64,000 nt of DNA, taken from positions 930,001 to 994,000 of the forward strand of contig NZ_BSNK01000002.1 of assembly GCF_030159955.1 (NCBI RefSeq), written 5' to 3'. The notes under the pieces were generated by a model. It did not search any database and was not told where the DNA came from. It worked only from the letters and a program-made list of their open reading frames with translations. Positions 1-64,000 of this stretch are shown here, piece by piece; the first letter of the stretch is position 1, and each line of letters begins with the position of its first letter. A program made the position numbers and the translations under genes. The stretch is from Algimonas ampicilliniresistens. GTDB taxonomy: Bacteria > Pseudomonadota > Alphaproteobacteria > Caulobacterales > Maricaulaceae.

Positions 1-1296
1 ATTGCGAATGACGACAACGTCGCCTTTGTTAATGCCGTTATTTTGGACAACCTCGAAACAGGCTTCTTCGCTTTCGAATACGCGGGCGCGGCCTTCAAAA
101 TAAAGCGCCCCGTGACCCGCGAGTTTCACAACACAGCCTTCGGGCGCGAGATCGCCATACAGAATACCGTAACCGCCCCGCGATTTGACGGGATCGTCAA
201 AGGTTCGGACCACATCCTGTCCGGTTTTTTCGTCTGCGGCGGCAATTTCCGCGAAGAGTGAGAGGCCGCTGACTGTTGGTTGATCCGTGATCCGATCATC
301 CGCGACCAAACGCTGTCCGATCAGGCCAGACCCGCCAGCCTCATACAGATCAAACGCCATATATTTGCCGCCTGGCTTCAGATCGCCAATGACGGGTGTG
401 GTGCGACTGACATGGTCAAACGCATCAATGTTGAATTCTTCAACCTGCGCTTCGCTGGCGATAGCCAGAAGGTGCAAGATCGCATTGGTTGACGCGGCTG
501 TCGCTGACAGCGCAATCGCTGCGTTCATCAGGCTGTCTTTGGTGATCATCTCTCGCGGCAAGCGGTTGTGTTTCACGCAATCCACGACACACATACCGGC
601 ATCATAGGCCGCGCGGGTCTTATCTTCATGCACGGCGGGAATATCGTTTGTGCCCATGGGCGACAGGCCCAAGAAAGTCATCGCCATCGCCATACTATTG
701 GCGGTGAACTGACCGCCACACGCACCTGCGCCGGGGCAGGCGGATTTCTCGATTTCGGTCAGTTCCTCTTCATCGATCAACCCTGCTGCGCAGGCCCCGA
801 CCGCTTCGAAGACATCCTGAACTGACAGGTCACGACCCTTGTGACTTCCCGGCATAATCGAACCGCCATAGAGCACGACACCCGGCACATTCATGCGTGC
901 CAATGCCATGCCCGCCGCTGGAATGGTTTTGTCGCAACCGACCAAAATGATGACACCATCGAGTGAGTGGCCGCGCACGGCCAACTCAATGGAATCGCAA
1001 ATGACTTCGCGGCTCATTAGTGAGGCCCGCATGCCGTCGCTACCCATCGTGATGCCGTCGGACACGGCGATGGAATTGAAATCGACGGGCGTGCCGCCTG
1101 CAGCCCGGATCCCCGCTCGAACAGGGATAGCCAGCTTATCCAGATGCATGTTGCACGGGCCCATATTGGTCCACGTATTGAACACGGCGATGATCGGCCC
1201 TTCGAAGGACTCGTCCGTCATACCGGAAGCCCGCAGCATGGCCCGCGCCGCAGAACGGTCTCGGCCAGTGACAATCGCGTCGGAACGCTTGCTCAT
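1..1296 (-). CDS. ilvD: Dihydroxy-acid dehydratase, partial (C-terminus beyond left edge)
   Basis: Open for 432 codons from ATG at 1296 to the window edge, so the C-terminal part is missing. The N-terminus (MSKRSDAIVTGRDRSAARAM), a stretch containing FNTWTNMGPCNMHL, and the cluster-ligand segment VGCDKTIPAAGMAL match IlvD/Edd-family dehydratases. The cysteines in GPCN and GCDK are expected Fe-S ligands. The enzyme makes 2-keto acids in valine, leucine and isoleucine synthesis and acts in the cytoplasm. It is separated by a terminator from a tiny membrane-protein ORF upstream, so it probably has its own promoter in that gap. The family call is firm. IlvD rather than phosphogluconate dehydratase is inferred from the overall match. 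Confidence 0.93.
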   Translation of the reverse strand, partial: MSKRSDAIVTGRDRSAARAMLRASGMTDESFEGPIIAVFNTWTNMGPCNMHLDKLAIPVRAGIRAAGGTPVDFNSIAVSDGITMGSDGMRASLMSREVICDSIELAVRGHSLDGVIILVGCDKTIPAAGMALARMNVPGVVLYGGSIMPGSHKGRDLSVQDVFEAVGACAAGLIDEEELTEIEKSACPGAGACGGQFTANSMAMAMTFLGLSPMGTNDIPAVHEDKTRAAYDAGMCVVDCVKHNRLPREMITKDSLMNAAIALSATAASTNAILHLLAIASEAQVEEFNIDAFDHVSRTTPVIGDLKPGGKYMAFDLYEAGGSGLIGQRLVADDRITDQPTVSGLSLFAEIAAADEKTGQDVVRTFDDPVKSRGGYGILYGDLAPEGCVVKLAGHGALYFEGRARVFESEEACFEVVQNNGINKGDVVVIRN

Positions 1297-1332
1297 TTCC
1301 ATCCCCTTAACAGCCAGATGAACGCAATAAAA

Positions 1333-1356
1333 AACCCGCCTCAAATGGGGCGGGTT
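1333..1356 (-). terminator. Rho-independent terminator after the 41-aa ORF
   Basis: An 8-bp perfect stem (AACCCGCC/GGCGGGTT) with an 8-nt loop is followed on the minus strand by a T run. It sits between the stop of the small ORF at 1380 and the ilvD start at 1296, so it would end the small transcript before ilvD. Confidence 0.8.
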
Positions 1357-1379
1357 GCTTGCTGGCTTAAGATACTCGC

Positions 1380-1505
1380 CTACAACCCGCTCAGCACCCC
1401 AAGAAGGAGTACAATAAGACCAACGATTAGTACGAGTTCGACATTCGCGCTCGACGCACGGGTCTCGACCTTCACTTTAGGCTCGTCTTTATGAAACGGG
1501 TTCAT
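1380..1505 (-). CDS. Small single-span membrane protein (41 aa)
   Basis: ATG at 1505, stop TAG at 1380-1382. The 41 residues have a charged N-terminus (MNPFHKDEPKVKVETRASS) followed by one strongly hydrophobic helix (about residues 23-41) running to the C-terminus. An AAGG stretch about 8 nt upstream could act as ribosome binding site, and a clear terminator follows. The coding-like organisation (start, helix, terminator) supports a real gene, but I do not recognise a family and no function can be assigned. Confidence 0.55.
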   Translation of the reverse strand: MNPFHKDEPKVKVETRASSANVELVLIVGLIVLLLGVLSGL

Positions 1506-1606
1506 GTGAGCCTTAAACCGTAAACGCGGCCTAGTCTCAAGAGGAAAATTTGCCGCTGATTTGCAAAAAGCTTCGAAGAAGCTGTAAAATCATGCCCTAA
1601 TTATTG

Positions 1607-2734
1607 TTAAATTGAGGCAAGGGCTGCCTCCAGCGCTGCGATGAGGTCCTCTTTCGCTTCGATTCCGGTCGACACACGGATCAATGTTTCGTCCAATCCT
1701 GCTGCGGCCCGTGCCTCTGGTGCCATACCGCGATGGGTCATTGTCGCAGGTTGGCAAATCAGGCTTTCGACCCCGCCAAGTGAGGCGGCCAAGCGGAAGA
1801 GTTCTATGCTCTCCATGACCGAAGCAGCGGCGGCTGCGCCGCCTGCCACACGGAAAGACAACATCGCGCCCGGGCCGGACTGTTGCTTTACGGCCAAGCC
1901 AGCGTCCGGGTAATAGACATCCGTCACTTTATCATGGTCGCGTAAGACGGCGACGATGGCTTTGGCATTAGTTTCTGCCGCGTTGATGCGCAGAGCCAGC
2001 GTCCGTAGTCCGCGCAGGGTCTGGTAGCTATCGAAGGGTGAGCCTGTAAGCCCGGCGGCATTAGCCCACCAAGCAAGCTTTTCAGCCAGCTCTTCCGTGT
2101 TCGCGACTACGACGCCACCAACCACATCACTATGGCCGTTGAGGTATTTAGTCGTTGATTGCAGAGCCATATCCGCGCCGAGCGTAAGGGGTTGCTGGCG
2201 CAGGGGTGATAAGAACGTGTTGTCGACGACGGAGAGCGCGTCGGCGGCCCTCGCAATATCACAGATCGCTGCGACGTCGCTAAGGCGCATCAACGGATTG
2301 GAGGGGGTCTCGATGATGACCATCGCTGTTTCACGTGAAACAGTCGCGCGGACCGCGTCGAGATCGCCTTGGTCAATAAAATCGACGCGGATCTGACCTT
2401 GATCATGACGGGCTGTGAGCAAGCGGTGCGTGCCACCATAGCAATCATGCGGCGCAACCACATGTGCGCCCGCCGACAAGAGGTTGAGCACTAGATCGAT
2501 TGCCGCCATGCCCGAACTGGTCACGACCGCGCCTGCGCCGCCGTCTAGCTCGGTGAGGGCGCGGCTCAGCAGATCACGGTTCGGATTATTGGATCGCCCA
2601 TAATCATACGGCCCCTTTTCATCTACAGACGGCCAGACATAGGTCGACGACATATAAAGCGGCGGCACGATGGCCCCGTAGGCCGGGTCCCAAGCAATGC
2701 CGGATTGGACGAGTTTTGTGGTCGGTGAGGTCAT
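1607..2734 (-). CDS. metB: Cystathionine gamma-synthase / O-acylhomoserine sulfhydrylase family PLP enzyme
   Basis: 375 aa, the usual length for Cys/Met metabolism PLP enzymes. Family motifs are SSGMAAIDLVL (phosphate-binding region), VDNTFLSP and the Schiff-base segment QSTTKYLNGHSD, with the PLP lysine near residue 196. It uses activated homoserine plus cysteine (transsulfuration) or sulfide (direct sulfhydrylation). The sequence alone does not decide which. Its ATG overlaps the stop of metX by 4 bp (ATGA), so the two are translationally coupled. Both lie downstream of an S-box riboswitch, which fits methionine biosynthesis. The gene symbol follows the MetB branch of the family and is the least certain part. 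Confidence 0.88.
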   Translation of the reverse strand: MTSPTTKLVQSGIAWDPAYGAIVPPLYMSSTYVWPSVDEKGPYDYGRSNNPNRDLLSRALTELDGGAGAVVTSSGMAAIDLVLNLLSAGAHVVAPHDCYGGTHRLLTARHDQGQIRVDFIDQGDLDAVRATVSRETAMVIIETPSNPLMRLSDVAAICDIARAADALSVVDNTFLSPLRQQPLTLGADMALQSTTKYLNGHSDVVGGVVVANTEELAEKLAWWANAAGLTGSPFDSYQTLRGLRTLALRINAAETNAKAIVAVLRDHDKVTDVYYPDAGLAVKQQSGPGAMLSFRVAGGAAAAASVMESIELFRLAASLGGVESLICQPATMTHRGMAPEARAAAGLDETLIRVSTGIEAKEDLIAALEAALASI

Positions 2735-3705
2735 TCTACAGCCTCCTTCATGAATGCGGTCAACCTGGGCTCCATCGCATCATACTCCTTCAAAAAGGCG
2801 TCGTGTCCATAAAGAGAGGTGAAGGTATAGAGCTCACTCTTGCCAGAGAGCCGGTCGCGTAATTCGCGCATATCAGGCAGCGGTGCGAGCTGGTCGGAAA
2901 TGGCGCTCATCAATAGGGTCGGCGTGGTGATGGCTTCCGGTTCGACGCGGTGTAGATCGATTGACTCTGAGAGCGCGAGGAAGCGCGATGCATCCATCTG
3001 CTCGGCAAACGCATCCCCGCGACTGCCGAGATAATCACAAATATCGAAGCTGGACGGATTGGACCGTGTTTCAGCCAGATCAAATCGGTCAGCGAATTCT
3101 TCTGGCGTGCGGTAGGTCGTCATGGCGAGTTCACGCGCCAGCTTCAGCCCCTCTTCGGGACGGCCAGCGTCTATGCCGAGCCGAACAATCCGGCGTTGAA
3201 TACCGCGCCAACCGACACCAATCGGATAGGGTTTGTGGGCTGCGCCGATGACACAGAGATTATGCAGAGCTTTTGGATAGTCACGGGCAAAAGCGAGGCC
3301 ACACATGCCGCCATAGGAACTGCCGATTAAGGCTGTGATGGGGCCAAGTGCGTGCGCGTCGATGAGGGCCTTAAGTCGCTTCGCTTGATCGCCCGTTGTA
3401 ATGGTTTCAGGACAGTCCGGTGCGCCGGCATTGGGTGTGAAATCCAGACCGAGAACTTGCACCGTGTTGAGATCAATGGCGCCGCCGCGCCGCACGAGCC
3501 GTGACCACCAGCCTCGACGCCTGCCTTTTTTGTCTGTGGGGTCGCCGTCCGCCACGAACCGTGTCGCGGAGATACCGCCAAGCACAATCACAAGCGGCGC
3601 CCCCTCCGGCCCATAGAGACGGCCGCGCACGACATCGCCGCGCATGTCGCAGCCGCGTTCCAGCGTCCAGTCACCCAGTTCAGTTTCGATGTCACGACCC
3701 TGCAC
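2731..3705 (-). CDS. metX: Homoserine O-acyltransferase, MetX type (alpha/beta hydrolase fold)
   Basis: 324 aa. It shows the alpha/beta-hydrolase nucleophile elbow GSSYGG (Ser about residue 130), an acidic residue in SAISDQLAP, and the C-terminal YGHDAFL motif carrying the catalytic His, as in MetX. It activates homoserine with an acetyl or succinyl group as the first committed step to methionine. Residues that set acyl specificity cannot be judged here. The start is GTG at 3705, with AAAGG about 8 nt upstream. It is shorter than many MetX proteins (about 370 aa). It heads the metX-metB operon under the riboswitch at 3785-3890. Confidence 0.88.
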   Translation of the reverse strand: MQGRDIETELGDWTLERGCDMRGDVVRGRLYGPEGAPLVIVLGGISATRFVADGDPTDKKGRRRGWWSRLVRRGGAIDLNTVQVLGLDFTPNAGAPDCPETITTGDQAKRLKALIDAHALGPITALIGSSYGGMCGLAFARDYPKALHNLCVIGAAHKPYPIGVGWRGIQRRIVRLGIDAGRPEEGLKLARELAMTTYRTPEEFADRFDLAETRSNPSSFDICDYLGSRGDAFAEQMDASRFLALSESIDLHRVEPEAITTPTLLMSAISDQLAPLPDMRELRDRLSGKSELYTFTSLYGHDAFLKEYDAMEPRLTAFMKEAVE

Positions 3706-3784
3706 GGTCTACCTTTCTAGGGCGGGCCAAGCACAGGTTTGGAAGGGGAGGGCGCTCGTTTGAGCCGAATGGGCTCAGCGCTCT

Positions 3785-3890
3785 CTCATCTTCCGGGCGA
3801 ACCCGCAGGACTTGGCACCTGATGCGAAATTGCTTTCGCCGGTTGCCCCGGCGATCAAAGGGCCTTGTCCCTCCCGCCGGTCTTGATGAG
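3785..3890 (-). promoter_or_regulatory. S-box (SAM-I class) riboswitch aptamer upstream of metX
   Basis: On the minus strand the P1 helix is formed by CTCATC (3890-3885) and GATGAG (3790-3785). Inside it are the S-box core elements GAGGGAC, GGCCC, GGGGCAACC, a GCGAAA...TTTCGC hairpin (P3), GGTGCCAAGTCC, and a CGGGTTCGCCCG hairpin (P4) ending in GGAAGATGAG. These match the SAM-I family layout. A second hairpin (TGAGCC/GGCTCA) lies between the aptamer and the GTG start without a T run, so control is more likely on translation than on termination. It would lower metX-metB expression when S-adenosylmethionine is high. Confidence 0.88.
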
Positions 3891-3951
3891 TGCGCGGCAT
3901 ATGGCGGGAAGTGGAGAAGGCGTCAAGCCGATGGCTATTCAGAGAGCGTTC

Positions 3952-4326
3952 CTATCCGGAAGTGGGCGCGCCCTTATCCCAGATGATGGCCATGAACAGA
4001 CCTTTTATCGGCTGAAGCACGGCAAGGCACAGCAGGACGAGCAGAAGGCTAAGTCCTGTGATCGAGGCCCAGCCTGGAATATCCGTCTTGAAAACGACCC
4101 AGTGAAAGACGGGCGCAGTTAGATGTCCAGCAACAAGCATGGATGCCCAAGCGGGTCCGTCATCGGCACGAACATCCCCCCAATTCACACCGCAAGATGG
4201 GCAATGCTCGACGGGTTTGAGAAAAGCCCGGAAGAGTTTGGCATCCCCACAGCTCGGGCATTTCATCGCCAAGCCGCGCTTGATCTTAGGCCATAAAGGT
4301 CCGCTCGGTTTAGGTCCTGCAGTCAT
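3952..4326 (-). CDS. DUF983 family membrane protein
   Basis: 124 aa with two zinc-ribbon-like CPSCG motifs near residues 23 and 42, followed by two hydrophobic segments (about 62-80 and 87-112). This is the DUF983 pattern: small alphaproteobacterial inner-membrane proteins of unknown role, often near respiratory or cell-division genes. It is co-directional with metX but ends about 60 bp before the riboswitch, so it is probably a separate unit. Family confident, function unknown. Confidence 0.8.
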   Translation of the reverse strand: MTAGPKPSGPLWPKIKRGLAMKCPSCGDAKLFRAFLKPVEHCPSCGVNWGDVRADDGPAWASMLVAGHLTAPVFHWVVFKTDIPGWASITGLSLLLVLLCLAVLQPIKGLFMAIIWDKGAPTSG

Positions 4327-4400
4327 GGGATGCAGATAGGGTCCGCCGTCTCAAGATGCCAACCATATTACGCTTTTGCGAGGGTTCGTAGCGTTAAAAA

Positions 4401-4649
4401 CTAACTCGCCTTGACAGCTTTCAGGATTCCGTGAATCTCATCTTTCAGCGTCATGCGCTGTTTTCGCATATCGATCATATGTTCGTCTGTTGTGGGTTCA
4501 ATATTGGTTTCAGCCCGGTGAATCGTCCGGTTGATGTCATGGTACTGTTCAGCAAGTTTCTGGAAATGGTTATCGCGAAGTTTCAGTTTATGCAGTTGAT
4601 CTACAAACTCCGGGAAGTCTGCAGCCAGTTCGTGAGGTGTATGGCCCAT
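4401..4649 (-). CDS. YdcH family (DUF465) small helical protein
   Basis: 82 aa, strongly charged and predicted helical, with the DUF465 pattern of a histidine-rich middle (HDINRTIHRAE) and the closing KQRMTLKDEIHGIL segment. A good AAGGAG ribosome binding site lies about 8 nt before the ATG. The function of the family is unknown. It stands alone between DUF983 and a divergent small HTH-like gene. Confidence 0.75.
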   Translation of the reverse strand: MGHTPHELAADFPEFVDQLHKLKLRDNHFQKLAEQYHDINRTIHRAETNIEPTTDEHMIDMRKQRMTLKDEIHGILKAVKAS

Positions 4650-4945
4650 ATGGCGGCTCCTTAGCAGGCAAGACCCAAAAGTGAGAATGGGTCTCGCGGT
4701 TCGTCAGATCTCATGTCTCAAAGGAGCAAATCTATTTGGAGGGGTAGAGAATAAATTGACGGTCGTCATAAAAGTCGAGATGAGTCGTACGCTTGCGCTC
4801 CTAGCCCGCTTTTTATGGACGGGTTGGCGTTATGCTAGGCGTTTCTCTTCGGATGTTTAAGCCGCAAGATTATTACCAACAGGCTGGCCCCATAAGAACG
4901 ATCATGCTCTTGAATGGCCCGACATGGTGGGAAGGAGTAACCCCG
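4650..4945. other. Intergenic region, nothing recognised
   Basis: About 300 bp between the divergent YdcH-family gene and the small HTH-like gene. It presumably contains both promoters. I see no repeat, hairpin with T run, EcfG-type promoter or convincing ORF in it. Confidence 0.5.
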
Positions 4946-5125
4946 ATGAAAGACCGATACGAACGACATCGCCAAGCTTGGACGCAGGCTGAAATCCAAA
5001 AGCTACATATGCTCGTGGCAAAGGGGATGAGTTTGAAGGCGATTGCCAAATCTCTGACGCGCTCTGAGGAATCGACCAAAAGTAGAGCGAAGCAAGACAA
5101 GTTGAAAATCCAGAAAAAGCGTTGA
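4946..5125 (+). CDS. Small SANT/Myb-like or HTH basic protein (59 aa)
   Basis: The start is placed at ATG 4946 because GGGAAGGAG lies about 9 nt upstream. An in-frame upstream extension to 4832 has no ribosome binding site. The 59 residues contain W-x-E-I-Q-K-L-x-x-L-V-A-K-G-M-S-x-K-A-I-A-K-S-L-x-R, a helix-turn-helix-like segment resembling short SANT-type domains found in alphaproteobacteria, and a lysine-rich tail. It is probably DNA-binding, but no target or pathway is visible. Confidence 0.6.
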   Translation: MKDRYERHRQAWTQAEIQKLHMLVAKGMSLKAIAKSLTRSEESTKSRAKQDKLKIQKKR

Positions 5126-5296
5126 CGCGTGTGGCAGCCCGGCTGGGATATTATTGCGGGATGGCTCTAACTGGTATCTTCCACCGTAATCCCAAGAACG
5201 AAGCAAATTTGTGCCTTTCTTTCGTCCGCTACGACCCTTCAACCACCCTTTATTCCCCTCTACCTCATTGGAAACGCAATAGAGGGGAACGGATCA

Positions 5297-5716
5297 ATGA
5301 GCGCTATTCTACACTTGGCTATTCCAGCAGGCGATCTTAGCAATACGGTGAAATTCTACACCGATATATTGGGGTGCAGCCTTGGCAATAGCGAAGAGGG
5401 CCGTTGGGTCGACGTCAACTTTTGGGGCAATGAACTGACATTGCATCAGAGTGAAGAACAGCTTCCGACCGTGCGTCATGACGTCGACATGGGCGCGGTT
5501 CTGGTTCCCCATTTTGGCATTCACCTGACCCAAGACGACTTTGACGCCATCAAAGACCGGATCGCAACGGCGGGCCTAAAATATATCGATGAACCCTATC
5601 GCCGTTTCAAAGGTGATAAATATGAACAAGAGACGTTCTTCATCTCAGATCCGAATAGCAATGTGCTTGAGATCAAATGTATGAAAAACCCCGAACTCTT
5701 ATTTCCTGAAGTCTAA
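5297..5716 (+). CDS. VOC (glyoxalase/bleomycin-resistance) superfamily protein
   Basis: 139 aa. The N-terminal LHLAIPAGDLSNTVKFYTDILG and the C-terminal FFISDPNSNVLEIKC motifs are typical of the VOC fold, with metal-ligand candidates His6 and the Glu in LEIK. The start follows AGAGGGGAACGG. The gene converges with the udgX operon, and the two stop codons are almost adjacent. Members are lyases, dioxygenases or binding proteins, and the substrate cannot be inferred. Confidence 0.82.
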   Translation: MSAILHLAIPAGDLSNTVKFYTDILGCSLGNSEEGRWVDVNFWGNELTLHQSEEQLPTVRHDVDMGAVLVPHFGIHLTQDDFDAIKDRIATAGLKYIDEPYRRFKGDKYEQETFFISDPNSNVLEIKCMKNPELLFPEV

Positions 5717-7153
5717 TCACGCTGCCAAGAGCTGTGCGACTTGTTGAAGGTCACTGACTAAATCCGGATAGGCTGCCGGCCGATCCTCATGCCGCTGTAC
5801 CCGTAAGACATATGCGGGATGGGTGGTGATAAAGAAATTCAAACCATCGGGTCGGGTCAGGACATGGCCGCGATTCTCTCCCACCTTGATGGGGCGACCA
5901 TTGACCGCGCGGGCGGCAGAGCCACCCAGACAGATGACGATTTCAGGCTTCACCAGCTCGATCTCGCGCTCTAGCCAAACATTGCAGGCTTTGACTTCCG
6001 ATGCTGTTGGGTTTTTATGAATGCGTCGCTGGCTTCGAACTTCATATTTGAAATGTTTCACGGCATTGGTGACATAAGCCTGATCACGAGACAGCCCAGC
6101 CTCAGTCAGCGCTTGGTCCAGAAGCTGCCCGGCGGGGCCGATAAAAGGCTGACCGGCGAGGTCTTCTTTATCGCCCGGTTGTTCCCCGATAATCATAATG
6201 CGGGCGTTACTCGGACCGACGCCAGCGATGCCTTGAGTTGCGCCATTCCATAGCGGACAACGACGACAGCCTTCCACCTGCTGCCAAAGGGCAGAAATGT
6301 CGGTGGGACTCAAATCTTCATCGATGACATCAGGTTGATAAGTGGCTTTCTCTGCAATGGGATTGGGCGCGTGATTGACGCTGCGCATTAGGGCTCGCTC
6401 GCGATCCTTCGCGCCTTGTATCAAGGACGGAATGAGCGAGGCTTCCGGCAAATTGTTCCAGTACTTGACCGGCATTTCGGCCTTCATGGCTGAGACTTTC
6501 AGTCGTGATGGATTAAAGATGGAGGCGAAATAGGTTTTCCATTGTTCCTCCACCACATCCTCTGCTGGGACATCTTCTTTCCGGCCGCCAGAATCGAAGC
6601 GTAATGCGTCTCCGGTCCAGATAGCGCTCCGGTAGGGCGTGATGATCGCCCAATCCATGTTGGGGAATCGGCGTGTGAAGAAAGGTGTGGCGAGCTCGAC
6701 AATGAAGTGGCTCGGCTCAAACCAAGCCATAAACTGTTCACGGCCTGCCGCGTCTTCGCCCACTTTTCGAAAGCGTACAAAGGCGTGCATTTTGTGACGA
6801 TCGCGCTGAACAGCCTTATCGGCTTCGATGATCCAACGAACATCATCATCAACACTATTACGCATCAGGCTCGGCTGGTCCTGCAGACGCCACAATATTC
6901 GATAGAGTCGGTCATAACGGGACGGATCGTTATGGCAGACGACCCGTTCAGCCCGGTCGATGAAATCTTTCGATGCGATGACCGTGCGCTCGCTATTCGC
7001 CTGATCTGTTGTGCCAAAATCAAAGGCAGCCTCCCCCCGATCGGGTGGAACAAAGCGGACTTGCGCGGGCACAATACGGGCCGCACACAATGTCCGCGCC
7101 TGCGTTTGCCAAGCCTTAAAATCGGCGTGGTGATCCAGATGAACGATCTGCAT
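5717..7153 (-). CDS. udgX: UdgX-type uracil-DNA glycosylase with N-terminal DUF4130 domain
   Basis: 478 aa in two parts. Residues 1 to about 270 resemble the DUF4130/TIGR03915 'DNA metabolism' domain. Residues about 285-478 are a family-4-like uracil-DNA glycosylase with GEQPGDKEDLAGQPFIGPAG and the HPAYVLR segment. The RRIHKNP loop (His about residue 378) is the hallmark of UdgX, whose His forms a covalent bond with uracil-containing DNA. It starts in the TAATG overlap with the radical-SAM gene upstream, so the pair is coupled. A LexA-type box precedes the operon. The likely role is DNA damage repair in the cytoplasm. Confidence 0.88.
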   Translation of the reverse strand: MQIVHLDHHADFKAWQTQARTLCAARIVPAQVRFVPPDRGEAAFDFGTTDQANSERTVIASKDFIDRAERVVCHNDPSRYDRLYRILWRLQDQPSLMRNSVDDDVRWIIEADKAVQRDRHKMHAFVRFRKVGEDAAGREQFMAWFEPSHFIVELATPFFTRRFPNMDWAIITPYRSAIWTGDALRFDSGGRKEDVPAEDVVEEQWKTYFASIFNPSRLKVSAMKAEMPVKYWNNLPEASLIPSLIQGAKDRERALMRSVNHAPNPIAEKATYQPDVIDEDLSPTDISALWQQVEGCRRCPLWNGATQGIAGVGPSNARIMIIGEQPGDKEDLAGQPFIGPAGQLLDQALTEAGLSRDQAYVTNAVKHFKYEVRSQRRIHKNPTASEVKACNVWLEREIELVKPEIVICLGGSAARAVNGRPIKVGENRGHVLTRPDGLNFFITTHPAYVLRVQRHEDRPAAYPDLVSDLQQVAQLLAA

Positions 7154-8403
7154 TAGATTGCGAAGGCTAACTGCTCTGGCGGCGGCGCGAAGCGGGCTCG
7201 CAAATTCTCCGTATCCGTCAAATTACCCGGCTGATAATCCGCTGTTTGAATAAAGGGCATGGCCTTCTTGACCGTTTTAGTCAGCTTAGCGAGATCGCCC
7301 AATCGCACCGCTGTCATGCGCCTAGCCGCAATCAGTCGGTCAACCGTCTTTGCTCCGAGCCCCGGAATACGCAGCAAGAGCTCGCGTGGCGCTCGATTGA
7401 TATCGATGGGAAAGCGCTCGCGGTGACGCAGCGCCCAAGCGAGCTTTGGGTCGATATCGAGATCGAGCATACCGTCTGTGGAGGCGGCCTCAATCTCTTT
7501 GCGCTCAAAGCCATAGAAACGCAGCAGCCAGTCAGCCTGATACAGACGGTGCTCCCGCATAAGCGGGGGGCGAACAGGCGGTAAGTCGAGCGAGGCATCC
7601 TGCATGGGCGAGAAAGCGGAGTAATAGACACGGCGGAGGCCGTAGCCGGAATAGAGCTCAGTCGATGTTTTCAGAATGTCGCTATCCGTACTCGTATCAG
7701 CGCCAATAATCATCTGCGTGCTCTGCCCGCCCGGCGCAAAAATGGGGGCCTTGGCCTTGCGAAGAATACGGCTCTGCTGTGCGTCCTTCGCATCATCAAG
7801 CCGGACTTTTACCCCCGCCATAGCCCGACGAATGACAGGCTGAGACTTCTCCGGTGCAAAGTGGCCGAGGCTTTCTTCCTTGGGAAGTTCGACATTGATC
7901 GACACCCGATCAGCTAGTTCTCCGGCGCGCTCAATTAGGATGGGATCGGCTTCAGGTATGGTCTTGAGATGAATATAACCGCGGAAATTATAATCTTCGC
8001 GTAGGACACGTGCCACTTCGACAAGCCGCTCCATTGTATAGTCAGGCGATTGGATAATGCCCGAAGACAGAAACAGGCCTTCAATGTAATTGCGTTTGTA
8101 GAAATCAAGCGTGAGCGTGACGACTTCATCGACTGAGAAACGCGCGCGTTTGACATTGCTGGACACACGATTGACGCAATAGCGGCAATCAAAAATGCAA
8201 AAATTGGTCAGCAGAATTTTTAGCAGACTGATACACCGACCATCTGGCGCATAAGCATGGCAGATGCCCATACCTTCGGTGCTGCCAATGCCTGCTTTCC
8301 CTAAAGAACTGCGTGTCGTTGTGCCTGAACTTGCACAGGAGGCATCATATTTTGCCGCATCGGCGAGGATAGCAAGCTTGTCGATGAGTGTATGTCGGGT
8401 CAT
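7153..8403 (-). CDS. Putative DNA modification/repair radical SAM protein (TIGR03916 type)
   Basis: 416 aa. It carries a CxxxCxxC cluster motif (Cys69, Cys73, Cys76 in NFCIFDCRYC) for a radical-SAM 4Fe-4S cluster. Extra N-terminal cysteines lie at 23, 48 and 57. A C-terminal helix-hairpin-helix (LLLRIPGLGAKTVDRLIAAR, about 343-362) would bind DNA. This family is regularly found beside UdgX/DUF4130 proteins and resembles spore photoproduct lyase only distantly. It shares one base with udgX (TAATG). The substrate lesion is unknown. Confidence 0.85.
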   Translation of the reverse strand: MTRHTLIDKLAILADAAKYDASCASSGTTTRSSLGKAGIGSTEGMGICHAYAPDGRCISLLKILLTNFCIFDCRYCVNRVSSNVKRARFSVDEVVTLTLDFYKRNYIEGLFLSSGIIQSPDYTMERLVEVARVLREDYNFRGYIHLKTIPEADPILIERAGELADRVSINVELPKEESLGHFAPEKSQPVIRRAMAGVKVRLDDAKDAQQSRILRKAKAPIFAPGGQSTQMIIGADTSTDSDILKTSTELYSGYGLRRVYYSAFSPMQDASLDLPPVRPPLMREHRLYQADWLLRFYGFERKEIEAASTDGMLDLDIDPKLAWALRHRERFPIDINRAPRELLLRIPGLGAKTVDRLIAARRMTAVRLGDLAKLTKTVKKAMPFIQTADYQPGNLTDTENLRARFAPPPEQLAFAI

Positions 8404-8414
8404 ACCAACGATTG

Positions 8415-8429
8415 GAACAAAAACAGAAC
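8415..8429 (-). promoter_or_regulatory. LexA (SOS) box, GAAC-N7-GAAC
   Basis: GAAC at 8415-8418 and 8426-8429 with a 7-bp spacer. Read toward the operon this is GTTC-N7-GTTC, the alphaproteobacterial LexA consensus. It ends 12 bp before the start codon of the radical-SAM gene, where it could overlap a promoter. It predicts DNA-damage induction of the radical-SAM/udgX operon. Confidence 0.7.
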
Positions 8430-8475
8430 ATAAACAAGTCTGAGATGCAGGGTCGTCTATAGAATTGGAGTGTCT

Positions 8476-8751
8476 TTATGACTCTATCCGGACGTAGCTG
8501 CCTTGAAGCCTGACATGCTCAATCGGCAAGCGGCGACCGTCGGAAAGTTCGATCATGGCGACGCGCTTTGAGTCAGGGTCGACCAACATGTCTTTGACAG
8601 TTAGATCTGCATGGCCACCGTCTCCAAGAACGAATCGGCCTCTCAAATCGAGGCTTTCGTCGACGAGAAAATAGTCTTCCACAGGGACGTATGATCCTGT
8701 GCTGGGCAGGACGTGCATGCCGGTCTCAGTCAGTGATGTGATTCGTTTCAT
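8476..8751 (-). CDS. Hypothetical protein (91 aa), candidate stress-regulated gene
   Basis: 91 aa, soluble, predicted mostly beta, without signal peptide or membrane segment. Repeated short strands such as GRFVLGDGGHADLTV and IELSDGRRLPIEHVRL are visible. I do not recognise the family. Upstream on the minus strand lies GGAAC-N16-AGTT (8783-8807), a near match to the EcfG promoter, which would place it in the stress regulon that begins here. Confidence 0.65.
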   Translation of the reverse strand: MKRITSLTETGMHVLPSTGSYVPVEDYFLVDESLDLRGRFVLGDGGHADLTVKDMLVDPDSKRVAMIELSDGRRLPIEHVRLQGSYVRIES

Positions 8752-8782
8752 GCTGATCTCAAAGCTCTAGTCACAGTTGATT

Positions 8783-8807
8783 AACTCTCTGGTCTTGTTC
8801 CGGTTCC
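8783..8807 (-). promoter_or_regulatory. Possible EcfG promoter (GGAAC-N16-AGTT)
   Basis: GGAAC at 8807-8803 and AGTT at 8786-8783 on the minus strand, with a 16-nt spacer. There is one mismatch to the -10 consensus CGTT. It lies about 30 nt upstream of the 91-aa gene start. Confidence 0.5.
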
Positions 8808-8863
8808 CTCCACTATTCAGTAAGATTTGGGCGATTTTTGGCCCGTCTCTAGTTTTCTTTGCG

Positions 8864-8889
8864 GGAACCTATTATGGTTAACGCACGTT
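8864..8889 (+). promoter_or_regulatory. EcfG (general stress sigma factor) promoter
   Basis: GGAAC at 8864-8868, a 17-nt spacer, CGTT at 8886-8889: an exact match to the alphaproteobacterial EcfG consensus. It leaves a leader of about 40 nt before the secreted-protein gene at 8937. Confidence 0.8.
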
Positions 8890-8936
8890 GATATATTTCA
8901 GCGGACTTGTTCCGACCTCTAAGAGGAGACGATATT

Positions 8937-9335
8937 ATGAGCACACTGATCAAAACGACTTTAGGCGTAACTGTAGCGGCCTTGTTTTCCGCGAACGCAC
9001 ATGCCGGCATTACGTCTGGCACTCAATCAGCAGACGAGACCGCAGAAGTGCCAGTTTCACAAACTGTTAAAACGATCGATGCCGACGGACAGGTCGGTCA
9101 GTTGACGCTCTATCGAGTCGATTCCGATCCGCGCAAAGTTGCCGTGCTGGGGGCTTTGGAAGAACAAACAACGGACGCTTATATCGTTCAAGACAATGAG
9201 GGTGAGCTTTACATCAATCACTTGGTTCCGATTGAAACTCTGCCGGATCCCACGCTCGAAGTCGAAATCGTCGACACTTATACGACTGAGTATCGAGGCT
9301 TGGTGTTCACCAATAAGGTTCTTGACGAGCAGTAG
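8937..9335 (+). CDS. Secreted small protein (132 aa), stress-regulated
   Basis: The start at ATG 8937 is preferred over an upstream in-frame ATG (8907) because AAGAGGAGA sits about 7 nt before it. The first 23 residues (MSTLIKTTLGVTVAALFSANAHAG) form a Sec signal peptide with an AHA-G cleavage site. The mature part is acidic with no recognised domain. An exact EcfG promoter precedes it and a terminator follows, so it is a monocistronic member of the GSR regulon. It is probably periplasmic. Confidence 0.75.
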   Translation: MSTLIKTTLGVTVAALFSANAHAGITSGTQSADETAEVPVSQTVKTIDADGQVGQLTLYRVDSDPRKVAVLGALEEQTTDAYIVQDNEGELYINHLVPIETLPDPTLEVEIVDTYTTEYRGLVFTNKVLDEQ

Positions 9336-9359
9336 CTCAATCACGACTAATCAATAGTA

Positions 9360-9384
9360 ACGGGCCCTTGAGGCCCGTTTTTTA
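9360..9384 (+). terminator. Rho-independent terminator
   Basis: A 7-bp stem (ACGGGCC/GGCCCGT) with a CTTGA loop followed by six T residues, 24 bp after the stop of the secreted-protein gene. Confidence 0.85.
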
Positions 9385-9412
9385 TGCGCAAAATTATGCT
9401 GGAGTCTTTCCT

Positions 9413-9871
9413 ATGGCTGGACCATCATTTGATTCAGGGCCTGTGCCAGTGATCTCAGAGGAGACGCAAGATGCGCTGTTGATGCGCCATGCGTCAGAAC
9501 GGGTTCTGCTTGAGCGTGTAGAAAGTCTTGCCAAGACCATGGATGCAGCCTTCACCATTCCTGGCACAAACATTCCTCTGGGCGTCGATACGATTGTCGG
9601 ACTTGTTCCAGGCATTGGAGACACGGTCAGTCTGGGCATTGCCGGGTATATTGCCAGTCACGGCCTAGGACTGGGGGCGCGTAAGCGGCACATGGTGCGC
9701 ATGGGCGGTAATATATTCATTGACTGGTTGATCGGTCTGGTGCCGTTGATTGGTGATATTTTCGATATTGGGTGGCGCGGTAATTTGCGCAATGCGGCGC
9801 TTCTTAGGAATATAACGGAAGATCGCTGGGCGGACGAACGCGCCCGTGCGGGAATCATTGATCACGCGTAA
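9413..9871 (+). CDS. DUF4112 domain membrane protein
   Basis: 152 aa from ATG 9413, chosen because GGAG lies about 9 nt upstream and because the alternative start at 9368 would fall inside the preceding terminator. The core TIPGTNIPLGVDTIVGLVPGIGDTVS...IDWLIGLVPLIGDIFDIGWRGN is the DUF4112 signature: two short hydrophobic hairpins rich in GIGD/LIGD. It is a predicted inner-membrane protein of unknown function, inside the stress-gene cluster. Confidence 0.8.
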   Translation: MAGPSFDSGPVPVISEETQDALLMRHASERVLLERVESLAKTMDAAFTIPGTNIPLGVDTIVGLVPGIGDTVSLGIAGYIASHGLGLGARKRHMVRMGGNIFIDWLIGLVPLIGDIFDIGWRGNLRNAALLRNITEDRWADERARAGIIDHA

Positions 9872-9940
9872 AAGTCTATCTTTTCCATCGCGACTGGAAT
9901 CAATCAACCGTTCGTCGTGATCGCCAAATGGACATGAAAA

Positions 9941-9972
9941 AACCCGCTATCCGAAGATAGCGGGTTTTCTTA
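9941..9972. terminator. Bidirectional terminator between convergent genes
   Basis: A perfect 11-bp stem (AACCCGCTATC/GATAGCGGGTT) with a CGAA tetraloop, an A run on one side and T-rich sequence on the other. It lies between the convergent DUF4112 gene (+) and the acidic-tail gene (-). Confidence 0.88.
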
Positions 9973-9992
9973 TTTAGCGTGGTGTCGGAAAC

Positions 9993-10358
9993 TTAGTTTT
10001 GTTCCGGCTCCATTTCGACATCAACGTCGGCGTCAACACTGACGTCAACATCAAGATTGTCGGCTAGATCGTCAGCCTCTTCGCCCTCTTGTGGCGGGGT
10101 AATATCGATCGTTGGAACTTTTACTTCGATTTCCTTCGTGCCAACATCAATGTCGGCAACGTCCATATCAATAGCTGGCATCTGGCCACCTTCAACGCTG
10201 ACTTCTGGCAATTCAGCGGTCTGAGTCAGGTCGATGTCTGTCAGATAGATAGCGGCTGCGCCGAGGGCGAGTAGAGCTACACCACCGATGATCCAGCCAG
10301 CAGCACTCTTCTTTTCAGTACCTTGGTTATGATAAACTTTGTTGTCGTCGTTAGTCAT
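9993..10358 (-). CDS. Single-span membrane protein with acidic tail (121 aa)
   Basis: ATG at 10358 follows AAAGGAAAAA. A much longer in-frame extension (to 10718) would run through the upstream gene and is rejected. The protein has a soluble N-terminus, one membrane helix (about residues 21-40, GWIIGGVALLALGAAAIYLT), then a long Asp/Glu/Val-rich tail with repeated I-D/V-D dipeptides, probably periplasmic. No family recognised. It lies 38 bp downstream of the PLDc_N gene, so the two are probably one operon. Confidence 0.7.
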   Translation of the reverse strand: MTNDDNKVYHNQGTEKKSAAGWIIGGVALLALGAAAIYLTDIDLTQTAELPEVSVEGGQMPAIDMDVADIDVGTKEIEVKVPTIDITPPQEGEEADDLADNLDVDVSVDADVDVEMEPEQN

Positions 10359-10396
10359 GAGTTTTTCCTTTGAATGGGAGTGGGGTTTGAGGTCGC

Positions 10397-10579
10397 TTAC
10401 GCGATGTTCTTGTTGGCCTTGGGTCCAATGAAGAACCAAAGGATGAGGCCGATAACGTTGAAGAGGATCAGGCCAATCGTCCAAAGGACTTTTGCCAGAG
10501 TTGACTCTCCAGACTGCCAGACATTGATAAGAGCCCAAATAACGAGGGCGAGAATTACGAGACCTAGCAGATACTCCAT
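10397..10579 (-). CDS. PLDc_N domain small membrane protein
   Basis: 60 aa with two membrane helices (about 3-22 and 30-52) and the closing pattern GLILWFFIGPKANK typical of the PLDc_N (phospholipase D-nuclease N-terminal) family of small envelope proteins. ATG follows GAAAGG. It probably heads an operon with the acidic-tail gene. Upstream lies GGAAC-N16-TGTT, a near match to the EcfG promoter. Confidence 0.78.
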   Translation of the reverse strand: MEYLLGLVILALVIWALINVWQSGESTLAKVLWTIGLILFNVIGLILWFFIGPKANKNIA

Positions 10580-10626
10580 CGAACTTTCCTTTTCTGTGCC
10601 AAGGCCGAGTTGCCTTGCCCCTACAC

Positions 10627-10651
10627 AACACTTTGCTTTGATCTGCGTTCC
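10627..10651 (-). promoter_or_regulatory. Possible EcfG promoter (GGAAC-N16-TGTT)
   Basis: Minus strand: GGAAC at 10651-10647 and TGTT at 10630-10627, with a 16-nt spacer and one mismatch in the -10 element. It is placed 48 nt before the PLDc_N gene. Confidence 0.5.
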
Positions 10652-10721
10652 AAAAAATCTTGCTCAAAATTAAAATGGTCCAACTTTTTGCAGTTGGACG
10701 CCAGTCAACTTGTCGCATCGG

Positions 10722-10747
10722 GGAACGGGAGGTGCGGTTGGCGCGAT
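10722..10747 (+). promoter_or_regulatory. Weak EcfG-like promoter before topoisomerase IB
   Basis: GGAAC at 10722-10726 with CGAT after a 17-nt spacer, one mismatch to CGTT. The distance to the topoisomerase start (about 47 nt) is reasonable. The call rests on position and on the neighbouring promoters. Confidence 0.35.
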
Positions 10748-10793
10748 GATAAGGCGTATCAGGACTATGCGTCCGCTATGTTGAGTGTGCCTT

Positions 10794-11828
10794 ATGTCTG
10801 CGCTGTCCATCTGTTTGCGACATTCCAGTCAGGACGAAGCTGGTTTGTCACGCCGAAGACGTGGTCGCGGTTTTTCCTATCACGACGCTAAGGGCCGCCG
10901 GATCGAATGCTCTAAAACTCTTGCCCGTATCAAAGGGCTCGGACTGCCGCCGGCCTATAGGGATGTTTGGATCTGTCAGGACGCTCATGGACATTTGCAG
11001 GCTGTCGGCACGGATGCACGGGGTCGGCGGCAATATAGATATCACGCAGACTGGCGCCGTATGCGCGATAATCAGAAGTTTGACCGCCTTGAGGATTTCG
11101 GACGGGCGCTTGTGCGGCTGCGCGAGCAAGTAGAGCATGATATGCGTCGCAAACAGCCAGACCGGATACAAGTGAGCGCCGCCCTTGTGCGATTGATTGA
11201 TAGGGGCGCCCTTCGTGTCGGTTCTGAACGTTACGCTGAAGAAAATCGCACATTTGGAGCGACCACACTGCGGTCTCGGCATTTAAAGCTCGATGGTCCA
11301 AACTTACGCCTTTCGTTTCAAGCCAAAGGCGGAAAAAGGGTCCGACAACAGATCAAGGATGCGACGTTGGCCCGGATTCTGGGTCGAATTGACGACTTGC
11401 CAGGTCGGGCCTTGTTTTCTTGTCTTGATGTTCAGGGCAATTGCTATCCGGTTTTGTCGGACGATGTGAATGCGTATATCGCGGACGCTAGCGGAGACCC
11501 CCGTTTCACGGCGAAGACCTTTCGGACATGGCATGGAACTGTATCAGCGCTAGAAACCGCTATTGATGATCCTACCGGCCTAACGATTGGCCGTATGAGC
11601 GAAGCGGCGGCCGAGCGGCTGCATAATACAGAGGCTATTGCCCGGAAGAGCTACATTCACCCTCACATTATTGAACTCGCCAAGGTCAGTGATGCGGATC
11701 GGACCGCACGACTGGCCGCTATTGACCTTCGCCACGCCCCGCAGGGTCTTCCAAAAGCTGAAAAACAACTGATATCTTTACTGAGCCAGTCGCCGGCAAT
11801 GGAACTTGTCGCGCCAATTGACCGTTAA
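10794..11828 (+). CDS. DNA topoisomerase IB (poxvirus/bacterial type)
   Basis: About 344 aa from ATG 10794; a GTG at 10785 is an alternative. It contains the TopIB catalytic landmarks: an Arg in LRVGSERYAEENRTFGATTLRSRH, KTFRTWHGT, and the active-site tyrosine in RKSYIHPHI. It relaxes supercoils through a 3'-phosphotyrosyl link. Bacterial TopIB genes are sporadic in distribution and non-essential. Its place among EcfG-promoter genes suggests a stress role, which is inference. A 36-aa ORF follows 35 bp downstream. Confidence 0.88.
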   Translation: MSALSICLRHSSQDEAGLSRRRRGRGFSYHDAKGRRIECSKTLARIKGLGLPPAYRDVWICQDAHGHLQAVGTDARGRRQYRYHADWRRMRDNQKFDRLEDFGRALVRLREQVEHDMRRKQPDRIQVSAALVRLIDRGALRVGSERYAEENRTFGATTLRSRHLKLDGPNLRLSFQAKGGKRVRQQIKDATLARILGRIDDLPGRALFSCLDVQGNCYPVLSDDVNAYIADASGDPRFTAKTFRTWHGTVSALETAIDDPTGLTIGRMSEAAAERLHNTEAIARKSYIHPHIIELAKVSDADRTARLAAIDLRHAPQGLPKAEKQLISLLSQSPAMELVAPIDR

Positions 11829-11862
11829 ACACATGACACAACACTGACCAAGAGGCCCCTCA

Positions 11863-11973
11863 ATGTTCCGCTTTCTCATTCGTACTATTCTTGCTGCCGC
11901 TCTATCCTTTGCCGTGAAGCAGTATCTTGAGGCTGAGGTAGAGGACAACAATAAGAAGCGGGTCACGCGATAA
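11863..11973 (+). CDS. Small membrane-associated peptide (36 aa)
   Basis: ATG at 11863, TAA at 11971-11973, with AGAGG about 8 nt before the start. The peptide (MFRFLIRTILAAALSFAVKQ, then a charged EAEVEDNNKKRVTR tail) has one short hydrophobic helix with basic flanks. It lies between topoisomerase IB and a strong terminator, so it is probably co-transcribed with that gene. No family recognised. It could be a leader or accessory peptide. Confidence 0.5.
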   Translation: MFRFLIRTILAAALSFAVKQYLEAEVEDNNKKRVTR

Positions 11974-12001
11974 ACCAGGCTGGCAATCCTAAATAAAAAA
12001 G

Positions 12002-12024
12002 CCCGCCATTTGGCGGGTTTTTTG
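12002..12024. terminator. Rho-independent terminator, possibly bidirectional
   Basis: Stem CCCGCC/GGCGGG around an ATTT loop, preceded by an A run and followed by TTTTTTGTT. It lies between the 36-aa ORF (+) and creA (-), which converge here. Confidence 0.85.
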
Positions 12025-12041
12025 TTGGGTTTGGATTGATA

Positions 12042-12518
12042 CTAGCGGTTCGTCCACGTCACGGACTCTCCGTATAAAGGGACCGACGCGATGCTCATCT
12101 TCGCTGACCCATCAACAATGCGGCGTGAATAGACGAGGTAGACGAGGGCATCATTGTCCGCGTCATAGACCCGGCGTACGGATAGTTTCTTGAAGATAAT
12201 GGACTGACTCTGGCGGAAGACTTCTTCGCCTTTTTTTCGCGTCTCAATGTCGCCAATAGTGATGGGGCCAGTCACGCCGCAGCTGATCGACCCGTTAGAT
12301 GGGTTTTCGAACCAATCACCTTTGCGCAGCCGATCAATCACGCCACGATCAAAATGCGCCATATGGCAGGTTACCCCCTGAACTTTTTCATCATTGAGGG
12401 CTTCAATTTTGATCTCATTGCCCGTCCAATCATTATTGATTTCGGCCACTTCGGCGCCCCCACCGCCACAGGCCGATAAGACCAAGGCTGCTGATGAGAT
12501 GAAGAGTAATCTGCGCAT
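12042..12518 (-). CDS. creA: CreA family lipoprotein/periplasmic protein
   Basis: 158 aa. The N-terminus MRRLLFISSAALVLSACGGG is a signal peptide with a lipobox (LSAC). The body carries CreA-family segments: VQGVTCHMAHFDRG, NPSNGSISCGVTGPI, SQSIIFKKLSVRRVYDADNDALVYLVYSR and a closing SVPLYG. CreA is a conserved periplasmic protein of unknown function. A GGAAC-N16-CGTA element upstream suggests EcfG control, and the gene is divergent from a response-regulator gene. Confidence 0.85.
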   Translation of the reverse strand: MRRLLFISSAALVLSACGGGGAEVAEINNDWTGNEIKIEALNDEKVQGVTCHMAHFDRGVIDRLRKGDWFENPSNGSISCGVTGPITIGDIETRKKGEEVFRQSQSIIFKKLSVRRVYDADNDALVYLVYSRRIVDGSAKMSIASVPLYGESVTWTNR

Positions 12519-12561
12519 AGGTCTTCCTTAATTCCAACCTGGTATAAGCTTAACGAAATAC

Positions 12562-12586
12562 TACGTGCTTTTTGTGTCACGGTTCC
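12562..12586 (-). promoter_or_regulatory. EcfG-type promoter for creA (GGAAC-N16-CGTA)
   Basis: Minus strand: GGAAC at 12586-12582 and CGTA at 12565-12562, with a 16-nt spacer. The same CGTA variant occurs before nepR-ecfG. It lies 44 nt upstream of the creA start, back to back with the promoter at 12607. Confidence 0.6.
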
Positions 12587-12606
12587 GAACATTCGGCAGC
12601 TCATTT

Positions 12607-12631
12607 GGAACGGCTGGTCAAATACCGCGTT
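12607..12631 (+). promoter_or_regulatory. EcfG promoter for the single-domain response regulator
   Basis: GGAAC at 12607-12611, a 16-nt spacer, CGTT at 12628-12631: exact consensus. The expected transcription start is only a few nucleotides before the ATG at 12644/12647, so the leader is very short but still holds GAGGG. Confidence 0.75.
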
Positions 12632-12643
12632 GTATGAGGGACT

Positions 12644-13021
12644 ATGATGACTGAAACGAACAAAAAACAGAGACTTCGCGTTATTGTCGTCGAAGACGAT
12701 GCCTTCATAGCGCTCGACATTGAGGATGTTCTCCTTGGTGCCGACTTTGACGTGATCGGTTGCTTTTCCAACGTGAATGATACGCTGGCTTTGCTAGATC
12801 AGACGCGTCCAGACTTTGCTCTTTTAGACTATAATCTTGGTAAAGAGACCTCAGTACCAATCGCGAGACGATTGCTGACGCTCTCTATTCCGTTCATGTT
12901 CTTATCAGGCCAGACACGTGACGTGGTGTTGGAAGATTTTGATGACGAGTACCCTGTCATGGGTAAACCGTTTCGTCCAAGTCAGCTGATCTCAGAAGTT
13001 GAGACACTGGTCCAAACTTAG
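12644..13021 (+). CDS. Single-domain response regulator, SdrG/MrrA-like
   Basis: 125 aa, a receiver domain alone. It has the acidic pair in VVEDDA, the phospho-acceptor Asp62 in LLDYNLG, and the Lys in MGKPF. The segment IPFMFLSGQ resembles the 'FAT GUY' motif (PFxF-x-S/A/T-G-G/Y) of SdrG/MrrA regulators, which act in the phosphorelay to PhyR, though the last position is Gln. ATG 12644 or 12647 are both possible, and GAGGG favours 12647. It has an exact EcfG promoter, so it would be both input and target of the GSR. Confidence 0.72.
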   Translation: MMTETNKKQRLRVIVVEDDAFIALDIEDVLLGADFDVIGCFSNVNDTLALLDQTRPDFALLDYNLGKETSVPIARRLLTLSIPFMFLSGQTRDVVLEDFDDEYPVMGKPFRPSQLISEVETLVQT

Positions 13022-13042
13022 GCTGAATAAGACGCCTGACCT

Positions 13043-14383
13043 CTAGAATTGATAGGGTGGGGCGCTGCTGAGGCGGGCCTTCTGGGCATCTCCCATTGAC
13101 GATTGTTGGATGGCAACTTTTAGCGTTTCAATTTGATCGCTGATCACGCCCTCAAATGTCTCACTGGTCCGGCTTTTAAGCTGATAGAGAACTTCCAACG
13201 TCTCGCGAGATGCGTTCTCATCTTCACAAATATATTGTCGAGATTGACCAAAAAGTGCGTCGTAAAGACGTTTGACGCTAACCGGACGGGCCCAAATCCG
13301 TGGAGTCCTATCCTCCCCTAAGACACAATCTGGGGCGGCTGGCGCATTCATCATCGCGAGACATATGTCCCCATATCGATGGATGCAATTGATCGCTGTG
13401 AAAGGGTCATTGACGCCCGGCGATAGAGCTCTTGCCGCAATTTCGACCAGCTCATCTGATAAGAAGAGCAAGTTCTGAAATTCTGTTCTCTCACGACCTA
13501 ATGCAATGAAGCTGAGAAGGTCTTTGGCAGTCTCAGTCTCAAACACATTATGATCAAAATCGGCGGTGACGTCGTCGTTAATGACATCCATGACGGCCTC
13601 ACCAAACATGACGAAGTCCCCAGGCACGCGTAATAAACGTATGCGCATCTTATTCTCGTCGGCCCATTCAACCAGCCCGCCCAGCGATATCGCCTCAACA
13701 TAGCCGGAGGATCGACTGCGAACGGATTGGGTCAATTTTGGATCAAACGGATCGCCAAGCGACTCAACATTCCCAACGTCCAAATTTTCGCTGGATGGAA
13801 ACCGGCCTTGTTTGATCTGATGAATGAGTTGGCGCGAAACCTTTCCGGTTAGAGTGCCGACATTGAGTGTTTCCGGGATGTGGTGGACGAAGAAGATCAA
13901 TACACCAACACTAATCAAGGTCAGGATTAGGGCGACAAGGACTGAAAGGCTTGGCGTCAATCCAACCGTGCTTTGCGCATCAATAGTGATTTCTTCAGAC
14001 ACGGATTTCAGCACAACAATGCAATAGAGGAAAGTCGAGATGAACATGCCCAGCGTCACCTGATTAGCCCGGTCGCGCATGAAATTTCCGATCAGTCGCG
14101 GTCCATATTGACCAGCCGCTGTTGTCACAGCGACCATTGTCAGTGAGAAGGTGACAGCGGCCACGCTGATCATTGATCCGGCTATGACCGTGAGGACGGA
14201 CCGAGCGCTCGTCACGGTCGAGGCGAAGAACCAGCCCAGCAAGTCCCGAATTTCAGCTTGAAATTTTAGATCAATAATCGTTGTCAGAACACCAAGCAGG
14301 ATTGCGCTCAACCCCATCAACGTTGGGATGAAATAGTAGCTGGCGCGCAAGCGCAGCCATGATTGGATGATCCAAGCGCTCAT
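13043..14383 (-). CDS. DUF2254 family membrane protein
   Basis: 446 aa with four predicted N-terminal membrane helices (about 18-40, 60-82, 106-124 and 140-165), then a large soluble region. The segments SMISVAAVTFSLTMVAVTTA and YGPRLIGNFMRDRANQ and the later ARALSPGVNDPFTAINC are DUF2254 hallmarks. Function unknown; a channel or sensor role has been suggested by its layout only. It follows mscS by 42 bp in the same direction, probably as the last gene of a DUF2945-mscS-DUF2254 operon. Confidence 0.85.
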   Translation of the reverse strand: MSAWIIQSWLRLRASYYFIPTLMGLSAILLGVLTTIIDLKFQAEIRDLLGWFFASTVTSARSVLTVIAGSMISVAAVTFSLTMVAVTTAAGQYGPRLIGNFMRDRANQVTLGMFISTFLYCIVVLKSVSEEITIDAQSTVGLTPSLSVLVALILTLISVGVLIFFVHHIPETLNVGTLTGKVSRQLIHQIKQGRFPSSENLDVGNVESLGDPFDPKLTQSVRSRSSGYVEAISLGGLVEWADENKMRIRLLRVPGDFVMFGEAVMDVINDDVTADFDHNVFETETAKDLLSFIALGRERTEFQNLLFLSDELVEIAARALSPGVNDPFTAINCIHRYGDICLAMMNAPAAPDCVLGEDRTPRIWARPVSVKRLYDALFGQSRQYICEDENASRETLEVLYQLKSRTSETFEGVISDQIETLKVAIQQSSMGDAQKARLSSAPPYQF

Positions 14384-14425
14384 GAAGAGGGTTTATCCAT
14401 TATGGTTATACGATCAGAAAGTCGC

Positions 14426-15376
14426 TTAGGACGTTTTATCGGCCTCTGACACATCTGAATTTTGTGTGTCGTGACTCGGCTCGGTTTCGCCGGGTGATTT
14501 GATCGTGACAAGGTGAGGGTAGGGGATCTCAATGTCCGCCTTATCGAGGGCGAGCTTAATGGCCCGTACCGCGAGACCCCGAATGCGCACTTGCTCCGAC
14601 TTCTCTGCATTAGTCCACCAACGCGTTAGAATATTGACGCTGCTATCCGCCAGTTCCCAAACATGCGCCTCTGGCGCTGGATCGTCGACGACCTCATCGA
14701 TCTTGGAGAGTTCGCCGCGGATCAGGTCGAGCGCTTGATCAATATCCGCATCGTAAGAAATCCCGATGGTGTAATCGCCGCGGCTGAGATTTGTCTTCGT
14801 TTTGACCAACACGGAGTTGGTATAGAGTTCGCTGTTCGGGATGATGGCGTGTTCGCCATTATAGGTCTTGATGATCGTTGCTCTGGTTTCAATGGATTGG
14901 ACCGTGCCTTCAAATCCAGCGGCTTCGATTTGATCACCAATCTTGAAGGGTTGGCGCAGCAGGATGAGTAGACCAGACAACCAATTCTGCAGAATATCCT
15001 TAAAGGCAAAGCCGATCGCAACAGAGCCAACGCCGAGTGATCCAACTAATGTACTGAGCTTAATAGACGGCGCAATGATGGCCAGTGTGATGGCAAAGCC
15101 AACAATAAGAACGGCGATTTTGGCTAGTCGCCCCAAAGCTATACCGAGGCTTGGCCGTTCATGATCGCGAAAACGTTTCACAAATTGCGACTTCACGAAG
15201 CTGGATGTGAACCAGAAAATTATGAGGACCAGAAGACCGATTCCGAGATTGGGAAGCAGGGCAATGAAGCCGTCAAGCCATGCATCAAGTCGTTCGACGG
15301 CGGCTTCGGTATTAAAGTCGACTATTGTGTCATCTGCACCCTGGGAGTTGGGCTGACTTTGGGGGGAGGTCTGCAT
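14426..15376 (-). CDS. Mechanosensitive ion channel, MscS family
   Basis: 316 aa. Three N-terminal hydrophobic helices end in the pore-lining TM3 (LSTLVGSLGVGSVAIGFAFK, about 110-130), followed by the MscS beta-domain start ILQNWLSGLLILLRQPFKIGDQI and NSELYTNSV. It opens under membrane tension to release solutes during hypo-osmotic shock. It sits 12 bp after a DUF2945 gene whose promoter is an exact EcfG match, tying this channel to the stress regulon. The C-terminal tail is charged and disordered. Confidence 0.88.
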   Translation of the reverse strand: MQTSPQSQPNSQGADDTIVDFNTEAAVERLDAWLDGFIALLPNLGIGLLVLIIFWFTSSFVKSQFVKRFRDHERPSLGIALGRLAKIAVLIVGFAITLAIIAPSIKLSTLVGSLGVGSVAIGFAFKDILQNWLSGLLILLRQPFKIGDQIEAAGFEGTVQSIETRATIIKTYNGEHAIIPNSELYTNSVLVKTKTNLSRGDYTIGISYDADIDQALDLIRGELSKIDEVVDDPAPEAHVWELADSSVNILTRWWTNAEKSEQVRIRGLAVRAIKLALDKADIEIPYPHLVTIKSPGETEPSHDTQNSDVSEADKTS

Positions 15377-15388
15377 GACTGTATCCGT

Positions 15389-15604
15389 CTATGCTTTTGA
15401 CACTTCAGAGTGTGATTTTAGGACGCGGTCTCCATCGTCCTGCTCAATCAAATAAGCAGGTTCATCAGAACTGGCATTCCGTGTGACTTTGTTGCCCTTA
15501 ATGGTGCGAGTGACGTCGTCTGTGAATCGTTCCGTGATTTCACCAGTTCCGGTTCCGTTGCCCCAATTCCATTTGACTTTCGTGCCTGTCTTGTAGCCCG
15601 GCAT
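15389..15604 (-). CDS. DUF2945 (hypervirulence-associated TUDOR-like) protein
   Basis: 71 aa. The start GYKTGTKVKWNWGNGTGTGEI and the later PAYLIEQDDGDRVLKSHSEVSK are the DUF2945 signature, a small beta-barrel (TUDOR-like) domain often found in stress or salt-response operons. It is the first gene of the apparent operon with mscS. An exact EcfG promoter lies 41 nt upstream. Exact role unknown. Confidence 0.85.
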   Translation of the reverse strand: MPGYKTGTKVKWNWGNGTGTGEITERFTDDVTRTIKGNKVTRNASSDEPAYLIEQDDGDRVLKSHSEVSKA

Positions 15605-15644
15605 ATTATCTTCCTCATCCTGTTAGAGCGCTCTTGTCAGACTC

Positions 15645-15669
15645 AACGGCGTGTTGCTGCGCAAGTTCC
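15645..15669 (-). promoter_or_regulatory. EcfG promoter of the DUF2945-mscS-DUF2254 operon
   Basis: Minus strand: GGAAC at 15669-15665 and CGTT at 15648-15645, spacer 16 nt, exact consensus. It is divergent from the element at 15703. Confidence 0.8.
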
Positions 15670-15702
15670 GACCCAACCGAAAAAGGTTCCAGAATAATGA
15701 CG

Positions 15703-15727
15703 GGAACCGGACGCGTAGTCCGGCATT
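15703..15727 (+). promoter_or_regulatory. Probable EcfG promoter (GGAAC-N16-CATT)
   Basis: GGAAC at 15703-15707 and CATT at 15724-15727, one mismatch. It lies 26 nt before the secreted-protein ATG at 15754. Confidence 0.5.
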
Positions 15728-15753
15728 GATTAGAGGAACGAGGATTAACTATA

Positions 15754-16242
15754 ATGCTACGCTTACTCTTTTGCACCGCCGCTATTGTGCCAATTGCCAT
15801 TATTCCATGGATGACGTCGGAAGCAGATACGCTGCCTGTACAGGTCGAAGACGCGACCTATGCCGAGCTTGTGACGGATCCGAACCTAGATGCTCTATCA
15901 GCGTGTGAAATGGGCGAATTACCCGTTTTCTTTCACGACGCGCTCGTTACAACACACAGCGCCGAGTTCATCGCCGATGGTTTACGGTCTGCCAAGGGCT
16001 GCGGGGACGTCGAAGTCACTATCATCCCAATCCTCCCAGAATATGCCGATGAGGATGATCTTGAAAGTTCAGTCGAGCGGACCACCGAATTAACGGCCTA
16101 TATTCAAGCGGCGGCAGAGGTCACAGACACAACCATCGCGATCGAAATTGTTAACCAACCCGTTAAAGACGACATATCCACCTTGTATATTAATGGCCGC
16201 GCTGCCATTCTGCGCATCACCCCACAAAGCGCTATCGGCTAA
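15754..16242 (+). CDS. Secreted hypothetical protein (162 aa)
   Basis: ATG 15754 follows GAGGAACGAGGA. The N-terminus (MLRLLFCTAAIVPIAIIP) is a signal peptide or anchor. The mature part is acidic, with two cysteines (in SACEMG and AKGCGD) that could pair, and a central run of Glu/Thr. No family recognised. A near-consensus EcfG promoter upstream and the cluster context suggest stress expression. The location is probably periplasmic. Confidence 0.65.
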   Translation: MLRLLFCTAAIVPIAIIPWMTSEADTLPVQVEDATYAELVTDPNLDALSACEMGELPVFFHDALVTTHSAEFIADGLRSAKGCGDVEVTIIPILPEYADEDDLESSVERTTELTAYIQAAAEVTDTTIAIEIVNQPVKDDISTLYINGRAAILRITPQSAIG

Positions 16243-16297
16243 TTCGGTCTAGCGCGGACGAACCCGTCACAAGGGGATTACAAGCGGGATCAAAGCG

Positions 16298-17023
16298 TTG
16301 GAGAAATTTGTTCGGCGGATGAAGCATTATGTTGAGATTGGTGACACCGATCTCGCACCGCTTCTCGATCTTAATCATAGAACGGTCGATTTTCCGGCTG
16401 GAAAAACCATTGTCGCGCTGAATGAGCCCGTCGATAAAATCTATATTGTTACGTCTGGCTGGTCATTGCGTGCGCGTTATCTTGATGACGGCCGTCGTCA
16501 GATCATAAACTTTCAACTGCCCGGAGACTATTTTGACTTAATGTCACTAGTCGGCGCGCGGTCTGATCACACAATTTCTGCGGCGACGGACACGACCCTG
16601 AGAATTTATAATGGGCAGGATTACCTTCGGGCGATCCAAAGATCGCACCGTCTGGCGGCAGCATTTTGGTGGGTGACTGTGCAGGAAGAAACAATCTTAC
16701 GTCAGCAGATCGTGCGTATCGGTCGGATGAGCGCGCAAGAACGGATTGCTAACTTTATCCTTGAACTTAACCGTCGCCAAAACATCGCCGATGGTGACCG
16801 AGATGACTTCGTTCCGTTGCCTGTGCCACAAGCTTTTTTGGCTGACGCCCTCGGCTTATCCGTCGTCCATATCTCGCGGTCGCTGACATCACTGAAAGCC
16901 CGGGATCTGGTAAAAACCAGCCGCCGCGGCATTGAGATTATTGATCGCGATAGCCTAGTAGAATTGGCGGAGTATGACCCGGCCCTTTTCGAGCCGAAGC
17001 CGGTGCCGCTCGCGGCGCAATAG
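16298..17023 (+). CDS. Crp/Fnr family transcriptional regulator
   Basis: Up to 241 aa from TTG 16298; ATG 16319 (MKHYVEIGDTD) is an equally plausible start. An N-terminal cyclic-nucleotide-binding-like beta roll (about 25-130, with FPAGKTIVALNEPVDKIYIVTSG) and a C-terminal winged helix (FLADALGLSVVHISRSLTSLKARDLV) define the family. It lacks the N-terminal cysteine set of oxygen-sensing Fnr and a clear cAMP-contact signature, so the ligand is unknown. It ends 37 bp from the convergent phyR. Confidence 0.85.
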   Translation: MEKFVRRMKHYVEIGDTDLAPLLDLNHRTVDFPAGKTIVALNEPVDKIYIVTSGWSLRARYLDDGRRQIINFQLPGDYFDLMSLVGARSDHTISAATDTTLRIYNGQDYLRAIQRSHRLAAAFWWVTVQEETILRQQIVRIGRMSAQERIANFILELNRRQNIADGDRDDFVPLPVPQAFLADALGLSVVHISRSLTSLKARDLVKTSRRGIEIIDRDSLVELAEYDPALFEPKPVPLAAQ

Positions 17024-17059
17024 ACGCTGTTAAGCCTGCGCTACTACGCCGCTTTAGGC

Positions 17060-17830
17060 TTAGCCTTTATGGAAGAAAAGCGCCTGGCTAATCGCCGCTT
17101 TCACATTCGATGGTTTGAATGGTTTGGAGATTAGATAGGCGGGTTCAGGCTTGTCGCCCGTCAGCAACCGCTCTGGGAAGGCCGTGATAAAGATCACGGG
17201 CACATCATGCTCGCCAAGAATGTCATCTACGGCGTCAATGCCGGACGATCCATCTGCCAACTGCACATCGGCTAATACGATACCAGGCTTTCGATCTCCC
17301 GCCATTTTGACGGCGTCTGTCCGAGTGGCCGCAATACCGTCGACACTATGACCCAAGCTTTCGACCAGTTCTTCAATATCGGCAGCGATGATCGGCTCAT
17401 CCTCAATAATAAGAACGTTCGTCCGAAGCTCTTTTTCGATATCGGCTTCAGCTGTTGCCAAAAGGTCTCTGGCCTCATCTTCCGATACAGTCATGACGCT
17501 TGCGATTTCTTCGACGGACAGGCCCTCAAGTGCAGACAGCAGAAAGGCTTGACGTGAAACAGGCGGTAGGCGGCGAATGCGATCAGAGGGGGCGTCGTCA
17601 CCCGATTCAAGGCTTTCAAGTTGAGCGCCTGTAGAGCCCCAAATTCCTAGAAACATCCTGTAAAGAGCTGTTCTTGGATGGAGACCATTTTCGACTGTTG
17701 CGTCTCCGGCCACCAGCGCTTCTAGCGCTGTACGAACATAACGATCGCCTTCGCTCTGAGACCCTGTCAGCGCGCGTGAAAACCGTCTCAGGTACGGCAG
17801 GAATGGTGCATATGTATCGACTAGACTCAC
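17060..17830 (-). CDS. phyR: PhyR, anti-anti-sigma response regulator of the general stress response
   Basis: 256 aa. Residues 1 to about 130 form a sigma-like domain (YLRRFSRALTGSQSEGDRYV, then RQAFLLSALEGLSVEEIASVM). Residues about 138-250 are a receiver domain with IIEDEP, the phospho-acceptor Asp188 in LADVQLADGSSG, and Lys in ISKPF. When phosphorylated, the sigma-like domain binds NepR and frees EcfG. It is divergent from nepR-ecfG, the classic layout. The shared intergenic palindrome gives it its own EcfG-like promoter, which would give positive feedback. Confidence 0.95.
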   Translation of the reverse strand: MSLVDTYAPFLPYLRRFSRALTGSQSEGDRYVRTALEALVAGDATVENGLHPRTALYRMFLGIWGSTGAQLESLESGDDAPSDRIRRLPPVSRQAFLLSALEGLSVEEIASVMTVSEDEARDLLATAEADIEKELRTNVLIIEDEPIIAADIEELVESLGHSVDGIAATRTDAVKMAGDRKPGIVLADVQLADGSSGIDAVDDILGEHDVPVIFITAFPERLLTGDKPEPAYLISKPFKPSNVKAAISQALFFHKG

Positions 17831-17912
17831 GTCTTATCCCCTTTAATTCGTTCTAGAACACGGATGGAACTTCCGATCTGTTACAGGTAGAAGCTGGCTG
17901 TTCAAGCTGTAT

Positions 17913-17937
17913 AACTTGCGGGAACCCTTTTGGTTCC
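17913..17937 (-). promoter_or_regulatory. EcfG-like promoter of phyR (GGAAC-N16-AGTT)
   Basis: Minus strand: GGAAC at 17937-17933 and AGTT at 17916-17913. Its -35 box lies in the same GGGAACC...GGTTCCC palindrome as the opposing nepR promoter. Confidence 0.6.
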
Positions 17938-17945
17938 CAGACGTA
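17921..17945 (+). promoter_or_regulatory. EcfG promoter of nepR-ecfG (GGAAC-N16-CGTA)
   Basis: GGAAC at 17921-17925 and CGTA at 17942-17945, spacer 16 nt. It overlaps the phyR promoter head to head. It also decides the nepR start: an in-frame start at 17916 would lie inside the promoter. Confidence 0.75.
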
Positions 17946-17987
17946 ATCATTCAATCGAACCCGGATAATAAGGCGGCCGAAAAACCG

Positions 17988-18197
17988 ATGACTGACAATA
18001 AGAAACATCCGACCCTCAAGAGTAAGCCCCGGCTTAGCGACACGGATTCTTTCGATAAACAGCCTTTGCCCGATAAGATCGGCCACTCCCTGAAAAACCT
18101 CTATAATGAAGTCCTAGCGGAAGAAGTGCCGGATGATTTTCTGAATCTCCTGCGCCAAGCTGATGCTGCCACGGATGAAGGCGAGGCCTCCAAGTGA
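17988..18197 (+). CDS. nepR: NepR, anti-sigma factor for EcfG
   Basis: 69 aa from ATG 17988. The conserved NepR core is IGHSLKNLYNEVLAEEVPDDFLNLLRQ (about residues 31-57): two helices that clamp the sigma factor and, under stress, switch to phosphorylated PhyR. The N-terminus is basic and likely disordered. An upstream start is rejected because it would begin within the promoter. The stop overlaps the GTG of ecfG (GTGA), so the two are translationally coupled. Confidence 0.93.
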   Translation: MTDNKKHPTLKSKPRLSDTDSFDKQPLPDKIGHSLKNLYNEVLAEEVPDDFLNLLRQADAATDEGEASK

Positions 18198-18814
18198 GTT
18201 CTGTTGTTCAAGACGTCGCAGCAGACGAAGAGGTCCCAGTCTTTGACGAAGAGGTGTTTCGCCAAGAACTGACCGCGCTCATTCCCCACTTGCGAGCTTT
18301 CTCACGCTCGCTGTGCGGCAATGCAACGCTGGCTGATGATGTTGCTCAGGATGCGCTGCTTAAAGCTTGGAAGGCGCGCCACAAGTTTAGGCCTGGGTCG
18401 AACCTCAAGGCATGGACTTTCACGATTTTACGCAATCAGTTCTACTCGATCAAACGTCGATCTTGGCGCGCGACATCATTGGAGCCTGAAGTTGCTGAAC
18501 AGACGATTGTTGCCAACACTGACGCTGAACAGTCCGTGCACCTTAACGAACTCCGGCGTGGGCTCGATATGCTCAAGGATGATCAACGCGAGGCTTTGAT
18601 CTTGGTTGGCGCATCAGGTCTGTCCTATGAAGAAGCGGCGGAAATTTGTGATTGCGCGGTTGGTACAATCAAAAGCCGCGTTAGTCGGGCGCGTAAATCA
18701 TTAGAGACGATCATGGATTCAGGACGTTTTGACGACGAACCCGATAAAGTTCGCGCTCTCGACGCCATGTCAACGATCCTCCAAGAAGCGGATACGATTG
18801 CGGGCAAACCTTAA
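18194..18814 (+). CDS. ecfG: EcfG-type RNA polymerase sigma factor (general stress response)
   Basis: 206 aa from GTG 18194. Region 2 (LIPHLRAFSRSLCGNATLADDVAQDALLKAW, then FKAWTF-like helix NLKAWTFTILRNQF) and region 4 (QREALILVGASGLSYEEAAEICDCAVGTIKSRVSRAR) are standard for ECF15/EcfG. The location next to nepR and phyR confirms the subgroup. It would recognise the GGAAC-N16/17-CGTT sites that surround it, including one driving its own operon. The extended N-terminus (about 20 residues) is acidic. Confidence 0.95.
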   Translation: MSSVVQDVAADEEVPVFDEEVFRQELTALIPHLRAFSRSLCGNATLADDVAQDALLKAWKARHKFRPGSNLKAWTFTILRNQFYSIKRRSWRATSLEPEVAEQTIVANTDAEQSVHLNELRRGLDMLKDDQREALILVGASGLSYEEAAEICDCAVGTIKSRVSRARKSLETIMDSGRFDDEPDKVRALDAMSTILQEADTIAGKP

Positions 18815-18894
18815 TCCTGTTCGGGTGGCTAAGCCTGAACGTTTTCAAATCGCCTGTAATGAACACTGAACATTAAGTCTCAGAGCTGTAAGAT

Positions 18895-20619
18895 ATGACC
18901 GTGAGGGGCGACGAAACCACAGAAAATGGAACCCCGGTCAGGCATGATACGCGGTGGTGGCAGAGTGTGCGCCTGCGGTTTGGCCTCTTACTCGCCTTAG
19001 CACTTTTACCGTGGCTTTTACTGTCAGCTCTCGAAACCTATGCGGAGCTTGATCGCGCCCGAGTCTCGCAAAGCCGTCTGGCTGATATTGTGGCCTCCTC
19101 AACGGTCGCAGAAGTCGGGCAGACACTTGAAGCGGGCCGACTTGGCCTTGATGCAGCGCCTCAGATCATCGCTGATTTAGGATGCGAAGCGGGTTCGGCT
19201 GAGGTTCTAGACCGGCTCGGCGTCTACACAGCCCTCATCGTTAAAGACGCGACGAATGCTGTTATCTGCCAGAATCCGTCTTCCGTCTCAGACTTGGTTC
19301 TAGAAAACCCAGATGCGTTTTCAGCTGACAAGCTATTTCGGATTGAGGCTGGACTTTTGGGGACAGGCGACCAAGCGCAGATGGTCGTCGTGCTGCAGAC
19401 GGTTATCCGATCAAGTGGTCACACATACACGCTGATCCTTCCTGAAAACTTGGGCCGCCGCGATGTCTTAGACGTAACGCTTGGTGCCGGATCAAGGATC
19501 ACGCTGACAAAGCTAGATGGAACAGGCATTGTTGGACTGGACAGATCTGAAGAACGAAATCAGTTTTTTCTAGATCGGATCGCCGATGCTGACGTGTCAT
19601 TGCTCGATTACACGAATAGAAATGGTGAAAATCGGCGGAGTGCGGCGAGATACTTTAAATATCTGGGTATTTATGTTTCTGTCGGTCGGCCTGTCCGTTT
19701 CGAAAACATTCTTTCGCTCATCAATCCCTACACATCGGTCATGCTGCCTATCTTAGCATGGTTGGTCGGATTTGGACTGATCTGGATTGGCACACGGTCT
19801 ATGCTGCTAGCCCCGATCAGCAAAGTCAGGCGCACGGCTCGGCTTTTTGCAGGTGGCAAGATGGACTCGCGTGTTAGATTGTCAGATTCTGCGGCGGCTG
19901 AAGTTCAGGGATTGGCCTATTCCTTTAACAGTATGGCGCATCAGCTTCAGGAACGCGATTTACGTATCGCTGATAATATGGATGAAAAAGACACGCTGAT
20001 GCGGGAGATCCATCACCGCGTGAAAAATAATCTACAAATTATCATTAGCCTTCTTAATATGCAGGAGCGCAAGGCCGTCGGCGCGGAAGCCATCGAGGCC
20101 ATTTCTGAGACGCGAACGCGGATCAATGCGATCGCAATCGTCCATCGAGGTCTCTACGAGAGCACCGATCTGCGGGGCATTGATGTCGCTCCGTTCATTT
20201 CCCGGCTGGTTGCATCGATCAGTGAAAGCATTGGAGCCGAAGAAGCGGGCATTAGCGTCAAGCAGTCTGTTGCGCCCTGTCACCTGTCAGCCGACCATGC
20301 GATCCCGGTCGCGCTGTTTATTGTTGAGGCCATCAGCAATGCAGCAGAGCATGGGGTTGAGCGCGGCGGCACTATCCATATCGACATACAGTGTCCTGAA
20401 ACGGGTGTCTTGCAGATCGATGTCGCCGATGACGGTCGAGGCGTCGGTGATCCGGATGCTATGCGCGGTATTGGGACGCGCTTGATGAAAGGCTTCGCCC
20501 GTCAGCTTGCAGGGACACTTGTGTTTCAAGACAATGCGCCAGGCCTGACCGCAAGGCTGACGCTTCCAATCGACGACAGTCCTGAGCAACCGTTTCAGGT
20601 AAGCCAGAAGCGTCGCTAG
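18895..20619 (+). CDS. HisKA_2-family sensor histidine kinase, probable GSR kinase (PhyK-like)
   Basis: 574 aa. TM1 lies at about 26-46, followed by a periplasmic sensor region of roughly 230 residues, TM2 at about 283-303, a HAMP-like linker (ARLFAGGKMDSRVRL), and a HisKA_2 dimerisation domain with phospho-His near 372 in REIHHRVKNNLQIIISLLNMQ. It ends in a HATPase domain (EAISNAAEHG, DDGRGVGD). HisKA_2/HWE kinases next to phyR-nepR-ecfG usually phosphorylate PhyR. It lies 80 bp after ecfG, and no EcfG promoter is visible in that gap. Confidence 0.88.
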   Translation: MTVRGDETTENGTPVRHDTRWWQSVRLRFGLLLALALLPWLLLSALETYAELDRARVSQSRLADIVASSTVAEVGQTLEAGRLGLDAAPQIIADLGCEAGSAEVLDRLGVYTALIVKDATNAVICQNPSSVSDLVLENPDAFSADKLFRIEAGLLGTGDQAQMVVVLQTVIRSSGHTYTLILPENLGRRDVLDVTLGAGSRITLTKLDGTGIVGLDRSEERNQFFLDRIADADVSLLDYTNRNGENRRSAARYFKYLGIYVSVGRPVRFENILSLINPYTSVMLPILAWLVGFGLIWIGTRSMLLAPISKVRRTARLFAGGKMDSRVRLSDSAAAEVQGLAYSFNSMAHQLQERDLRIADNMDEKDTLMREIHHRVKNNLQIIISLLNMQERKAVGAEAIEAISETRTRINAIAIVHRGLYESTDLRGIDVAPFISRLVASISESIGAEEAGISVKQSVAPCHLSADHAIPVALFIVEAISNAAEHGVERGGTIHIDIQCPETGVLQIDVADDGRGVGDPDAMRGIGTRLMKGFARQLAGTLVFQDNAPGLTARLTLPIDDSPEQPFQVSQKRR

Positions 20620-20641
20620 GCGTATCAAACTTACCCTATCG

Positions 20642-20744
20642 GAAAATGAAAAGCCCGGACGCCGTGCAGGGGAAGAGCGGGGGTCCGGGCTTATGAAACA
20701 CCGGGATGAAGGGGAGTTACCGGGTGTTTTATGCTGTTGTTAAA
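20642..20744 (-). ncRNA. Candidate GsrN-like stress sRNA, two C-rich hairpin loops
   Basis: Minus strand, about 100 nt, directly behind an EcfG-type promoter. Hairpin 1 pairs 20728-20720 with 20704-20697 (8 bp, one bulge) and exposes a 15-nt loop containing CTCCCCTT. Hairpin 2 is a perfect 10-bp stem (20692-20683 with 20660-20651) with a 22-nt loop containing CTCTTCCCC, followed by TTCATTTT as terminator. No ORF fits. C-rich loops, EcfG dependence and the position beside the GSR kinase parallel Caulobacter GsrN, an sRNA transcribed by the stress sigma factor. Sequence homology to GsrN was not tested. The gene converges with the kinase. Confidence 0.72.
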
Positions 20745-20749
20745 GTGAA

Positions 20750-20775
20750 TACGCCCGAGCTTTAAATTCGGTTCC
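20750..20775 (-). promoter_or_regulatory. EcfG-type promoter of the sRNA (GGAAC-N17-CGTA)
   Basis: Minus strand: GGAAC at 20775-20771, 17-nt spacer, CGTA at 20753-20750. Transcription would start near 20743 and read into the two-hairpin RNA. No protein gene lies downstream on this strand before the kinase 3' end. Confidence 0.7.
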
Positions 20776-20865
20776 CAACAAAATAAAAAAGTTTTTATCT
20801 TGTGATATCTGGTTTTGGTAACCGGTCTGATTATGTCGATAGCTGCAAACAAACACGACTCTTTT

Positions 20866-20891
20866 GGAACGAATCCAGGGGTCTTGTCGTT
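20866..20891 (+). promoter_or_regulatory. EcfG promoter of the DUF883 gene
   Basis: GGAAC at 20866-20870, 17-nt spacer, CGTT at 20888-20891: exact consensus, 64 nt before the start codon at 20956. Confidence 0.82.
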
Positions 20892-20955
20892 GAATTGATG
20901 AACGCGCATCATTCGGATGCGCCCGGACAATCAACCCCGAAGAAGGAGCCCCATC

Positions 20956-21315
20956 ATGGCGACCGTCAAGACAACCACTCCCAAAGTTACAAAAAAAACG
21001 ACAACAAAAGCCCCAAGCGTTACGACAACGAGCGCCAATGTCGTCCCAATGACGAACGATATTTCTCAGCAACTTGAAACGCTTCGTAATGACCTAAAAT
21101 TGCTTGCTAAGTCTGTTAAAGAACAGACTCTTGCAAAAGTTGAAGGCCGCACTGAAACGGTTAAAACTGTCGCTGTTGATCAGAAAGACGCTGCTGTCGC
21201 TCGTTATGACGAGCTGACCACAAAAGCTGAAATTCAGATCCGCGAAAAGCCTCTTACTTCGATGGCTATTGCCGCTGGTGCTGGTCTTGTGCTCGGCGCT
21301 ATCTTACGCAAATAG
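20956..21315 (+). CDS. DUF883 / YqjD-like membrane-anchored protein
   Basis: 119 aa from ATG 20956, with GAAGGAG 7-8 nt upstream. A Thr/Lys-rich N-terminus precedes an amphipathic helical region (QQLETLRNDLKLLAKSVKEQT to about 90). A C-terminal membrane helix, REKPLTSMAIAAGAGLVLGAILRK, is the typical ElaB/YqjD/DUF883 ending. In E. coli the family ties ribosomes to the membrane in stationary phase, and a similar role is only inferred here. The EcfG promoter is exact. A terminator separates it from the DUF1469 gene. Confidence 0.85.
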   Translation: MATVKTTTPKVTKKTTTKAPSVTTTSANVVPMTNDISQQLETLRNDLKLLAKSVKEQTLAKVEGRTETVKTVAVDQKDAAVARYDELTTKAEIQIREKPLTSMAIAAGAGLVLGAILRK

Positions 21316-21329
21316 TTCGCCCATTTTTT

Positions 21330-21359
21330 GCCCGGCGCCAATGGCGCTGGGCTTTTCTT
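21330..21359 (+). terminator. Rho-independent terminator after the DUF883 gene
   Basis: A strong GC stem (GCCCGGCGCC/GGCGCTGGGC, one G-T pair) with a 3-nt loop, then TTTTCTTT. Confidence 0.85.
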
Positions 21360-21377
21360 TATCGATAGGAGAGTGGA

Positions 21378-21842
21378 GTGCTGAGATACGCAACCATTAT
21401 TGCTCCACTGCTGATGCGCAAAGGGACACCCAATCCGGTCAGGGTTCTGACAGGCTATATGGGGGCCCTTTTTATGACGTTGTTTGCGGGGGTTTTCTTC
21501 CTCGCAGCTTTGTTCACCTGGATCGCAACCAATTTCGGCCTGGATGTCGCTTTTCTGACAATCGCGCTTATCCTAACATTAGGTGCGATTGGCCTGACGA
21601 TCATGGCGCGTGTGTCCAAGACCATTGAACTTAAAAAGGTCGAAGACCGACACTTGCGCATAAAAACTATGCTCGCTTCCAAAGAAGATCCTTTATCTGA
21701 TCACATTCCGGAAGATATTTTGATGCATCCCTTCACCCAGAAAGTTCTGGCGCAGGTTGAAGACAAACCTTGGATTGCCAGCGCGACGGCACTTGGGCTG
21801 GGTATGATGCTCTCGCATCAATTTCTGGACGCTGTCGAATAA
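21378..21842 (+). CDS. DUF1469 (YqjE/holin-superfamily III-like) membrane protein
   Basis: 154 aa from GTG 21378, with AGGAG upstream. Two adjacent membrane helices (about 25-52 and 56-77) are followed by a charged soluble region and a hydrophobic C-terminal patch (WIASATALGLGMMLSHQ). This is the DUF1469/phage-holin-like pattern. The order DUF883, DUF1469, tiny membrane protein recalls E. coli yqjD-yqjE-yqjK. Function unknown; no phage genes are nearby, so a lysis role is unlikely. Confidence 0.75.
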   Translation: MLRYATIIAPLLMRKGTPNPVRVLTGYMGALFMTLFAGVFFLAALFTWIATNFGLDVAFLTIALILTLGAIGLTIMARVSKTIELKKVEDRHLRIKTMLASKEDPLSDHIPEDILMHPFTQKVLAQVEDKPWIASATALGLGMMLSHQFLDAVE

Positions 21843-21886
21843 TTGAAAACTTATAAAAACCGACAAGACGAAAAGGACAGACCGAT

Positions 21887-22042
21887 ATGACTGATCTTCA
21901 CACCGACGACCATCCCGCTGATCTCGATCCTGTCGAGGCTCAAGCCGGAGAACGCTCACCAAAATTTTGGTGGATGTTCGTTGTCTCAACAGCTTTGGTC
22001 CTAGTCGCCATGATTGTCATCTTCATGACAGTGGCCATCTAG
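21887..22042 (+). CDS. Small single-span membrane protein (51 aa)
   Basis: ATG 21887, TAG 22040-22042, with AAAAGGA about 9 nt before the start. An acidic His-rich N-terminus (MTDLHTDDHPADLDPVEAQ) leads into one strong C-terminal membrane helix (about 27-51, FWWMFVVSTALVLVAMIVIF). It follows the DUF1469 gene by 44 bp in the same direction, so it is probably co-transcribed. No family recognised. Confidence 0.65.
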   Translation: MTDLHTDDHPADLDPVEAQAGERSPKFWWMFVVSTALVLVAMIVIFMTVAI

Positions 22043-22085
22043 GTAGTATTTAACGCAATCATATAGACCTTTAGGTTGACACAAA

Positions 22086-22122
22086 AACGCTCGGAACTCC
22101 TCGTGAGACCGGGCGTTTCTTA
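22086..22122 (+). terminator. Imperfect terminator-like hairpin that contains an EcfG promoter
   Basis: AAACGCTCGG pairs imperfectly with CCGGGCGTTT around a 14-nt loop, followed by a T-rich stretch. It may end the DUF1469 transcript. The same bases contain the promoter at 22093-22117. Confidence 0.5.
22093..22117 (+). promoter_or_regulatory. EcfG promoter close to a start codon
   Basis: GGAAC at 22093-22097, 16-nt spacer, CGTT at 22114-22117: exact consensus. The -10 element ends only 8 nt before the ATG at 22126, which predicts a leaderless or nearly leaderless mRNA. Confidence 0.65.
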
Positions 22123-22125
22123 TAT

Positions 22126-22587
22126 ATGGAACATACAACACTCACTCTGACCCGAACCCTCATTCTTGCAGCGGCCGCCACTGCTTTGACACTCGGCGCA
22201 AGCCAAGCTCACGCTAGCGACAATACGAATACGCTGAATGCGTATGAAGCCCAGATATGGGTTTATGAAAAGCTAGCCGTGAGTGAGACGCCCAAGGTCA
22301 TCCGCCATTATGAGGCTCTGCCAGAGCTTGTCGTGCCTCTGAATACAGACATGCAGATGAATGGTCTTGCTGGCGCACACGTGATCCATAGATCAAGTGA
22401 GTTCAAGTCTGACACAGATCTTCGTAACTTCGATCTAGTCGAAGATAGCCCCGTGTTTATCGGGACGTCCGGTCAAACGGAATTCGATACACGCGATGCT
22501 CAACGCGACAGCGGTGCTTATCCTGAAGCGCTCGGTGTTGACCCGCTCTATACGGTTGCAGGTGCTGGCGTCTCGACCTCATTCTAG
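22126..22587 (+). CDS. Secreted hypothetical protein (153 aa)
   Basis: The first 30 residues (MEHTTLTLTRTLILAAAATA through GASQAHAS) form a Sec signal peptide with an AHA cleavage site. The mature domain has no cysteines and no family I recognise. The ATG at 22126 has no ribosome binding site, because the EcfG -10 box lies immediately upstream. The signal peptide fixes this start, so translation probably begins on a leaderless mRNA. Likely periplasmic and stress-induced. Confidence 0.68.
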   Translation: MEHTTLTLTRTLILAAAATALTLGASQAHASDNTNTLNAYEAQIWVYEKLAVSETPKVIRHYEALPELVVPLNTDMQMNGLAGAHVIHRSSEFKSDTDLRNFDLVEDSPVFIGTSGQTEFDTRDAQRDSGAYPEALGVDPLYTVAGAGVSTSF

Positions 22588-22962
22588 ACGCTAAGAAGTA
22601 ATTGCGCGTCCTTTGACATACAAGCTGATTACCTAATTTCACTTGTAGGCACTAAACTTAGACTCCTCACTTACAAATACTACCAGTTCGTGAGGCATCC
22701 TTCGTATCATCCCCAACACTCTCACCCGATCACACTGTTGCAGGCAGTCAACAAGACGCACGGACAATAAGACTGTCCGCGTCAGAGCTATTCACCAATG
22801 CAAAGCCAATCTCTCTCTGAGAGCCAGCTTTAAAGTTGAATTTTCTGACGGACGGTCCAGTTAAGATCGTAATGAATGCGAATGAGGTATTCTTGAAGTG
22901 TCTCTGCCCAAAAAAAAGCCAGCTTGAAAGCTGGCCTTTATACTCATTTATAGCGTTATTGA
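22588..22962. other. Intergenic region with one terminator, possible gene remnant
   Basis: About 375 bp between two convergent secreted-protein genes. It contains the terminator at 22918-22935. A minus-strand frame of 92 codons (22748-23026) overlaps the DUF2141 gene and contains a protein-like stretch (KFNFKAGSQREIGFALVNSS), but it has no supported start. It could be a decayed gene or chance. Nothing else seen. Confidence 0.4.
22918..22935 (-). terminator. Rho-independent terminator of the DUF2141 gene
   Basis: Minus strand: an 8-bp stem (GCCAGCTT/AAGCTGGC) with a 2-nt loop followed by eight T residues, 28 bp after the stop of the DUF2141 gene. Confidence 0.85.
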
Positions 22963-23442
22963 TTAGCTGAGATCGATGGTCTGGGTCATCCGACCACGCG
23001 GCAGAGAGAAGCGAGTTTCTTTCCACTCAGGGGCGCTGAACGGGTCAGATGCGTTGTTGGAGAAGCCGTATGACTCCGACGGAATTCCCATGAAGTTTGT
23101 ATTGAGTTCACCGTCGCTATTTTCGTCATGGAAAACTTTAAACGCATAACGGCCCACTAAAAGATTGTCGAAAACGACTTCAACGACTGTATCGTCGACT
23201 TTCACAGTTTTGCCGATGAGTTCTTGATCAGTTTTGTAGCCGTCCTCAGCGTCATATAAACCAATGAGCAGTTGCCCGTCAGAGCTGGGGAGGCCTTCAA
23301 TCCGCAAAACGAGTTTCGCGTGAGCTGCGCCGCCTTGGCTTTGTGCAGCAAGGAATTCGGAGGCCTTAGCCGAACCACCGATAGGAAGGGCGAGCGTTGC
23401 AGCGAGGGCGCCGGCGAGGGCAATGAAGCGTTTGGTATTCAT
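22963..23442 (-). CDS. DUF2141 family secreted protein
   Basis: 159 aa. The signal peptide spans residues 1 to about 27 (MNTKRFIALAGALAATLALP, ending near SAKA). The mature domain has DUF2141 features: LVLRIEGLPSSDGQLLIGLYD, VVFDNLLVGRYAFKVFHDENSDGELNTNFMGIPSESYGFSNNA. It is an immunoglobulin-like periplasmic or outer-membrane-associated fold of unknown role. An exact EcfG promoter at 23521-23546 gives a leader of about 70 nt. A strong terminator follows. Confidence 0.85.
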   Translation of the reverse strand: MNTKRFIALAGALAATLALPIGGSAKASEFLAAQSQGGAAHAKLVLRIEGLPSSDGQLLIGLYDAEDGYKTDQELIGKTVKVDDTVVEVVFDNLLVGRYAFKVFHDENSDGELNTNFMGIPSESYGFSNNASDPFSAPEWKETRFSLPRGRMTQTIDLS

Positions 23443-23744
23443 GTCATTCCATCCTTATCTGGTTCGGCGAAGCCGGGAGGTGGCCTCATAAGAAAGGCCA
23501 ATGCTTTTGTTCACCAGATGAACGCGCAAGAGATCGAATGCGTTCCAATAGAAACGAATAAAAAGGTAATATATTCAGATGTTTATGGAATTTTAAACGT
23601 GCGGAGACGGCCTGTGTCGATGAGTAGAACCGACGAGCACCGAGATGGGAATAAAGTTGCCCGTCGGCCCTCTTAATCTATGCGTGGCGACCCATAAGGT
23701 TCCCGACGGCAGCCATTTGTACTGACTTTTCAGCGGGTCTTGGG
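23443..23744. other. Intergenic region containing an EcfG promoter
   Basis: About 300 bp between the DUF2141 gene and the first ParB-like gene, both on the minus strand. It holds the promoter at 23521-23546 and a 7-bp inverted repeat (CCGTCGG/CCGACGG, near 23660-23712) of unknown meaning. A second GGAAC with a poor -10 (CATA) lies near 23700. No ORF supported. Confidence 0.5.
23521..23546 (-). promoter_or_regulatory. EcfG promoter of the DUF2141 gene
   Basis: Minus strand: GGAAC at 23546-23542, 17-nt spacer, CGTT at 23524-23521: exact consensus. Confidence 0.8.
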
Positions 23745-24377
23745 TTAAGCTGCAACCAAATCTGCTTCAGCCTCTGCTGGTGACGTCTCTTCTAATATTT
23801 GTTTGGGTGTCGCAAAGGGGCCGAGTTCGCGCAGCCGCGCAACCTGTGCCCGTCTGTCCGGTAAAGCCGCATAAGCGCGGGCTTGAGAAAAATTGATCAC
23901 ACGTCGGAAGAATGCGGCACGGACAGCCGGATCGAGCCGAGAGAGGGAGAGAATGTCTCGGACGCATTGGTTTGAGATACAAAACCGATCAGCCATCTCT
24001 GTGACAGAGGCGCCGTCATGGAACTGGCTCAAAAGCGCTGCAAACAAATCGCGGTTGGAAACAAGGATAGGAACGCGGCGCTCTGCTGCGGTCATCTCAT
24101 CCGTCAGCAGGTAGGGGATATGCGTCAATGACCGGGGCAACCGGTCTTCAAATGCAAGGCGTCGGATCGCTGCTATACGTTTCCGTCCATCGACGACAAT
24201 GAAATGACCCGCTCTGTCGATCGCGACAATTGGGGAAAGTAAACCAAACCGGATAATACTATCTTGCAGCGCTTTAACATCGCGTAGTCGATTGCCAGTG
24301 AGTAAGCGTCCTCGTAGTAGTTGAAACCTATCCACAGGCGCGTGACGCGGGATCTGCGTTTGTGCTGTGCATAACAT
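23745..24377 (-). CDS. Orphan ParB-like (ParB/Srx fold plus HTH) protein, copy A
   Basis: 210 aa. A ParB N-terminal domain (RLRDVKALQDSIIRFGLLSPIVAI, then the GERR-type box as VVDGRKRIAAIRRL) is followed by a central helix-turn-helix (ASVTEMADRFCISNQCVRDILSLSRL). It is paralogous over its whole length to the gene at 24646-25257. There is no ParA partner and no C-terminal dimerisation domain like chromosomal ParB, so it is probably a specialised DNA-binding or regulatory protein. A CtrA-type box lies about 95 bp upstream. Confidence 0.8.
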   Translation of the reverse strand: MLCTAQTQIPRHAPVDRFQLLRGRLLTGNRLRDVKALQDSIIRFGLLSPIVAIDRAGHFIVVDGRKRIAAIRRLAFEDRLPRSLTHIPYLLTDEMTAAERRVPILVSNRDLFAALLSQFHDGASVTEMADRFCISNQCVRDILSLSRLDPAVRAAFFRRVINFSQARAYAALPDRRAQVARLRELGPFATPKQILEETSPAEAEADLVAA

Positions 24378-24645
24378 ATGTAGACCTCCAACCGACGTGG
24401 TTAATGAGTCTTATATGTTGGGGAACATGACAGGGTTCCGAATATTAGATTAAACCCTGCCCAGTGTGATTAACGAGGCATTAATTTTTTGTTGCGGAAA
24501 TTTTGATGCCTTAAGTATCCACAAGTCATCAACAGGTCGTCCACAAAGCCCAAAAAGTTATCCTTGGTCATTGTAAATGGCATTGAGTAGATTTTGTTCT
24601 GTGGTTTGTTTTGATGATTTTACGATCACCTTACAGATGTCATAT
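24378..24645. other. AT-rich intergenic region with a CtrA box and DnaA-box-like sequences
   Basis: Besides the CtrA box at 24470-24484 it holds GTATCCACA at 24515-24523 (one mismatch to the DnaA box TTATCCACA), TCGTCCACA at 24537-24545 (two mismatches), and a partial TTATCC near 24559, in AT-rich sequence with T runs. This could be regulatory DNA for copy A or an origin-like module. No ORF seen. Confidence 0.4.
24470..24484. promoter_or_regulatory. CtrA-type box, TTAA-N7-TTAA
   Basis: TTAA at 24470-24473 and 24481-24484 with exactly 7 bp between them, the full CtrA consensus. It lies upstream of ParB-like copy A. Confidence 0.6.
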
Positions 24646-25257
24646 TCAAGGGTGAGAAAGACGATTTTCGTTTAAAATCTGTTTTGGAGTCGCCCCTTTG
24701 CCGAGCCGCATCAGGCAAATATCCTGTTCGTAAGGACTAGGAATGGCGGCGTAAGCGCGCGTTTGTGGAAGATCGATCGAGCGATCAAAAAAGGCCATAC
24801 GAACCATGGGAGACAGACGTGAAAGCGACAGGATATCACGCACGCACTGACGAGAGATCTGGAATCGATCTGCAATGGTGCCGGTAGATGTGCCGCGCTG
24901 GAACTCAGCTTGCACGGCATCAAATAGGCTTGAATTGGAGAGAAGAGCCGATGCAATGGGCTCAGTCTTCTCTGTCTCGTGGGCAAAAAAATACGGTAAC
25001 CGTGAAAGTGAGCTTGGCAAGCGCCCTTGGAATTCAAGCCGTCTGATTGCAGTTAGCCGTTTGCGCCCATCAATCACGGTTAAGCGCTTAGATTTTTTAA
25101 GGGCGATAAGTGGGGAAAGCAGGCCAAACCGGGCAATGCTATTTTCTAAAATCTGAATATCGCGAAGACGTCTGCCCAACAAAACCTGCCCGCGAATTAG
25201 GTCAAATTCATCAAGACTAGCATGTCGTGGAATATAGGTCTGAGCCTTAGTTGACAT
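24646..25257 (-). CDS. Orphan ParB-like (ParB/Srx fold plus HTH) protein, copy B
   Basis: 203 aa from ATG 25257, chosen because AAAGGA lies about 8 nt upstream and because homology with copy A begins at this Met (xxTKAQTYIPRHAS against LCTAQTQIPRHAP). The domains match copy A: a ParB box as VIDGRKRLTAIRRL, then a helix-turn-helix (GTSTGTIADRFQISRQCVRDILSLSRL). The two are tandem, co-directional duplicates separated by 268 bp. A perfect TTAA-N7-TTAA box lies upstream. Confidence 0.8.
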   Translation of the reverse strand: MSTKAQTYIPRHASLDEFDLIRGQVLLGRRLRDIQILENSIARFGLLSPLIALKKSKRLTVIDGRKRLTAIRRLEFQGRLPSSLSRLPYFFAHETEKTEPIASALLSNSSLFDAVQAEFQRGTSTGTIADRFQISRQCVRDILSLSRLSPMVRMAFFDRSIDLPQTRAYAAIPSPYEQDICLMRLGKGATPKQILNENRLSHP

Positions 25258-25348
25258 CAGAAATCCTTTAACCGAACGGGCTGGCAACTGTTCAATTTGT
25301 CGCATGCCAGATGTGGTTAAGAAACTAAAACACACTTTCCAAATAGGG

Positions 25349-25363
25349 TTAACTAAGACTTAA
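25349..25363. promoter_or_regulatory. CtrA-type box, TTAA-N7-TTAA
   Basis: TTAA at 25349-25352 and 25360-25363 with a 7-bp spacer, about 90 bp upstream of ParB-like copy B and 60 bp past the end of ubiG. Confidence 0.6.
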
Positions 25364-25424
25364 AATATTTAGGGACGAAATTTCAGAAATTAGTTTTTCT
25401 ACGACTATTATTGGGTATTAATGG

Positions 25425-26198
25425 TCATCCAGGCTTCACCGCAGAGGTGACATAGTTAATGGATGTATCGTCATTTAGTCGCCAGCGTTCGGTCATTGGG
25501 TTCAAACTCATGCCTGTGACACGCTCGACGTTCAAACCTGCTAGGTTGAGATAAGCCGTCAATTCTGACGGACGCACGAGCTTGTCATATTGATGGGTTC
25601 CGCGGGGCAGCCAGCGCAGCACATATTCTGCACCGACGATGGCGAAGGCGAAGGCTTTGAGAGTCCGGTTGATGGTCGAGCACATCATGATCCCGCCTGG
25701 ACGGACCATCGCCGCGCAGTCTGCGATAAAGTCGCGCGGATTGGCGACATGTTCGATCACTTCCATGTTGAGAACGACATCATAAGGCGTTTCGCCCGCT
25801 TCAACCATTTGCTCGATCGTGCCGTGACGGTAGTCCACCTCTATACCGCCTTGCTTGGCGTGTGTTTTTGCCGTTTTGACATTTTTTTCTAACGCGTCGA
25901 CTCCGGTCACGGTCGCGCCCAGTCGCACCATTGGTTCACAGAGCAGGCCGCCGCCACAGCCAATATCGAGAACGCGGAGCCCCTCTAAAGGTCGGTCTTG
26001 ATCAGGATCGCGCAGAAAGTGGTCGCAAACCGTCTCCTTAATCAGCGATAGCCGCGCCCCATTCATGACGTGCAGGGGGCGGAACATGCCGTCTGGATTC
26101 CACCAGTCATGCGCCATGCGGGAGAAGCTCTCCATCTCGCGCGGGTCAACAGAAACTGAGGTCAGATGTTCGGGAGCGTGGGTCGTGTCGTGTGCCAT
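25425..26198 (-). CDS. ubiG: Ubiquinone biosynthesis O-methyltransferase
   Basis: About 257 aa from ATG 26198 (MAHDTTHAPEHLTSVSVDP); an in-frame ATG at 26243 would add 15 residues. UbiG features are the N-terminal FSRMAHDWWNPDGMFRPLHVMNGARLSLI, SAM-binding motif I VLDIGCGGGLLCEPMVRLGATVTGVD, and the C-terminal GTHQYDKLVRPSELTAYL and NYVTSAVK. It carries out both O-methylations of ubiquinone synthesis at the inner membrane. It is divergent from csbD and lysC. Confidence 0.93.
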   Translation of the reverse strand: MAHDTTHAPEHLTSVSVDPREMESFSRMAHDWWNPDGMFRPLHVMNGARLSLIKETVCDHFLRDPDQDRPLEGLRVLDIGCGGGLLCEPMVRLGATVTGVDALEKNVKTAKTHAKQGGIEVDYRHGTIEQMVEAGETPYDVVLNMEVIEHVANPRDFIADCAAMVRPGGIMMCSTINRTLKAFAFAIVGAEYVLRWLPRGTHQYDKLVRPSELTAYLNLAGLNVERVTGMSLNPMTERWRLNDDTSINYVTSAVKPG

Positions 26199-26227
26199 AA
26201 CTCTACATACGCGCCTGAGCGCAATTC

Positions 26228-26253
26228 GGAACCGTAAAGGCATGTGCGCCGTT
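26228..26253 (+). promoter_or_regulatory. EcfG promoter of the csbD-like gene
   Basis: GGAAC at 26228-26232, 17-nt spacer, CGTT at 26250-26253: exact consensus, 37 nt before the start at 26291. Confidence 0.82.
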
Positions 26254-26290
26254 TAATTTTCATATCCCACCCCGAAACAGGAGACAGACT

Positions 26291-26458
26291 ATGAAAAGCG
26301 AACATGTCAAAGCTGGCGCCAATGACCTTAAAGGCAAAGCCAAAGAAACGGTTGGTAAGGCGACGGATGACAAGAGTTTGGAAGCCGAAGGTAAAGGCGA
26401 TCAACTCAAGGCCAAAGGGCAAGACTTCATTGGCGACGTCAAGGACGTACTAGACTAG
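26291..26458 (+). CDS. CsbD family stress protein (55 aa)
   Basis: ATG 26291 follows AGGAGAC; stop TAG 26456-26458. The 55-residue Lys/Gly/Asp-rich protein (MKSEHVKAGANDLKGKAKET, later GKGDQLKAKGQDFIGDVKD) has the repeated G-K-x-K-x-T-G pattern of CsbD, a small soluble protein that is a general-stress target in many bacteria. Its exact EcfG promoter and strong terminator make it a self-contained unit. Biochemical role unknown. Confidence 0.88.
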   Translation: MKSEHVKAGANDLKGKAKETVGKATDDKSLEAEGKGDQLKAKGQDFIGDVKDVLD

Positions 26459-26483
26459 GCCGCACAAAAACCAAGATACGTTG

Positions 26484-26514
26484 AAGACCGGGCTTCATGC
26501 TCGGTCTTTTTTTT
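26484..26514 (+). terminator. Rho-independent terminator of csbD
   Basis: AAGACCG pairs with CGGTCTT (inner GC/GC can extend it) around a short loop, followed by eight T residues. Confidence 0.9.
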
Positions 26515-26667
26515 GCCAAATGATTGAGGGGGACGGCTTTTAGAGGCAAAACTTTGCCTGTCATGCAATATGGATGTTTCTAAAGGCAAATCATCCCGCC
26601 TTTCCCTTTGCTTGCAGAGACGCCTTCCCCTACAGGGCTCGCCTTAATCTGAAGGAGCTGAGCGCAG

Positions 26668-27954
26668 ATGGGGCGCATTGTCATGAAATTCGGCGGCACG
26701 TCAGTCGCAGATCTGGAACGGATCCGGGCGGTCTCGGCGCTGGTCGCGAAGGAAGTCGATGCGGGCCATGAAGTTGCCGTGGTCGTCTCTGCCATGAGCG
26801 GAGAGACGAACCGTTTGGTCTCGCTGGTCGATGCGCTGGATGCTGATTGCCCGCCGGGGGAAGATAAATGCGGCGGCGATATTCACGATGAGTATGATTC
26901 CATAGTCGCCTCGGGTGAACAGGTTACGTCCGGCTTGCTGGCTATTGCGATGCGCCGCCGCGGCATTCGCGCCCGGTCTTGGCTTGGTTGGCAGATCCCA
27001 CTGCGCACCGATATGGCCCATTCGAAAGCTCGGATCGCAGAGATTGAAAGCTCCGCCATTGGCCCAAGCCTCGCCGACGGCAATGTCGCTGTCGTAGCAG
27101 GATTTCAGGGTATTAGCGATGATGGCCGGATCTCGACATTAGGGCGCGGCGGCTCGGACACATCGGCCGTGGCTCTGGCGATCGCGCTGAAAGCAGACCG
27201 TTGTGACATTTATACAGACGTCGACGGTATCTATACGACCGACCCCCGCATTGTGCCTGAAGCTCGCCGCTTGAACCGCATCGCGTTTGAAGAGATGTTG
27301 GAGCTCGCTTCGCTTGGGGCCAAAGTTTTGCAAGTCCGGTCTGTCGAACTGGCCATGAATTATAATCTACCCATCCGGGTGCTGACGTCGATGGCCGTTG
27401 AGGGCCAGGACAATCCCGGCACTCTTGTCTGCCACGAGGACCAAACCATGGAAGAGCGCGTCGTTTCCGGTGTCGCCTATTCGCGCGACGAAGCTCAGAT
27501 CACTCTGTTAAGGCTCAGCGATAAACCAGGCATGGTTGCCAAGGTTTGTAAGGCGATGAGTGACGCTAATGTGATTGTCGACATGATCGTCCAAGGCATC
27601 TCCCGATCTGATAACGCCGCGAACTTAACCTTCACGGTTGGCGAACGAGATCTCGATATTGCTCTGGCCGCATTGGAGGCTGCGCAAGAGGAGATCGGCT
27701 TTAAAGCGATCAAACATGATCGCGACGTCACCAAGGTCTCCGTCGTAGGGATCGGCATGCGGTCGCATACTGGCGTGGCGCAAACCATGTTCGAAGCCCT
27801 CGCCGAGCGGGGCATCAACATTGAAGTGATCGCAACGTCAGAGATCAAGATTAGCGTGTTGATTGACAGTGAATATACGGAGCTGGCCGTCCGCGCGCTC
27901 CATAACGCGTTTGATCTTCATGAGACAAAGGCGCCGCCTGTCACTGCACCCTAG
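26668..27954 (+). CDS. lysC: Aspartate kinase
   Basis: 428 aa. N-terminal kinase domain with IVMKFGGTSVADLERI, a GGSDTSAVALA stretch and TDVDGIYTTDPRIV. Two C-terminal ACT domains (about 270-420) would give feedback control by lysine and/or threonine. It phosphorylates aspartate, the first step to lysine, threonine, methionine and diaminopimelate. Length is normal for the class with separate homoserine dehydrogenase. No attenuator or riboswitch is visible upstream, only a short AGGCAAA/TTTGCCT inverted repeat near 26541. Confidence 0.95.
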   Translation: MGRIVMKFGGTSVADLERIRAVSALVAKEVDAGHEVAVVVSAMSGETNRLVSLVDALDADCPPGEDKCGGDIHDEYDSIVASGEQVTSGLLAIAMRRRGIRARSWLGWQIPLRTDMAHSKARIAEIESSAIGPSLADGNVAVVAGFQGISDDGRISTLGRGGSDTSAVALAIALKADRCDIYTDVDGIYTTDPRIVPEARRLNRIAFEEMLELASLGAKVLQVRSVELAMNYNLPIRVLTSMAVEGQDNPGTLVCHEDQTMEERVVSGVAYSRDEAQITLLRLSDKPGMVAKVCKAMSDANVIVDMIVQGISRSDNAANLTFTVGERDLDIALAALEAAQEEIGFKAIKHDRDVTKVSVVGIGMRSHTGVAQTMFEALAERGINIEVIATSEIKISVLIDSEYTELAVRALHNAFDLHETKAPPVTAP

Positions 27955-28105
27955 ATTGCACCTTCACCCCATTTCGGCTTAAATGACCGCAATTGCGGTC
28001 AAAATAGGCTGTGTTGCGGTAACCATCATATTTAGGCCTCAATTAAGAGAGAGCCGACAGTCTGACTTGGGGGTATCCGCCAAAGCGGACCTGTCGGAGG
28101 GATCT

Positions 28106-29839
28106 ATGGGAATGATGCGTGTGATGGCCCCCGCTCTGGCGGCCCTGATCCTCGCGGCCTGTGGCGGTGGGGGCGGAGGCGGCGGAACCGCACCGCCCGC
28201 AATCATTGTCACACCGCCCCCGCCCCCTCCGCCGCCGCCAACACCTTTGGCAGAACTAGAAACCAAAGCTGAAGCCGCCGCCTTTCTCCAGACCGCCGGA
28301 CTGGCGACCAAAGCCGCCGATGTGGACGCCTTAACGGGGAAGAATGCGTCGAGCTGGATCACTGAACAATTAGCCAAACCAGAATTTGGCTATGAGGCGC
28401 TGATGCGGGCCCGTGTGAGCATAGACGACGTCTCACGCAGACAGTCGTCTCAGTCCATGTGGGAAGCGATGATCACGTCAGACGCCGAATTACGGGCCCG
28501 GATGACTTTCGCGCTCTCGCAAATCACGGTCATCAGCAACAACCAATTTTCCAGCCGTGTACGGTACGGTCTTGGTACGTGGCTTGATGTGCTTGATCGT
28601 AACGCGTTCGGGAATTACCGCGATCTGATGCAGGAGGTCACCTATTCGCCGATCATGGGCGAATATCTGACCTATGCCTATAATCGGAAAGGCGACCCGG
28701 ATACAGGGCGTCAACCGGACGAAAATTACGCTCGCGAGATCTTGCAGCTCTTCACCATCGGTCTGGTCGAGCTGAATATGGACGGCACGGCGAAGCTCGA
28801 CAGTAATGGCAATGAGATCGAGACTTACAATAATGAAGATGTGGTTGGACTGGCCCGCGTCTTCACGGGACTGGCGCATGCCGGGACCGATTTCCGCTCA
28901 GGCCGCCGGGGGGTCGATGCCTATCACGTGCCGATGGAGATGTATCAGGACTTTCATTCCACATTGGAGAAGAGTTTCCTGGGCACGACCATTCCGGCGA
29001 ATACGCCCGGCACGGCATCTGTTGATCAAGCGCTGGACGCTATCTTCGCCCACCCCAATCTGGCACCCTTCATATCCCGCCAACTTATTCAACGCTTTAC
29101 GGCAAGCAGCCCTAGTCCTGCCTATGTCGGCCGCGTTGCTAACGCGTTTGAAACCGGCGCTTACACAGCGGAAGACGGCACGGCATTCGGGACGGGTCAA
29201 CGGGGTGATTTATCGGCGACACTGGCGGCGATACTTCTGGACGACACGGTTCATGACGGTGTTCAGGACGCGACCGAAGGGAAGCTGCGCGAACCCGTTT
29301 TAAAATATGTCCAACTCGCGCGAACCTTTGCCAAACCGGACTCACTGCGCCTGACCATCCCAGAATATAACGTGTTTGCGGATACGTCCGATCCAACGCG
29401 CTTGCTGGGGCAATCGCCCCTGAAAAGCCCATCGGTATTTAACTTCTATCGACCGGGCTACGTCGCGCCGGGATCAGAGACCGGCGATGCGGGGTTAACC
29501 GCACCGGAACTGCAGATTGTCAATCAGGCGTCCGCGCTCGGCTATCTCAACTTTATGACTCGGTTTTTGATCCAAGGGGATACGGACCGGGTTGGTATCC
29601 CCGTACCAGACTTGTCTGAGGAACTCGCCATTGCGGCCGATGCCGCAGCTCTCGTTGATCTGCTTGACCTCAAGCTAACAGCGGGCCGGATGAATGCCAC
29701 AACTCGCACCGCAATTGTCGAAGCCGTCGAAGCCTTACCGGTACGAGATACGAATTCTCGCGATACGGATATCCGTTCTCGTGTGCGGATCGCCATTCTT
29801 ATGACCGTCGGCTCTGCCGATTTTGTCGCGCTGAATTAG
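28106..29839 (+). CDS. DUF1800 family secreted lipoprotein
   Basis: 577 aa from ATG 28106 (GGAGG about 8 nt upstream). A longer in-frame start at 27983 would place the signal peptide internally and is rejected. The lipobox LAAC is followed by Gly-rich and Pro-rich linkers, then a DUF1800 domain (AAAFLQTAGLATKAADVDAL, ENYAREILQLFTIGL, PFISRQLIQRFTASSPS). Its stop is 11 bp from the DUF1501 gene. These two families nearly always travel together and are exported. Function unknown. Confidence 0.88.
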   Translation: MGMMRVMAPALAALILAACGGGGGGGGTAPPAIIVTPPPPPPPPPTPLAELETKAEAAAFLQTAGLATKAADVDALTGKNASSWITEQLAKPEFGYEALMRARVSIDDVSRRQSSQSMWEAMITSDAELRARMTFALSQITVISNNQFSSRVRYGLGTWLDVLDRNAFGNYRDLMQEVTYSPIMGEYLTYAYNRKGDPDTGRQPDENYAREILQLFTIGLVELNMDGTAKLDSNGNEIETYNNEDVVGLARVFTGLAHAGTDFRSGRRGVDAYHVPMEMYQDFHSTLEKSFLGTTIPANTPGTASVDQALDAIFAHPNLAPFISRQLIQRFTASSPSPAYVGRVANAFETGAYTAEDGTAFGTGQRGDLSATLAAILLDDTVHDGVQDATEGKLREPVLKYVQLARTFAKPDSLRLTIPEYNVFADTSDPTRLLGQSPLKSPSVFNFYRPGYVAPGSETGDAGLTAPELQIVNQASALGYLNFMTRFLIQGDTDRVGIPVPDLSEELAIAADAAALVDLLDLKLTAGRMNATTRTAIVEAVEALPVRDTNSRDTDIRSRVRIAILMTVGSADFVALN

Positions 29840-29850
29840 GGGACGAGATC

Positions 29851-31275
29851 ATGACCAATTATAATCGACGTCTCTTTCTACAAGCCTCCGCGGCGGGTTT
29901 CCTCGGCGCAACGGGCGCGCTGGCGGGTCTTGGCCGTCAGGGGGCTTTTGCGGCTGACACGGGTGGCTACAAAGCCATGGTTGGCATTTTCCTTAAGGGC
30001 GGCGCTGACATGTTTGATGCGCTGCTGCCACGCGATCAGGCCAGTTATGACGCCTTAGTCGATGTCCGTCCGGGGATTGTGAACCGCTATGGAGACGGCT
30101 CGCGTGCTCGCGAAAATCTCTTAGCACTCAACCCACTCGGACCCGACATGTTCAGCGGTCGTCAATTTGGCCTAGTCCCGGAATTAGCGCCGCTGAAGGC
30201 CATGTTCGACGCCGGCGAAGGTGCGGTCGTCGGCGCGGTTGGGCCGTTGCTAACGCCCACATCGCGCACCGGTATGGCGTCCGGAACGGATGCTTTGCCC
30301 AAGCGGCTCTTTTCTCACAATGACCAGCAATCAACCTGGATGGCGCTCGAAACCGAGGGGGTCCGTCGCGGTTGGGGTGGGAGTTTCATGGATGAGATGA
30401 TTGCGAGCGGTTCCGGGGTCGGTAATCCCGACTTCTCGCTGATCACGGCGGGGAGTGGTGATATTTTCTTGGCCGCAGAGCGGGCTCTACAATTTAAAGC
30501 CCCGGAAAATCCTGAAAATCTCGGCATTGATATGAGCGTCCGAACGAACCTGACCTCAGGCAGTCACGGCGCTGCGGCGCGCGACAAGATGGATCAATTT
30601 CTTCGTGATGCCACACATGGGTCTAGCAATCCGTTCGCGCGGGATGTCGTGGCCGGTCAGGCCCGTGGGATCGAGAATATGCGGGATTATCGAGAGGCGT
30701 TTGCCCAAGCAGGGTCTGTCGGCACACCTTTTCCGAATAGTTCATTAGGCCGACAATTGTCGGCGATTGCCAACGCTATCAATCTACGCGGCGTAATCGG
30801 CAATTCGCGGCAAATATTCTACGCGGATACAGGCGGGTTCGATTCTCATAATAATCAGTCAGGCAGTATGCCCGGTCTGCTCGGCGGTTTGGCGCAATCC
30901 ATCGCGGCCTTCCGTGACGCGTTGATTGCCATGGGGGTGTGGGGCCAGGTCACAGTCTTCACCATGAGTGATTTTGGACGCACGCTCGGGGATAATGGCG
31001 ACGGCACGGATCATGGTTGGGGTAGCCACCAATTCGTCTTTGGTGGATCGGTGCAAGGCCAACGTATTTATGGCGACATGCCGGAATTGGATCCAGATGG
31101 GGAACGCTTCACCAGCTCGCGCGCGCGTCTGATCCCGTCCGTGTCCGTTGATCAATATGCGGCGACTCTTGGATCATGGTTCGGGTTAGACGGCAGCGAA
31201 ATTGACCGGGTCTTACCCAACCTCAGTCGGTTCAACCAACGTGACCTCGGCTTCCTCAGCGGAACCTCAGCCTAG
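29851..31275 (+). CDS. DUF1501 family Tat-exported protein
   Basis: 474 aa. The twin-arginine signal (NRRLFLQASAAGFLGATGAL) predicts Tat export. The sulfatase-like DUF1501 domain has GIFLKGGADMFDALLP near the start, then DTGGFDSHNNQ and TMSDFGRTLGDNGDGTDHGWGSHQFVFGG, with likely metal-binding Asp and His residues. It forms an operon with the preceding DUF1800 gene (11-bp gap). The substrate is unknown. Confidence 0.9.
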   Translation: MTNYNRRLFLQASAAGFLGATGALAGLGRQGAFAADTGGYKAMVGIFLKGGADMFDALLPRDQASYDALVDVRPGIVNRYGDGSRARENLLALNPLGPDMFSGRQFGLVPELAPLKAMFDAGEGAVVGAVGPLLTPTSRTGMASGTDALPKRLFSHNDQQSTWMALETEGVRRGWGGSFMDEMIASGSGVGNPDFSLITAGSGDIFLAAERALQFKAPENPENLGIDMSVRTNLTSGSHGAAARDKMDQFLRDATHGSSNPFARDVVAGQARGIENMRDYREAFAQAGSVGTPFPNSSLGRQLSAIANAINLRGVIGNSRQIFYADTGGFDSHNNQSGSMPGLLGGLAQSIAAFRDALIAMGVWGQVTVFTMSDFGRTLGDNGDGTDHGWGSHQFVFGGSVQGQRIYGDMPELDPDGERFTSSRARLIPSVSVDQYAATLGSWFGLDGSEIDRVLPNLSRFNQRDLGFLSGTSA

Positions 31276-31748
31276 TGTTTAGAAGTTAGATCGAGCGCCA
31301 TGAAACGAGAATCCATCGGATTGTCGTAATAACGGTCGATATCAACAAAACCGAGCCGTTCATAAACGGAGTTGGCATGGGTCAGACCGCGGTCCGTATC
31401 GAGTAAGAGGCGGACGTAACCCTGCTCACGCGCGCCTTCAATACAGGCTTGGCAGAGCGCTTTGCCGACGCCGTGTCCACGGCCTTCTGGTGTAACCCAG
31501 AGGCGTTTGAGCTCCCCCGTACACTCATCAAATGGCTTTAGCCCGACGGCGCCGACCTGATGACCGTTGACCTCAGCTAACCACAAGGCATCGTAAGTCT
31601 GGGGGAAATCTGCAAATTCCCGCTCCGTCCCCTGAAAGGAGAGGGTCTGGCCGAGATAGGCTTCGATGAAGTGCAGATAATCAAGAAAGAGCGCGCGGAC
31701 GTAGGCGATCTGTTCCGTTGTTTCAGCGCGACGGACTTGCAGGCTCAT
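31272..31748 (-). CDS. GNAT family N-acetyltransferase
   Basis: About 158 aa from ATG 31748; a TTG at 31784 would add 12 residues. The acetyl-CoA-binding motif WVTPEGRGHGVGKALCQACIEGA (R/Q-x-x-G-x-G/A) and the later LTHANSVYERLGFVDI are standard for GNAT proteins of the MarR-associated type. It follows the PodJ-like gene closely and overlaps the stop of the convergent DUF1501 gene by 4 bp. Substrate unknown. Confidence 0.82.
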   Translation of the reverse strand: MSLQVRRAETTEQIAYVRALFLDYLHFIEAYLGQTLSFQGTEREFADFPQTYDALWLAEVNGHQVGAVGLKPFDECTGELKRLWVTPEGRGHGVGKALCQACIEGAREQGYVRLLLDTDRGLTHANSVYERLGFVDIDRYYDNPMDSRFMALDLTSKH

Positions 31749-31796
31749 AAGGTGACTATCGCCCGGCTGAGCGGGTGAGTGCAAGCGAGAAGCGGT

Positions 31797-34511
31797 TTAG
31801 GAGCCTGAGGCCTGTGCCAAGCGACTGACGAGTTCGCGGCTAACTTGACCGGTTTCGGACAGCCCATTGGCGCGCTCAAATTCGACGATTGCGGTTCGGG
31901 TTCTTGATCCCATCACGCCATCCGGGGTGCCGACGGAATAACCCATTGAGGCGAGTAGGGTTTGAGCCTCTAACACTCGGTTATTGCTGGATGAGCTGGC
32001 GCTCGTCACCCACGGAACATTCGAGAATATGCCGTTTGCGGCTTCATCAATCGGGCGCGGTGTGAACGCTTGGATGCGGTCATCAATCGCAGTGAGCCGA
32101 TCGGCATCCAGACTGGCGCGGAGCGCATCACGTCGCGACACGGCAAACTGATCGCCTTGGCTAGCCGCGATAGAATACCAAAATAGAGCTTGTTCCGGAT
32201 TTGGGGTCGAGCCGATTTCACTGCTTTCGGACAAGACGGCGAGATTGAATTGCGAGTCGACGACGCCTCTGCGCGCGGCCTGTTCAAACCAAGACTTTGC
32301 GGCGTTCATATCTAACTCAACGCCGCCGCGACCTTCTGTATAGAATAAAGCCAGATCATGCATGGCAATCCGGTTGCCGCCTCGGGCGGCCCGTTCGATC
32401 AACTGACGCGCCATGACATCGTCTTGAGGAACGCCTTCACCCGATTCATAGAGCTTGGCGAGGCGATAAAGCGCAGCAGGTTGGTTGGCGCTGGCGGCCT
32501 GACGAATGAGTGACGCGCCGTCTTCGGTCTCGCCTGCGTCAAGTTTAGCTAGACCCATCTGGAATTGAGCAATGGGATTACCCGCTTCAACGGCTGCTTC
32601 GAGCGTATCGAGCTCAGCACTATCAATGATGACGGGCTGAGTTTCGGCATAGTTGCCTATCGGCTCAGTGGACGGACCCGCAACAGCCCCCGTACCGATA
32701 TTGGCATCAAGGGTGTTCGGGGTTTGGGCCCCATTATTGAGCGGGAAAGAGTTGTTGGGTGATGTCGTTGTCACGACAGGCGGCTGACCACCCTGAGCTA
32801 AGGTTGAGTCAGGATTATCGCCTGTACTCAAAATCATCCGTCCGGCCATTAAGGCGACCACGGCAACGCCAGTCGCTAATAGAGCAACACGGACATTCCG
32901 ACTGGATAAAGACGGCATCGAGAAGCGCTGGAGCGGGCTAGTTGAGGCGACACGCACCGCCATGGGCGATTCAACCCTTGAACGCGCCATGAGGCCCGCG
33001 CGCATATTGACGTTCTCCGCATAGGCCGGATTGGAATAAACTTCTTCGGGCAGAGGGGCCGGTTGGAAATCTTCTGCGGCCGGCAAAGGCGGCAGAGATG
33101 TCGGCATTTGGAAAGGTGGCAGAGGTGGCGGACGTGTTGCGTCCCCGTGAGGTTGGACTTGGAAAGGTTGTGCGGGCGGTGCTGCCTGTGGAACCACGGG
33201 TGTTGGAACAGGCTGGTCCAGCGTTAAGGGCGCTTGGGTCTCTAACGCCGCCGCATAAGGATTGGATGGGTCTGCTGATCGGGCGGGCGCGGGCACGAGT
33301 GTCGGAGCGGCTGCGGGCGTGCGGAACGTCGTGAGGCGGTCTTTTAGCGTCTGAATCGGATTGGGCGGCAGATCGGTCTCGACCATGTCCGCAAGGGGTT
33401 CTCTTAAGTTCGTCACGGACGATGTCGATGTGTCGGGCAATGGCGGGAGTGGCGCTAGGGCCATGGGCGGGGTAGCGCCTGATCCGCGTTCAAGTTCGAT
33501 GACGCGGCGCTGTAGCCCTTCAATTTTATGATCAATGTCTTGGCTGACGCGCTCAACGACACGTTCGGCTGCGCCAGTGCCAACAGCCAAGTGTCGCGCC
33601 TCGACTTCCTTTAACCGGGCGTCGAGTTCAGCCTGTGTTTGCAGGGCCAGTTCATTGATTTTCTCCGCAACACCCTCGCTGGATGACTGACGCCGCTGTT
33701 CGAGCCTGTTATGGATTTGCTCGATCGTCGCGCCGACACGGTTGAGCGCTTCGGCGCTATCGCGTTCGACTGCGGTGACGCGCTTTTCAACATCATGCTG
33801 CGAAGTCGCAATAGCGAGTGTCAATTTTTCAGTCAGCGTGTCGAGTTCAGCTTTACGGTTGCGGCTTTCCGCCTTCATCCGGGCGTCAACCGCGCGGGCA
33901 ATGTCGGCGAGGTGTTTATTGACCTTCGTGATTGCGTCGGCTTGTTCGATTTCTGCTTTATCAAGACGCATAGAGGCGCGTCCAACGGCGGCGTCCAGAT
34001 AATCCAGCCCGCCTTCCGAGAGGGCGGATTTGAGTTCTTTACGAATAGCCTCGCGCATATCAGTTGATTGCTGGTCGAGCCGGGTTGTGAGGTCGCTGAC
34101 ATGTTGCGTCAGTCGGCCTTTCTGGGTCTCGGTCGATGTTTTGAGGCTGGCCTCCAGAGCGGACACCACAGTTTGTAGCGAGGCTAAACTGCTCTGTGTC
34201 GCTTCATCGGCGCGTTTCAATCGCGCTTCCAATCGGTCGACATCGGCCTTCAGAGATTTCGCTCGCGCGGTCTTAGCAGGAGTCGGTTTGCGGCGGCGGG
34301 TCGCAGGAGTCTGCGAGTCTGAACTTGTTTCCTGTGTCTTGGCCTTTGCGGGCTCAGACGTCTTCGCGTCGGATTGGCTGACTTCAGACTTGCTGGACTG
34401 AGTTTGCATCGGTTCGGTAGATTTTGTGGTATCAGTTTCGCGCGCAGCCGTATCCGACCCGTCTGACGGGTTGTTTGATTTAGGAGCGTCATCGGCAACC
34501 CGACTGACCAT
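31797..34511 (-). CDS. PodJ-like polar localisation protein (coiled coil, TM, Sel1 repeats, PG-binding)
   Basis: 904 aa. A disordered Ser/Thr/Lys-rich start (about 1-85) leads to a long coiled coil (about 85-345), a proline-rich linker, one membrane helix (about 540-560, VRVALLATGVAVVALMAGRMI), Sel1-type TPR repeats (about 640-800, AALYRLAKLYESGEGVPQDD) and a C-terminal peptidoglycan-binding domain (LLASMGYSVGTPDGVMGSRTRTAIVEF). This is the order seen in Caulobacter PodJ, a polarity scaffold for pili, holdfast and development. Detailed homology was not tested. A CtrA box lies upstream. Confidence 0.8.
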   Translation of the reverse strand: MVSRVADDAPKSNNPSDGSDTAARETDTTKSTEPMQTQSSKSEVSQSDAKTSEPAKAKTQETSSDSQTPATRRRKPTPAKTARAKSLKADVDRLEARLKRADEATQSSLASLQTVVSALEASLKTSTETQKGRLTQHVSDLTTRLDQQSTDMREAIRKELKSALSEGGLDYLDAAVGRASMRLDKAEIEQADAITKVNKHLADIARAVDARMKAESRNRKAELDTLTEKLTLAIATSQHDVEKRVTAVERDSAEALNRVGATIEQIHNRLEQRRQSSSEGVAEKINELALQTQAELDARLKEVEARHLAVGTGAAERVVERVSQDIDHKIEGLQRRVIELERGSGATPPMALAPLPPLPDTSTSSVTNLREPLADMVETDLPPNPIQTLKDRLTTFRTPAAAPTLVPAPARSADPSNPYAAALETQAPLTLDQPVPTPVVPQAAPPAQPFQVQPHGDATRPPPLPPFQMPTSLPPLPAAEDFQPAPLPEEVYSNPAYAENVNMRAGLMARSRVESPMAVRVASTSPLQRFSMPSLSSRNVRVALLATGVAVVALMAGRMILSTGDNPDSTLAQGGQPPVVTTTSPNNSFPLNNGAQTPNTLDANIGTGAVAGPSTEPIGNYAETQPVIIDSAELDTLEAAVEAGNPIAQFQMGLAKLDAGETEDGASLIRQAASANQPAALYRLAKLYESGEGVPQDDVMARQLIERAARGGNRIAMHDLALFYTEGRGGVELDMNAAKSWFEQAARRGVVDSQFNLAVLSESSEIGSTPNPEQALFWYSIAASQGDQFAVSRRDALRASLDADRLTAIDDRIQAFTPRPIDEAANGIFSNVPWVTSASSSSNNRVLEAQTLLASMGYSVGTPDGVMGSRTRTAIVEFERANGLSETGQVSRELVSRLAQASGS

Positions 34512-34628
34512 AGCGCTCGCGTCCTTCTCACAATCCTTGTGTCGATTGGTCCTGCCGGGATTCCCCGAATCAGTTAGGCCAAACGGGACCGGCGCCCCGA
34601 TCCAAGTCTGTCCATCGCCTCTCTATGG

Positions 34629-34643
34629 TTAAGAGGCGGTTAA
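34629..34643. promoter_or_regulatory. CtrA-type box upstream of the PodJ-like gene
   Basis: TTAA at 34629-34632 and 34640-34643 with exactly 7 bp between. It lies about 120 bp before the PodJ-like start and 90 bp before the divergent MerR gene. Confidence 0.55.
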
Positions 34644-34672
34644 ACCGTTAACGAATCAGATTTCTGTTTACC

Positions 34673-34688
34673 TTGACGTTAACGTCAA
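34673..34688. promoter_or_regulatory. 16-bp palindromic operator, probably for the MerR regulator
   Basis: TTGACGTTAACGTCAA is a perfect palindrome 31 bp before the MerR start. It resembles the LiuR-type (MerR family) sites that control branched-chain amino acid and fatty acid degradation genes. Confidence 0.6.
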
Positions 34689-34719
34689 CTTATGCCACCA
34701 AGCTAATGTGCTCGATGGT

Positions 34720-35226
34720 ATGAACATTCACAAAGGTCAGAATAAGGCCTCCAAAAGTGACGTTGCAAACGCGTGGACGATCCGCGAGTTTGCCGACATG
34801 TTTGGCGTCACAACCCGGACGGTTCGTTTCTACGAAGATAAAGGGCTGCTTAGCCCTGAACGGATTGGCCAGAGCCGAACCTTCCATCGTCAAGATCGGG
34901 CTAAGTTCGAGCGGATTTTACGTGGCAAGCGTTTAGGGTTCTCTCTGGATGACATGCGAGCTGTGTTCGACGTGCTTGAAGGGCGCATCACCGATGCGAG
35001 CGAGCTGCGTCGTCGGCGCGATAATTTCCAAGCCGTGATTGATGGGTTGGCGGATCGTCGCCGCGATGTCGAACAACTGGCCGAGGATATGGGCGAGATC
35101 GTCGCGGTTATCGATGCCCATCTCGAAGATAATTCAGACGTTACCAATCAGGACGTCTCCACATTGGCTGACCGATATCAGGCAGCTTTCAAAAACCACC
35201 TTATTGCTCAACAAGGATCAATTTAA
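34720..35226 (+). CDS. MerR family transcriptional regulator (LiuR-like)
   Basis: 168 aa from ATG 34720; GTG 34708 is an alternative. An N-terminal MerR helix-turn-helix (TIREFADMFGVTTRTVRFYEDKGLLSPERIGQSRTFH) is followed by a coiled-coil dimerisation helix. No cysteine metal site is present. Its stop overlaps the start of an acyl-CoA dehydrogenase gene (TAATG), so it is co-translated with a degradation gene. This, with the palindrome, fits a LiuR-like regulator of acyl-CoA catabolism. The ligand is unknown. Confidence 0.82.
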   Translation: MNIHKGQNKASKSDVANAWTIREFADMFGVTTRTVRFYEDKGLLSPERIGQSRTFHRQDRAKFERILRGKRLGFSLDDMRAVFDVLEGRITDASELRRRRDNFQAVIDGLADRRRDVEQLAEDMGEIVAVIDAHLEDNSDVTNQDVSTLADRYQAAFKNHLIAQQGSI

Positions 35227-37016
35227 TGCCAAGCTACAAGGCTCCCGTGCGGGACATGCAATTCCTGCTTCATGAAGTCCTCGGTTTTGAGGATCTAACG
35301 AAATATGACGCGTTCTCAGAGGTCGACGCTGATCTGGCAGATGCTATTCTCGTTGAAGCGGCCAAGTTTTCTGAAGATGTGCTCGCGCCGCTCAACGTGG
35401 TTGGTGATCATGAAGGTTGTACCCGCCATGCGGATGGCTCTGTCACCACGCCGACAGGCTTTAAAGACGCCTATAAGCAAATGTCCGAAAACGCTTGGTC
35501 GGCGCTCTCGATGGATCCGCAATATGGTGGGCAGGGTATGCCCGGGATGCTGGGCATTGCCGCGTCTGAGATGTGGACGTCATCGAACATGGCTTTTGCT
35601 ATGTATCCCGGCCTGACTGGCGGCGCGATCAAAGCGATCAGCGTGGGCGGATCGGATGAGCAAAAACAGACCTATTTGCCGAAAATGATGTCCGGCGAAT
35701 GGACGGGGACAATGAACCTGACTGAGCCGCATTGCGGCACAGATCTCGGCATGTTGAAAACCAAAGCGGTTCCGAACGCTGATGGCTCTTACAAAATCTC
35801 TGGCCAGAAGATTTTCATCTCTGCGGGTGAGCACGATATGAGCGACAATATCGTTCACCTCGTCTTGGCCCGAATCGAAGGTGCCCCCCAAGGCACAAAG
35901 GGCATCTCGCTCTTCATCGTGCCGAAATTCAAGCTCGACGAGAACGGAAACCCCGGCGAGCGCAACCCTGTGTCCTGTGGCTCCATCGAAGAAAAAATGG
36001 GTATCCACGGCAACTCAACCTGCGTCATGAATTATGACGAAGCCGAAGGCTATCTGATTGGTGAAGAGAATAAGGGTCTGCGGGTCATGTTCGTCATGAT
36101 GAACGAAGCCCGCATCGGCGTTGGCCTCCAAGGCTTGGGTCAATCCGAAGTCGCGTACCAGAACGCCGCTATTTACGCGAAAGACCGTATTCAGGGTCGC
36201 GCGTTGACCGGACCGAAGAACGAAGACAAGCCCGCTGACCCGATCATCGTCCATCCGGATGTGCGTCGTATGCTGATGGAAACCAAAGCCTTCAACGAAG
36301 CTGGCCGTGCGCTACTCTATTGGGCGGCGAAACATGAAGACATGGAAAAGCATTCCGGCGACGAAAAACTCGCGGAAAAATGCGATGATTATCTCGGCCT
36401 GCTAACCCCCGTCGTAAAAGGCTATTTGACCGATATGTCGATGAAGACGACGATTGATTGCCAACAAATTTTTGGCGGCCACGGTTTTGTGGAAGAATGG
36501 GGCATGTCCCAATTCGTTCGCGATAACCGCATCGCCCTGATCTATGAAGGGGCCAACGGCGTGCAAGCCCTTGACCTTGTCGGTCGGAAGCTCGCTCGCA
36601 ATGGCGGTCGCGCGCTGATGACGCTCAATGCTGAAATCGATCAGTTCGTCAAAGACAATAAAGACACGGATGGATTATCTGAATTTATGGATGGTCTCGC
36701 TGATGCTAAAACCAAGCTGACTGAAGCAACCATGTGGCTGATGCAGAACGGTATGAAAGACCCGAATAATGCGGGCGCTGGGTCGACCGATTATATGCAC
36801 ATGCTCGGCCTTGCGACGCTGGCCTATATGTGGGCCAAAATGGCGGTCGTGGCACAAGCCAAGATCGACGATGGATCGAATGAGGATTTCTATCCGAACA
36901 AGCTGATCACGGGCCGCTATTTCATGCTGCGCATGCTGCCGATGATGGACAGCCACTTGGCCAAAATCAAAACCGGTGCCGAGCCCTTGATGGCGCTGGA
37001 TGCAGCGGCGTTTTAA
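35226..37016 (+). CDS. Acyl-CoA dehydrogenase, large FadE-type
   Basis: 596 aa, the length of the large acyl-CoA dehydrogenases with an extended C-terminal domain. Features: N-terminal DMQFLLHEVLGF, FAD/substrate loops GTMNLTEPHCGTDLGMLKTKA and ISGQKIFISAGEHD, QIFGGHGFVEEWGMSQFVRD, and IYEGANGVQALDLVGRKLA with the likely catalytic Glu. It introduces the double bond in acyl-CoA beta-oxidation. It starts one base into the MerR stop codon, so it is probably controlled from the palindrome upstream. A terminator follows. Confidence 0.93.
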   Translation: MPSYKAPVRDMQFLLHEVLGFEDLTKYDAFSEVDADLADAILVEAAKFSEDVLAPLNVVGDHEGCTRHADGSVTTPTGFKDAYKQMSENAWSALSMDPQYGGQGMPGMLGIAASEMWTSSNMAFAMYPGLTGGAIKAISVGGSDEQKQTYLPKMMSGEWTGTMNLTEPHCGTDLGMLKTKAVPNADGSYKISGQKIFISAGEHDMSDNIVHLVLARIEGAPQGTKGISLFIVPKFKLDENGNPGERNPVSCGSIEEKMGIHGNSTCVMNYDEAEGYLIGEENKGLRVMFVMMNEARIGVGLQGLGQSEVAYQNAAIYAKDRIQGRALTGPKNEDKPADPIIVHPDVRRMLMETKAFNEAGRALLYWAAKHEDMEKHSGDEKLAEKCDDYLGLLTPVVKGYLTDMSMKTTIDCQQIFGGHGFVEEWGMSQFVRDNRIALIYEGANGVQALDLVGRKLARNGGRALMTLNAEIDQFVKDNKDTDGLSEFMDGLADAKTKLTEATMWLMQNGMKDPNNAGAGSTDYMHMLGLATLAYMWAKMAVVAQAKIDDGSNEDFYPNKLITGRYFMLRMLPMMDSHLAKIKTGAEPLMALDAAAF

Positions 37017-37041
37017 ACCGCCCATCATCCACCTGATAAGA

Positions 37042-37074
37042 TCAGCCCGCGACGTTTTTCACGCCGCGGGCTGA
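37042..37074 (+). terminator. Probable terminator between the two acyl-CoA dehydrogenase genes
   Basis: A 10-bp stem (TCAGCCCGCG/CGCGGGCTGA) with a T-rich loop followed by GTTCGTTTTCT. Confidence 0.7.
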
Positions 37075-37125
37075 GTTCGTTTTCTGCTAAGCTGATCCTA
37101 CCCAACCTATCTGAAGGACGACCCC

Positions 37126-38286
37126 ATGGCCGACGTGCTCGATTTCAAAAACCCTGATTGGTATCAGGAAGAAGACATCAACATGTTCCGCGATGCAGTT
37201 TATAAATTCTACGCCAATGAAATGGCGCCGCATTCGGAAGAGTTTCGCAAGAACAAAAAGGTTGATCGCAAGTTCTGGAATCAAGCTGGGGAGTATGGCT
37301 TGTTGAACTGCGCCATCCCTGAAGAGTATGGCGGCGGTGGCGGCGATTACCGCCATGAAATGATCATCATGGAAGAACTGGAACGCGCCGAAGTCGACGG
37401 GTTCGGCCTCTCGCTCCATAACGCGATCGTTGCGCCTTATATCCTGCATTACGGCACGGAAGAGCAGAAACAGAAATGGCTGCCGCGTATGGCGTCAGGC
37501 GAGCTAGTCGGCGCGATTTGCATGTCCGAGCCGGGCACGGGGTCCGATCTGCAAAATGTCAGAACCAACGCCAAAAAGGACGGCAACGGCTGGATCATCA
37601 ATGGCTCCAAGACTTTCATCACCAATGGCGGCACCGCCAACCTGCTGATTATCGTTGCCGATACAGGCGGCGAGGGCAAACACTCCAAATCACTGTTCGT
37701 GGTTGAGACGGATGATCTCGACGGTTTCCGCCGTGGCCGCATCCTCGACAAGGTCGGGATGGAAGCTCAGGATACGGCTGAATTGTTCTTTGATGATATG
37801 AAAGTGCCGGCCGACGCGCTTCTCGGCGAAGACACAGGGCAGGGCTTCATCCAACTGATGACGGAACTGCCGCAGGAACGGCTGAACATTGCCGTGCAAG
37901 GCGTCGCCGCTATGGAAAAGGCGCTGCGCCACACCATCGAATATGTGAAAGATCGCAAAGCGTTCGGACAACGGATTATTGATTTCCAGAACACACAATT
38001 CGAACTGGCTGAACTCAAAACCATCGTCACGGTCTGTAAAGTCTTCACCTATGACTGCGCCGAAAAACATCTGCGAGGTGAGCTTGATACGGTCACGGCG
38101 TCAATGGCGAAATATTGGGTCACGGACCGCGAATGTGAAGTTATGGATCGCTGCTTACAACTCTATGGCGGATACGGCTTTATGAATGAATATATGATCG
38201 GTCGCCAATGGCGCGCCAGCCGTGTGCAGCGCATCTATGGTGGCACGAATGAGATCATGAAACTGGTGATTGCTCGTTCATTGTAG
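37126..38286 (+). CDS. Acyl-CoA dehydrogenase, 386-aa class
   Basis: 386 aa, standard length. Motifs are ICMSEPGTGSDLQNVRT, INGSKTFITNGGTANL, and LQLYGGYGFMNEYMIGRQWRASRVQRIYGGTNEIMK. At the site where medium-chain enzymes have the catalytic Glu (YEGT) this protein has YGGT, as in long-chain and isovaleryl-type enzymes, whose base lies earlier in the chain. Substrate unknown. It lies 109 bp after the first dehydrogenase, beyond a terminator. Confidence 0.92.
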   Translation: MADVLDFKNPDWYQEEDINMFRDAVYKFYANEMAPHSEEFRKNKKVDRKFWNQAGEYGLLNCAIPEEYGGGGGDYRHEMIIMEELERAEVDGFGLSLHNAIVAPYILHYGTEEQKQKWLPRMASGELVGAICMSEPGTGSDLQNVRTNAKKDGNGWIINGSKTFITNGGTANLLIIVADTGGEGKHSKSLFVVETDDLDGFRRGRILDKVGMEAQDTAELFFDDMKVPADALLGEDTGQGFIQLMTELPQERLNIAVQGVAAMEKALRHTIEYVKDRKAFGQRIIDFQNTQFELAELKTIVTVCKVFTYDCAEKHLRGELDTVTASMAKYWVTDRECEVMDRCLQLYGGYGFMNEYMIGRQWRASRVQRIYGGTNEIMKLVIARSL

Positions 38287-38309
38287 TCCTATCGAACACA
38301 GCCAATGCA

Positions 38310-38335
38310 AAGCGCCCTTCGCGGCGCTTTTTTAT
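38310..38335 (+). terminator. Rho-independent terminator
   Basis: AAGCGCC/GGCGCTT stem with a CTTCGC loop and six T residues, 24 bp after the acyl-CoA dehydrogenase stop. Confidence 0.9.
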
Positions 38336-38439
38336 ACGCTTTGCTGTGCGCTGGCACATATTCGACAGACGCATGCTGGACGTTTAAAGGCCTATTTCGA
38401 CAAAGGGCTCTGTGCGGGCGATTTCGAAGGTTTTGTTAG

Positions 38440-38820
38440 ATGCATATTGTCAGTAAAGTTCTGATCGGCTTAGTCGCGATCATCCATAGCTACATTCTGG
38501 TCTTCGAAATGTTCTTATGGGAAAGTCGCGGGCCAAAAGTCTTCACGAGTTTTGCGCCAGATTTGTTTGCGCCCACCAAAGTGCTGGCGGCTAATCAAGG
38601 GCTTTATAATGGCTTCTTGGCGGCGGGCCTGTTTTGGGCGCTTTTCTTTATCAAGGACGTGAGTTGGAAGCGGAATGTCGCTTGCTTTTTCTTGGCCTGC
38701 GTAGCGGTTGCCGGGCTTTACGGCGCGATGACGGCGTCCATGAATATCATCTTCGTTCAAACCGTTCCGGCGGTTCTGGCTCTATTGAGCGTGACGCTTT
38801 TAAAGCCGAGACAGCCGTAA
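38440..38820 (+). CDS. DUF1304 family membrane protein
   Basis: 126 aa with four predicted helices. Signature segments are LVAIIHSYILVFEMFLWESRGPKVF, NQGLYNGFLAAGLFWALFF and VQTVPAVLALLSV. DUF1304 proteins are small integral inner-membrane proteins of unknown function. It precedes a monooxygenase-like gene by 28 bp in the same direction. Confidence 0.85.
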   Translation: MHIVSKVLIGLVAIIHSYILVFEMFLWESRGPKVFTSFAPDLFAPTKVLAANQGLYNGFLAAGLFWALFFIKDVSWKRNVACFFLACVAVAGLYGAMTASMNIIFVQTVPAVLALLSVTLLKPRQP

Positions 38821-38848
38821 TTGCGCGGCACAGGATCAAAGGTTGGAT

Positions 38849-39145
38849 ATGATCATTGTAGTCGGCTCAGCGACCGCTATTCTTGGACAAGAAGGGGCGG
38901 TCCGCGCGCTCAGCTTGGCGCATGTCCGGCGCTCGCGAACCGAACCCGGCTGTATCGCGCATGATGTCACCACGGATTGCGAAAATTCTTCCCGGTTCGT
39001 GTTTGTCGAATATTGGCGCGATGTGCCGGCGTTGATGGATCACTTTGCGCTTGACGACTCGAAAGCGTTTGTGCGGGCGCTCAGACCCTTACTATCAGAA
39101 GATCCTGACATGAAAATTTTCCATTCCGAGCCTGTCCCGATCTAG
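38849..39145 (+). CDS. Antibiotic biosynthesis monooxygenase (ABM) domain protein
   Basis: 98 aa from ATG 38849; a TTG at 38843 is an alternative. The single ABM domain shows RRSRTEPGCIAHDVTTDCENSSRFVFVEYWRDVPALMDHF, typical of small dimeric ferredoxin-like monooxygenases such as YgiN (quinol oxidation) and HmoA. No haem ligand is certain. Probably co-transcribed with the DUF1304 gene. Confidence 0.8.
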   Translation: MIIVVGSATAILGQEGAVRALSLAHVRRSRTEPGCIAHDVTTDCENSSRFVFVEYWRDVPALMDHFALDDSKAFVRALRPLLSEDPDMKIFHSEPVPI

Positions 39146-39223
39146 AGGCGTGGTGAGGGCTTCTCAGCCAGAATGACCGTCATGGAGCCACAGTCCGGAT
39201 CGCGGGTCACGTAAACCAGACTG

Positions 39224-42130
39224 TCAGTCCATCGATGAACAGGGCGTCCCCGTTTCGTCAACTTCAATGACGGGATATCCTAAACTCGACAGCCCGTCGA
39301 ACACGTCGGCCTTGCTTCCAACGATGACGATGATCTGCCTCTCTATATTGAAGATGCTCCGCGACTTTTCGTTCAACGTGTCGACGGTCATTGATCGGAG
39401 AGCCTCGGCTTGTTCATCGAGATAGTTTTGATCCAAGTCGTAGAGCGCCAATCGGGATAATAGAAATATCTTCTGCGCGTGTGACTCGAAATTCAGAGCG
39501 TTGGATTTCGTAAAGTAGGCTTTCGTGAAAGCCAGCTCCCCGGCCCGTAGACCCGTATCGGCCATCTTTTCCATTTCCGCGATGATTTCGCGAAGGGCAT
39601 CGACGGTCGCGTCTGTTCTGACGCCAGTATCGATCCGAAACCTGCCATAGTCACCATTGGCAGACACTCGCGAATGGATGCCGTACGTATACCCTTTGTT
39701 TTCACGAAGGTTCGAATTCAGTCGGGAATTGAAATCAGCGCCGAACATGTAATTCATGACGCGTGCTTTGTAATGGGCGTCGTCATGATCAAACGCGCTA
39801 CCCGCCCGGCCTACTCGAATTTCCGACTGGGTCGCTCCGGGTTTGTCGACGAAATAGATGACCGGCTTTGAAATCACTGGGAAGGGCTCAACCGTGAAGG
39901 ATCGGTCCGGCGCGACTTCCGTATCTTTCAAAGGCGACAGCACTTGCGTCAACTCTGATTTATCGAGGTCTGACGCGGATAGAATCTGAATGCGGTCGGC
40001 CGTGTAGTGGGTTCTGTAGAACGTTTTCAAATCGTCCAGACTGATGGCCTCTAGCGTTTCGGGTAAGCCGGCGCTTGGATAAGCAAAGGCGTTGTCGGAA
40101 CCATAGACCAAGCGGTTGAACAGGGACGAGGCCAGATATGATGGGCGCTTCAGTGAGGATTGCGCGTTGGATATGGCTTGTCGTTTAGCCGTCTCGAACT
40201 CTTCCGGATCGAATTTCGGCGCCAGTAGATGTTCCGCGACGATCATCATGCTTTGCTCTGCATGACGCGACGGTGTCTTCAATCGAAGTGCGGACAGGGA
40301 CTCTCCCACGCTGATGTTGAGGGAGGCTCCCAGCGAATTCAGGTGCTCGGAAAGTTCGTGTGCGGGCGTGTAAAGTGACGACTCTTCGAGCATGGCTGTC
40401 ATGAGTTTGGCCATGCCGATACGATCTATCGGATCGTCCTTGCGACCAATGTCCATCAGGATTTCGATCGTCGTTATCGGCGCTTCGTCACTTTGCGTCA
40501 GAAATACAGGGACGGTGTTGGCGAGATTAAACTTCGTAAACGACGGAAGTCTCGTTTTCTCCACCGGTCCCGGTTCAGGTTTTACACTCCGATCAAAATC
40601 ATCCTCCGGCGCCTGCCATTCGGGTCGGGAAATGCGGTCCAGTGACGGTATTTTCCGCCCGGGATATACATAGTTATCTTCGGGAATAATGAGGTCAGTT
40701 CGCCCGTTTGGAACGACCCGGGTGATAACCGCTGAGGCGTCTTTGATATGTTGGGTGTATGCCTTTGCAATATCGTCAGGCGTCACGGACATATACCGCT
40801 GCATATCGTCTTCAAAATAATCCGGTTGGCCCAAATAGGTTTCGTGCACCGAGATATAGTCGACCTTTTCATGAACGGTTTCGAGGTCGTACAGTTTGTC
40901 GGATGTGATGCCGGTTATGACGCTCTGTACATCCACATCGTCCAGAGGGTTGGACATCATGTCTTGTAGCGTTTTTTCGATGAGAGCCTCTGCATCGGCG
41001 AAGGAAAACTCTTCGTTGGACCGCATCAGAACTTCAATGGTCATGAAACAGCTGAGTTCGCGACAGAAATTCTGCACAACCACATTTTCGGTCAGGCCGG
41101 ACTCTACCAAGACCTTTTGCAACGTCGAAGATTTGCGAGTTCCAGCCAATATAGACCAAACATCAAGTGCGGCCTCGTCCTGTCCATAGGCAATCAAATC
41201 TAGCGGATAGTCTATTCTGAGTAGGGGCAGTTCGATATTATCTTCCATTGAGATATATCGGTCCGATGGCAAAGTTATTGTGGGGATAGAAAGTGGGGCT
41301 ACCTCAGGTCCGGAAGGGATAGATCCGAAATATTTTGAAATCCATCCAAGTGTCGTCTCTCTATCAAAGCTTCCACCGATCGTTAGGACTGCATTGTTCG
41401 GACCGTACCAATCTTGAAAGAAAGCCGTCACATCGTCCAAGGTGGCAGCGTCAAGGTCATCCACATAACCGATCCTGTGCCAGGAATAGGGATGCCCATG
41501 CGGGTACATGGCTTCGCCAATTCGCTCCATGACAACGCCATAGGGAACGTTGTCGAACTTCTGATCCCGTTCATTTTTGACGGCGTCTCGCTGCGTCTCG
41601 AATTTTTCCTGAGTGATATCGGCGAGCAGGAATCCCATACGATCGGCTTCAAGCCAGAGCATGGGCTCCAACTCGTTGGATGGGACTGTCTGATAGTAAT
41701 TTGTCCAGTCGTCCGTGATCTCTCCGTTTGCAGACCCACCGGCTTCGGACACAATCTTAAAATGTTCATCATCGCCGACATGTGCCGAGCCTTGGAACAT
41801 CATATGTTCGAATAAATGCCCGAAACCGGAGCGGCCAGGCTCTTCACGGTTTGAGCCAACATGGTAGCGCACATCGATATGGACCAACGGATCCGAACGA
41901 TCCTTGTGCAAGATGACTGTCAGCCCATTGTCCAATTCGTATTTCTCGAACCCGATGCCAGGATTGTCGGTCTCTGGGCTATAGGTCTGAACATGGCTGA
42001 TGCCTGAGGGTAGACTTTTTGAGACGGACGGTGCAGCCGTTTCGGCGCAGCCTGCAGCGGCCAATGCAATGACAGAGCTGAAGGATAGGATGAGGGCTTT
42101 CAGCGCGGATGAATCCGAACGATATGTCAT
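39224..42130 (-). CDS. M16 family metallopeptidase, two-domain lipoprotein
   Basis: 968 aa. The N-terminus has a hydrophobic signal and a lipobox-like AAAGC (Cys28). The zinc motif HLFEH (residues 105-109, inverted HxxEH) starts the first M16 domain, and a second inactive-type M16 half follows from about 530. It resembles pitrilysin/PqqL-type peptidases of the periplasm, which degrade peptides. Its ATG overlaps the stop of a MarR-family gene by 4 bp, an unusual coupling of regulator and peptidase. Full length, no frameshift seen. Confidence 0.9.
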   Translation of the reverse strand: MTYRSDSSALKALILSFSSVIALAAAGCAETAAPSVSKSLPSGISHVQTYSPETDNPGIGFEKYELDNGLTVILHKDRSDPLVHIDVRYHVGSNREEPGRSGFGHLFEHMMFQGSAHVGDDEHFKIVSEAGGSANGEITDDWTNYYQTVPSNELEPMLWLEADRMGFLLADITQEKFETQRDAVKNERDQKFDNVPYGVVMERIGEAMYPHGHPYSWHRIGYVDDLDAATLDDVTAFFQDWYGPNNAVLTIGGSFDRETTLGWISKYFGSIPSGPEVAPLSIPTITLPSDRYISMEDNIELPLLRIDYPLDLIAYGQDEAALDVWSILAGTRKSSTLQKVLVESGLTENVVVQNFCRELSCFMTIEVLMRSNEEFSFADAEALIEKTLQDMMSNPLDDVDVQSVITGITSDKLYDLETVHEKVDYISVHETYLGQPDYFEDDMQRYMSVTPDDIAKAYTQHIKDASAVITRVVPNGRTDLIIPEDNYVYPGRKIPSLDRISRPEWQAPEDDFDRSVKPEPGPVEKTRLPSFTKFNLANTVPVFLTQSDEAPITTIEILMDIGRKDDPIDRIGMAKLMTAMLEESSLYTPAHELSEHLNSLGASLNISVGESLSALRLKTPSRHAEQSMMIVAEHLLAPKFDPEEFETAKRQAISNAQSSLKRPSYLASSLFNRLVYGSDNAFAYPSAGLPETLEAISLDDLKTFYRTHYTADRIQILSASDLDKSELTQVLSPLKDTEVAPDRSFTVEPFPVISKPVIYFVDKPGATQSEIRVGRAGSAFDHDDAHYKARVMNYMFGADFNSRLNSNLRENKGYTYGIHSRVSANGDYGRFRIDTGVRTDATVDALREIIAEMEKMADTGLRAGELAFTKAYFTKSNALNFESHAQKIFLLSRLALYDLDQNYLDEQAEALRSMTVDTLNEKSRSIFNIERQIIVIVGSKADVFDGLSSLGYPVIEVDETGTPCSSMD

Positions 42131-42663
42131 AAGGTTTCGTCCAGTGTCATGATTTGGGAGAGTCTGGCCTTTAGGGGCGCGTCCGTGAGGGCTTCTTGCG
42201 CGGCGAGCATAACTGCACTCAGATCGATCCCAATTTCAGCATAGAAAGCTTTGTAGGCACGCGCGATCTGACTGAGGCATATTTCAAGTCGGTCTGCCTC
42301 GGCGCGCCCTTGTTTTGTTAGAATGATCTCGCTCCGACGGCGATCCTTGGGGTCAGAGCGCTTTTCGATCAGGTGGAATTTGTCGAGTATTCCTAGATGT
42401 TGGGCAATGGTCTGATGCGGGTGTTTGAGGATTGTGGCGACATCAGCCATCGATAACGGTTCGAACGCGTGCAGGGCCATTAAAGTGGACGAGACAGCGA
42501 CTGGGACGACGATGCCGCTGTCTCGATAGACGGCTCCAGCCTGTGAATCGAGCAGACGAAGCAAGTCTGACAGTTGTTTTCCCAAAAAAGCGGTCTGGGC
42601 TAGTTCAAGGTCGAAGAAGTCGTGTTCCAAGTCTTGTACTCCAATGCTCTGTATATTGCGCAA
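42127..42663 (-). CDS. MarR family transcriptional regulator
   Basis: 178 aa if translation starts at TTG 42663; the start is uncertain. The winged helix (LSMADVATILKHPHQTIAQHLGILDKFHLIEKRSDPKDRRRSEIILTKQG) carries the MarR signature DPKDRR. It overlaps the M16 peptidase gene by 4 bp. A perfect palindrome lies over the predicted start codon, suggesting that the true start is further in or that repression blocks translation and transcription together. Confidence 0.8.
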   Translation of the reverse strand: MRNIQSIGVQDLEHDFFDLELAQTAFLGKQLSDLLRLLDSQAGAVYRDSGIVVPVAVSSTLMALHAFEPLSMADVATILKHPHQTIAQHLGILDKFHLIEKRSDPKDRRRSEIILTKQGRAEADRLEICLSQIARAYKAFYAEIGIDLSAVMLAAQEALTDAPLKARLSQIMTLDETL

Positions 42664-42667
42664 TATA
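42652..42667. promoter_or_regulatory. 16-bp palindrome overlapping the MarR gene start
   Basis: TATATTGCGCAATATA is a perfect palindrome, AT-rich with a GC core, the kind of site MarR dimers bind. It covers the TTG codon at 42663-42661. Confidence 0.6.
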
Positions 42668-42882
42668 TAGCGTATATATTTCCATCAAGTCCTTTTTGCT
42701 GTGCACAGGCTCAGCCTGATATATGTGATGCTGTCGCAACGCCTCCGAGCGAAACCGATTTTTTGGGTTCAAAGCTGCAGGTGTAAGCTGTGTGAGACGA
42801 TTCCAAGCTCATGCTTGCGACTCGCTTCCCATCTCACTAACAGACGACAATTTGCTTTTTCGCTGTCACGGATCGCGACCCT

Positions 42883-45800
42883 ATGCCCAAGCGTACCGAT
42901 ATTCATTCTATCCTCATCATCGGGGCCGGACCGATCATTATCGGACAGGCGTGCGAGTTTGATTATTCCGGGGTCCAGGCCTGTAAAGCGCTGCGCGAAG
43001 AGGGTTACCGGGTCATCCTCGTCAATTCCAATCCCGCCACGATCATGACGGATCCGGATATGGCGGATGCGACCTATGTCGAACCGATCACGCCAGAGAT
43101 TGTCGAGAAGATCATCGCCATTGAAAAGCCGGATGCGCTGCTGCCGACCATGGGCGGGCAGACCGCGCTGAATTGCGCGCTTGCGCTGGAACAGATGGGT
43201 GTTCTGGATAAATATGGCGTGGAGATGATCGGCGCGAAAGCTGACGTCATCGACAAGGCCGAGAACCGCGAGAGATTTGCCGAGGCCATGACCAAGATCG
43301 GGCTGGAAAACCCACGCGCGACCATCGTCACCGCGCCAACGCGAGAAGACGGCGAGGTCGACATTACGGCTGGTGTCGCTGAAGCCATGGCCGCGCTCGA
43401 TTTTACGGGCCTACCTGCTATCATTCGTCCAGCCTTCACCATGGGCGGCACGGGCGGCGGGGTCGCTTATAACATCGAAGAATATCGCGAGATTATCCGC
43501 TCTGGCCTGTCCGCATCTCCGACTAATCAAGTGCTGGTTGATGAGAGCCTGCTCGGCTGGAAAGAATATGAGATGGAAGTCGTGCGCGACCGCGCCGACA
43601 ATTGTATCATCATCTGTTCCATCGAGAACATCGATCCGATGGGCGTGCATACGGGCGACAGCATCACCGTCGCGCCCGCTTTGACGCTGACCGATAAAGA
43701 ATATCAGATCATGCGCGACGCCAGCATCGCCGTTCTACGCGAAATCGGCGTAGAAACAGGCGGGTCAAACGTTCAGTTCGGGATCAATCCCATCGATGGC
43801 CGAATGGTCGTGATCGAGATGAACCCGCGCGTATCGCGTTCCTCAGCGCTCGCGTCTAAAGCGACCGGGTTCCCGATTGCCAAAATCGCAGCCAAGCTGG
43901 CCGTAGGTTATACGCTCGACGAACTCGATAATGACATTACCGGCGCAACGCCTGCGGCGTTTGAGCCAACGATTGACTACGTCGTCACCAAAATTCCGCG
44001 CTTTGCGTTCGAAAAATTCCCCGGTGCAGAATCCGTTCTGACGACCGCGATGAAATCAGTTGGCGAGGCGATGGCGATTGGCCGGACTTTTGCTGAAAGT
44101 TTCCAAAAGGCGCTCCGCTCCCTCGAAACCGGGCTGACTGGACTGAATGAAATTGACTTCGACGATAGTGACCCGGATGCGCTCAAGGCCGCGCTGAAGG
44201 CGCGATTGTCTATCCTCGCGCCGGATCGTTTGCTCGTCATTGCACAGGCGTTTCGTCACGGCATGAGCGTCGAGAAGATTTTCCAATACACCTCGATCGA
44301 CCCTTGGTTCCTGCGCCAGATTGAAACCCTAGTTAAGGCTGAGAGTTGGCTTGCTGAGACGGGTCTGCCCAAGACCGAATCTGAATGGCGCGCGATCAAG
44401 GCGGAAGGATTTTCCGACGCGCGTATCGGCGAGTTGACTGACACTAAGGAATCGAACGTTCGGAAAGCCCGACAAAAAGCGGGCGTCCGCCCGGTCTATA
44501 AACGGGTCGATACATGCGCGGCGGAATTCGCAGCGAAGACGCCCTATATGTATTCGACTTATGAAACGCCCAGTTTTGGCGGTGTTGCTGAGAATGAAGC
44601 GCGCGTGTCTGACAAACAGAAAGTTGTCATTTTGGGTGGCGGTCCCAACCGGATCGGGCAAGGCATCGAATTTGATTATTGCTGCGTTCATGCCGCTTAC
44701 GCGATGGCCGATCTCGGCATTGAATCGATCATGGTCAATTGCAATCCGGAAACCGTTTCGACCGATTACGACACATCCGACCGGCTTTATTTCGAACCGC
44801 TGACCGAAGAAGATGTTCTGGAGTTGATCCAGGGCGAGATGGCCAGTGGTGAGTTGCTCGGCGTGGTCGTGCAATTTGGTGGTCAAACCCCGCTCAAACT
44901 TGCGAGCACGCTGGAAAAAGCGGGCATTCCCTTGCTCGGCACACCGTCGGACGCGCTTGACCGGGCGGAAGACCGGGAACGGTTCAAGGCGTTGGTTGAA
45001 AAATTGGGTCTTCGTCAGCCGAACAATGCCATCGCCCGAACGGTCAAAGAGGCCAAAGAGGCGGCGGCCACAGTGGGTTTCCCGCTGGTTCTGCGTCCCT
45101 CTAACGTACTCGGCGGGCGTGGTATGGAAATCGTGGATAATGATGCGGAGCTAAACCGTTATGTTACTGAGGCCGTCAAAGTATCCGGCAAGTCGCCATT
45201 GCTGATCGACCAATATTTACGCGACGCGGTCGAGGTCGATGTCGATGCGATCTGTGACGGCACCGACGTCTTTGTTGCGGGCATCATGGAACATATCGAA
45301 GAAGCTGGCGTGCATTCGGGTGATAGCGCCTGCTCCCTGCCGCCCTACACCTTGTCAGACGATATTCAGGACGAAATGCGCCGTCAGGCGCGCCTGCTCG
45401 CGTTGGAACTTGGGGTTGTCGGGCTGATGAATATCCAGTTCGCCGTGAAAGGCGATCTCGTTTACCTCATCGAGGTCAACCCGCGCGCCTCCCGGACGGT
45501 ACCATTTGTTGCCAAGGCCATTGGTCTGCCGGTTGCCAACATCGCGGCCAAGGTGATGGCAGGAAAGCCGCTCTCCGAGTTTGATCTGAGCACGCGGCCG
45601 CAGAAATATATTGCGGTCAAGGAAGCGGTCTTCCCGTTCGCGCGCTTTCCCGGTGTCGACACAGTGCTCGGCCCGGAAATGCGCTCGACGGGTGAAGTGA
45701 TGGGCCTTGCCGATACGTTCGGCGTGGCGTTCGCCAAGTCACAATTGGGCGGCGGTGTGACCCTGCCAGACACAGGCACAGCGTTCATCTCGGTCAAGGA

Positions 45801-46170
45801 AGAGCATAAGCCGCTGATGGCAGAACTTGCGCAAGATCTCATCGATATGGGCTTCTCGATCATGGCGACGGGCGGCACGACTAAATATCTGCGCGCGCAA
45901 GGGATTGAGGTCGATTACGTCAAGAAGTTCCATGAAGGCCGCCCCAACATTGTCGATGCGATGAAGAACGGTAAGGTGCAGCTCGTCTTCAACACGACCG
46001 AAGGCAAACAAGCCCTCAAGGATAGTTTCTCCCTGCGCCGTACTGCGCTGGACCAGAAAATTCCCTACTTCACCACCGCCGCCGCCAGCCGCGCTACGGT
46101 CGAAGCGATCAAGGCGCTGAAAGCGGGTGGTTACGAAGTAGAGAGCCTACAGAGCATTGCGGCTGGGTGA
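42883..46170 (+). CDS. carB: Carbamoyl-phosphate synthase large subunit
   Basis: 1095 aa, full length. Two homologous ATP-grasp halves: [22 protein letters not shown] at the start and [22 protein letters not shown] near 585, each followed by [15 protein letters not shown] and [13 protein letters not shown] type loops. A C-terminal MGS-like allosteric domain (about 950-1095) has [20 protein letters not shown]. It makes carbamoyl phosphate for arginine and pyrimidines. carA is not adjacent. About 220 bp of upstream DNA is shared with the divergent MarR gene. Confidence 0.97.
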
Positions 46171-46264
46171 CGGAATGGTATCTGTTGAATAGATGTCGAC
46201 GTGTAACCATCATTCAAGATGGCCAATAGCTTTGTAGAAACTACAAGTGCAAAGGTCCGATGCT

Positions 46265-46987
46265 ATGAAACATATCGGAATATTGGGACATAGCGCCGAA
46301 GGGGCTGGCCTGTGTTTTCAAACGATAGTCCGTGAGGCTGCCGAATGTCTTGGTGAGCAAAACCACCCCGTTATCACGATGAATATTCGCGCTATGGGCC
46401 CAATGATGCCTTTGTGGGAAGGCTTCGAGTTGTCTGAATTATCAGAAATTTTTCACAGCAGTCTTGAGTCACTTGAACGATCGGGCGCAGATTTTTTCAT
46501 CTGTCCTGACAATACAGCTCATCTAGCGATCGCGGCGATGGAGGCTGATTTTCCTATCCCAGGAATCCATATTGTCGATGTCGTACAGAACGAAATGATA
46601 CGGAATAATTTTCGGTCGGCAGGGCTGCTCGGAACGAAATGGACCATGACAAGTGATCTCTACAAACGCAGCCAAGAGGATGGTGGCCCCGCTATTCTTA
46701 TCCCTGAACAGGCTGAAAGAGATTACGTCAATTCAGCTATCTTCAACGAATTATGCAATGGTCAATTCAAGGCCGACACACGGTCGCGCTTTACAGACAT
46801 TATCCAAACGCTGAAAAATGACGGAGCTGACTGCGTCATTCTTGGGTGCACGGAAATCCCTCTTCTGATCGAACAGGCAGACTCGCCTTTGCCAATCTTG
46901 GATTCTACTCGACTGCTAGCGCGATCCGCTATCGCGCACGCAATCGGGGTAGGAAAGCGCAACGGATCGTTGCGTCAGCGCTTTTAA
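46265..46987 (+). CDS. Aspartate/glutamate racemase family protein with altered active site
   Basis: 240 aa from ATG 46265 (AAAGG about 9 nt upstream). N-terminal HIGILGHSAEGAGLCF and the second catalytic motif VILGCTEIPLL are typical. The first motif reads CPDNTAH instead of CNTAH, so Asp replaces the first catalytic Cys. Such variants occur in this superfamily and may alter or abolish racemisation. Isolated gene, cytoplasmic, substrate unknown. Confidence 0.82.
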   Translation: MKHIGILGHSAEGAGLCFQTIVREAAECLGEQNHPVITMNIRAMGPMMPLWEGFELSELSEIFHSSLESLERSGADFFICPDNTAHLAIAAMEADFPIPGIHIVDVVQNEMIRNNFRSAGLLGTKWTMTSDLYKRSQEDGGPAILIPEQAERDYVNSAIFNELCNGQFKADTRSRFTDIIQTLKNDGADCVILGCTEIPLLIEQADSPLPILDSTRLLARSAIAHAIGVGKRNGSLRQRF

Positions 46988-47100
46988 GGACGAACGCCTA
47001 GGGCCGTCATTGTTGCCTCTCAGCTCCGTACTTTCGAAGCCATCATCAATGGCTGCGGCGGCATTTTGGGGGCGTAGAGCTTGCAGAATAGTGCCGCGGG

Positions 47101-47652
47101 CTAATCTGCCTCGATAGTGACGCGAACAAATGTCCCGCCATACCAATTGCCCGTTGGCTCATCGTCAGCGTTAAATTGGCGCGACATCATTGTGTATTCA
47201 TCGTCTGAGACCCAATCATACTCGTAGATACGATAGGTCCCGTCTGGTTCATCTGTGAACGCAATGCGGTTTATCAGATTTCCTTCTGTGTCGATCTGCC
47301 CCGTACCAACGCCCGTCCGACTCTCGCCGAAATGGGATAGGTGATGCAGGGTTTTATGCGCGGGATCGGCCACCCAGAAAATTTGGCCTTTAAACCCGCC
47401 AGCATCGACCGCGCAGGAAACGCTGCTGAATGTATTGGCCGTCGTGCAGTGGGTCAGATGATTTGGAATGGACAGCGTCTCAACCGTATCGCCGTCCCAG
47501 ACTTGCTGGAACCGGTCATCTTTCAAAGTCCAAACCCCCAAGAATTGAGAGAAGCCGGACTCTGCTGCGTCTCCGGCCAGCGCCTGCGAGCCCGGCGAGA
47601 AGCCGAGCCCGAAACTGGTGATAGCGGCGAGGATAAGAGGCAGACGTATCAT
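47101..47652 (-). CDS. Secreted hypothetical protein (183 aa), lipocalin-like
   Basis: The signal peptide spans 1 to about 26 (MIRLPLILAAITSFGLGFSP, cleaved near ALAG). The mature part has FLGVWTLKDDRFQQVWDG, paired cysteines (HCTT, SCAV), and a Tyr/Trp-rich ending (YEYDWVSDDEYTMMSRQFNADDEPTGNWYGGTFVRV) that suggests a beta-barrel of the DUF1579/lipocalin type. Family assignment is tentative. It lies 38 bp downstream of the degP-like gene, possibly in one operon. Confidence 0.65.
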   Translation of the reverse strand: MIRLPLILAAITSFGLGFSPGSQALAGDAAESGFSQFLGVWTLKDDRFQQVWDGDTVETLSIPNHLTHCTTANTFSSVSCAVDAGGFKGQIFWVADPAHKTLHHLSHFGESRTGVGTGQIDTEGNLINRIAFTDEPDGTYRIYEYDWVSDDEYTMMSRQFNADDEPTGNWYGGTFVRVTIEAD

Positions 47653-47690
47653 TCACTTGCTCGCTCAAGCGTGTTCAAAAGACAGCGGGA

Positions 47691-49148
47691 TTAGCGCACA
47701 CCCAGATAAGCCGTCTGGCCATCCCGTTCTACGACCAGCGCATAAGGGCCATCATTATCTTCGATAAAGGTTTGAAAGCTCTTCAGATCCGTGAGTTTGG
47801 TCCGATTGATACGGCGGATAATGTCGCCGCGCTGTAAGCCCGCCCGTGCCGCACGGGACGCCCGGCGAACATTGGAAATATAGACACCCTCATTGCCATC
47901 TCGCAGATCGAGATCATCCGGAATCCCCGTAATCGTGGCGCCGGAGAAGCTCTGCATGGACGGAATATCGTCGGCGACAGAGGCGTCCAATACGTCATTA
48001 TCGTCCTCAATAGCTTCGAGCGTAATTCGTGTCGTGCGGCGTTTGCCGTCGCGAATATAGGTGATGTCAGCCTCAGCGCCCGGTGACAGCAAGCCAACCG
48101 CATTGCGAAGATCAGAGCTGTCTTCCATCACTTCGCCATTGAAGGCCACAACTACGTCTCCGCTTTCAAGGCCGGCTTTTTCGGCTGGGCTGCCTTCCGT
48201 CACATTAGATACAAGCGCGCCGCGAATGGACTTAAGATCCAAACCTTCGCGCAGTTCCGGTGTCAGATCACCAATCAGCACACCAATCCGTCCACGTCTG
48301 ACTTCGCCAAATTCTGTGAGCTGCCCCATGACAGAACGAATGATGCGGGTCGGGACGGCAAAGCCGATACCGGCGCTGCTGCCGGAACGAGACACGATGG
48401 CCGTATTGATGCCAATCAGCACGCCGCGCGAATTGACCAGCGCTCCGCCGCTATTGCCGGGATTAATCGCTGCATCGGTCTGGATGAAGTCCGAATAATT
48501 ATCCTGCGACGCCCGATTATCCCGACCCAAGGCCGAGACAATGCCGCTGGTGACGGTGGAGGACAAGCCGAACGGATTGCCAACAGCAATCACATAGTCG
48601 CCGACCATCACATCGTCTGTGTCAGCAATGTCGAGCGCTGTGAGATTTCGAGCGTCAATTTTGAGTAGGGCTAAGTCGGTCTTCGGATCAGCGCCAATGA
48701 CTTCGGCCATAAATTCGCGGCGGTCCTCGAGTCGAACTTCAATCTCATCAGCGCCGTCAATGACATGATTATTCGTCAGGATCAGACCTTCGCGCGCATC
48801 AACAATGACGCCTGAGCCGAGCCCGGCCCGAGGACCCCGGCTGCGCGGATTCTGACCGAAAAAGCGCTCAAACAATTCGCGCTGATCGTCATCCATCTGA
48901 TTGCTGGGACTCTCAGTGACTGTATTGATCGAGACAACAGCTGGGGTCACTTTGGCCAGTAAGGGTGCCATGGTCACGACGCCGCGCCGAGAATCGAAGG
49001 TCATAGATGAGTTGTTATTGCCGAACAGCTGAACGGGCTGGAACGCTGGGGCAGATTGATCGGGCGTATCCACAAGCACCTGGGACATGGCGACCGGGGT
49101 AGCGATAAGGCCGATGGCGGCCACAGACAGAATAAGAGCCTTTTTCAA
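47691..49148 (-). CDS. DegP/DegQ (Do) family periplasmic serine protease
   Basis: 485 aa. The signal peptide spans 1 to about 23 (MKKALILSVAAIGLIATPVA). The trypsin-like domain has the catalytic His in ILTNNHVIDG, the Asp in DPKTDLALLKID and the Ser in INPGNSGGALVNSRG. Two PDZ domains follow (about 285-375 and 395-480). It degrades or chaperones misfolded envelope proteins. The ATG follows AAGGAG-type sequence. Upstream sequence shows no EcfG site. Confidence 0.95.
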   Translation of the reverse strand: MKKALILSVAAIGLIATPVAMSQVLVDTPDQSAPAFQPVQLFGNNNSSMTFDSRRGVVTMAPLLAKVTPAVVSINTVTESPSNQMDDDQRELFERFFGQNPRSRGPRAGLGSGVIVDAREGLILTNNHVIDGADEIEVRLEDRREFMAEVIGADPKTDLALLKIDARNLTALDIADTDDVMVGDYVIAVGNPFGLSSTVTSGIVSALGRDNRASQDNYSDFIQTDAAINPGNSGGALVNSRGVLIGINTAIVSRSGSSAGIGFAVPTRIIRSVMGQLTEFGEVRRGRIGVLIGDLTPELREGLDLKSIRGALVSNVTEGSPAEKAGLESGDVVVAFNGEVMEDSSDLRNAVGLLSPGAEADITYIRDGKRRTTRITLEAIEDDNDVLDASVADDIPSMQSFSGATITGIPDDLDLRDGNEGVYISNVRRASRAARAGLQRGDIIRRINRTKLTDLKSFQTFIEDNDGPYALVVERDGQTAYLGVR

Positions 49149-49323
49149 GGGAAACTCCTTCGCGAGACGAAAATTGGTAATCTTATGGAAAGATATGAAG
49201 CGAAGGGCCTGAACCGCAAGTGTATGCGACAGAAAGTGGCGAAGGTTTAAGGTTGTTCAAACTTTCGGGATGTCGAAATCAGCCTGATCTCACCGTAGTC
49301 CCTGATCTGAGCATAACCCAAGT

Positions 49324-50142
49324 CTAAGTCATGGCCCGACCGAGATAGGTATAGAGCTCAGGCATCAAGTCCGGTGAGCCGCAGGCCACCAACCGTGGGC
49401 CATCCTTCGGATTGCCGCCATGCCAATCTGTAATGACACCGCCCGCGCCGATCACGACGGGCATCAGGGCCCGCACATCGCAGGGCTTCATCTCCGCTTC
49501 GATCACCAAATCCATTCGTCCCTGCGCGAGCAGAACATAGCCGAATGCGTCGAGGCCGAGTCGGGAAAAGGCGACCCCGCTTTGGATGATTTTATAGGCG
49601 GCCAATTCTCCGGGTCCGAACATGCCAAAAGGTTGGGTGCAGCCAAGGCGCGCGTCGGAGAGCCTCTCTATGGTGCGCACCGAAAGCGGCGTCGATGTGC
49701 CGTCGTCCCGGATCAGAGTTGATGTCGGCTTGTTCGAAAGATCCCCTAAGGCACGGATTCCCATCGCGGGTAGGTCAACTAAACCCAGTACAGGCTGGTC
49801 GTCCTGCGATAGTGCGATCAGCGTGCTCCAGACGGGAACACCCGCGACGAAGCCGCGCGTGCCATCAATCGGATCAAGCGTCCATGAAAAGGCGTTGGAG
49901 CCAACATGGTCTGGCAGTTCTTCGCCTTCGATAGAATCATCAGGAAATTGCGCGCGGATCAGGCGGCGGAGTTCGCGTTCCGCCTCAACATCGGCCTGAG
50001 TGACCGGATCATATCCGGGCTTTCCTTCCGACGGCGCCTTGTTCTGCGCGGAAACGCCAGAGCGAAACAAAGGGAGGGTGATGGCGCGCGCAGCGTCCGA
50101 CAATGTGTCGAAGAAGGCGAGGCGGTCAGAAATAGCGGTCAT
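49324..50142 (-). CDS. hisN: Inositol monophosphatase family, probable histidinol-phosphatase
   Basis: 272 aa. IMPase-fold metal motifs are SIEGEEL, WTLDPIDGTRGFVAGVPVWSTLIAL and CDVRALMPVVIGAGGVITDW. The GTRGFVAG stretch is more like HisN-type histidinol-phosphate phosphatases than SuhB. It would dephosphorylate histidinol phosphate in histidine synthesis. The alternative is another small phosphatase such as CysQ. It lies downstream of an XRE regulator on the same strand. Confidence 0.82.
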   Translation of the reverse strand: MTAISDRLAFFDTLSDAARAITLPLFRSGVSAQNKAPSEGKPGYDPVTQADVEAERELRRLIRAQFPDDSIEGEELPDHVGSNAFSWTLDPIDGTRGFVAGVPVWSTLIALSQDDQPVLGLVDLPAMGIRALGDLSNKPTSTLIRDDGTSTPLSVRTIERLSDARLGCTQPFGMFGPGELAAYKIIQSGVAFSRLGLDAFGYVLLAQGRMDLVIEAEMKPCDVRALMPVVIGAGGVITDWHGGNPKDGPRLVACGSPDLMPELYTYLGRAMT

Positions 50143-50179
50143 GTAGAGCGGTTAAGCCGACATCCGCTAATTTGTAAGC

Positions 50180-50205
50180 CCGTCCTCAGATTTTTCCGAG
50201 GACGG
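50180..50205. terminator. Hairpin between the XRE gene and hisN
   Basis: An 8-bp perfect stem (CCGTCCTC/GAGGACGG) with a T-rich 10-nt loop and no good T run on either side, so termination is uncertain. Confidence 0.45.
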
Positions 50206-50214
50206 CTATCGTAC

Positions 50215-50616
50215 TTATTGAACGACCAGACGCAGAGCTGGTTTCGTTGCCGCTTCTAAGGACTTGGCGAGGTCGAGCAGATGTTTGCGCGGCGCTTCAC
50301 CCATGGAATAATAGGCCCGCACTAAATCCATCGTCTCTTTCTTCGACAGGACGTCGGAGGCGATATTAGCCGGGTCTTCCCCCAGATAGGCGTCACGGGC
50401 CGACAGGCCTTCGTAAAAATACTGTACCGGAACCGAGAGGGCTTCGGAGAGTTCAAACAGGCGAGCTGCCGAGACGCGGTTGGCCCCGCATTCATATTTT
50501 TGGATCTGTTGAAACCGAATGCCGACTTGTTCGGCAAGTGTTTGTTGGGTCAGCCCTAATAGGCGGCGGCGGCGGCGTAAGCGCTTGCCGACGTGAAGAT
50601 CGATGTCGCTGGTCAT
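50215..50616 (-). CDS. XRE family helix-turn-helix regulator
   Basis: 133 aa. The N-terminal HTH (about 9-64) reads GKRLRRRRRLLGLTQQTLAEQVGIRFQQIQKYECGANRVSAARLFELSEAL, the form common in alphaproteobacterial XRE regulators of this length. The C-terminal helical part (DLVRAYYSMGEAPRKHLLDLAKSL) probably dimerises. Such proteins act in cell-cycle or stress regulation in some relatives. The target is unknown. Confidence 0.82.
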   Translation of the reverse strand: MTSDIDLHVGKRLRRRRRLLGLTQQTLAEQVGIRFQQIQKYECGANRVSAARLFELSEALSVPVQYFYEGLSARDAYLGEDPANIASDVLSKKETMDLVRAYYSMGEAPRKHLLDLAKSLEAATKPALRLVVQ

Positions 50617-50809
50617 GTTACTATCCTCGAATTGCGTCTCGCCTCTTAGGAGAGCAATCGTCGTGCCAGCATCGCCCCGGTTGTTCGCCTCATAAGGGAG
50701 CGATTTCGGCCATTCTGACTCGCCTAACAGGGTTAATGACCGTCAAATCGGCTCAGTTAACGCTATTCTGTGTCGTTTTCGGACAGGTCGGGGGTGTAAC
50801 ATAGCTCTT

Positions 50810-51706
50810 TTACTGGGCTGCCAGCGCTTGAGGGGCCCGGCTGTCGATAATTTGACGGACAATATGAGACATTCGGTCGGCTAAGTCATCATAGCCGCGC
50901 TTTGGGGCGAATGTGATCGGATTGAGATAGAGATCGCGATTGATTTCCATCTGGATCACCTCGACGCCTGTGTCGGGCTTCCCATAATGTTCCGTCACAT
51001 ATCCGCCCGCATAGGGGTAGTTTACGGCGACGGATAAACCCTCAGCCTGCAAGATTTGACGCAAGTTGAACAGGGTTTCAGGATGGCAGGACTGTCCGAA
51101 GCGATCGCCGAGAATAACGTCCGGTCGTCGCGATCCCATCGGCGCAAAGCCTGGCATAGAATGGCAATCAACCAATAAGGCCTGACCGAACCGGGACTGG
51201 GCTTCATCAATCAGCGTTTTCAAGGCTGCGTGGTAAGGGTGGTAAAGCTGATCGACCCGTGCCCTCGCATCGGCGCGACTGGGCGGACGGCGATAAATCG
51301 GTGTGCGCTCGCCAATATGGGTGGGGACAACACCAATCCCTGCTTGGGCGCGGGCGCTTTCTTTAATGGGGCCATCGCTCCAGACTTCTGGGAGTTCATC
51401 GGGGGCCCGGTTCACATCGACATAAGATCTGGGAAAGCGCGCGCTGAGTAGAGGGGCCCCGGCCGCCACAGCGCCTGACACGAGCCGATCAACATACATA
51501 TCTTCGTTTCGGCGCAATTGCGCCGACGACAGGATCGACGCGTTGCGAAAGGCTTGCGGATAGATATTGCCGGAATGGGGTGAGGCGAAGATGACGCCAG
51601 CGCGCCAGTGGTCGGGTCGGTCAATGTCATGACCCGGCGTCAGCGCGCGCAAACAGTCACGGGCTTCGGCGCTGAGCGCAGCTTTTCGCGGGTACGGGCT
51701 CTTCAT
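50810..51706 (-). CDS. N-formylglutamate amidohydrolase family protein
   Basis: About 298 aa (ATG 51706; an ATG at 51709 directly precedes it). Family segments: VIFASPHSGNIYP, RNEDMYVDRLV, FPRSYVDVNRAPDELP, VDCHSMPGF and HYGKPDTGVEVIQMEINRDLYL. It is expected to release formate from N-formylglutamate or a related N-formyl amino acid. It is divergent from cpdR, a pairing I recall from other alphaproteobacteria. No hut genes are nearby. Confidence 0.88.
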   Translation of the reverse strand: MKSPYPRKAALSAEARDCLRALTPGHDIDRPDHWRAGVIFASPHSGNIYPQAFRNASILSSAQLRRNEDMYVDRLVSGAVAAGAPLLSARFPRSYVDVNRAPDELPEVWSDGPIKESARAQAGIGVVPTHIGERTPIYRRPPSRADARARVDQLYHPYHAALKTLIDEAQSRFGQALLVDCHSMPGFAPMGSRRPDVILGDRFGQSCHPETLFNLRQILQAEGLSVAVNYPYAGGYVTEHYGKPDTGVEVIQMEINRDLYLNPITFAPKRGYDDLADRMSHIVRQIIDSRAPQALAAQ

Positions 51707-51709
51707 CAT

Positions 51710-51902
51710 CCAATAACCCTAATAGAAAGATTGGCGCTTAGTCAGGGTTTTTTAAGTCGCACCAGCCTATTCAGCGACGAACATGCGTCAGGATCGCGAC
51801 CCAATTATGGGATGATCAGTTGGCGACAGGGATATGATTTGGCGCTCGCAGTTGCGCCTATTTTTGGGTAACCTTCGACTGACGAAGGGTTGGGATTAGA
51901 CT
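51710..51902. other. Divergent intergenic region before cpdR with a leader hairpin
   Basis: It holds the promoters for both genes. AACCTTCG/CGAAGGGTT (about 51871-51892) forms a hairpin in the cpdR leader just before a GGGA ribosome-binding candidate. Confidence 0.4.
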
Positions 51903-52262
51903 ATGGCGACGATTCTCTATGCCGAAGACGATGCGGATATGCGCCGTTTCTTCGAAAAAGCGTTGGAAAAAGCGGGTCACAGTGTGATCGCCTGTTCCGA
52001 CGGTGAGCGGGCCTTACGAGCCCTGAAATTTGCGGATGGGGCGTTTGATTTGCTTCTGACCGACATCATGATGCCGGGTGTCGACGGAATTGAACTCGCC
52101 AAACAGGCCGAAGTCTTGTCACCGGGCATCAAAGTCATGTTCATCACAGGCTTCGCCGCTGTCGCCATGAGCGACGCCCGCGCCGCAGAACAGACCGTCC
52201 TGTCCAAGCCCGTGCATCTACGCCAGTTGGTCAGCGAAGTGGACCGCCTGATCGCGGCCTAA
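51903..52262 (+). CDS. cpdR: CpdR-like single-domain response regulator
   Basis: 119 aa, receiver domain only: acidic pair in YAEDDADMRRFF, phospho-acceptor Asp54 in LLLTDIMMPGVDGIEL, Thr in FITGFAA, Lys in LSKPVHLRQLV. The MA-x-ILxAEDDxxxRxFxxKALExAGH start and SKPVHLRQLV ending match CpdR. In Caulobacter, unphosphorylated CpdR carries ClpXP to the pole to start CtrA degradation. It is divergent from an N-formylglutamate amidohydrolase-family gene. No DNA-binding domain. Confidence 0.88.
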   Translation: MATILYAEDDADMRRFFEKALEKAGHSVIACSDGERALRALKFADGAFDLLLTDIMMPGVDGIELAKQAEVLSPGIKVMFITGFAAVAMSDARAAEQTVLSKPVHLRQLVSEVDRLIAA

Positions 52263-52357
52263 TCAGCTGTGCTAACTCAGTACGCTTGCTAGAAAGCGTG
52301 CAATCGATCCCGCTGAGATCATTTTGCGCTTAATCGGCCCCGCGGCGACCGTGTCGG

Positions 52358-53212
52358 CTATATCCGATTAACTGGCAATTTCAGATAAATATGGCCGTCA
52401 TCTTCTGCGGGCGGCAATGCGCCGCCTCTTATGTTGACCTGCAAGGACGGCAGTATCAGCTGCGGTACTTGTAGTGTTTTATCTCTGGCTTCGCGCAGCG
52501 TTACGAAACTCTCTTCATCGTGATCATGTAGGTGGATGTTCGACGCTGATTGCTCAGCCACTGAACTTTCCCATTCAAACGTGTCGCGATTTCTTGGAAG
52601 GTAGTCGTGCCCGACAAAGATACGGGTTTTGGGTGGCAAGCTGAGAATTTTCTGAATCGATTTATATAAGGTCCGGGCATCACCGCCCGGAAAGTCGGCC
52701 CGTGCGGTTCCATAATCTGGCATAAACAATGTGTCGCCGACGAAGGCCGCGTCTTCGATCACATAAGTCACGCAAGCGGGCGTATGGCCCGGTGTATGCA
52801 AGACATCTATGATGCTGGATCCGAGTGGAATTTGATCGCCATCTGCAAATAACGCGTCAAAGCATGATCCACCCACACACACATCTTTTGCATTGAAGAT
52901 GGTTTGAAACAGGGTCTGAACCTGCCTGATTTTCTGACCCATGCCGATTTTGGCGCCAGTCTGCTCACGTACATAATCGGCCGCTGAGAAATGATCTGCA
53001 TGTGCATGCGTATCGAGTACCCATGTCAGATTTAATCCGCGCGAACGGATGTCTTCGATAATCTTATCAATAGAGTGCGTGCGCACAGAGGCACTATGCG
53101 GTTCATAATCCAAGACAGGATCAATCAGGACAGCGTCTTTGGTCGCCGGATCGTCGACGAGATATGTCACCGTATTGGTGGTGGTATCAAAATAGGGTTC
53201 AATATTTATCAT
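52358..53212 (-). CDS. Metallo-beta-lactamase fold hydrolase, persulfide-dioxygenase/Blh-like
   Basis: 284 aa. The metal motif THAHADHFSAADY (HxHxDH) and later HTPGHTPACVTY and GHDY place it in the glyoxalase-II/ETHE1 branch. DPVLDYEPHSASVRTHSIDKI near the start is typical of Blh/persulfide-dioxygenase proteins of bacterial sulfide detoxification. It is divergent from a BigR-like regulator across a palindromic operator, and a rhodanese-membrane protein follows that regulator. The likely role is oxidation of glutathione persulfide. Confidence 0.88.
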   Translation of the reverse strand: MINIEPYFDTTTNTVTYLVDDPATKDAVLIDPVLDYEPHSASVRTHSIDKIIEDIRSRGLNLTWVLDTHAHADHFSAADYVREQTGAKIGMGQKIRQVQTLFQTIFNAKDVCVGGSCFDALFADGDQIPLGSSIIDVLHTPGHTPACVTYVIEDAAFVGDTLFMPDYGTARADFPGGDARTLYKSIQKILSLPPKTRIFVGHDYLPRNRDTFEWESSVAEQSASNIHLHDHDEESFVTLREARDKTLQVPQLILPSLQVNIRGGALPPAEDDGHIYLKLPVNRI

Positions 53213-53230
53213 AACACGACTCCTAGGTCT

Positions 53231-53273
53231 CTATATATTCATACTTGCTAATTTAGCAATAACTAATATATAG
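53231..53273. promoter_or_regulatory. Nested palindrome, BigR/SqrR-type operator
   Basis: The inner arms TTGCTAA (53245-53251) and TTAGCAA (53253-53259) are separated by one base. The outer arms CTATATATT (53231-53239) and AATATATAG (53265-53273) are also perfect. The site sits between the divergent MBL and ArsR-family genes. Confidence 0.75.
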
Positions 53274-53278
53274 AAATT

Positions 53279-53605
53279 ATGATGAACACAGTCGAATCCC
53301 TGAATCCACAGATGTTTGAGAGCAAAGCGGATGATGCCGCCGCTTTGCTGAAAGCAATGTCCAACCCGCATAGGCTCATAATCTTATGCCGTCTTGGTGC
53401 ATCTGAAGCGTCAGTTGGTGAGCTGCTGGTTGATAGCGGCCTGTCCCAATCCGCTTTGTCCCAGCATCTCGCTGTCTTGCGTCAGAAAGGCTTGGTTGAA
53501 ACGCGCCGGGAAGCTCAAACAATTTATTACACCTTGGCGGACCCGGCTGTTCGCCAAATTATAGAAACACTCATGAAAATTTTCTGTCCGGAGATGTTAA
53601 AATGA
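53279..53605 (+). CDS. ArsR-family persulfide-responsive repressor (BigR/SqrR/YgaV-like)
   Basis: 108 aa (ATG 53279, or 53282 directly after). The ArsR winged helix (LLKAMSNPHRLIILCRLGASEASVGELLVDSGLSQSALSQHLAVLRQKGLVETRREAQTIYYTLAD) has two cysteines, in IILCRLG and MKIFCPE. They are spaced as in BigR/SqrR/YgaV, where a polysulfide bridge between them releases the operator. The gene overlaps the rhodanese gene by 4 bp (ATGA). Its operator lies directly upstream. Confidence 0.88.
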   Translation: MMNTVESLNPQMFESKADDAAALLKAMSNPHRLIILCRLGASEASVGELLVDSGLSQSALSQHLAVLRQKGLVETRREAQTIYYTLADPAVRQIIETLMKIFCPEMLK

Positions 53606-54147
53606 CAAGCCTTACAAAACTCAAACCAAATATCGCAGCCGACAGGCTTAAAGCGGGGAGCGCAATCTTAATCGATATTCGAGAGCCCGATGAATATGCA
53701 CGTGAGCACATTCCTGGCGCTATTTCCCTGCCAGTTTCTGCGCTTCATGCCGCTGATCTGACTTTGGAAGCGGATCAGCATGCGATCTTTCACTGTAAGT
53801 CTGGGCGGCGCACAGACACGCACTGTATCCGTCTGGCGCAACATGTTGAGGGCGACGCATTTGTATTGGACGGTGGTTTGGAGGCTTGGCGGGCTGACGG
53901 TTTGCCGATTGAAAAAGACAGTAAAGCTCCCCTTGAAATCAACCGTCAGGTCCAGATCACAGCGGGGAGCCTGATCCTACTGAGCACCATTTTGGGCTGG
54001 TCTGTTCACCAAGGATTTTACGGCATCGCCGCTTTTGTTGGGGCTGGGTTGACGTTTGCAGGGTTGAGTGGCTGGTGCGGCATGGCAACCCTATTGGGCA
54101 TCATGCCGTGGAATAATCAGAGCGCTGCTCAGTTAGCTCATGATTGA
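53602..54147 (+). CDS. Rhodanese plus DUF2892 membrane protein (YgaP-like)
   Basis: 181 aa. The rhodanese domain (about 1-110) has IDIREPDEYAREHIPGAISLP and the active-site loop HCKSGRRT (Cys followed by SGRRT). A C-terminal DUF2892 unit has two short membrane helices (about 122-140 and 143-165) ending GWCGMATLLGIMPWN. This is the YgaP layout: a membrane sulfurtransferase probably moving persulfide sulfur. It is coupled to the BigR-like regulator and functionally linked to the divergent persulfide dioxygenase. Confidence 0.88.
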   Translation: MTSLTKLKPNIAADRLKAGSAILIDIREPDEYAREHIPGAISLPVSALHAADLTLEADQHAIFHCKSGRRTDTHCIRLAQHVEGDAFVLDGGLEAWRADGLPIEKDSKAPLEINRQVQITAGSLILLSTILGWSVHQGFYGIAAFVGAGLTFAGLSGWCGMATLLGIMPWNNQSAAQLAHD

Positions 54148-54265
54148 GCTGACCCCGAAATCATTGTCCTAATCGTGTTAAATGGCGCAATCGTTGAGTT
54201 GGCGGCAAAGATATTGGGACAGGCGGGAAGTAAACTGTGTCTCGTCTATACGAGCTAATGAACAT

Positions 54266-54805
54266 TTATCTGGGAGCGCCCATGACCGACAGGGCGTGTT
54301 GGATGTCGATTTCCATGTGGACGACATTGCCAGCGGCGGTGAGCGTGCGTCCACCCAGCCATTTGAACAGAGACAAGGCCGCTTTGTTCTCGCGCAGGAC
54401 GTCGAATTCGGCGTGTATGAAACCGTCGGTCAGGGCGTCGGAAAATAGGCATTGCATGAGGGCGCGCGCCACGCCCTGATGGTGATAGTCATCCAGAACG
54501 GCGATGGAGAAATCGCCGCGTGTGTCGGGTAAGGTGTCGGTTCGGATGATATGCGCGGCCGCGATGGCCGGCTTGTCGTCCAGGCTTGCATCGACAGCGC
54601 CCCAAGCCAGATGATCCTCATCGAAGTCTGTCAGGAGGGTCAGCACAGAGGGCGGCGCCTGTTTGAAGCCGGAGAAGAACCGCAAATAGCGGGACCGGTC
54701 TGACAAGGCGATGATGCCTGCTTCAATCAGGGCGGCATCGCCGTCTTGTAGCGGGCGCAGACACAGCGCGCGACCATCAGTCATTTTTGTGTGGATCGCC
54801 GTCAT
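54266..54805 (-). CDS. GNAT family N-acetyltransferase
   Basis: About 179 aa from the Met at 54805; an upstream in-frame start at 54838 would add 11 residues. The GNAT core is visible: GDFSIAVLDDYHHQGVARALMQCLFSDALTDG with the acetyl-CoA loop (HHQGVAR). RSRYLRFFSGFKQAPPSVLTLLTDFD resembles the acetyltransferase domains seen at the C-terminus of protein-acetylating enzymes (Pat-like). Substrate unknown. It stands between the sulfur cluster and sdhC, facing away from sdhC. Confidence 0.78.
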   Translation of the reverse strand: MTAIHTKMTDGRALCLRPLQDGDAALIEAGIIALSDRSRYLRFFSGFKQAPPSVLTLLTDFDEDHLAWGAVDASLDDKPAIAAAHIIRTDTLPDTRGDFSIAVLDDYHHQGVARALMQCLFSDALTDGFIHAEFDVLRENKAALSLFKWLGGRTLTAAGNVVHMEIDIQHALSVMGAPR

Positions 54806-55000
54806 TACAGTGCGCCTTCGTTGATTGGTTCCTGACACATTGCCGATGATATGACTATGGCCCGCCCCTAGCCTATCATATCGAGCCCGTCATATAGCGT
54901 CTGCCAGACCGCGACGCGCCGCCGCGCCCGCACATCTACGCGTTGACCTTTCCGGTGCCCGGAGTAAACACACCGCCAAGCTGGAAGGAACTGATCTTAC

Positions 55001-55387
55001 ATGTCTTCTGAATGGAATGATCCGCGGCCAATGTCGCCGCATTTACAAGTTTGGCGTTGGCACGGGGCGATGCTCAGCTCGATCCTACACCGGGCGAGCG
55101 CGATCATTTGCTATGTCGCGCTGACCATTGTGTCGCTCGGCATCGTTGGCATGATGTTGACGGGCGGTATTCCACTGGCGCGGCTCATCTTTAGCCCCTT
55201 GGGGGCCATCGGCTTGTTCGTGTTTCTGTTCGCTTTCATGTTCATGGCGCTGGCGCAGTTGCGGCACGCGGTTTGGAATCGGGGTGAGCTGTTCGACCCA
55301 GAGCTGAACAATAAACTATCTTACGGCATGATCGTGTTGGCGCTGATCCTCGCTGCGGTCCTGACCTATGTGGGAGTGGCGTCATGA
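55001..55387 (+). CDS. sdhC: Succinate dehydrogenase cytochrome b556 subunit
   Basis: 128 aa with three membrane helices (about 25-49, 60-84 and 103-125). The N-terminal RPMSPHLQVWRWHGAMLSSILHRASAI motif contains the conserved SILHR segment near the quinone site, and the His in QLRHAVW is a haem candidate. It anchors SdhAB and passes electrons to ubiquinone. Good AAGGAAC ribosome binding site. Overlaps sdhD by 4 bp (ATGA). Confidence 0.92.
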   Translation: MSSEWNDPRPMSPHLQVWRWHGAMLSSILHRASAIICYVALTIVSLGIVGMMLTGGIPLARLIFSPLGAIGLFVFLFAFMFMALAQLRHAVWNRGELFDPELNNKLSYGMIVLALILAAVLTYVGVAS

Positions 55388-55728
55388 GCGCGCAGTCCGC
55401 CTCGCACGGCACAAAACATTTTAAGATGCACAGCCTGTCGGGCTGGGGCGTTATCATTGGACTGCCCTTTGCGGCGATCCACGCGGTCATGAACGTGCAG
55501 TACGGTGCGCACGGTATCAAGATGTGGCTGTCCAGTCCGCTTGGTGCGCTCGGCATGATCGCGTTTCTGTCTGCGGCTATCCTCTACTGCAAGTTAGAGA
55601 TGGACGAGGTCATTATGGATTATTTCAGCGGTGGCCTGCGTCGTTTCGGCCTCTGGAAAAACACCGCCGTCGCCCTCATTTTGTGGCTCGCTAGCGTCGT
55701 CGGACTTGTGTCCGTCGCTTTCCTTTAA
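55384..55728 (+). CDS. sdhD: Succinate dehydrogenase membrane anchor subunit
   Basis: 114 aa with three hydrophobic helices. [16 protein letters not shown] holds the region with the candidate haem and quinone residues, and the [23 protein letters not shown] ending is typical of short alphaproteobacterial SdhD. It overlaps sdhC and lies 10 bp before the sdhA start. Confidence 0.9.
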
Positions 55729-55738
55729 AGGACCCCCG

Positions 55739-57523
55739 ATGACTACTTTCATCGATCACGAATATGACGTCGTCGTTGTCGGCGCGGGCGGCTCCGGCCT
55801 CCGGGCAGCACTCGGCGCGGCGCAAGCAGGGCTCAAGACCGCTTGCGTCACCAAAGTCTTCCCGACACGCAGCCACACGGTTGCGGCGCAGGGCGGTATC
55901 GCCGCCTCGCTCGGCAATATGAGCCCGGATGACTGGCGCTGGCACATGTATGACACGGTCAAGGGCTCAGACTGGCTCGGTGACCAAGACTCGATCGAAT
56001 ATCTCTGCCGCAACGCGCCAGACGCCGTGTATGAGCTGGAACATTGGGGCATGCCGTTTTCGCGCACCGATGAAGGCAAGATTTATCAGCGCCCCTTTGG
56101 CGGCATGATGCAGAATATGGGTCAAGGCCCAGAGGCGCAGCGCACTTGCGCCGCCGCTGACCGCACCGGCCACGCCATGCTGCACACGCTTTATGGCCAG
56201 AGCCTGCGTCACGAGACCGAATTCTTTATCGAATATTTCGCGCTCGACCTGATCATGGAAAAAGGTGTCTGCCGCGGCATTACGGCGTGGAAGCTGGATG
56301 ACGGCACGTTGCACCGCTTTAAGGCACAGACCGTGATCCTGGCCACGGGCGGTTATGGCCGCGTCTTCTTCTCGGCAACGTCTGCGCATACCTGCACAGG
56401 CGACGGCAATGCGATGGTGCTGCGCGCCGGACTGCCGCTGCAAGACATGGAATTCATCCAATTCCATCCGACCGGCATTTACGGCGCGGGCTGCCTGATT
56501 ACCGAGGGCTCACGGGGCGAGGGCGGTTACCTGACCAACTCTGAGGGCGAACGCTTTATGGAGCGCTACGCCCCGTCGGCCAAAGATCTGGCGTCCCGCG
56601 ATGTGGTCTCGCGCGCGATGACGATTGAGATTCGCGAAGGGCGCGGCGTCGGCCCGAACAAAGATCATATCTATCTGCATCTGGATCACCTTGACCCGGC
56701 CGTGCTGGGTGAGCGTCTGCCCGGTATTTCCGAGACGGCGAAAATCTTCGCCGGCGTTGATGTGACCAAGGAACCGATACCGGTCCTGCCGACTTGCCAC
56801 TATAATATGGGCGGCATCCCGACCAATTATCACGGCGAAGTCGTGACCAAAAAAGGCAAGAACCCGGACGCGGTTGTGCCCGGTCTGATGGCGGTCGGCG
56901 AAGCGGCCTGCGTGTCAGTCCACGGCGCGAACCGTCTCGGCTCTAACTCGCTGATCGATCTGGTCGTGTTTGGCCGCGCGGCGGGGATGCGCTGCGGCGA
57001 AGTGCTGACAGCTGGCGCGGATAAAAAGCCGCTCGCCGATGATGCGGGCGAAGCCTCCATTGCCCGGCTCGAAAAGTTCAAAGCCGCTGATGGCTCCAAA
57101 GGCACGGCAGAGATCCGGCTCGAGCTACAAAAAGCGATGCAGGCCCATTGCGCCGTGTTCCGCACCGAAGAGAGCCTGGCCGAAGGCGTCGAGAAAGTCA
57201 CCGCGATTGCCGACGGCCTGTCCGATGTCTCCGTCGCGGATAAGACCATGGTCTGGAATACCGACCTGATGGAAACGCTAGAGCTCGACAATCTGATTGC
57301 GCAAGCCCGCGTTACTATCGCGTCGGCTGACAACCGCAAAGAATCACGCGGCGCCCACGCCCACGAAGATTATCCAGATCGGCTCGACGCAAAATGGATG
57401 AAGCACACGCTGGCTTGGTATGATGACGCCAAGAATAAGGTGAAGATCAATTACCGCCCCGTGCATGATTACACCATGACGGACGGGATTGAATATATTC
57501 AGCCGAAGAAACGGGTTTACTGA
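55739..57523 (+). CDS. sdhA: Succinate dehydrogenase flavoprotein subunit
   Basis: 594 aa from ATG 55739 (AAAGGA upstream); a longer frame starting inside sdhD is rejected. FAD-binding [20 protein letters not shown], the covalent-FAD His in [11 protein letters not shown], active-site [21 protein letters not shown], and the conserved [21 protein letters not shown] and [12 protein letters not shown]. It oxidises succinate to fumarate. Unusually, sdhB does not follow: the next genes are a small membrane protein and a methyltransferase-like gene. Confidence 0.96.
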
Positions 57524-57526
57524 TCC

Positions 57527-57868
57527 ATGCTCCTCGCGATTGCCGGATATCTGGCGATCGCTTTGGGGGTCGTGCATTCCATCCTTGGTGAACGGCTGAT
57601 CTTTTCACGCTGGCGCAAGACTGCGCCTGATATCCCCCGGCAACATCGCGGCATTATCTGGGCTAGCTGGCATGCGCTGACCCTGTTCGGCGCCATAATC
57701 GGGATCATCCTGATCCGCGTCCGGCTCGACGCCCACACGCTCATGATGATGGCCGCTGCGATAGCGTTCTCTGCGATCTTGGTCGCATACGGGACGCGGT
57801 GGCGGCATCCGGGATGGATTGTGCTGAGCGTGATTGGCGGACTGGTGGGGATTAGTGGGTTGGGCTGA
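57527..57868 (+). CDS. Small integral membrane protein (113 aa), unknown
   Basis: ATG 57527, only 3 bp after the sdhA stop, so co-transcribed. Four predicted helices: MLLAIAGYLAIALGVVHSILG, then a basic loop, WHALTLFGAIIGIILIRV, MMMAAAIAFSAILVAYG and WIVLSVIGGLVGISGLG. No family recognised. In some relatives a small gene separates sdhA and sdhB, but here sdhB does not follow within the window. Confidence 0.7.
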   Translation: MLLAIAGYLAIALGVVHSILGERLIFSRWRKTAPDIPRQHRGIIWASWHALTLFGAIIGIILIRVRLDAHTLMMMAAAIAFSAILVAYGTRWRHPGWIVLSVIGGLVGISGLG

Positions 57869-58317
57869 AAGGCGGGTGAGGTTTGCGTGTCATCGCTTAT
57901 CTGGAAGGCTACCCTTCCGCGGGGGGCAGAGTGTCACCCATGCCGCCAGAGTCGGCTGAATGGAAACGCACTAGCTTCCTAGTCCATACGAAACACTTTC
58001 AAAATGAAGTGCGGGTCGAATCCGTGGGGTGTTTGCAATGTAAAGCAAGGGGTGGAGGCCCAACTTGGGGGGGGCGACTTTTTGGTTTGCAGTGGCATCC
58101 AATTATCAATCATATTTCGGTCCGCTTTGGGGGCAAAGCGGACATTGGGTGAGTGTCTTAAAGCGCCCAAAATCAACCGTTGCAACAGAGAGCCATATCA
58201 GGCCAAAGTGAGCAAATGAATCTACCAGAAAATTAATAAGAAGTTGGGGCGCAGGTCCGTTTCAACCGCGTCACAAAACGTTGTTGTGGAAACTACTCTT
58301 CATGAAGAACTAATCGT
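57869..58317. other. Gene-poor left flank of the methyltransferase gene
   Basis: About 450 bp without a supportable ORF. It holds a perfect 10-bp inverted repeat (GTCCGCTTTG at 58120-58129 with CAAAGCGGAC at 58134-58143) with a GGGG loop. A stretch near 58014-58030 (GCGGGTCGAATCCGT) resembles a tRNA T-arm but no complete tRNA could be built. It is probably a junction of acquired DNA. Confidence 0.4.
58120..58143. repeat. Perfect 10-bp inverted repeat
   Basis: GTCCGCTTTG, four G residues, then CAAAGCGGAC. It has no T run, so it is not a standard terminator. A related AAAGCGG sequence occurs near 28082. It may be a REP-like element. Confidence 0.55.
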
Positions 58318-60723
58318 ATGAGCCTGACAACAGCACTTGCCCGCGCTAAAACCGAGGAAGACGTCAAGGACGCCTATATCGAGACGCTTGGCCTCAAAGG
58401 TGTATATAAGGGACTGGTCGATATCCAAACCCCTGAAATTTGGTTCGAGGCCAAAGAATCCCCTACGCCACCGCTGCTAATGTTCGCGCAATTGCTGGTT
58501 TACGTTCGTGCTGCGTTCAAACGTGGCGAGGCGATCCCAGGATTCCTTTGCGTCATGGACCGCGAGAAAGCGGCGCTGATGGCAACAGAGCATGCCCTAC
58601 CGCTAATTAAAGACAAAAAACTTGACTGGCCTAAAGCCGCTTCTGCGGCTGACATGACGCTCGCAGTTCAGATCGCCCCAACCATCGAAACGCATTTTAT
58701 TATCTACCAAATCGACGATTATGAAGCGGAGTTCATCAAGGCGACTAAGGACGCGATCAGACAAGGACGGATCATCCGCACGCCAATCACACCCGACAAC
58801 TTGCGGCAGGTGTTCGACAGGTGGGTGGATATGGTTGGCGTTGAACTCGGCGTAGAAAACGAGGCAGATTACGCAGTTCTGTTCTTTGCCGACATCATGC
58901 ATGACGGGCGCGATGAAGCGATGCGTGACCTTCCAGCCCGCCTCTTGTTCAGCGGCAATAAGCCCGTGTTCATCATCGGGGCCGACCAATACGAACTTGC
59001 CAGCGAACGTGGCTATCGCAATTTCTGGAACATTTACCACCGCCCACCTGAAAAGAAGCATCGGCATTATTTACTTGAACGACGCGACAGCCTGCTGCCG
59101 ATGGACGAGCAAAAGTTCAAGGGCGCCTTCTACACCCCCTTACACATCGTCGACAAAGCCTATGACCAGCTGACCGCGACGCTGGGAAAGAACTGGCAGA
59201 AAAAATATATCGTGTGGGATATGTGTGCGGGCGTCGGTAACCTTGAGGCCAAACACAGCAACCTGCGCAATGTCTACATGTCCACACTGGATCATGAGGA
59301 CGTGACAATCATGCGTAGCAACCCCGCTTTCGCAGGGGCTGAGATTTTTCAATATGATTATTTAAACGACGACGTAGATGATTTTGGTCAGATTGACTAC
59401 GATTTGTCTGGCAAGCTGCCGCAGGCGCTGCGCAAAGCAATTGCCGATGCGCGAGAGGGGAAAAAAGGCGCGAAGCCGATCCTCGTGCTAATCAATCCGC
59501 CCTATGCAGAGGCGACGAACGACAACACCGCGAAAGGCGTGGCGAAAGATGGTTCTGGTGCAAAGAAAAGTGTTGCAAAAACTCGCATAGCCGCAAGCCT
59601 CAAGGCTGACTACGGCAAGGCCACGAACGAGCTATTTGCTCAATTTGTTGCGAGAATTGATCTTGAATTACCCTCGGCAATTCTTGCGATGTTTTCGACG
59701 CTAAAGTATGTGATTTCTCCGACTTTACAGAAGTTTCGAAATACTTGGCGAGCGCGACTCCTTGACGGTTTTGTGGTCCATAGCCGAGCATTCGACAGCG
59801 TTCCGGGAAACTTTCCCATCGCGTTCTTAGTATGGGACACCTCAGTCAACTCTGAAATCACTGATTTTGATGCGCGAGTTCTTGACAAAGACGGCCAAGA
59901 AGTATGTGAAAAATCGTTCGTCGTTAGCACAGGTCGAAAGCTATTGACCAAATGGATCGAACGCCCTCGCTCAAATCGTGAGGAGGTAGTTCCACTTAAG
60001 AATGCCTTAACAACCGCCACCGCAACAAAAGACCTGCGCGGCACTCGATGGTCAGACAATGCGATTGCATACATGTGGTGTAACAGCAACGACTTACAGC
60101 AAGCGAATAAGACGGCTCTGTTCTCATCCGGATTCAATGGCGGGCACGGAATTTTCGTTACCGAAGAAAATCTCTGGCAAGCCGCCATTGTCTTTTCCGT
60201 CAGGCGCTTAATCAAGCGAACATGGCTGAACGACCGTGACCAGTTCCTGCAACCCTCACAACCGCTGACTGACGAATTCAAATCGGATTGTCTTGTCTGG
60301 ATGCTGTTCAATGGTAGCAATCTCACAGCAGGTGCTGACGAACTGCGCTGGAATGATCGGGATTGGTCCATCACCAATCACTTCATCCCTTTTACCGAAG
60401 GCGAAGTAGGCGCAAAGGCTCGGTTTGAAAGCGATTTCATGGTAGGCTACATGGCAGACATGGAATTCTCGGCCAAAGCGCAGGCCGTCCTCGACGAAGG
60501 CCGAAAGCTATTCCAGCGCTTCCAAGCAACCAGCTTTCCAAACAAGATCAGGCAGGAATTTAAACTGGGACGCGCGGACGCAGGTTGGTATCAAATCCGC
60601 CGCGCGCTCGAAGCCTACAGCGATACGGAATTAACCGACTTCGGTCCCTTCAAAGCTGCATATTCAGACCTATCTGCGAAGCTGCGTCCACAAGTCTTCG
60701 AGCATGGGTTTTTGCCAAGCTAG
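58318..60723 (+). CDS. Isolated restriction-methyltransferase-like protein (type IIG-like)
   Basis: 801 aa. The N-terminal region (about 1-230) contains Asp35 and EAK at 44-46 in LVDIQTPEIWFEAKES, a possible PD-(D/E)xK nuclease site. The N6-adenine methyltransferase core follows: GAFYTPLHIVDKAYD, motif I DMCAGVGNLEAKH (about 302-314) and motif IV INPPY (about 393-397). The C-terminal third is likely target recognition. This is the single-chain layout of type IIG enzymes; an orphan methyltransferase is the alternative. Both flanks are gene-poor, suggesting horizontal acquisition. Confidence 0.78.
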   Translation: MSLTTALARAKTEEDVKDAYIETLGLKGVYKGLVDIQTPEIWFEAKESPTPPLLMFAQLLVYVRAAFKRGEAIPGFLCVMDREKAALMATEHALPLIKDKKLDWPKAASAADMTLAVQIAPTIETHFIIYQIDDYEAEFIKATKDAIRQGRIIRTPITPDNLRQVFDRWVDMVGVELGVENEADYAVLFFADIMHDGRDEAMRDLPARLLFSGNKPVFIIGADQYELASERGYRNFWNIYHRPPEKKHRHYLLERRDSLLPMDEQKFKGAFYTPLHIVDKAYDQLTATLGKNWQKKYIVWDMCAGVGNLEAKHSNLRNVYMSTLDHEDVTIMRSNPAFAGAEIFQYDYLNDDVDDFGQIDYDLSGKLPQALRKAIADAREGKKGAKPILVLINPPYAEATNDNTAKGVAKDGSGAKKSVAKTRIAASLKADYGKATNELFAQFVARIDLELPSAILAMFSTLKYVISPTLQKFRNTWRARLLDGFVVHSRAFDSVPGNFPIAFLVWDTSVNSEITDFDARVLDKDGQEVCEKSFVVSTGRKLLTKWIERPRSNREEVVPLKNALTTATATKDLRGTRWSDNAIAYMWCNSNDLQQANKTALFSSGFNGGHGIFVTEENLWQAAIVFSVRRLIKRTWLNDRDQFLQPSQPLTDEFKSDCLVWMLFNGSNLTAGADELRWNDRDWSITNHFIPFTEGEVGAKARFESDFMVGYMADMEFSAKAQAVLDEGRKLFQRFQATSFPNKIRQEFKLGRADAGWYQIRRALEAYSDTELTDFGPFKAAYSDLSAKLRPQVFEHGFLPS

Positions 60724-61656
60724 GTGATATTGCATGCCCGATGGGACGATCATGTTCCGGTCACCCTCAGCAAGGACGCTTTGGCTATTGCTCCATACTC
60801 TGGAACTGACGGCAACGGGGACCGATTAACTTGCACCTAGTCGATCTCCGCACATATCGATTTTAAGCCCATGCCCGAAATATCGAGTGGCGTAAGTCGC
60901 CTCAAGTAAGACTCTCGGCTAATGTCAGCTAAGAGGATTTAATGCCCAAAAACCAGATTAATTATTAGGTGAAACGTCTGCTTTGGTCTTCATCCCAAAT
61001 AGCCCGTGCCGTTCGGCGTTTCCCTACTGTGAATCCCTTGGATTGCATCTCAAACTCCAAAACCAATCCACTCCCTCCCAACCCCATGGTAAACCCGTCC
61101 ACCTCACGTCCCAAGGCATGAGGGGGACACATCAACCCTGAGTTCGGGACGGGAGAGACGGCGCGGGTGTGTCGGGTGGGTCGGGGTGACAGCTGACCAA
61201 TGATTGGATGGGCTGATCTTTGATCTCTCAGCCAGCGATAGCCCGGTCTTCTGACCAGCGGCAGGTGATGTGCCTGCGGTCTGGCTCGGGTCCCGTGGGC
61301 GCTGGATCGAAATGGGTCTATGCCTAAGGGCGAGAGCCAAACATCTCGGAGAGGTTGCCCCTCACAGGGCGACGGTCGCTTCGGGTTAGGCCGCTCGGAT
61401 GCCGGGCCTCGGATCGATCTGGCGTGTTGCGACCGCTGCGTCTGTCTTGATCGCGTGGGCTCTGCTCTGCGACGAAACGGTTATCTTACTCTATCCCGGT
61501 CACGGGACAGAGCCCACGCCTCATGTCCTTTTGGGTGGATGAGGAGACACTTTTTAGAGTGATGCTGACGACCGCCGTCAGTCGCAGGATGGTGTGTGGG
61601 CAGGCGATCCGTCATCGTTGCTTTCCCGCATCGCCTATCCACGCTACCCCGTCGCC
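60724..61656. other. Gene-free region with a hairpin-rich 3' half
   Basis: About 930 bp. 60724-61090 shows nothing I recognise, only scattered short ORFs without ribosome binding sites. 61100-61520 is GC-rich and full of inverted repeats, listed separately as a candidate structured RNA. Confidence 0.5.
61107..61519. ncRNA. Candidate structured RNA (tandem hairpins), strand unknown
   Basis: Stems seen: CGTCCC/GGGACG (61107-61112 and 61146-61151), GGCTGA/TCAGCC (61211-61216 and 61228-61233), GCAGG/CCTGC (61261-61277) nested in CCAG/CTGG, GTTGCCC/GGGCGAC (61354-61360 and 61367-61373, one wobble), and a 12-bp perfect GCGTGGGCTCTG/CAGAGCCCACGC (61453-61464 and 61508-61519) enclosing TCCCG/CGGGA. 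I looked for RNase P, tmRNA, SRP and 6S landmarks and found none. It could be an unrecognised RNA or a block of repeats. Confidence 0.35.
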
Positions 61657-62952
61657 ATGACTTCCCTGTTCGAATCTGCTGGACTGTCTGACGGTGCGCC
61701 GCAGCCATTGGCCGAACGGTTGCGCCCGGCTGAACTGTCCGAGGTCATCGGGCAGGATCATTTGCTGGGCGAAGACGGCCCGATTGGGCGGATGATGGGG
61801 CAGGGGCGTTTATCGTCCATGATCCTGTGGGGTCCGCCGGGCGTTGGCAAGACGACGATTGCGCGGCTGCTCGCGCGCGATGTCGGGTTGGAATTTGTCG
61901 CGCTCTCGGCCGTATTTTCGGGCGTGGCGGATTTGCGCAAAGTGTTCGAGGCCGCCCGCGCACGGCGAGAGACCGGGGCCGGGACGTTGCTGTTCGTGGA
62001 TGAGATCCACCGTTTCAACAAGGCGCAGCAAGACGGCTTTCTGCCCTTTGTCGAAGAGGGGGTGGTGACATTGGTTGGCGCGACAACGGAAAATCCGAGC
62101 TTCGAGCTTAACGCCGCGCTTCTGTCACGCGCGCAAGTGTTTGTGCTCAACCGATTGGATGCGGCGGCGCTAGAGGGATTGCTGGCGCGGGCGGAACGGC
62201 TGCTGGAGCGCGCCTTGCCGGTGACGCAGGATGCGCGGGCGCAGCTGATCGATTTTGCCGATGGGGATGGGCGCTATCTCCTGACATTGGCGGATGAGGT
62301 GTTCGCGCAGAAGGCAGAACTGGACGCGGCGGCGCTGGGCAAATTTCTGCAAAAGCGCGCCCCGGTGTACGACAAGAGCGGGGAGTCGCATTACAATCTG
62401 ATTTCCGCGTTGCACAAATCGATGCGCGGTTCGGACGTTGATGCGGCGCTATATTGGCTCGCGCGGATGATCGATGGCGGCGAAGATCCGCGCTACCTCG
62501 CGCGGCGGATCGTGCGCTTTGCAAGCGAAGACATAGGCGCGGCCGATCCCGTCGCGCTGATGATTTCGGCGGAAGCGGCCCGGACCTATGAGCGGCTCGG
62601 CAGTCCGGAAGGCGAGCTGGCGCTAGCCCATGCGGTCATCCATTGCGCCACCGCGCCGAAGAGCAATGCGGTCTACACAGCGTGGAAAGCGGCGAGCGCA
62701 CTGGCGAAGAGAACGGGCTCAGTCGCGCCGCCCAAACATATTCTCAACGCGCCGACCAAAATGATGAAGTCGCTCGGCTACGGCGCGGGCTATCAATATG
62801 ATCATGATGCAGAGGACGGGTTTTCTGGCGCGGATTATTGGCCGGACGAGATGGAGCGCGTGGCGCTCTATCAGCCGAAACAGGCGGGCCGGGAAAGTGC
62901 GATCGCGGACCGGATGGCGCGCTGGCAGGCGCTACGTGAGGGCCGCAAATAA
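61657..62952 (+). CDS. rarA: Replication-associated recombination protein A (AAA ATPase)
   Basis: 431 aa from ATG 61657; an earlier in-frame start at 61594 lacks family similarity. Features: PLAERLRPAELSEVIGQDHLLG, Walker A GPPGVGKTTIARLLA, Walker B FVDEIHRFNKAQQD, sensor GATTENPSFELNAALLSR, and the C-terminal MgsA_C region (HKSMRGSDVDAALYWLARM, PKHILNAPTKMMKSLGYG). It acts at stalled replication forks as a tetrameric ATPase. Confidence 0.95.
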   Translation: MTSLFESAGLSDGAPQPLAERLRPAELSEVIGQDHLLGEDGPIGRMMGQGRLSSMILWGPPGVGKTTIARLLARDVGLEFVALSAVFSGVADLRKVFEAARARRETGAGTLLFVDEIHRFNKAQQDGFLPFVEEGVVTLVGATTENPSFELNAALLSRAQVFVLNRLDAAALEGLLARAERLLERALPVTQDARAQLIDFADGDGRYLLTLADEVFAQKAELDAAALGKFLQKRAPVYDKSGESHYNLISALHKSMRGSDVDAALYWLARMIDGGEDPRYLARRIVRFASEDIGAADPVALMISAEAARTYERLGSPEGELALAHAVIHCATAPKSNAVYTAWKAASALAKRTGSVAPPKHILNAPTKMMKSLGYGAGYQYDHDAEDGFSGADYWPDEMERVALYQPKQAGRESAIADRMARWQALREGRK

Positions 62953-63001
62953 CGCGCGTCAAAAGACTGTCATAAAGGAAATAGACCCTATAGATGGAAT
63001 C

Positions 63002-64000
63002 ATGACCGCTTTGTCGTCATCATCTGCGCATCCGATTGTGCCGCAAGGCAGCACGCTGGATCTGCTCAAGCATGTGCTCGATGTGCTGCCCAACCCGGTC
63101 TATGTGAAAGACCGAAGCCATATTTGGGTTGAGGCCAACAAAGCCTTCTGTGATCTGCTCGGTCGTCCGCGCGACGCTCTGCTCGGTAAGTCAGATTATG
63201 ATTTTAACCCGCCCGAACAGGCGGATATTTTCTGGGCCATGGATGATGAGGTGTTCCGCACGCACGGCAAGAACATCAACCAGGAAGAGACTGTGAACGC
63301 TCAGGGTGAGACGCTGTGGGTGCAATCGCAGAAAAGCTATTTCTGCGCTGAAGATGGTTCTGAATATCTCGTCGGGGTTCTCACCGATCTGACAGACATG
63401 AAAGCGCATGAGGCTGAGTTGGCAGAGGCTGAACAGGATGCGTTGGCGGCTGCGCGAGCCAAATCTGAGTTCCTCGCCAATATGAGCCATGAAATCCGTA
63501 CCCCGATGAACGGTGTTTTGGGTATGACCCAGATCCTGCGCGGCACAGAGTTAAGCGAGATGCAGTCGGAACTGGTCGAGACTTTAGGTCGATCGGGCAA
63601 TGCGCTGCTGAGCTTGATCGACGATATTCTCGATTTCTCAAAAATCGAAGCGGGTCAGTTGCAACTCTCGCCGGAGCCGTTTGAATTGCGCAGCATGGTG
63701 GACGATGTGGCGGTGCTACTGGGGACAGTAGCGCGCGACAAGGGGCTGGACCTGTTGGTCAAATTTGCGCCGGGACTGCCCGATATTGTTATCGGGGATG
63801 CTGGGCGGTTGCGTCAAATCATGATGAATTTGATCGGCAATGCCGTCAAATTCACAGACGCTGGATATGTCTGTGTGGAAGTCGACGGGCAGATCAACGC
63901 TGACATACTGCAGCTGTCGGCCAGTGTGTGTGACACAGGCATTGGCATCGCTGCGGATAAGCTTTTGACGATTTTTGAGAAGTTCCAACAGGCGGATGGG
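63002..64000 (+). CDS. PAS-containing (hybrid-type) sensor histidine kinase, partial
   Basis: Open for 333 codons from ATG 63002 to the right edge, so the C-terminus is missing. An N-terminal PAS domain (about 20-135: LDVLPNPVYVKDRSHIWVEANKAFCDLLGRPRDALLG) leads through a coiled linker to HisKA with the phospho-His in FLANMSHEIRTPMNGVLGM (about 165), then a HATPase N box (MNLIGNAVKFTDAG) and a G1 box (CDTGIGI). No membrane segment is seen, so it is cytosolic so far. A C-terminal receiver is likely but not visible. Confidence 0.9.
   Translation, partial: MTALSSSSAHPIVPQGSTLDLLKHVLDVLPNPVYVKDRSHIWVEANKAFCDLLGRPRDALLGKSDYDFNPPEQADIFWAMDDEVFRTHGKNINQEETVNAQGETLWVQSQKSYFCAEDGSEYLVGVLTDLTDMKAHEAELAEAEQDALAAARAKSEFLANMSHEIRTPMNGVLGMTQILRGTELSEMQSELVETLGRSGNALLSLIDDILDFSKIEAGQLQLSPEPFELRSMVDDVAVLLGTVARDKGLDLLVKFAPGLPDIVIGDAGRLRQIMMNLIGNAVKFTDAGYVCVEVDGQINADILQLSASVCDTGIGIAADKLLTIFEKFQQADG

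Follow-up and report, generated by a model that had tools for sequence, protein, structure and literature searches.

A predicted EcfG-controlled small RNA with two C-rich hairpin loops beside the general stress response locus of Algimonas ampicilliniresistens

The 64,000-nucleotide stretch of Algimonas ampicilliniresistens DNA analysed here (the window) very likely carries, on its minus strand, a genuine small RNA gene controlled by the stress sigma factor EcfG, as judged from sequence. The predicted RNA exposes the motif UCCCC in the loops of two hairpins. On balance, a reading is slightly favoured in which this EcfG-driven twin-loop RNA would lower translation at AAGGGGA sites under stress, mainly those of import genes.

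Promoter, hairpins and predicted fold

An EcfG-type promoter, GGAAC-N17-CGTA, occupies positions 20750..20775 of the minus strand, with its -35 element at 20771-20775 and its -10 element at 20750-20753. It is followed on the same strand by a small RNA gene of about 100 nt, delimited by a model match (20642..20747), whose start site probably lies near 20741-20744. Both the promoter and a two-hairpin RNA with C-rich loops had been described in the initial annotation, and both were found again by direct reading and pattern search. The gap of about 10 nt given there between promoter and RNA holds when counted from the likely start site, whereas hairpin 1 lies about 20 nt past the -10 element. Hairpin 1 (20696..20729, minus strand) consists of 7 bp, a C.C 1x1 mismatch, 2 G-C pairs and a 14-nt C-rich loop. 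Within this loop, CUCCCCUUC (20708..20716, minus strand) is the predicted pairing site, with GAAGGGGAG as its complement; it is invariant in five of five copies, and its CCCC is unpaired with a probability of 1.0. Hairpin 2 (20651..20692, minus strand) is a probable intrinsic terminator built from a perfect 10-bp stem (AAGCCCGGAC/GTCCGGGCTT), a short inner helix and a second C-rich loop, and it is followed by CTTTTCATTTT. Its loop UUCCCCUGC (20666..20674, minus strand) includes UCCCCUGCACGG, likewise invariant in 5/5 copies, and the CCCC is again unpaired with a probability of 1.0. The earlier description of this last hairpin as a perfect 10-bp terminator stem is correct for the stem, but the U-rich tail CTTTTCATTTTC (20642..20653, minus strand) is interrupted, and a simple terminator scan of the window, which was limited to loops of 3-8, did not list hairpin 2.

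The RNA folds at -32.7 kcal/mol, compared with -18.2 +/- 2.6 for shuffled sequences (z -5.57; none of 200 shuffles was as good). In addition, when both strands of the window were searched by the script's criterion, a single pair of UCCCC hairpin loops spaced 25-60 nt apart was found, and it is that of this RNA. The statement that no open reading frame is present proved nearly right: three mechanical ORFs of at least 20 aa (21, 79 and 110 aa, with GTG or TTG starts) overlap the RNA, the longest of them touching its 5' end only.

The pattern GGAAC-N16-18-CGTW was found 11 times in the window against 2.56 expected, and none of 100 shuffles reached 11; because of this enrichment, the promoter match has little weight by itself. 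Its kept position in relatives, described below, argues more strongly than the match within the window. The enriched sites include 17921-17945 (before nepR-ecfG), 20866-20891 and 22093-22117, and the window is perhaps a dense region of the general stress response (GSR) regulon.

Genomic setting and conservation in the Algimonas clade

The genes on one side of the RNA constitute, by their Pfam domains, a GSR locus: a divergent PhyR response regulator (17060..17830, minus strand; PF22029/PF22233/PF00072), a NepR anti-sigma factor (17988..18197, plus strand; PF18557), an EcfG-family sigma factor (18194..18814, plus strand; Pfam sigma regions 2 and 4) placed between NepR and the kinase, and a sensor kinase (18895..20619, plus strand; HisKA_2/HWE and HATPase, HAMP under its cut-off) convergent with the RNA gene. 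The proposed small RNA gene with a stress-sigma-type promoter next to the GSR kinase is thus supported, as an EcfG-type promoter adjoins this PhyR/NepR/EcfG/HisKA_2-kinase locus. On the other side, divergent from the RNA promoter, lies a gene for a DUF883-type membrane protein (20956..21315, plus strand; PF19029), which is preceded by a second EcfG-type promoter, GGAAC-N17-CGTT (20866..20891, plus strand).

DNA-level matches to the RNA were obtained in 5/41 genomes, including its own (G000, G015, G018, G007 and G006). In all five of these clear copies, GGAAC-N16/17-CGTA stands 27-28 nt ahead of the model start while the spacers have diverged, and neither CTCCCCTTC nor TCCCCTGCACGG varies. In a MAFFT alignment of the five core sequences, double changes occur in 4/23 pairs, a count reached by none of 500 shuffles, for a structure that was itself drawn from the same five sequences. 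The check for kept loops and compensatory stem changes in related genomes was therefore positive, with loops kept in 5/5 and stems changing in pairs.

The neighbourhood is kept to differing degrees. In all five genomes a DUF883-type gene is the divergent neighbour of the RNA (identified by Pfam in the window and by likeness in the other four). The kinase adjoins the RNA in three of them, namely this genome, G015 and G018. In G007 the RNA faces another gene, DUF3604-like by eye, and in G006 the RNA and EcfG are on separate contigs; neither has an adjacent kinase. These two genomes bear on the possibility that the element is a mere terminator of the convergent kinase gene with a chance promoter match and without any regulatory RNA. 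Such a reading draws on the distance of 22 bp from the kinase stop codon and on the commonness of the promoter pattern in the window, yet the U-rich tail is found on the minus strand alone, and G006 and G007, which lack an adjacent kinase, retain the promoter, hairpin 1 and both loops; this makes such a reading very improbable.

The distribution of the small RNA gene was followed with a model of the window RNA, R1. Clear copies were present in 5/19 genus genomes, a sixth copy (locus L042 in G016) scored 43 bits, and 12/19 genomes gave no match. Since clear copies are confined to 5/19 genus genomes, the GSR does not require this RNA. Upstream of the RNA, G015, G018, G007 and G016 have a small gene whose C-terminal end is similar among them (by eye), with no Pfam match in the three copies scanned; because of this like upstream gene, the diverged G016 copy is likely orthologous. 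A contig search starting from the kinase protein brought up no relatives, and named loci were obtained with an EcfG alignment as query. On 50 named EcfG loci, a part of the 80 fetched, some of which end at contig ends, R1 detected a single clear copy, in L092 (uncultured Algimonas), besides weak matches of at most 19.9 bits in L120 and L109. Accordingly, the suggestion that the RNA belongs to the GSR locus as a conserved component in this lineage holds for the three of five copies beside the kinase, but not for the two beside other genes, the 12/19 genus genomes that R1 does not match or the EcfG loci at large, of which 1/50 has a clear copy.

Relation to GsrN

GsrN, a small RNA of Caulobacter, is cleaved to a stable 5' form. 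It is EcfG-driven and activates katG via a C-rich loop, and EcfG-controlled RNAs beside GSR loci have been proposed for Caulobacteraceae and Rhizobiaceae (PMC5869019). Tien et al. put forward the view that small RNAs driven by EcfG are widespread in the stress response of alphaproteobacteria, the candidates being identified mostly by position and promoter (PMC5869019). A GsrN pattern combining an EcfG promoter with the pairing sites of Table 1 in that source (PMC5869019) matched 33/119 genomes of family f3, presumably Caulobacteraceae, against 10 for the reversed control. Nearly all matches shared one longer core and some lay near EcfG; the designation of the f3 RNAs as GsrN rests on the Table 1 pattern, the promoter and, for some, EcfG nearness. 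These RNAs share a fold in which one long stem has a C6-C8 internal stretch, together with an inner hairpin.

The initial annotation had called the window RNA GsrN-like and recommended a covariance search with the GsrN family. In that search, the GsrN model R2, built from 10 f3 sequences, did not match the window RNA. It matched 35/201 order genomes, all within f3, and gave a single weak match in 138 family genomes (G117, 28.1 bits); the 19 genus genomes, this one included, yielded no match. Applied to the window and six homologue loci, R2 yielded five hits of at most 12.1 bits, none of them at the window RNA; a hit overlapping the L042 copy, at 11.5 bits and E 0.87, is at chance level. Conversely, R1 on 12 GsrN loci gave three weak hits, none at GsrN. 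Furthermore, the long 5' stem with a C-rich internal stretch that marks GsrN is absent from the window RNA fold. GsrN membership therefore fails, as R2 does not match the RNA and the folds differ, and likeness by descent was not upheld by either model.

The two RNAs have in common a length of about 100 nt, an EcfG-type promoter and an exposed C-rich stretch, and GsrN too is often near the GSR locus, although its C-rich stretch is CGCCCCCCGACUU-like whereas that of the window RNA is CUCCCCUUC. Promoter, C-rich loop, position near the GSR locus and length would all suit a true GsrN orthologue. Against this stand the restriction of R2 matches to f3 within the order (35/201), the one weak match in 138 family genomes, the lack of any in this genome or at the RNA, and the different folds, so that orthology is refuted for the sequence and fold models and is extremely improbable overall. 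By sequence and fold, the window RNA is best regarded as an RNA different from GsrN, and by analogy it may do a GsrN kind of job.

Comparison with other alphaproteobacterial RNAs

Further parallels are offered by other families. The SmelA075/SmelA099 and alpha-r14 RNAs carry an anti-Shine-Dalgarno motif in all loops on variable stems, and the predicted targets of NfeR1 are mostly transport mRNAs (PMC3927594, PMC7143759). These cuckoo/alpha-r14 RNAs, including NfeR1, and the window RNA have in common hairpins with variable stems and one anti-Shine-Dalgarno-like motif open in each loop. However, the former have three or four hairpins with CCUCCUCCC, while the window RNA has two with UCCCC, and NfeR1 has a sigma-70 promoter instead of an EcfG-type one. 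When the structural definition of the cuckoo RNAs (several hairpins, variable stems, the motif open in all loops) was applied, the window RNA agreed with it through UCCCC in both loops; the cuckoo motif CCUCCUCCC itself was not found in its loops, CUCCCCUUC and UUCCCCUGC. Among its relatives in genus g17 (L050, L055 and L058), the loops carry CUCCUCCCC or a shortened form, with CUCCUCCCC in L050 and L058, and by sequence such loops could be intermediate between the cuckoo motif and UCCCC.

Two further groups show partial likeness. CcsR1-4 of Rhodobacter sphaeroides, which are under RpoHI/RpoHII, arise by processing of the ccaF1 transcript, and stress-sigma RNAs are said to lie often beside short DUF1127 genes in alphaproteobacteria, as at the CIN1 locus (PMC10253847, PMC8307010). 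Stress-sigma-type control is common to CcsR1-4 and the window RNA, but CcsR is the 3' part of a DUF1127 transcript, whereas the window RNA is encoded by a free-standing gene with the kinase and the DUF883-type gene (Pfam) as neighbours. In Caulobacter, SisA represses TonB receptors via UUUCCUCCCU; the repressed targets of SisA-D/alpha-r8 are rich in TonB receptors and transporters, and no promoter motif common to the four is reported (PMC12559287). An anti-Shine-Dalgarno motif occurs both there and in the window RNA, although in SisA-D it is a 10-mer, UUUCCUCCCU, that is single-stranded and follows a weak hairpin, and in the window RNA it lies in loops; UUUCCUCCCU, the trait of alpha-r8 and MmgR/SisA, is absent from the window RNA sequence.

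No Rfam gathering score was reached at the RNA or in 17 homologue loci by the models of Rfam, which may not include a cuckoo model. The best sub-threshold hit at the RNA was Scr3202 (27.2 bits vs 52), and relaxed thresholds gave nothing convincing. Elsewhere in the window, Rfam placed a SAM-I (S box) riboswitch (RF00162) at 3783-3892 on the minus strand, where it scored 72.1 bits (gathering score 44.4). Among titles and abstract beginnings, mostly from outside subscription journals, no report of the window RNA and no paper joining Algimonas with small RNAs was found, and twin C-rich loops under an EcfG promoter seem to be a new combination.

Candidate target sites and proposed action

The canonical Shine-Dalgarno sequence is AGGAGG. 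The loops had been called anti-Shine-Dalgarno-like, and they are indeed C-rich, exposed and suited to G-rich ribosome-binding sites, but their complement is AGGGGA, not AGGAGG. Across this genome, AAGGGGA-N3-13-ATG was counted 42 times and its reversal 15 times. AAGGAGA sites are likewise enriched (62 vs 17 in the reversed control), and AAGGGGA may be a plain ribosome-binding site in its own right. Of the ORFs of at least 60 aa behind AAGGGGA sites, importer or TonB-receptor domains were found in 9/25 (one POT, five MFS/sugar porters, one SSF and two TonB receptors), in a set that retains L217, whose start lies inside a PrmA-like protein and is probably no real start. Behind AAGGAGA sites, the corresponding count was 1/40, with 40 of 42 ORFs scanned and L365 and L381 left out. 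The difference gives a one-sided Fisher p of 0.0005 for a grouping made post hoc and for Pfam cut-offs that differed among the scans of either set (0.001 in some, 1e-5 in others). L201 (DUF4212) and L244 (an outer-membrane barrel of the control set) were not scored as importers.

AAGGGGA sites recur at the aligned homologue start in five G000/G015 pairs and one G000/G018 pair, counts that have no conservation control behind them. The base after AAGGGGA is a G, which would extend the pairing with loop 1, in only 5/42 sites, and longer complementarity to loop 1 was not seen in the 42. One TonB receptor leader with a site lies at G000:C2:85931-85944 (L220). A 31-residue ORF (L214 in G000, L319 in G015) is 93.5% identical between the two genomes with the same start region, AAGGGGATAACCATG, in both, and it is possibly a small membrane protein and a candidate target.

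The following course of events is proposed. The neighbouring kinase would activate PhyR, by which EcfG would be freed from NepR and could transcribe the small RNA gene. The product would fold into two hairpins with a UCCCC loop on each, the second also ending transcription. A UCCCCUU loop would pair directly with AAGGGGA ribosome-binding sites, possibly with help from Hfq, and under stress this would reduce translation of a set of mRNAs, notably those for importers and TonB receptors. Such blocking of ribosome-binding sites would work in the manner of the cuckoo/alpha-r14 and alpha-r8 RNAs. Repression of import genes is considered the most likely action of the RNA, with an about even chance of being right. 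Against it speaks the example of GsrN, the RNA closest in function, whose best-studied target is activated.

The same loops could instead act in other ways. Activation of stress mRNAs by pairing with G-rich leaders has a precedent in GsrN and katG, where an EcfG-driven RNA acts by a C-rich loop of similar chemistry (PMC5869019). The sites examined here are, however, ribosome-binding sites, where pairing usually represses, and activation is unlikely. It has also been considered that the loops chiefly capture another RNA, as a sponge, or a protein rather than mRNAs. Twin copies of one loop motif in a single RNA would suit a decoy, and CrfA/SisA shows that G/A-rich RNAs can bind such motifs (PMC12559287); but loops 1 and 2 differ outside UCCCC, each having a form of its own that the five core copies conserve, and capture of this kind is rather improbable.

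A wider class of twin-loop RNAs

Beyond the five core copies, R1 matched 24/138 family genomes (E 0.01 or less) and 30/399 order genomes. Many weak R1 and R3 hits were rejected as class members and not used, since they are plain terminators whose two hairpins do not both carry the loop motif. The motif is present in both hairpins at loci including L041, L042, L043, L044, L047, L050, L055 and L058, and in family f2 at L171; loci L045, L046 and L060 lie outside the R1 matches that were judged. In 15 sequences whose alignment was fitted to the proposed two-hairpin structure, both-side changes were found in 22/23 pairs (hairpin 1, 9/9; hairpin 2, 13/14), and 93.3% of cells were paired compared with 30.3-47.2% in slid controls. 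This set excluded L051 (near-identical to L050), L052, L053 and hits lacking the loop motif. The CCCC of both loops was unpaired with a probability of at least 0.96 in the 13 sequences folded. Model R3, built from the 15 sequences, matched 22/40 genomes, several of them weakly; on 39 of the 80 named EcfG loci it found the L092 copy again, L115 at 28 bits and others at about 20 bits or less. One R3 match, L384, has GGAAC-N16-CGTA adjoining a two-hairpin RNA with altered loops. The two-UCCCC pattern alone is uninformative, because in many genus genomes its matches are about as frequent as those of the reversed control.

Promoters vary across the class. Among the 16 places examined, GGAAC-N16/17-CGTA belongs to the five core copies. 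L042 has GGAAC-N17-AGTT and L041 has GGAAC-N16-AGTT at -78. In g17, CGAAC-N15/16-CGTT lies upstream of the RNA in L050, L051, L055 and L058 and is conserved despite spacers that differ between L050/L051, L055 and L058; a variant of EcfG or a different ECF sigma factor perhaps drives this branch. No EcfG-like promoter was found at L043, L044, L047 or L052, and the sole match at L053 looks like chance.

A broader evolutionary interpretation is tentatively put forward. The lineage might have rebuilt the post-transcriptional arm of its GSR from an unrelated twin-loop blocker of ribosome-binding sites, a member of the wider class present in this family and in others of the order, which was brought under EcfG control and became established at the stress locus in the place of GsrN, stopping nutrient uptake instead of boosting catalase. 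Other class members would have taken other promoters or come to lie behind other genes, so that one RNA module would have been wired repeatedly to different stress signals. The case presented here, with covarying stems, invariant loops and a kept promoter in a family with one weak GsrN-model match in 138 genomes, suggests that EcfG-driven stress RNAs need not be homologous. Whether the GSR regularly recruits an RNA directed against ribosome-binding sites, and whether import is the process that is shut off, can now be tested.

Related motifs were also noted in other contexts. At L041 (G073, 900-1400), small entericidin-like lipoprotein genes stand in tandem (by eye); one of them has a GGAAC..TGTT-type promoter and is followed by a UUCCCC hairpin and a terminator matching R1 (29.3 bits); here the loop motif would also occur within an mRNA tail. 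At L047 (G077, 1501-1601), a two-hairpin UUCCCC element lies directly 3' of a recA-like frame and ahead of an alaS-like frame (by eye). Finally, a second conserved element of about 41-49 nt, CTCCCC...CCGC...CTCTCCCC, was seen by eye among the pattern matches in 15/19 genus genomes. It was not seen among the pattern matches for G000, G001, G008 and G013, and examples are located at G014:C2:406622-406664 and G015:C1:1473326-1473373.
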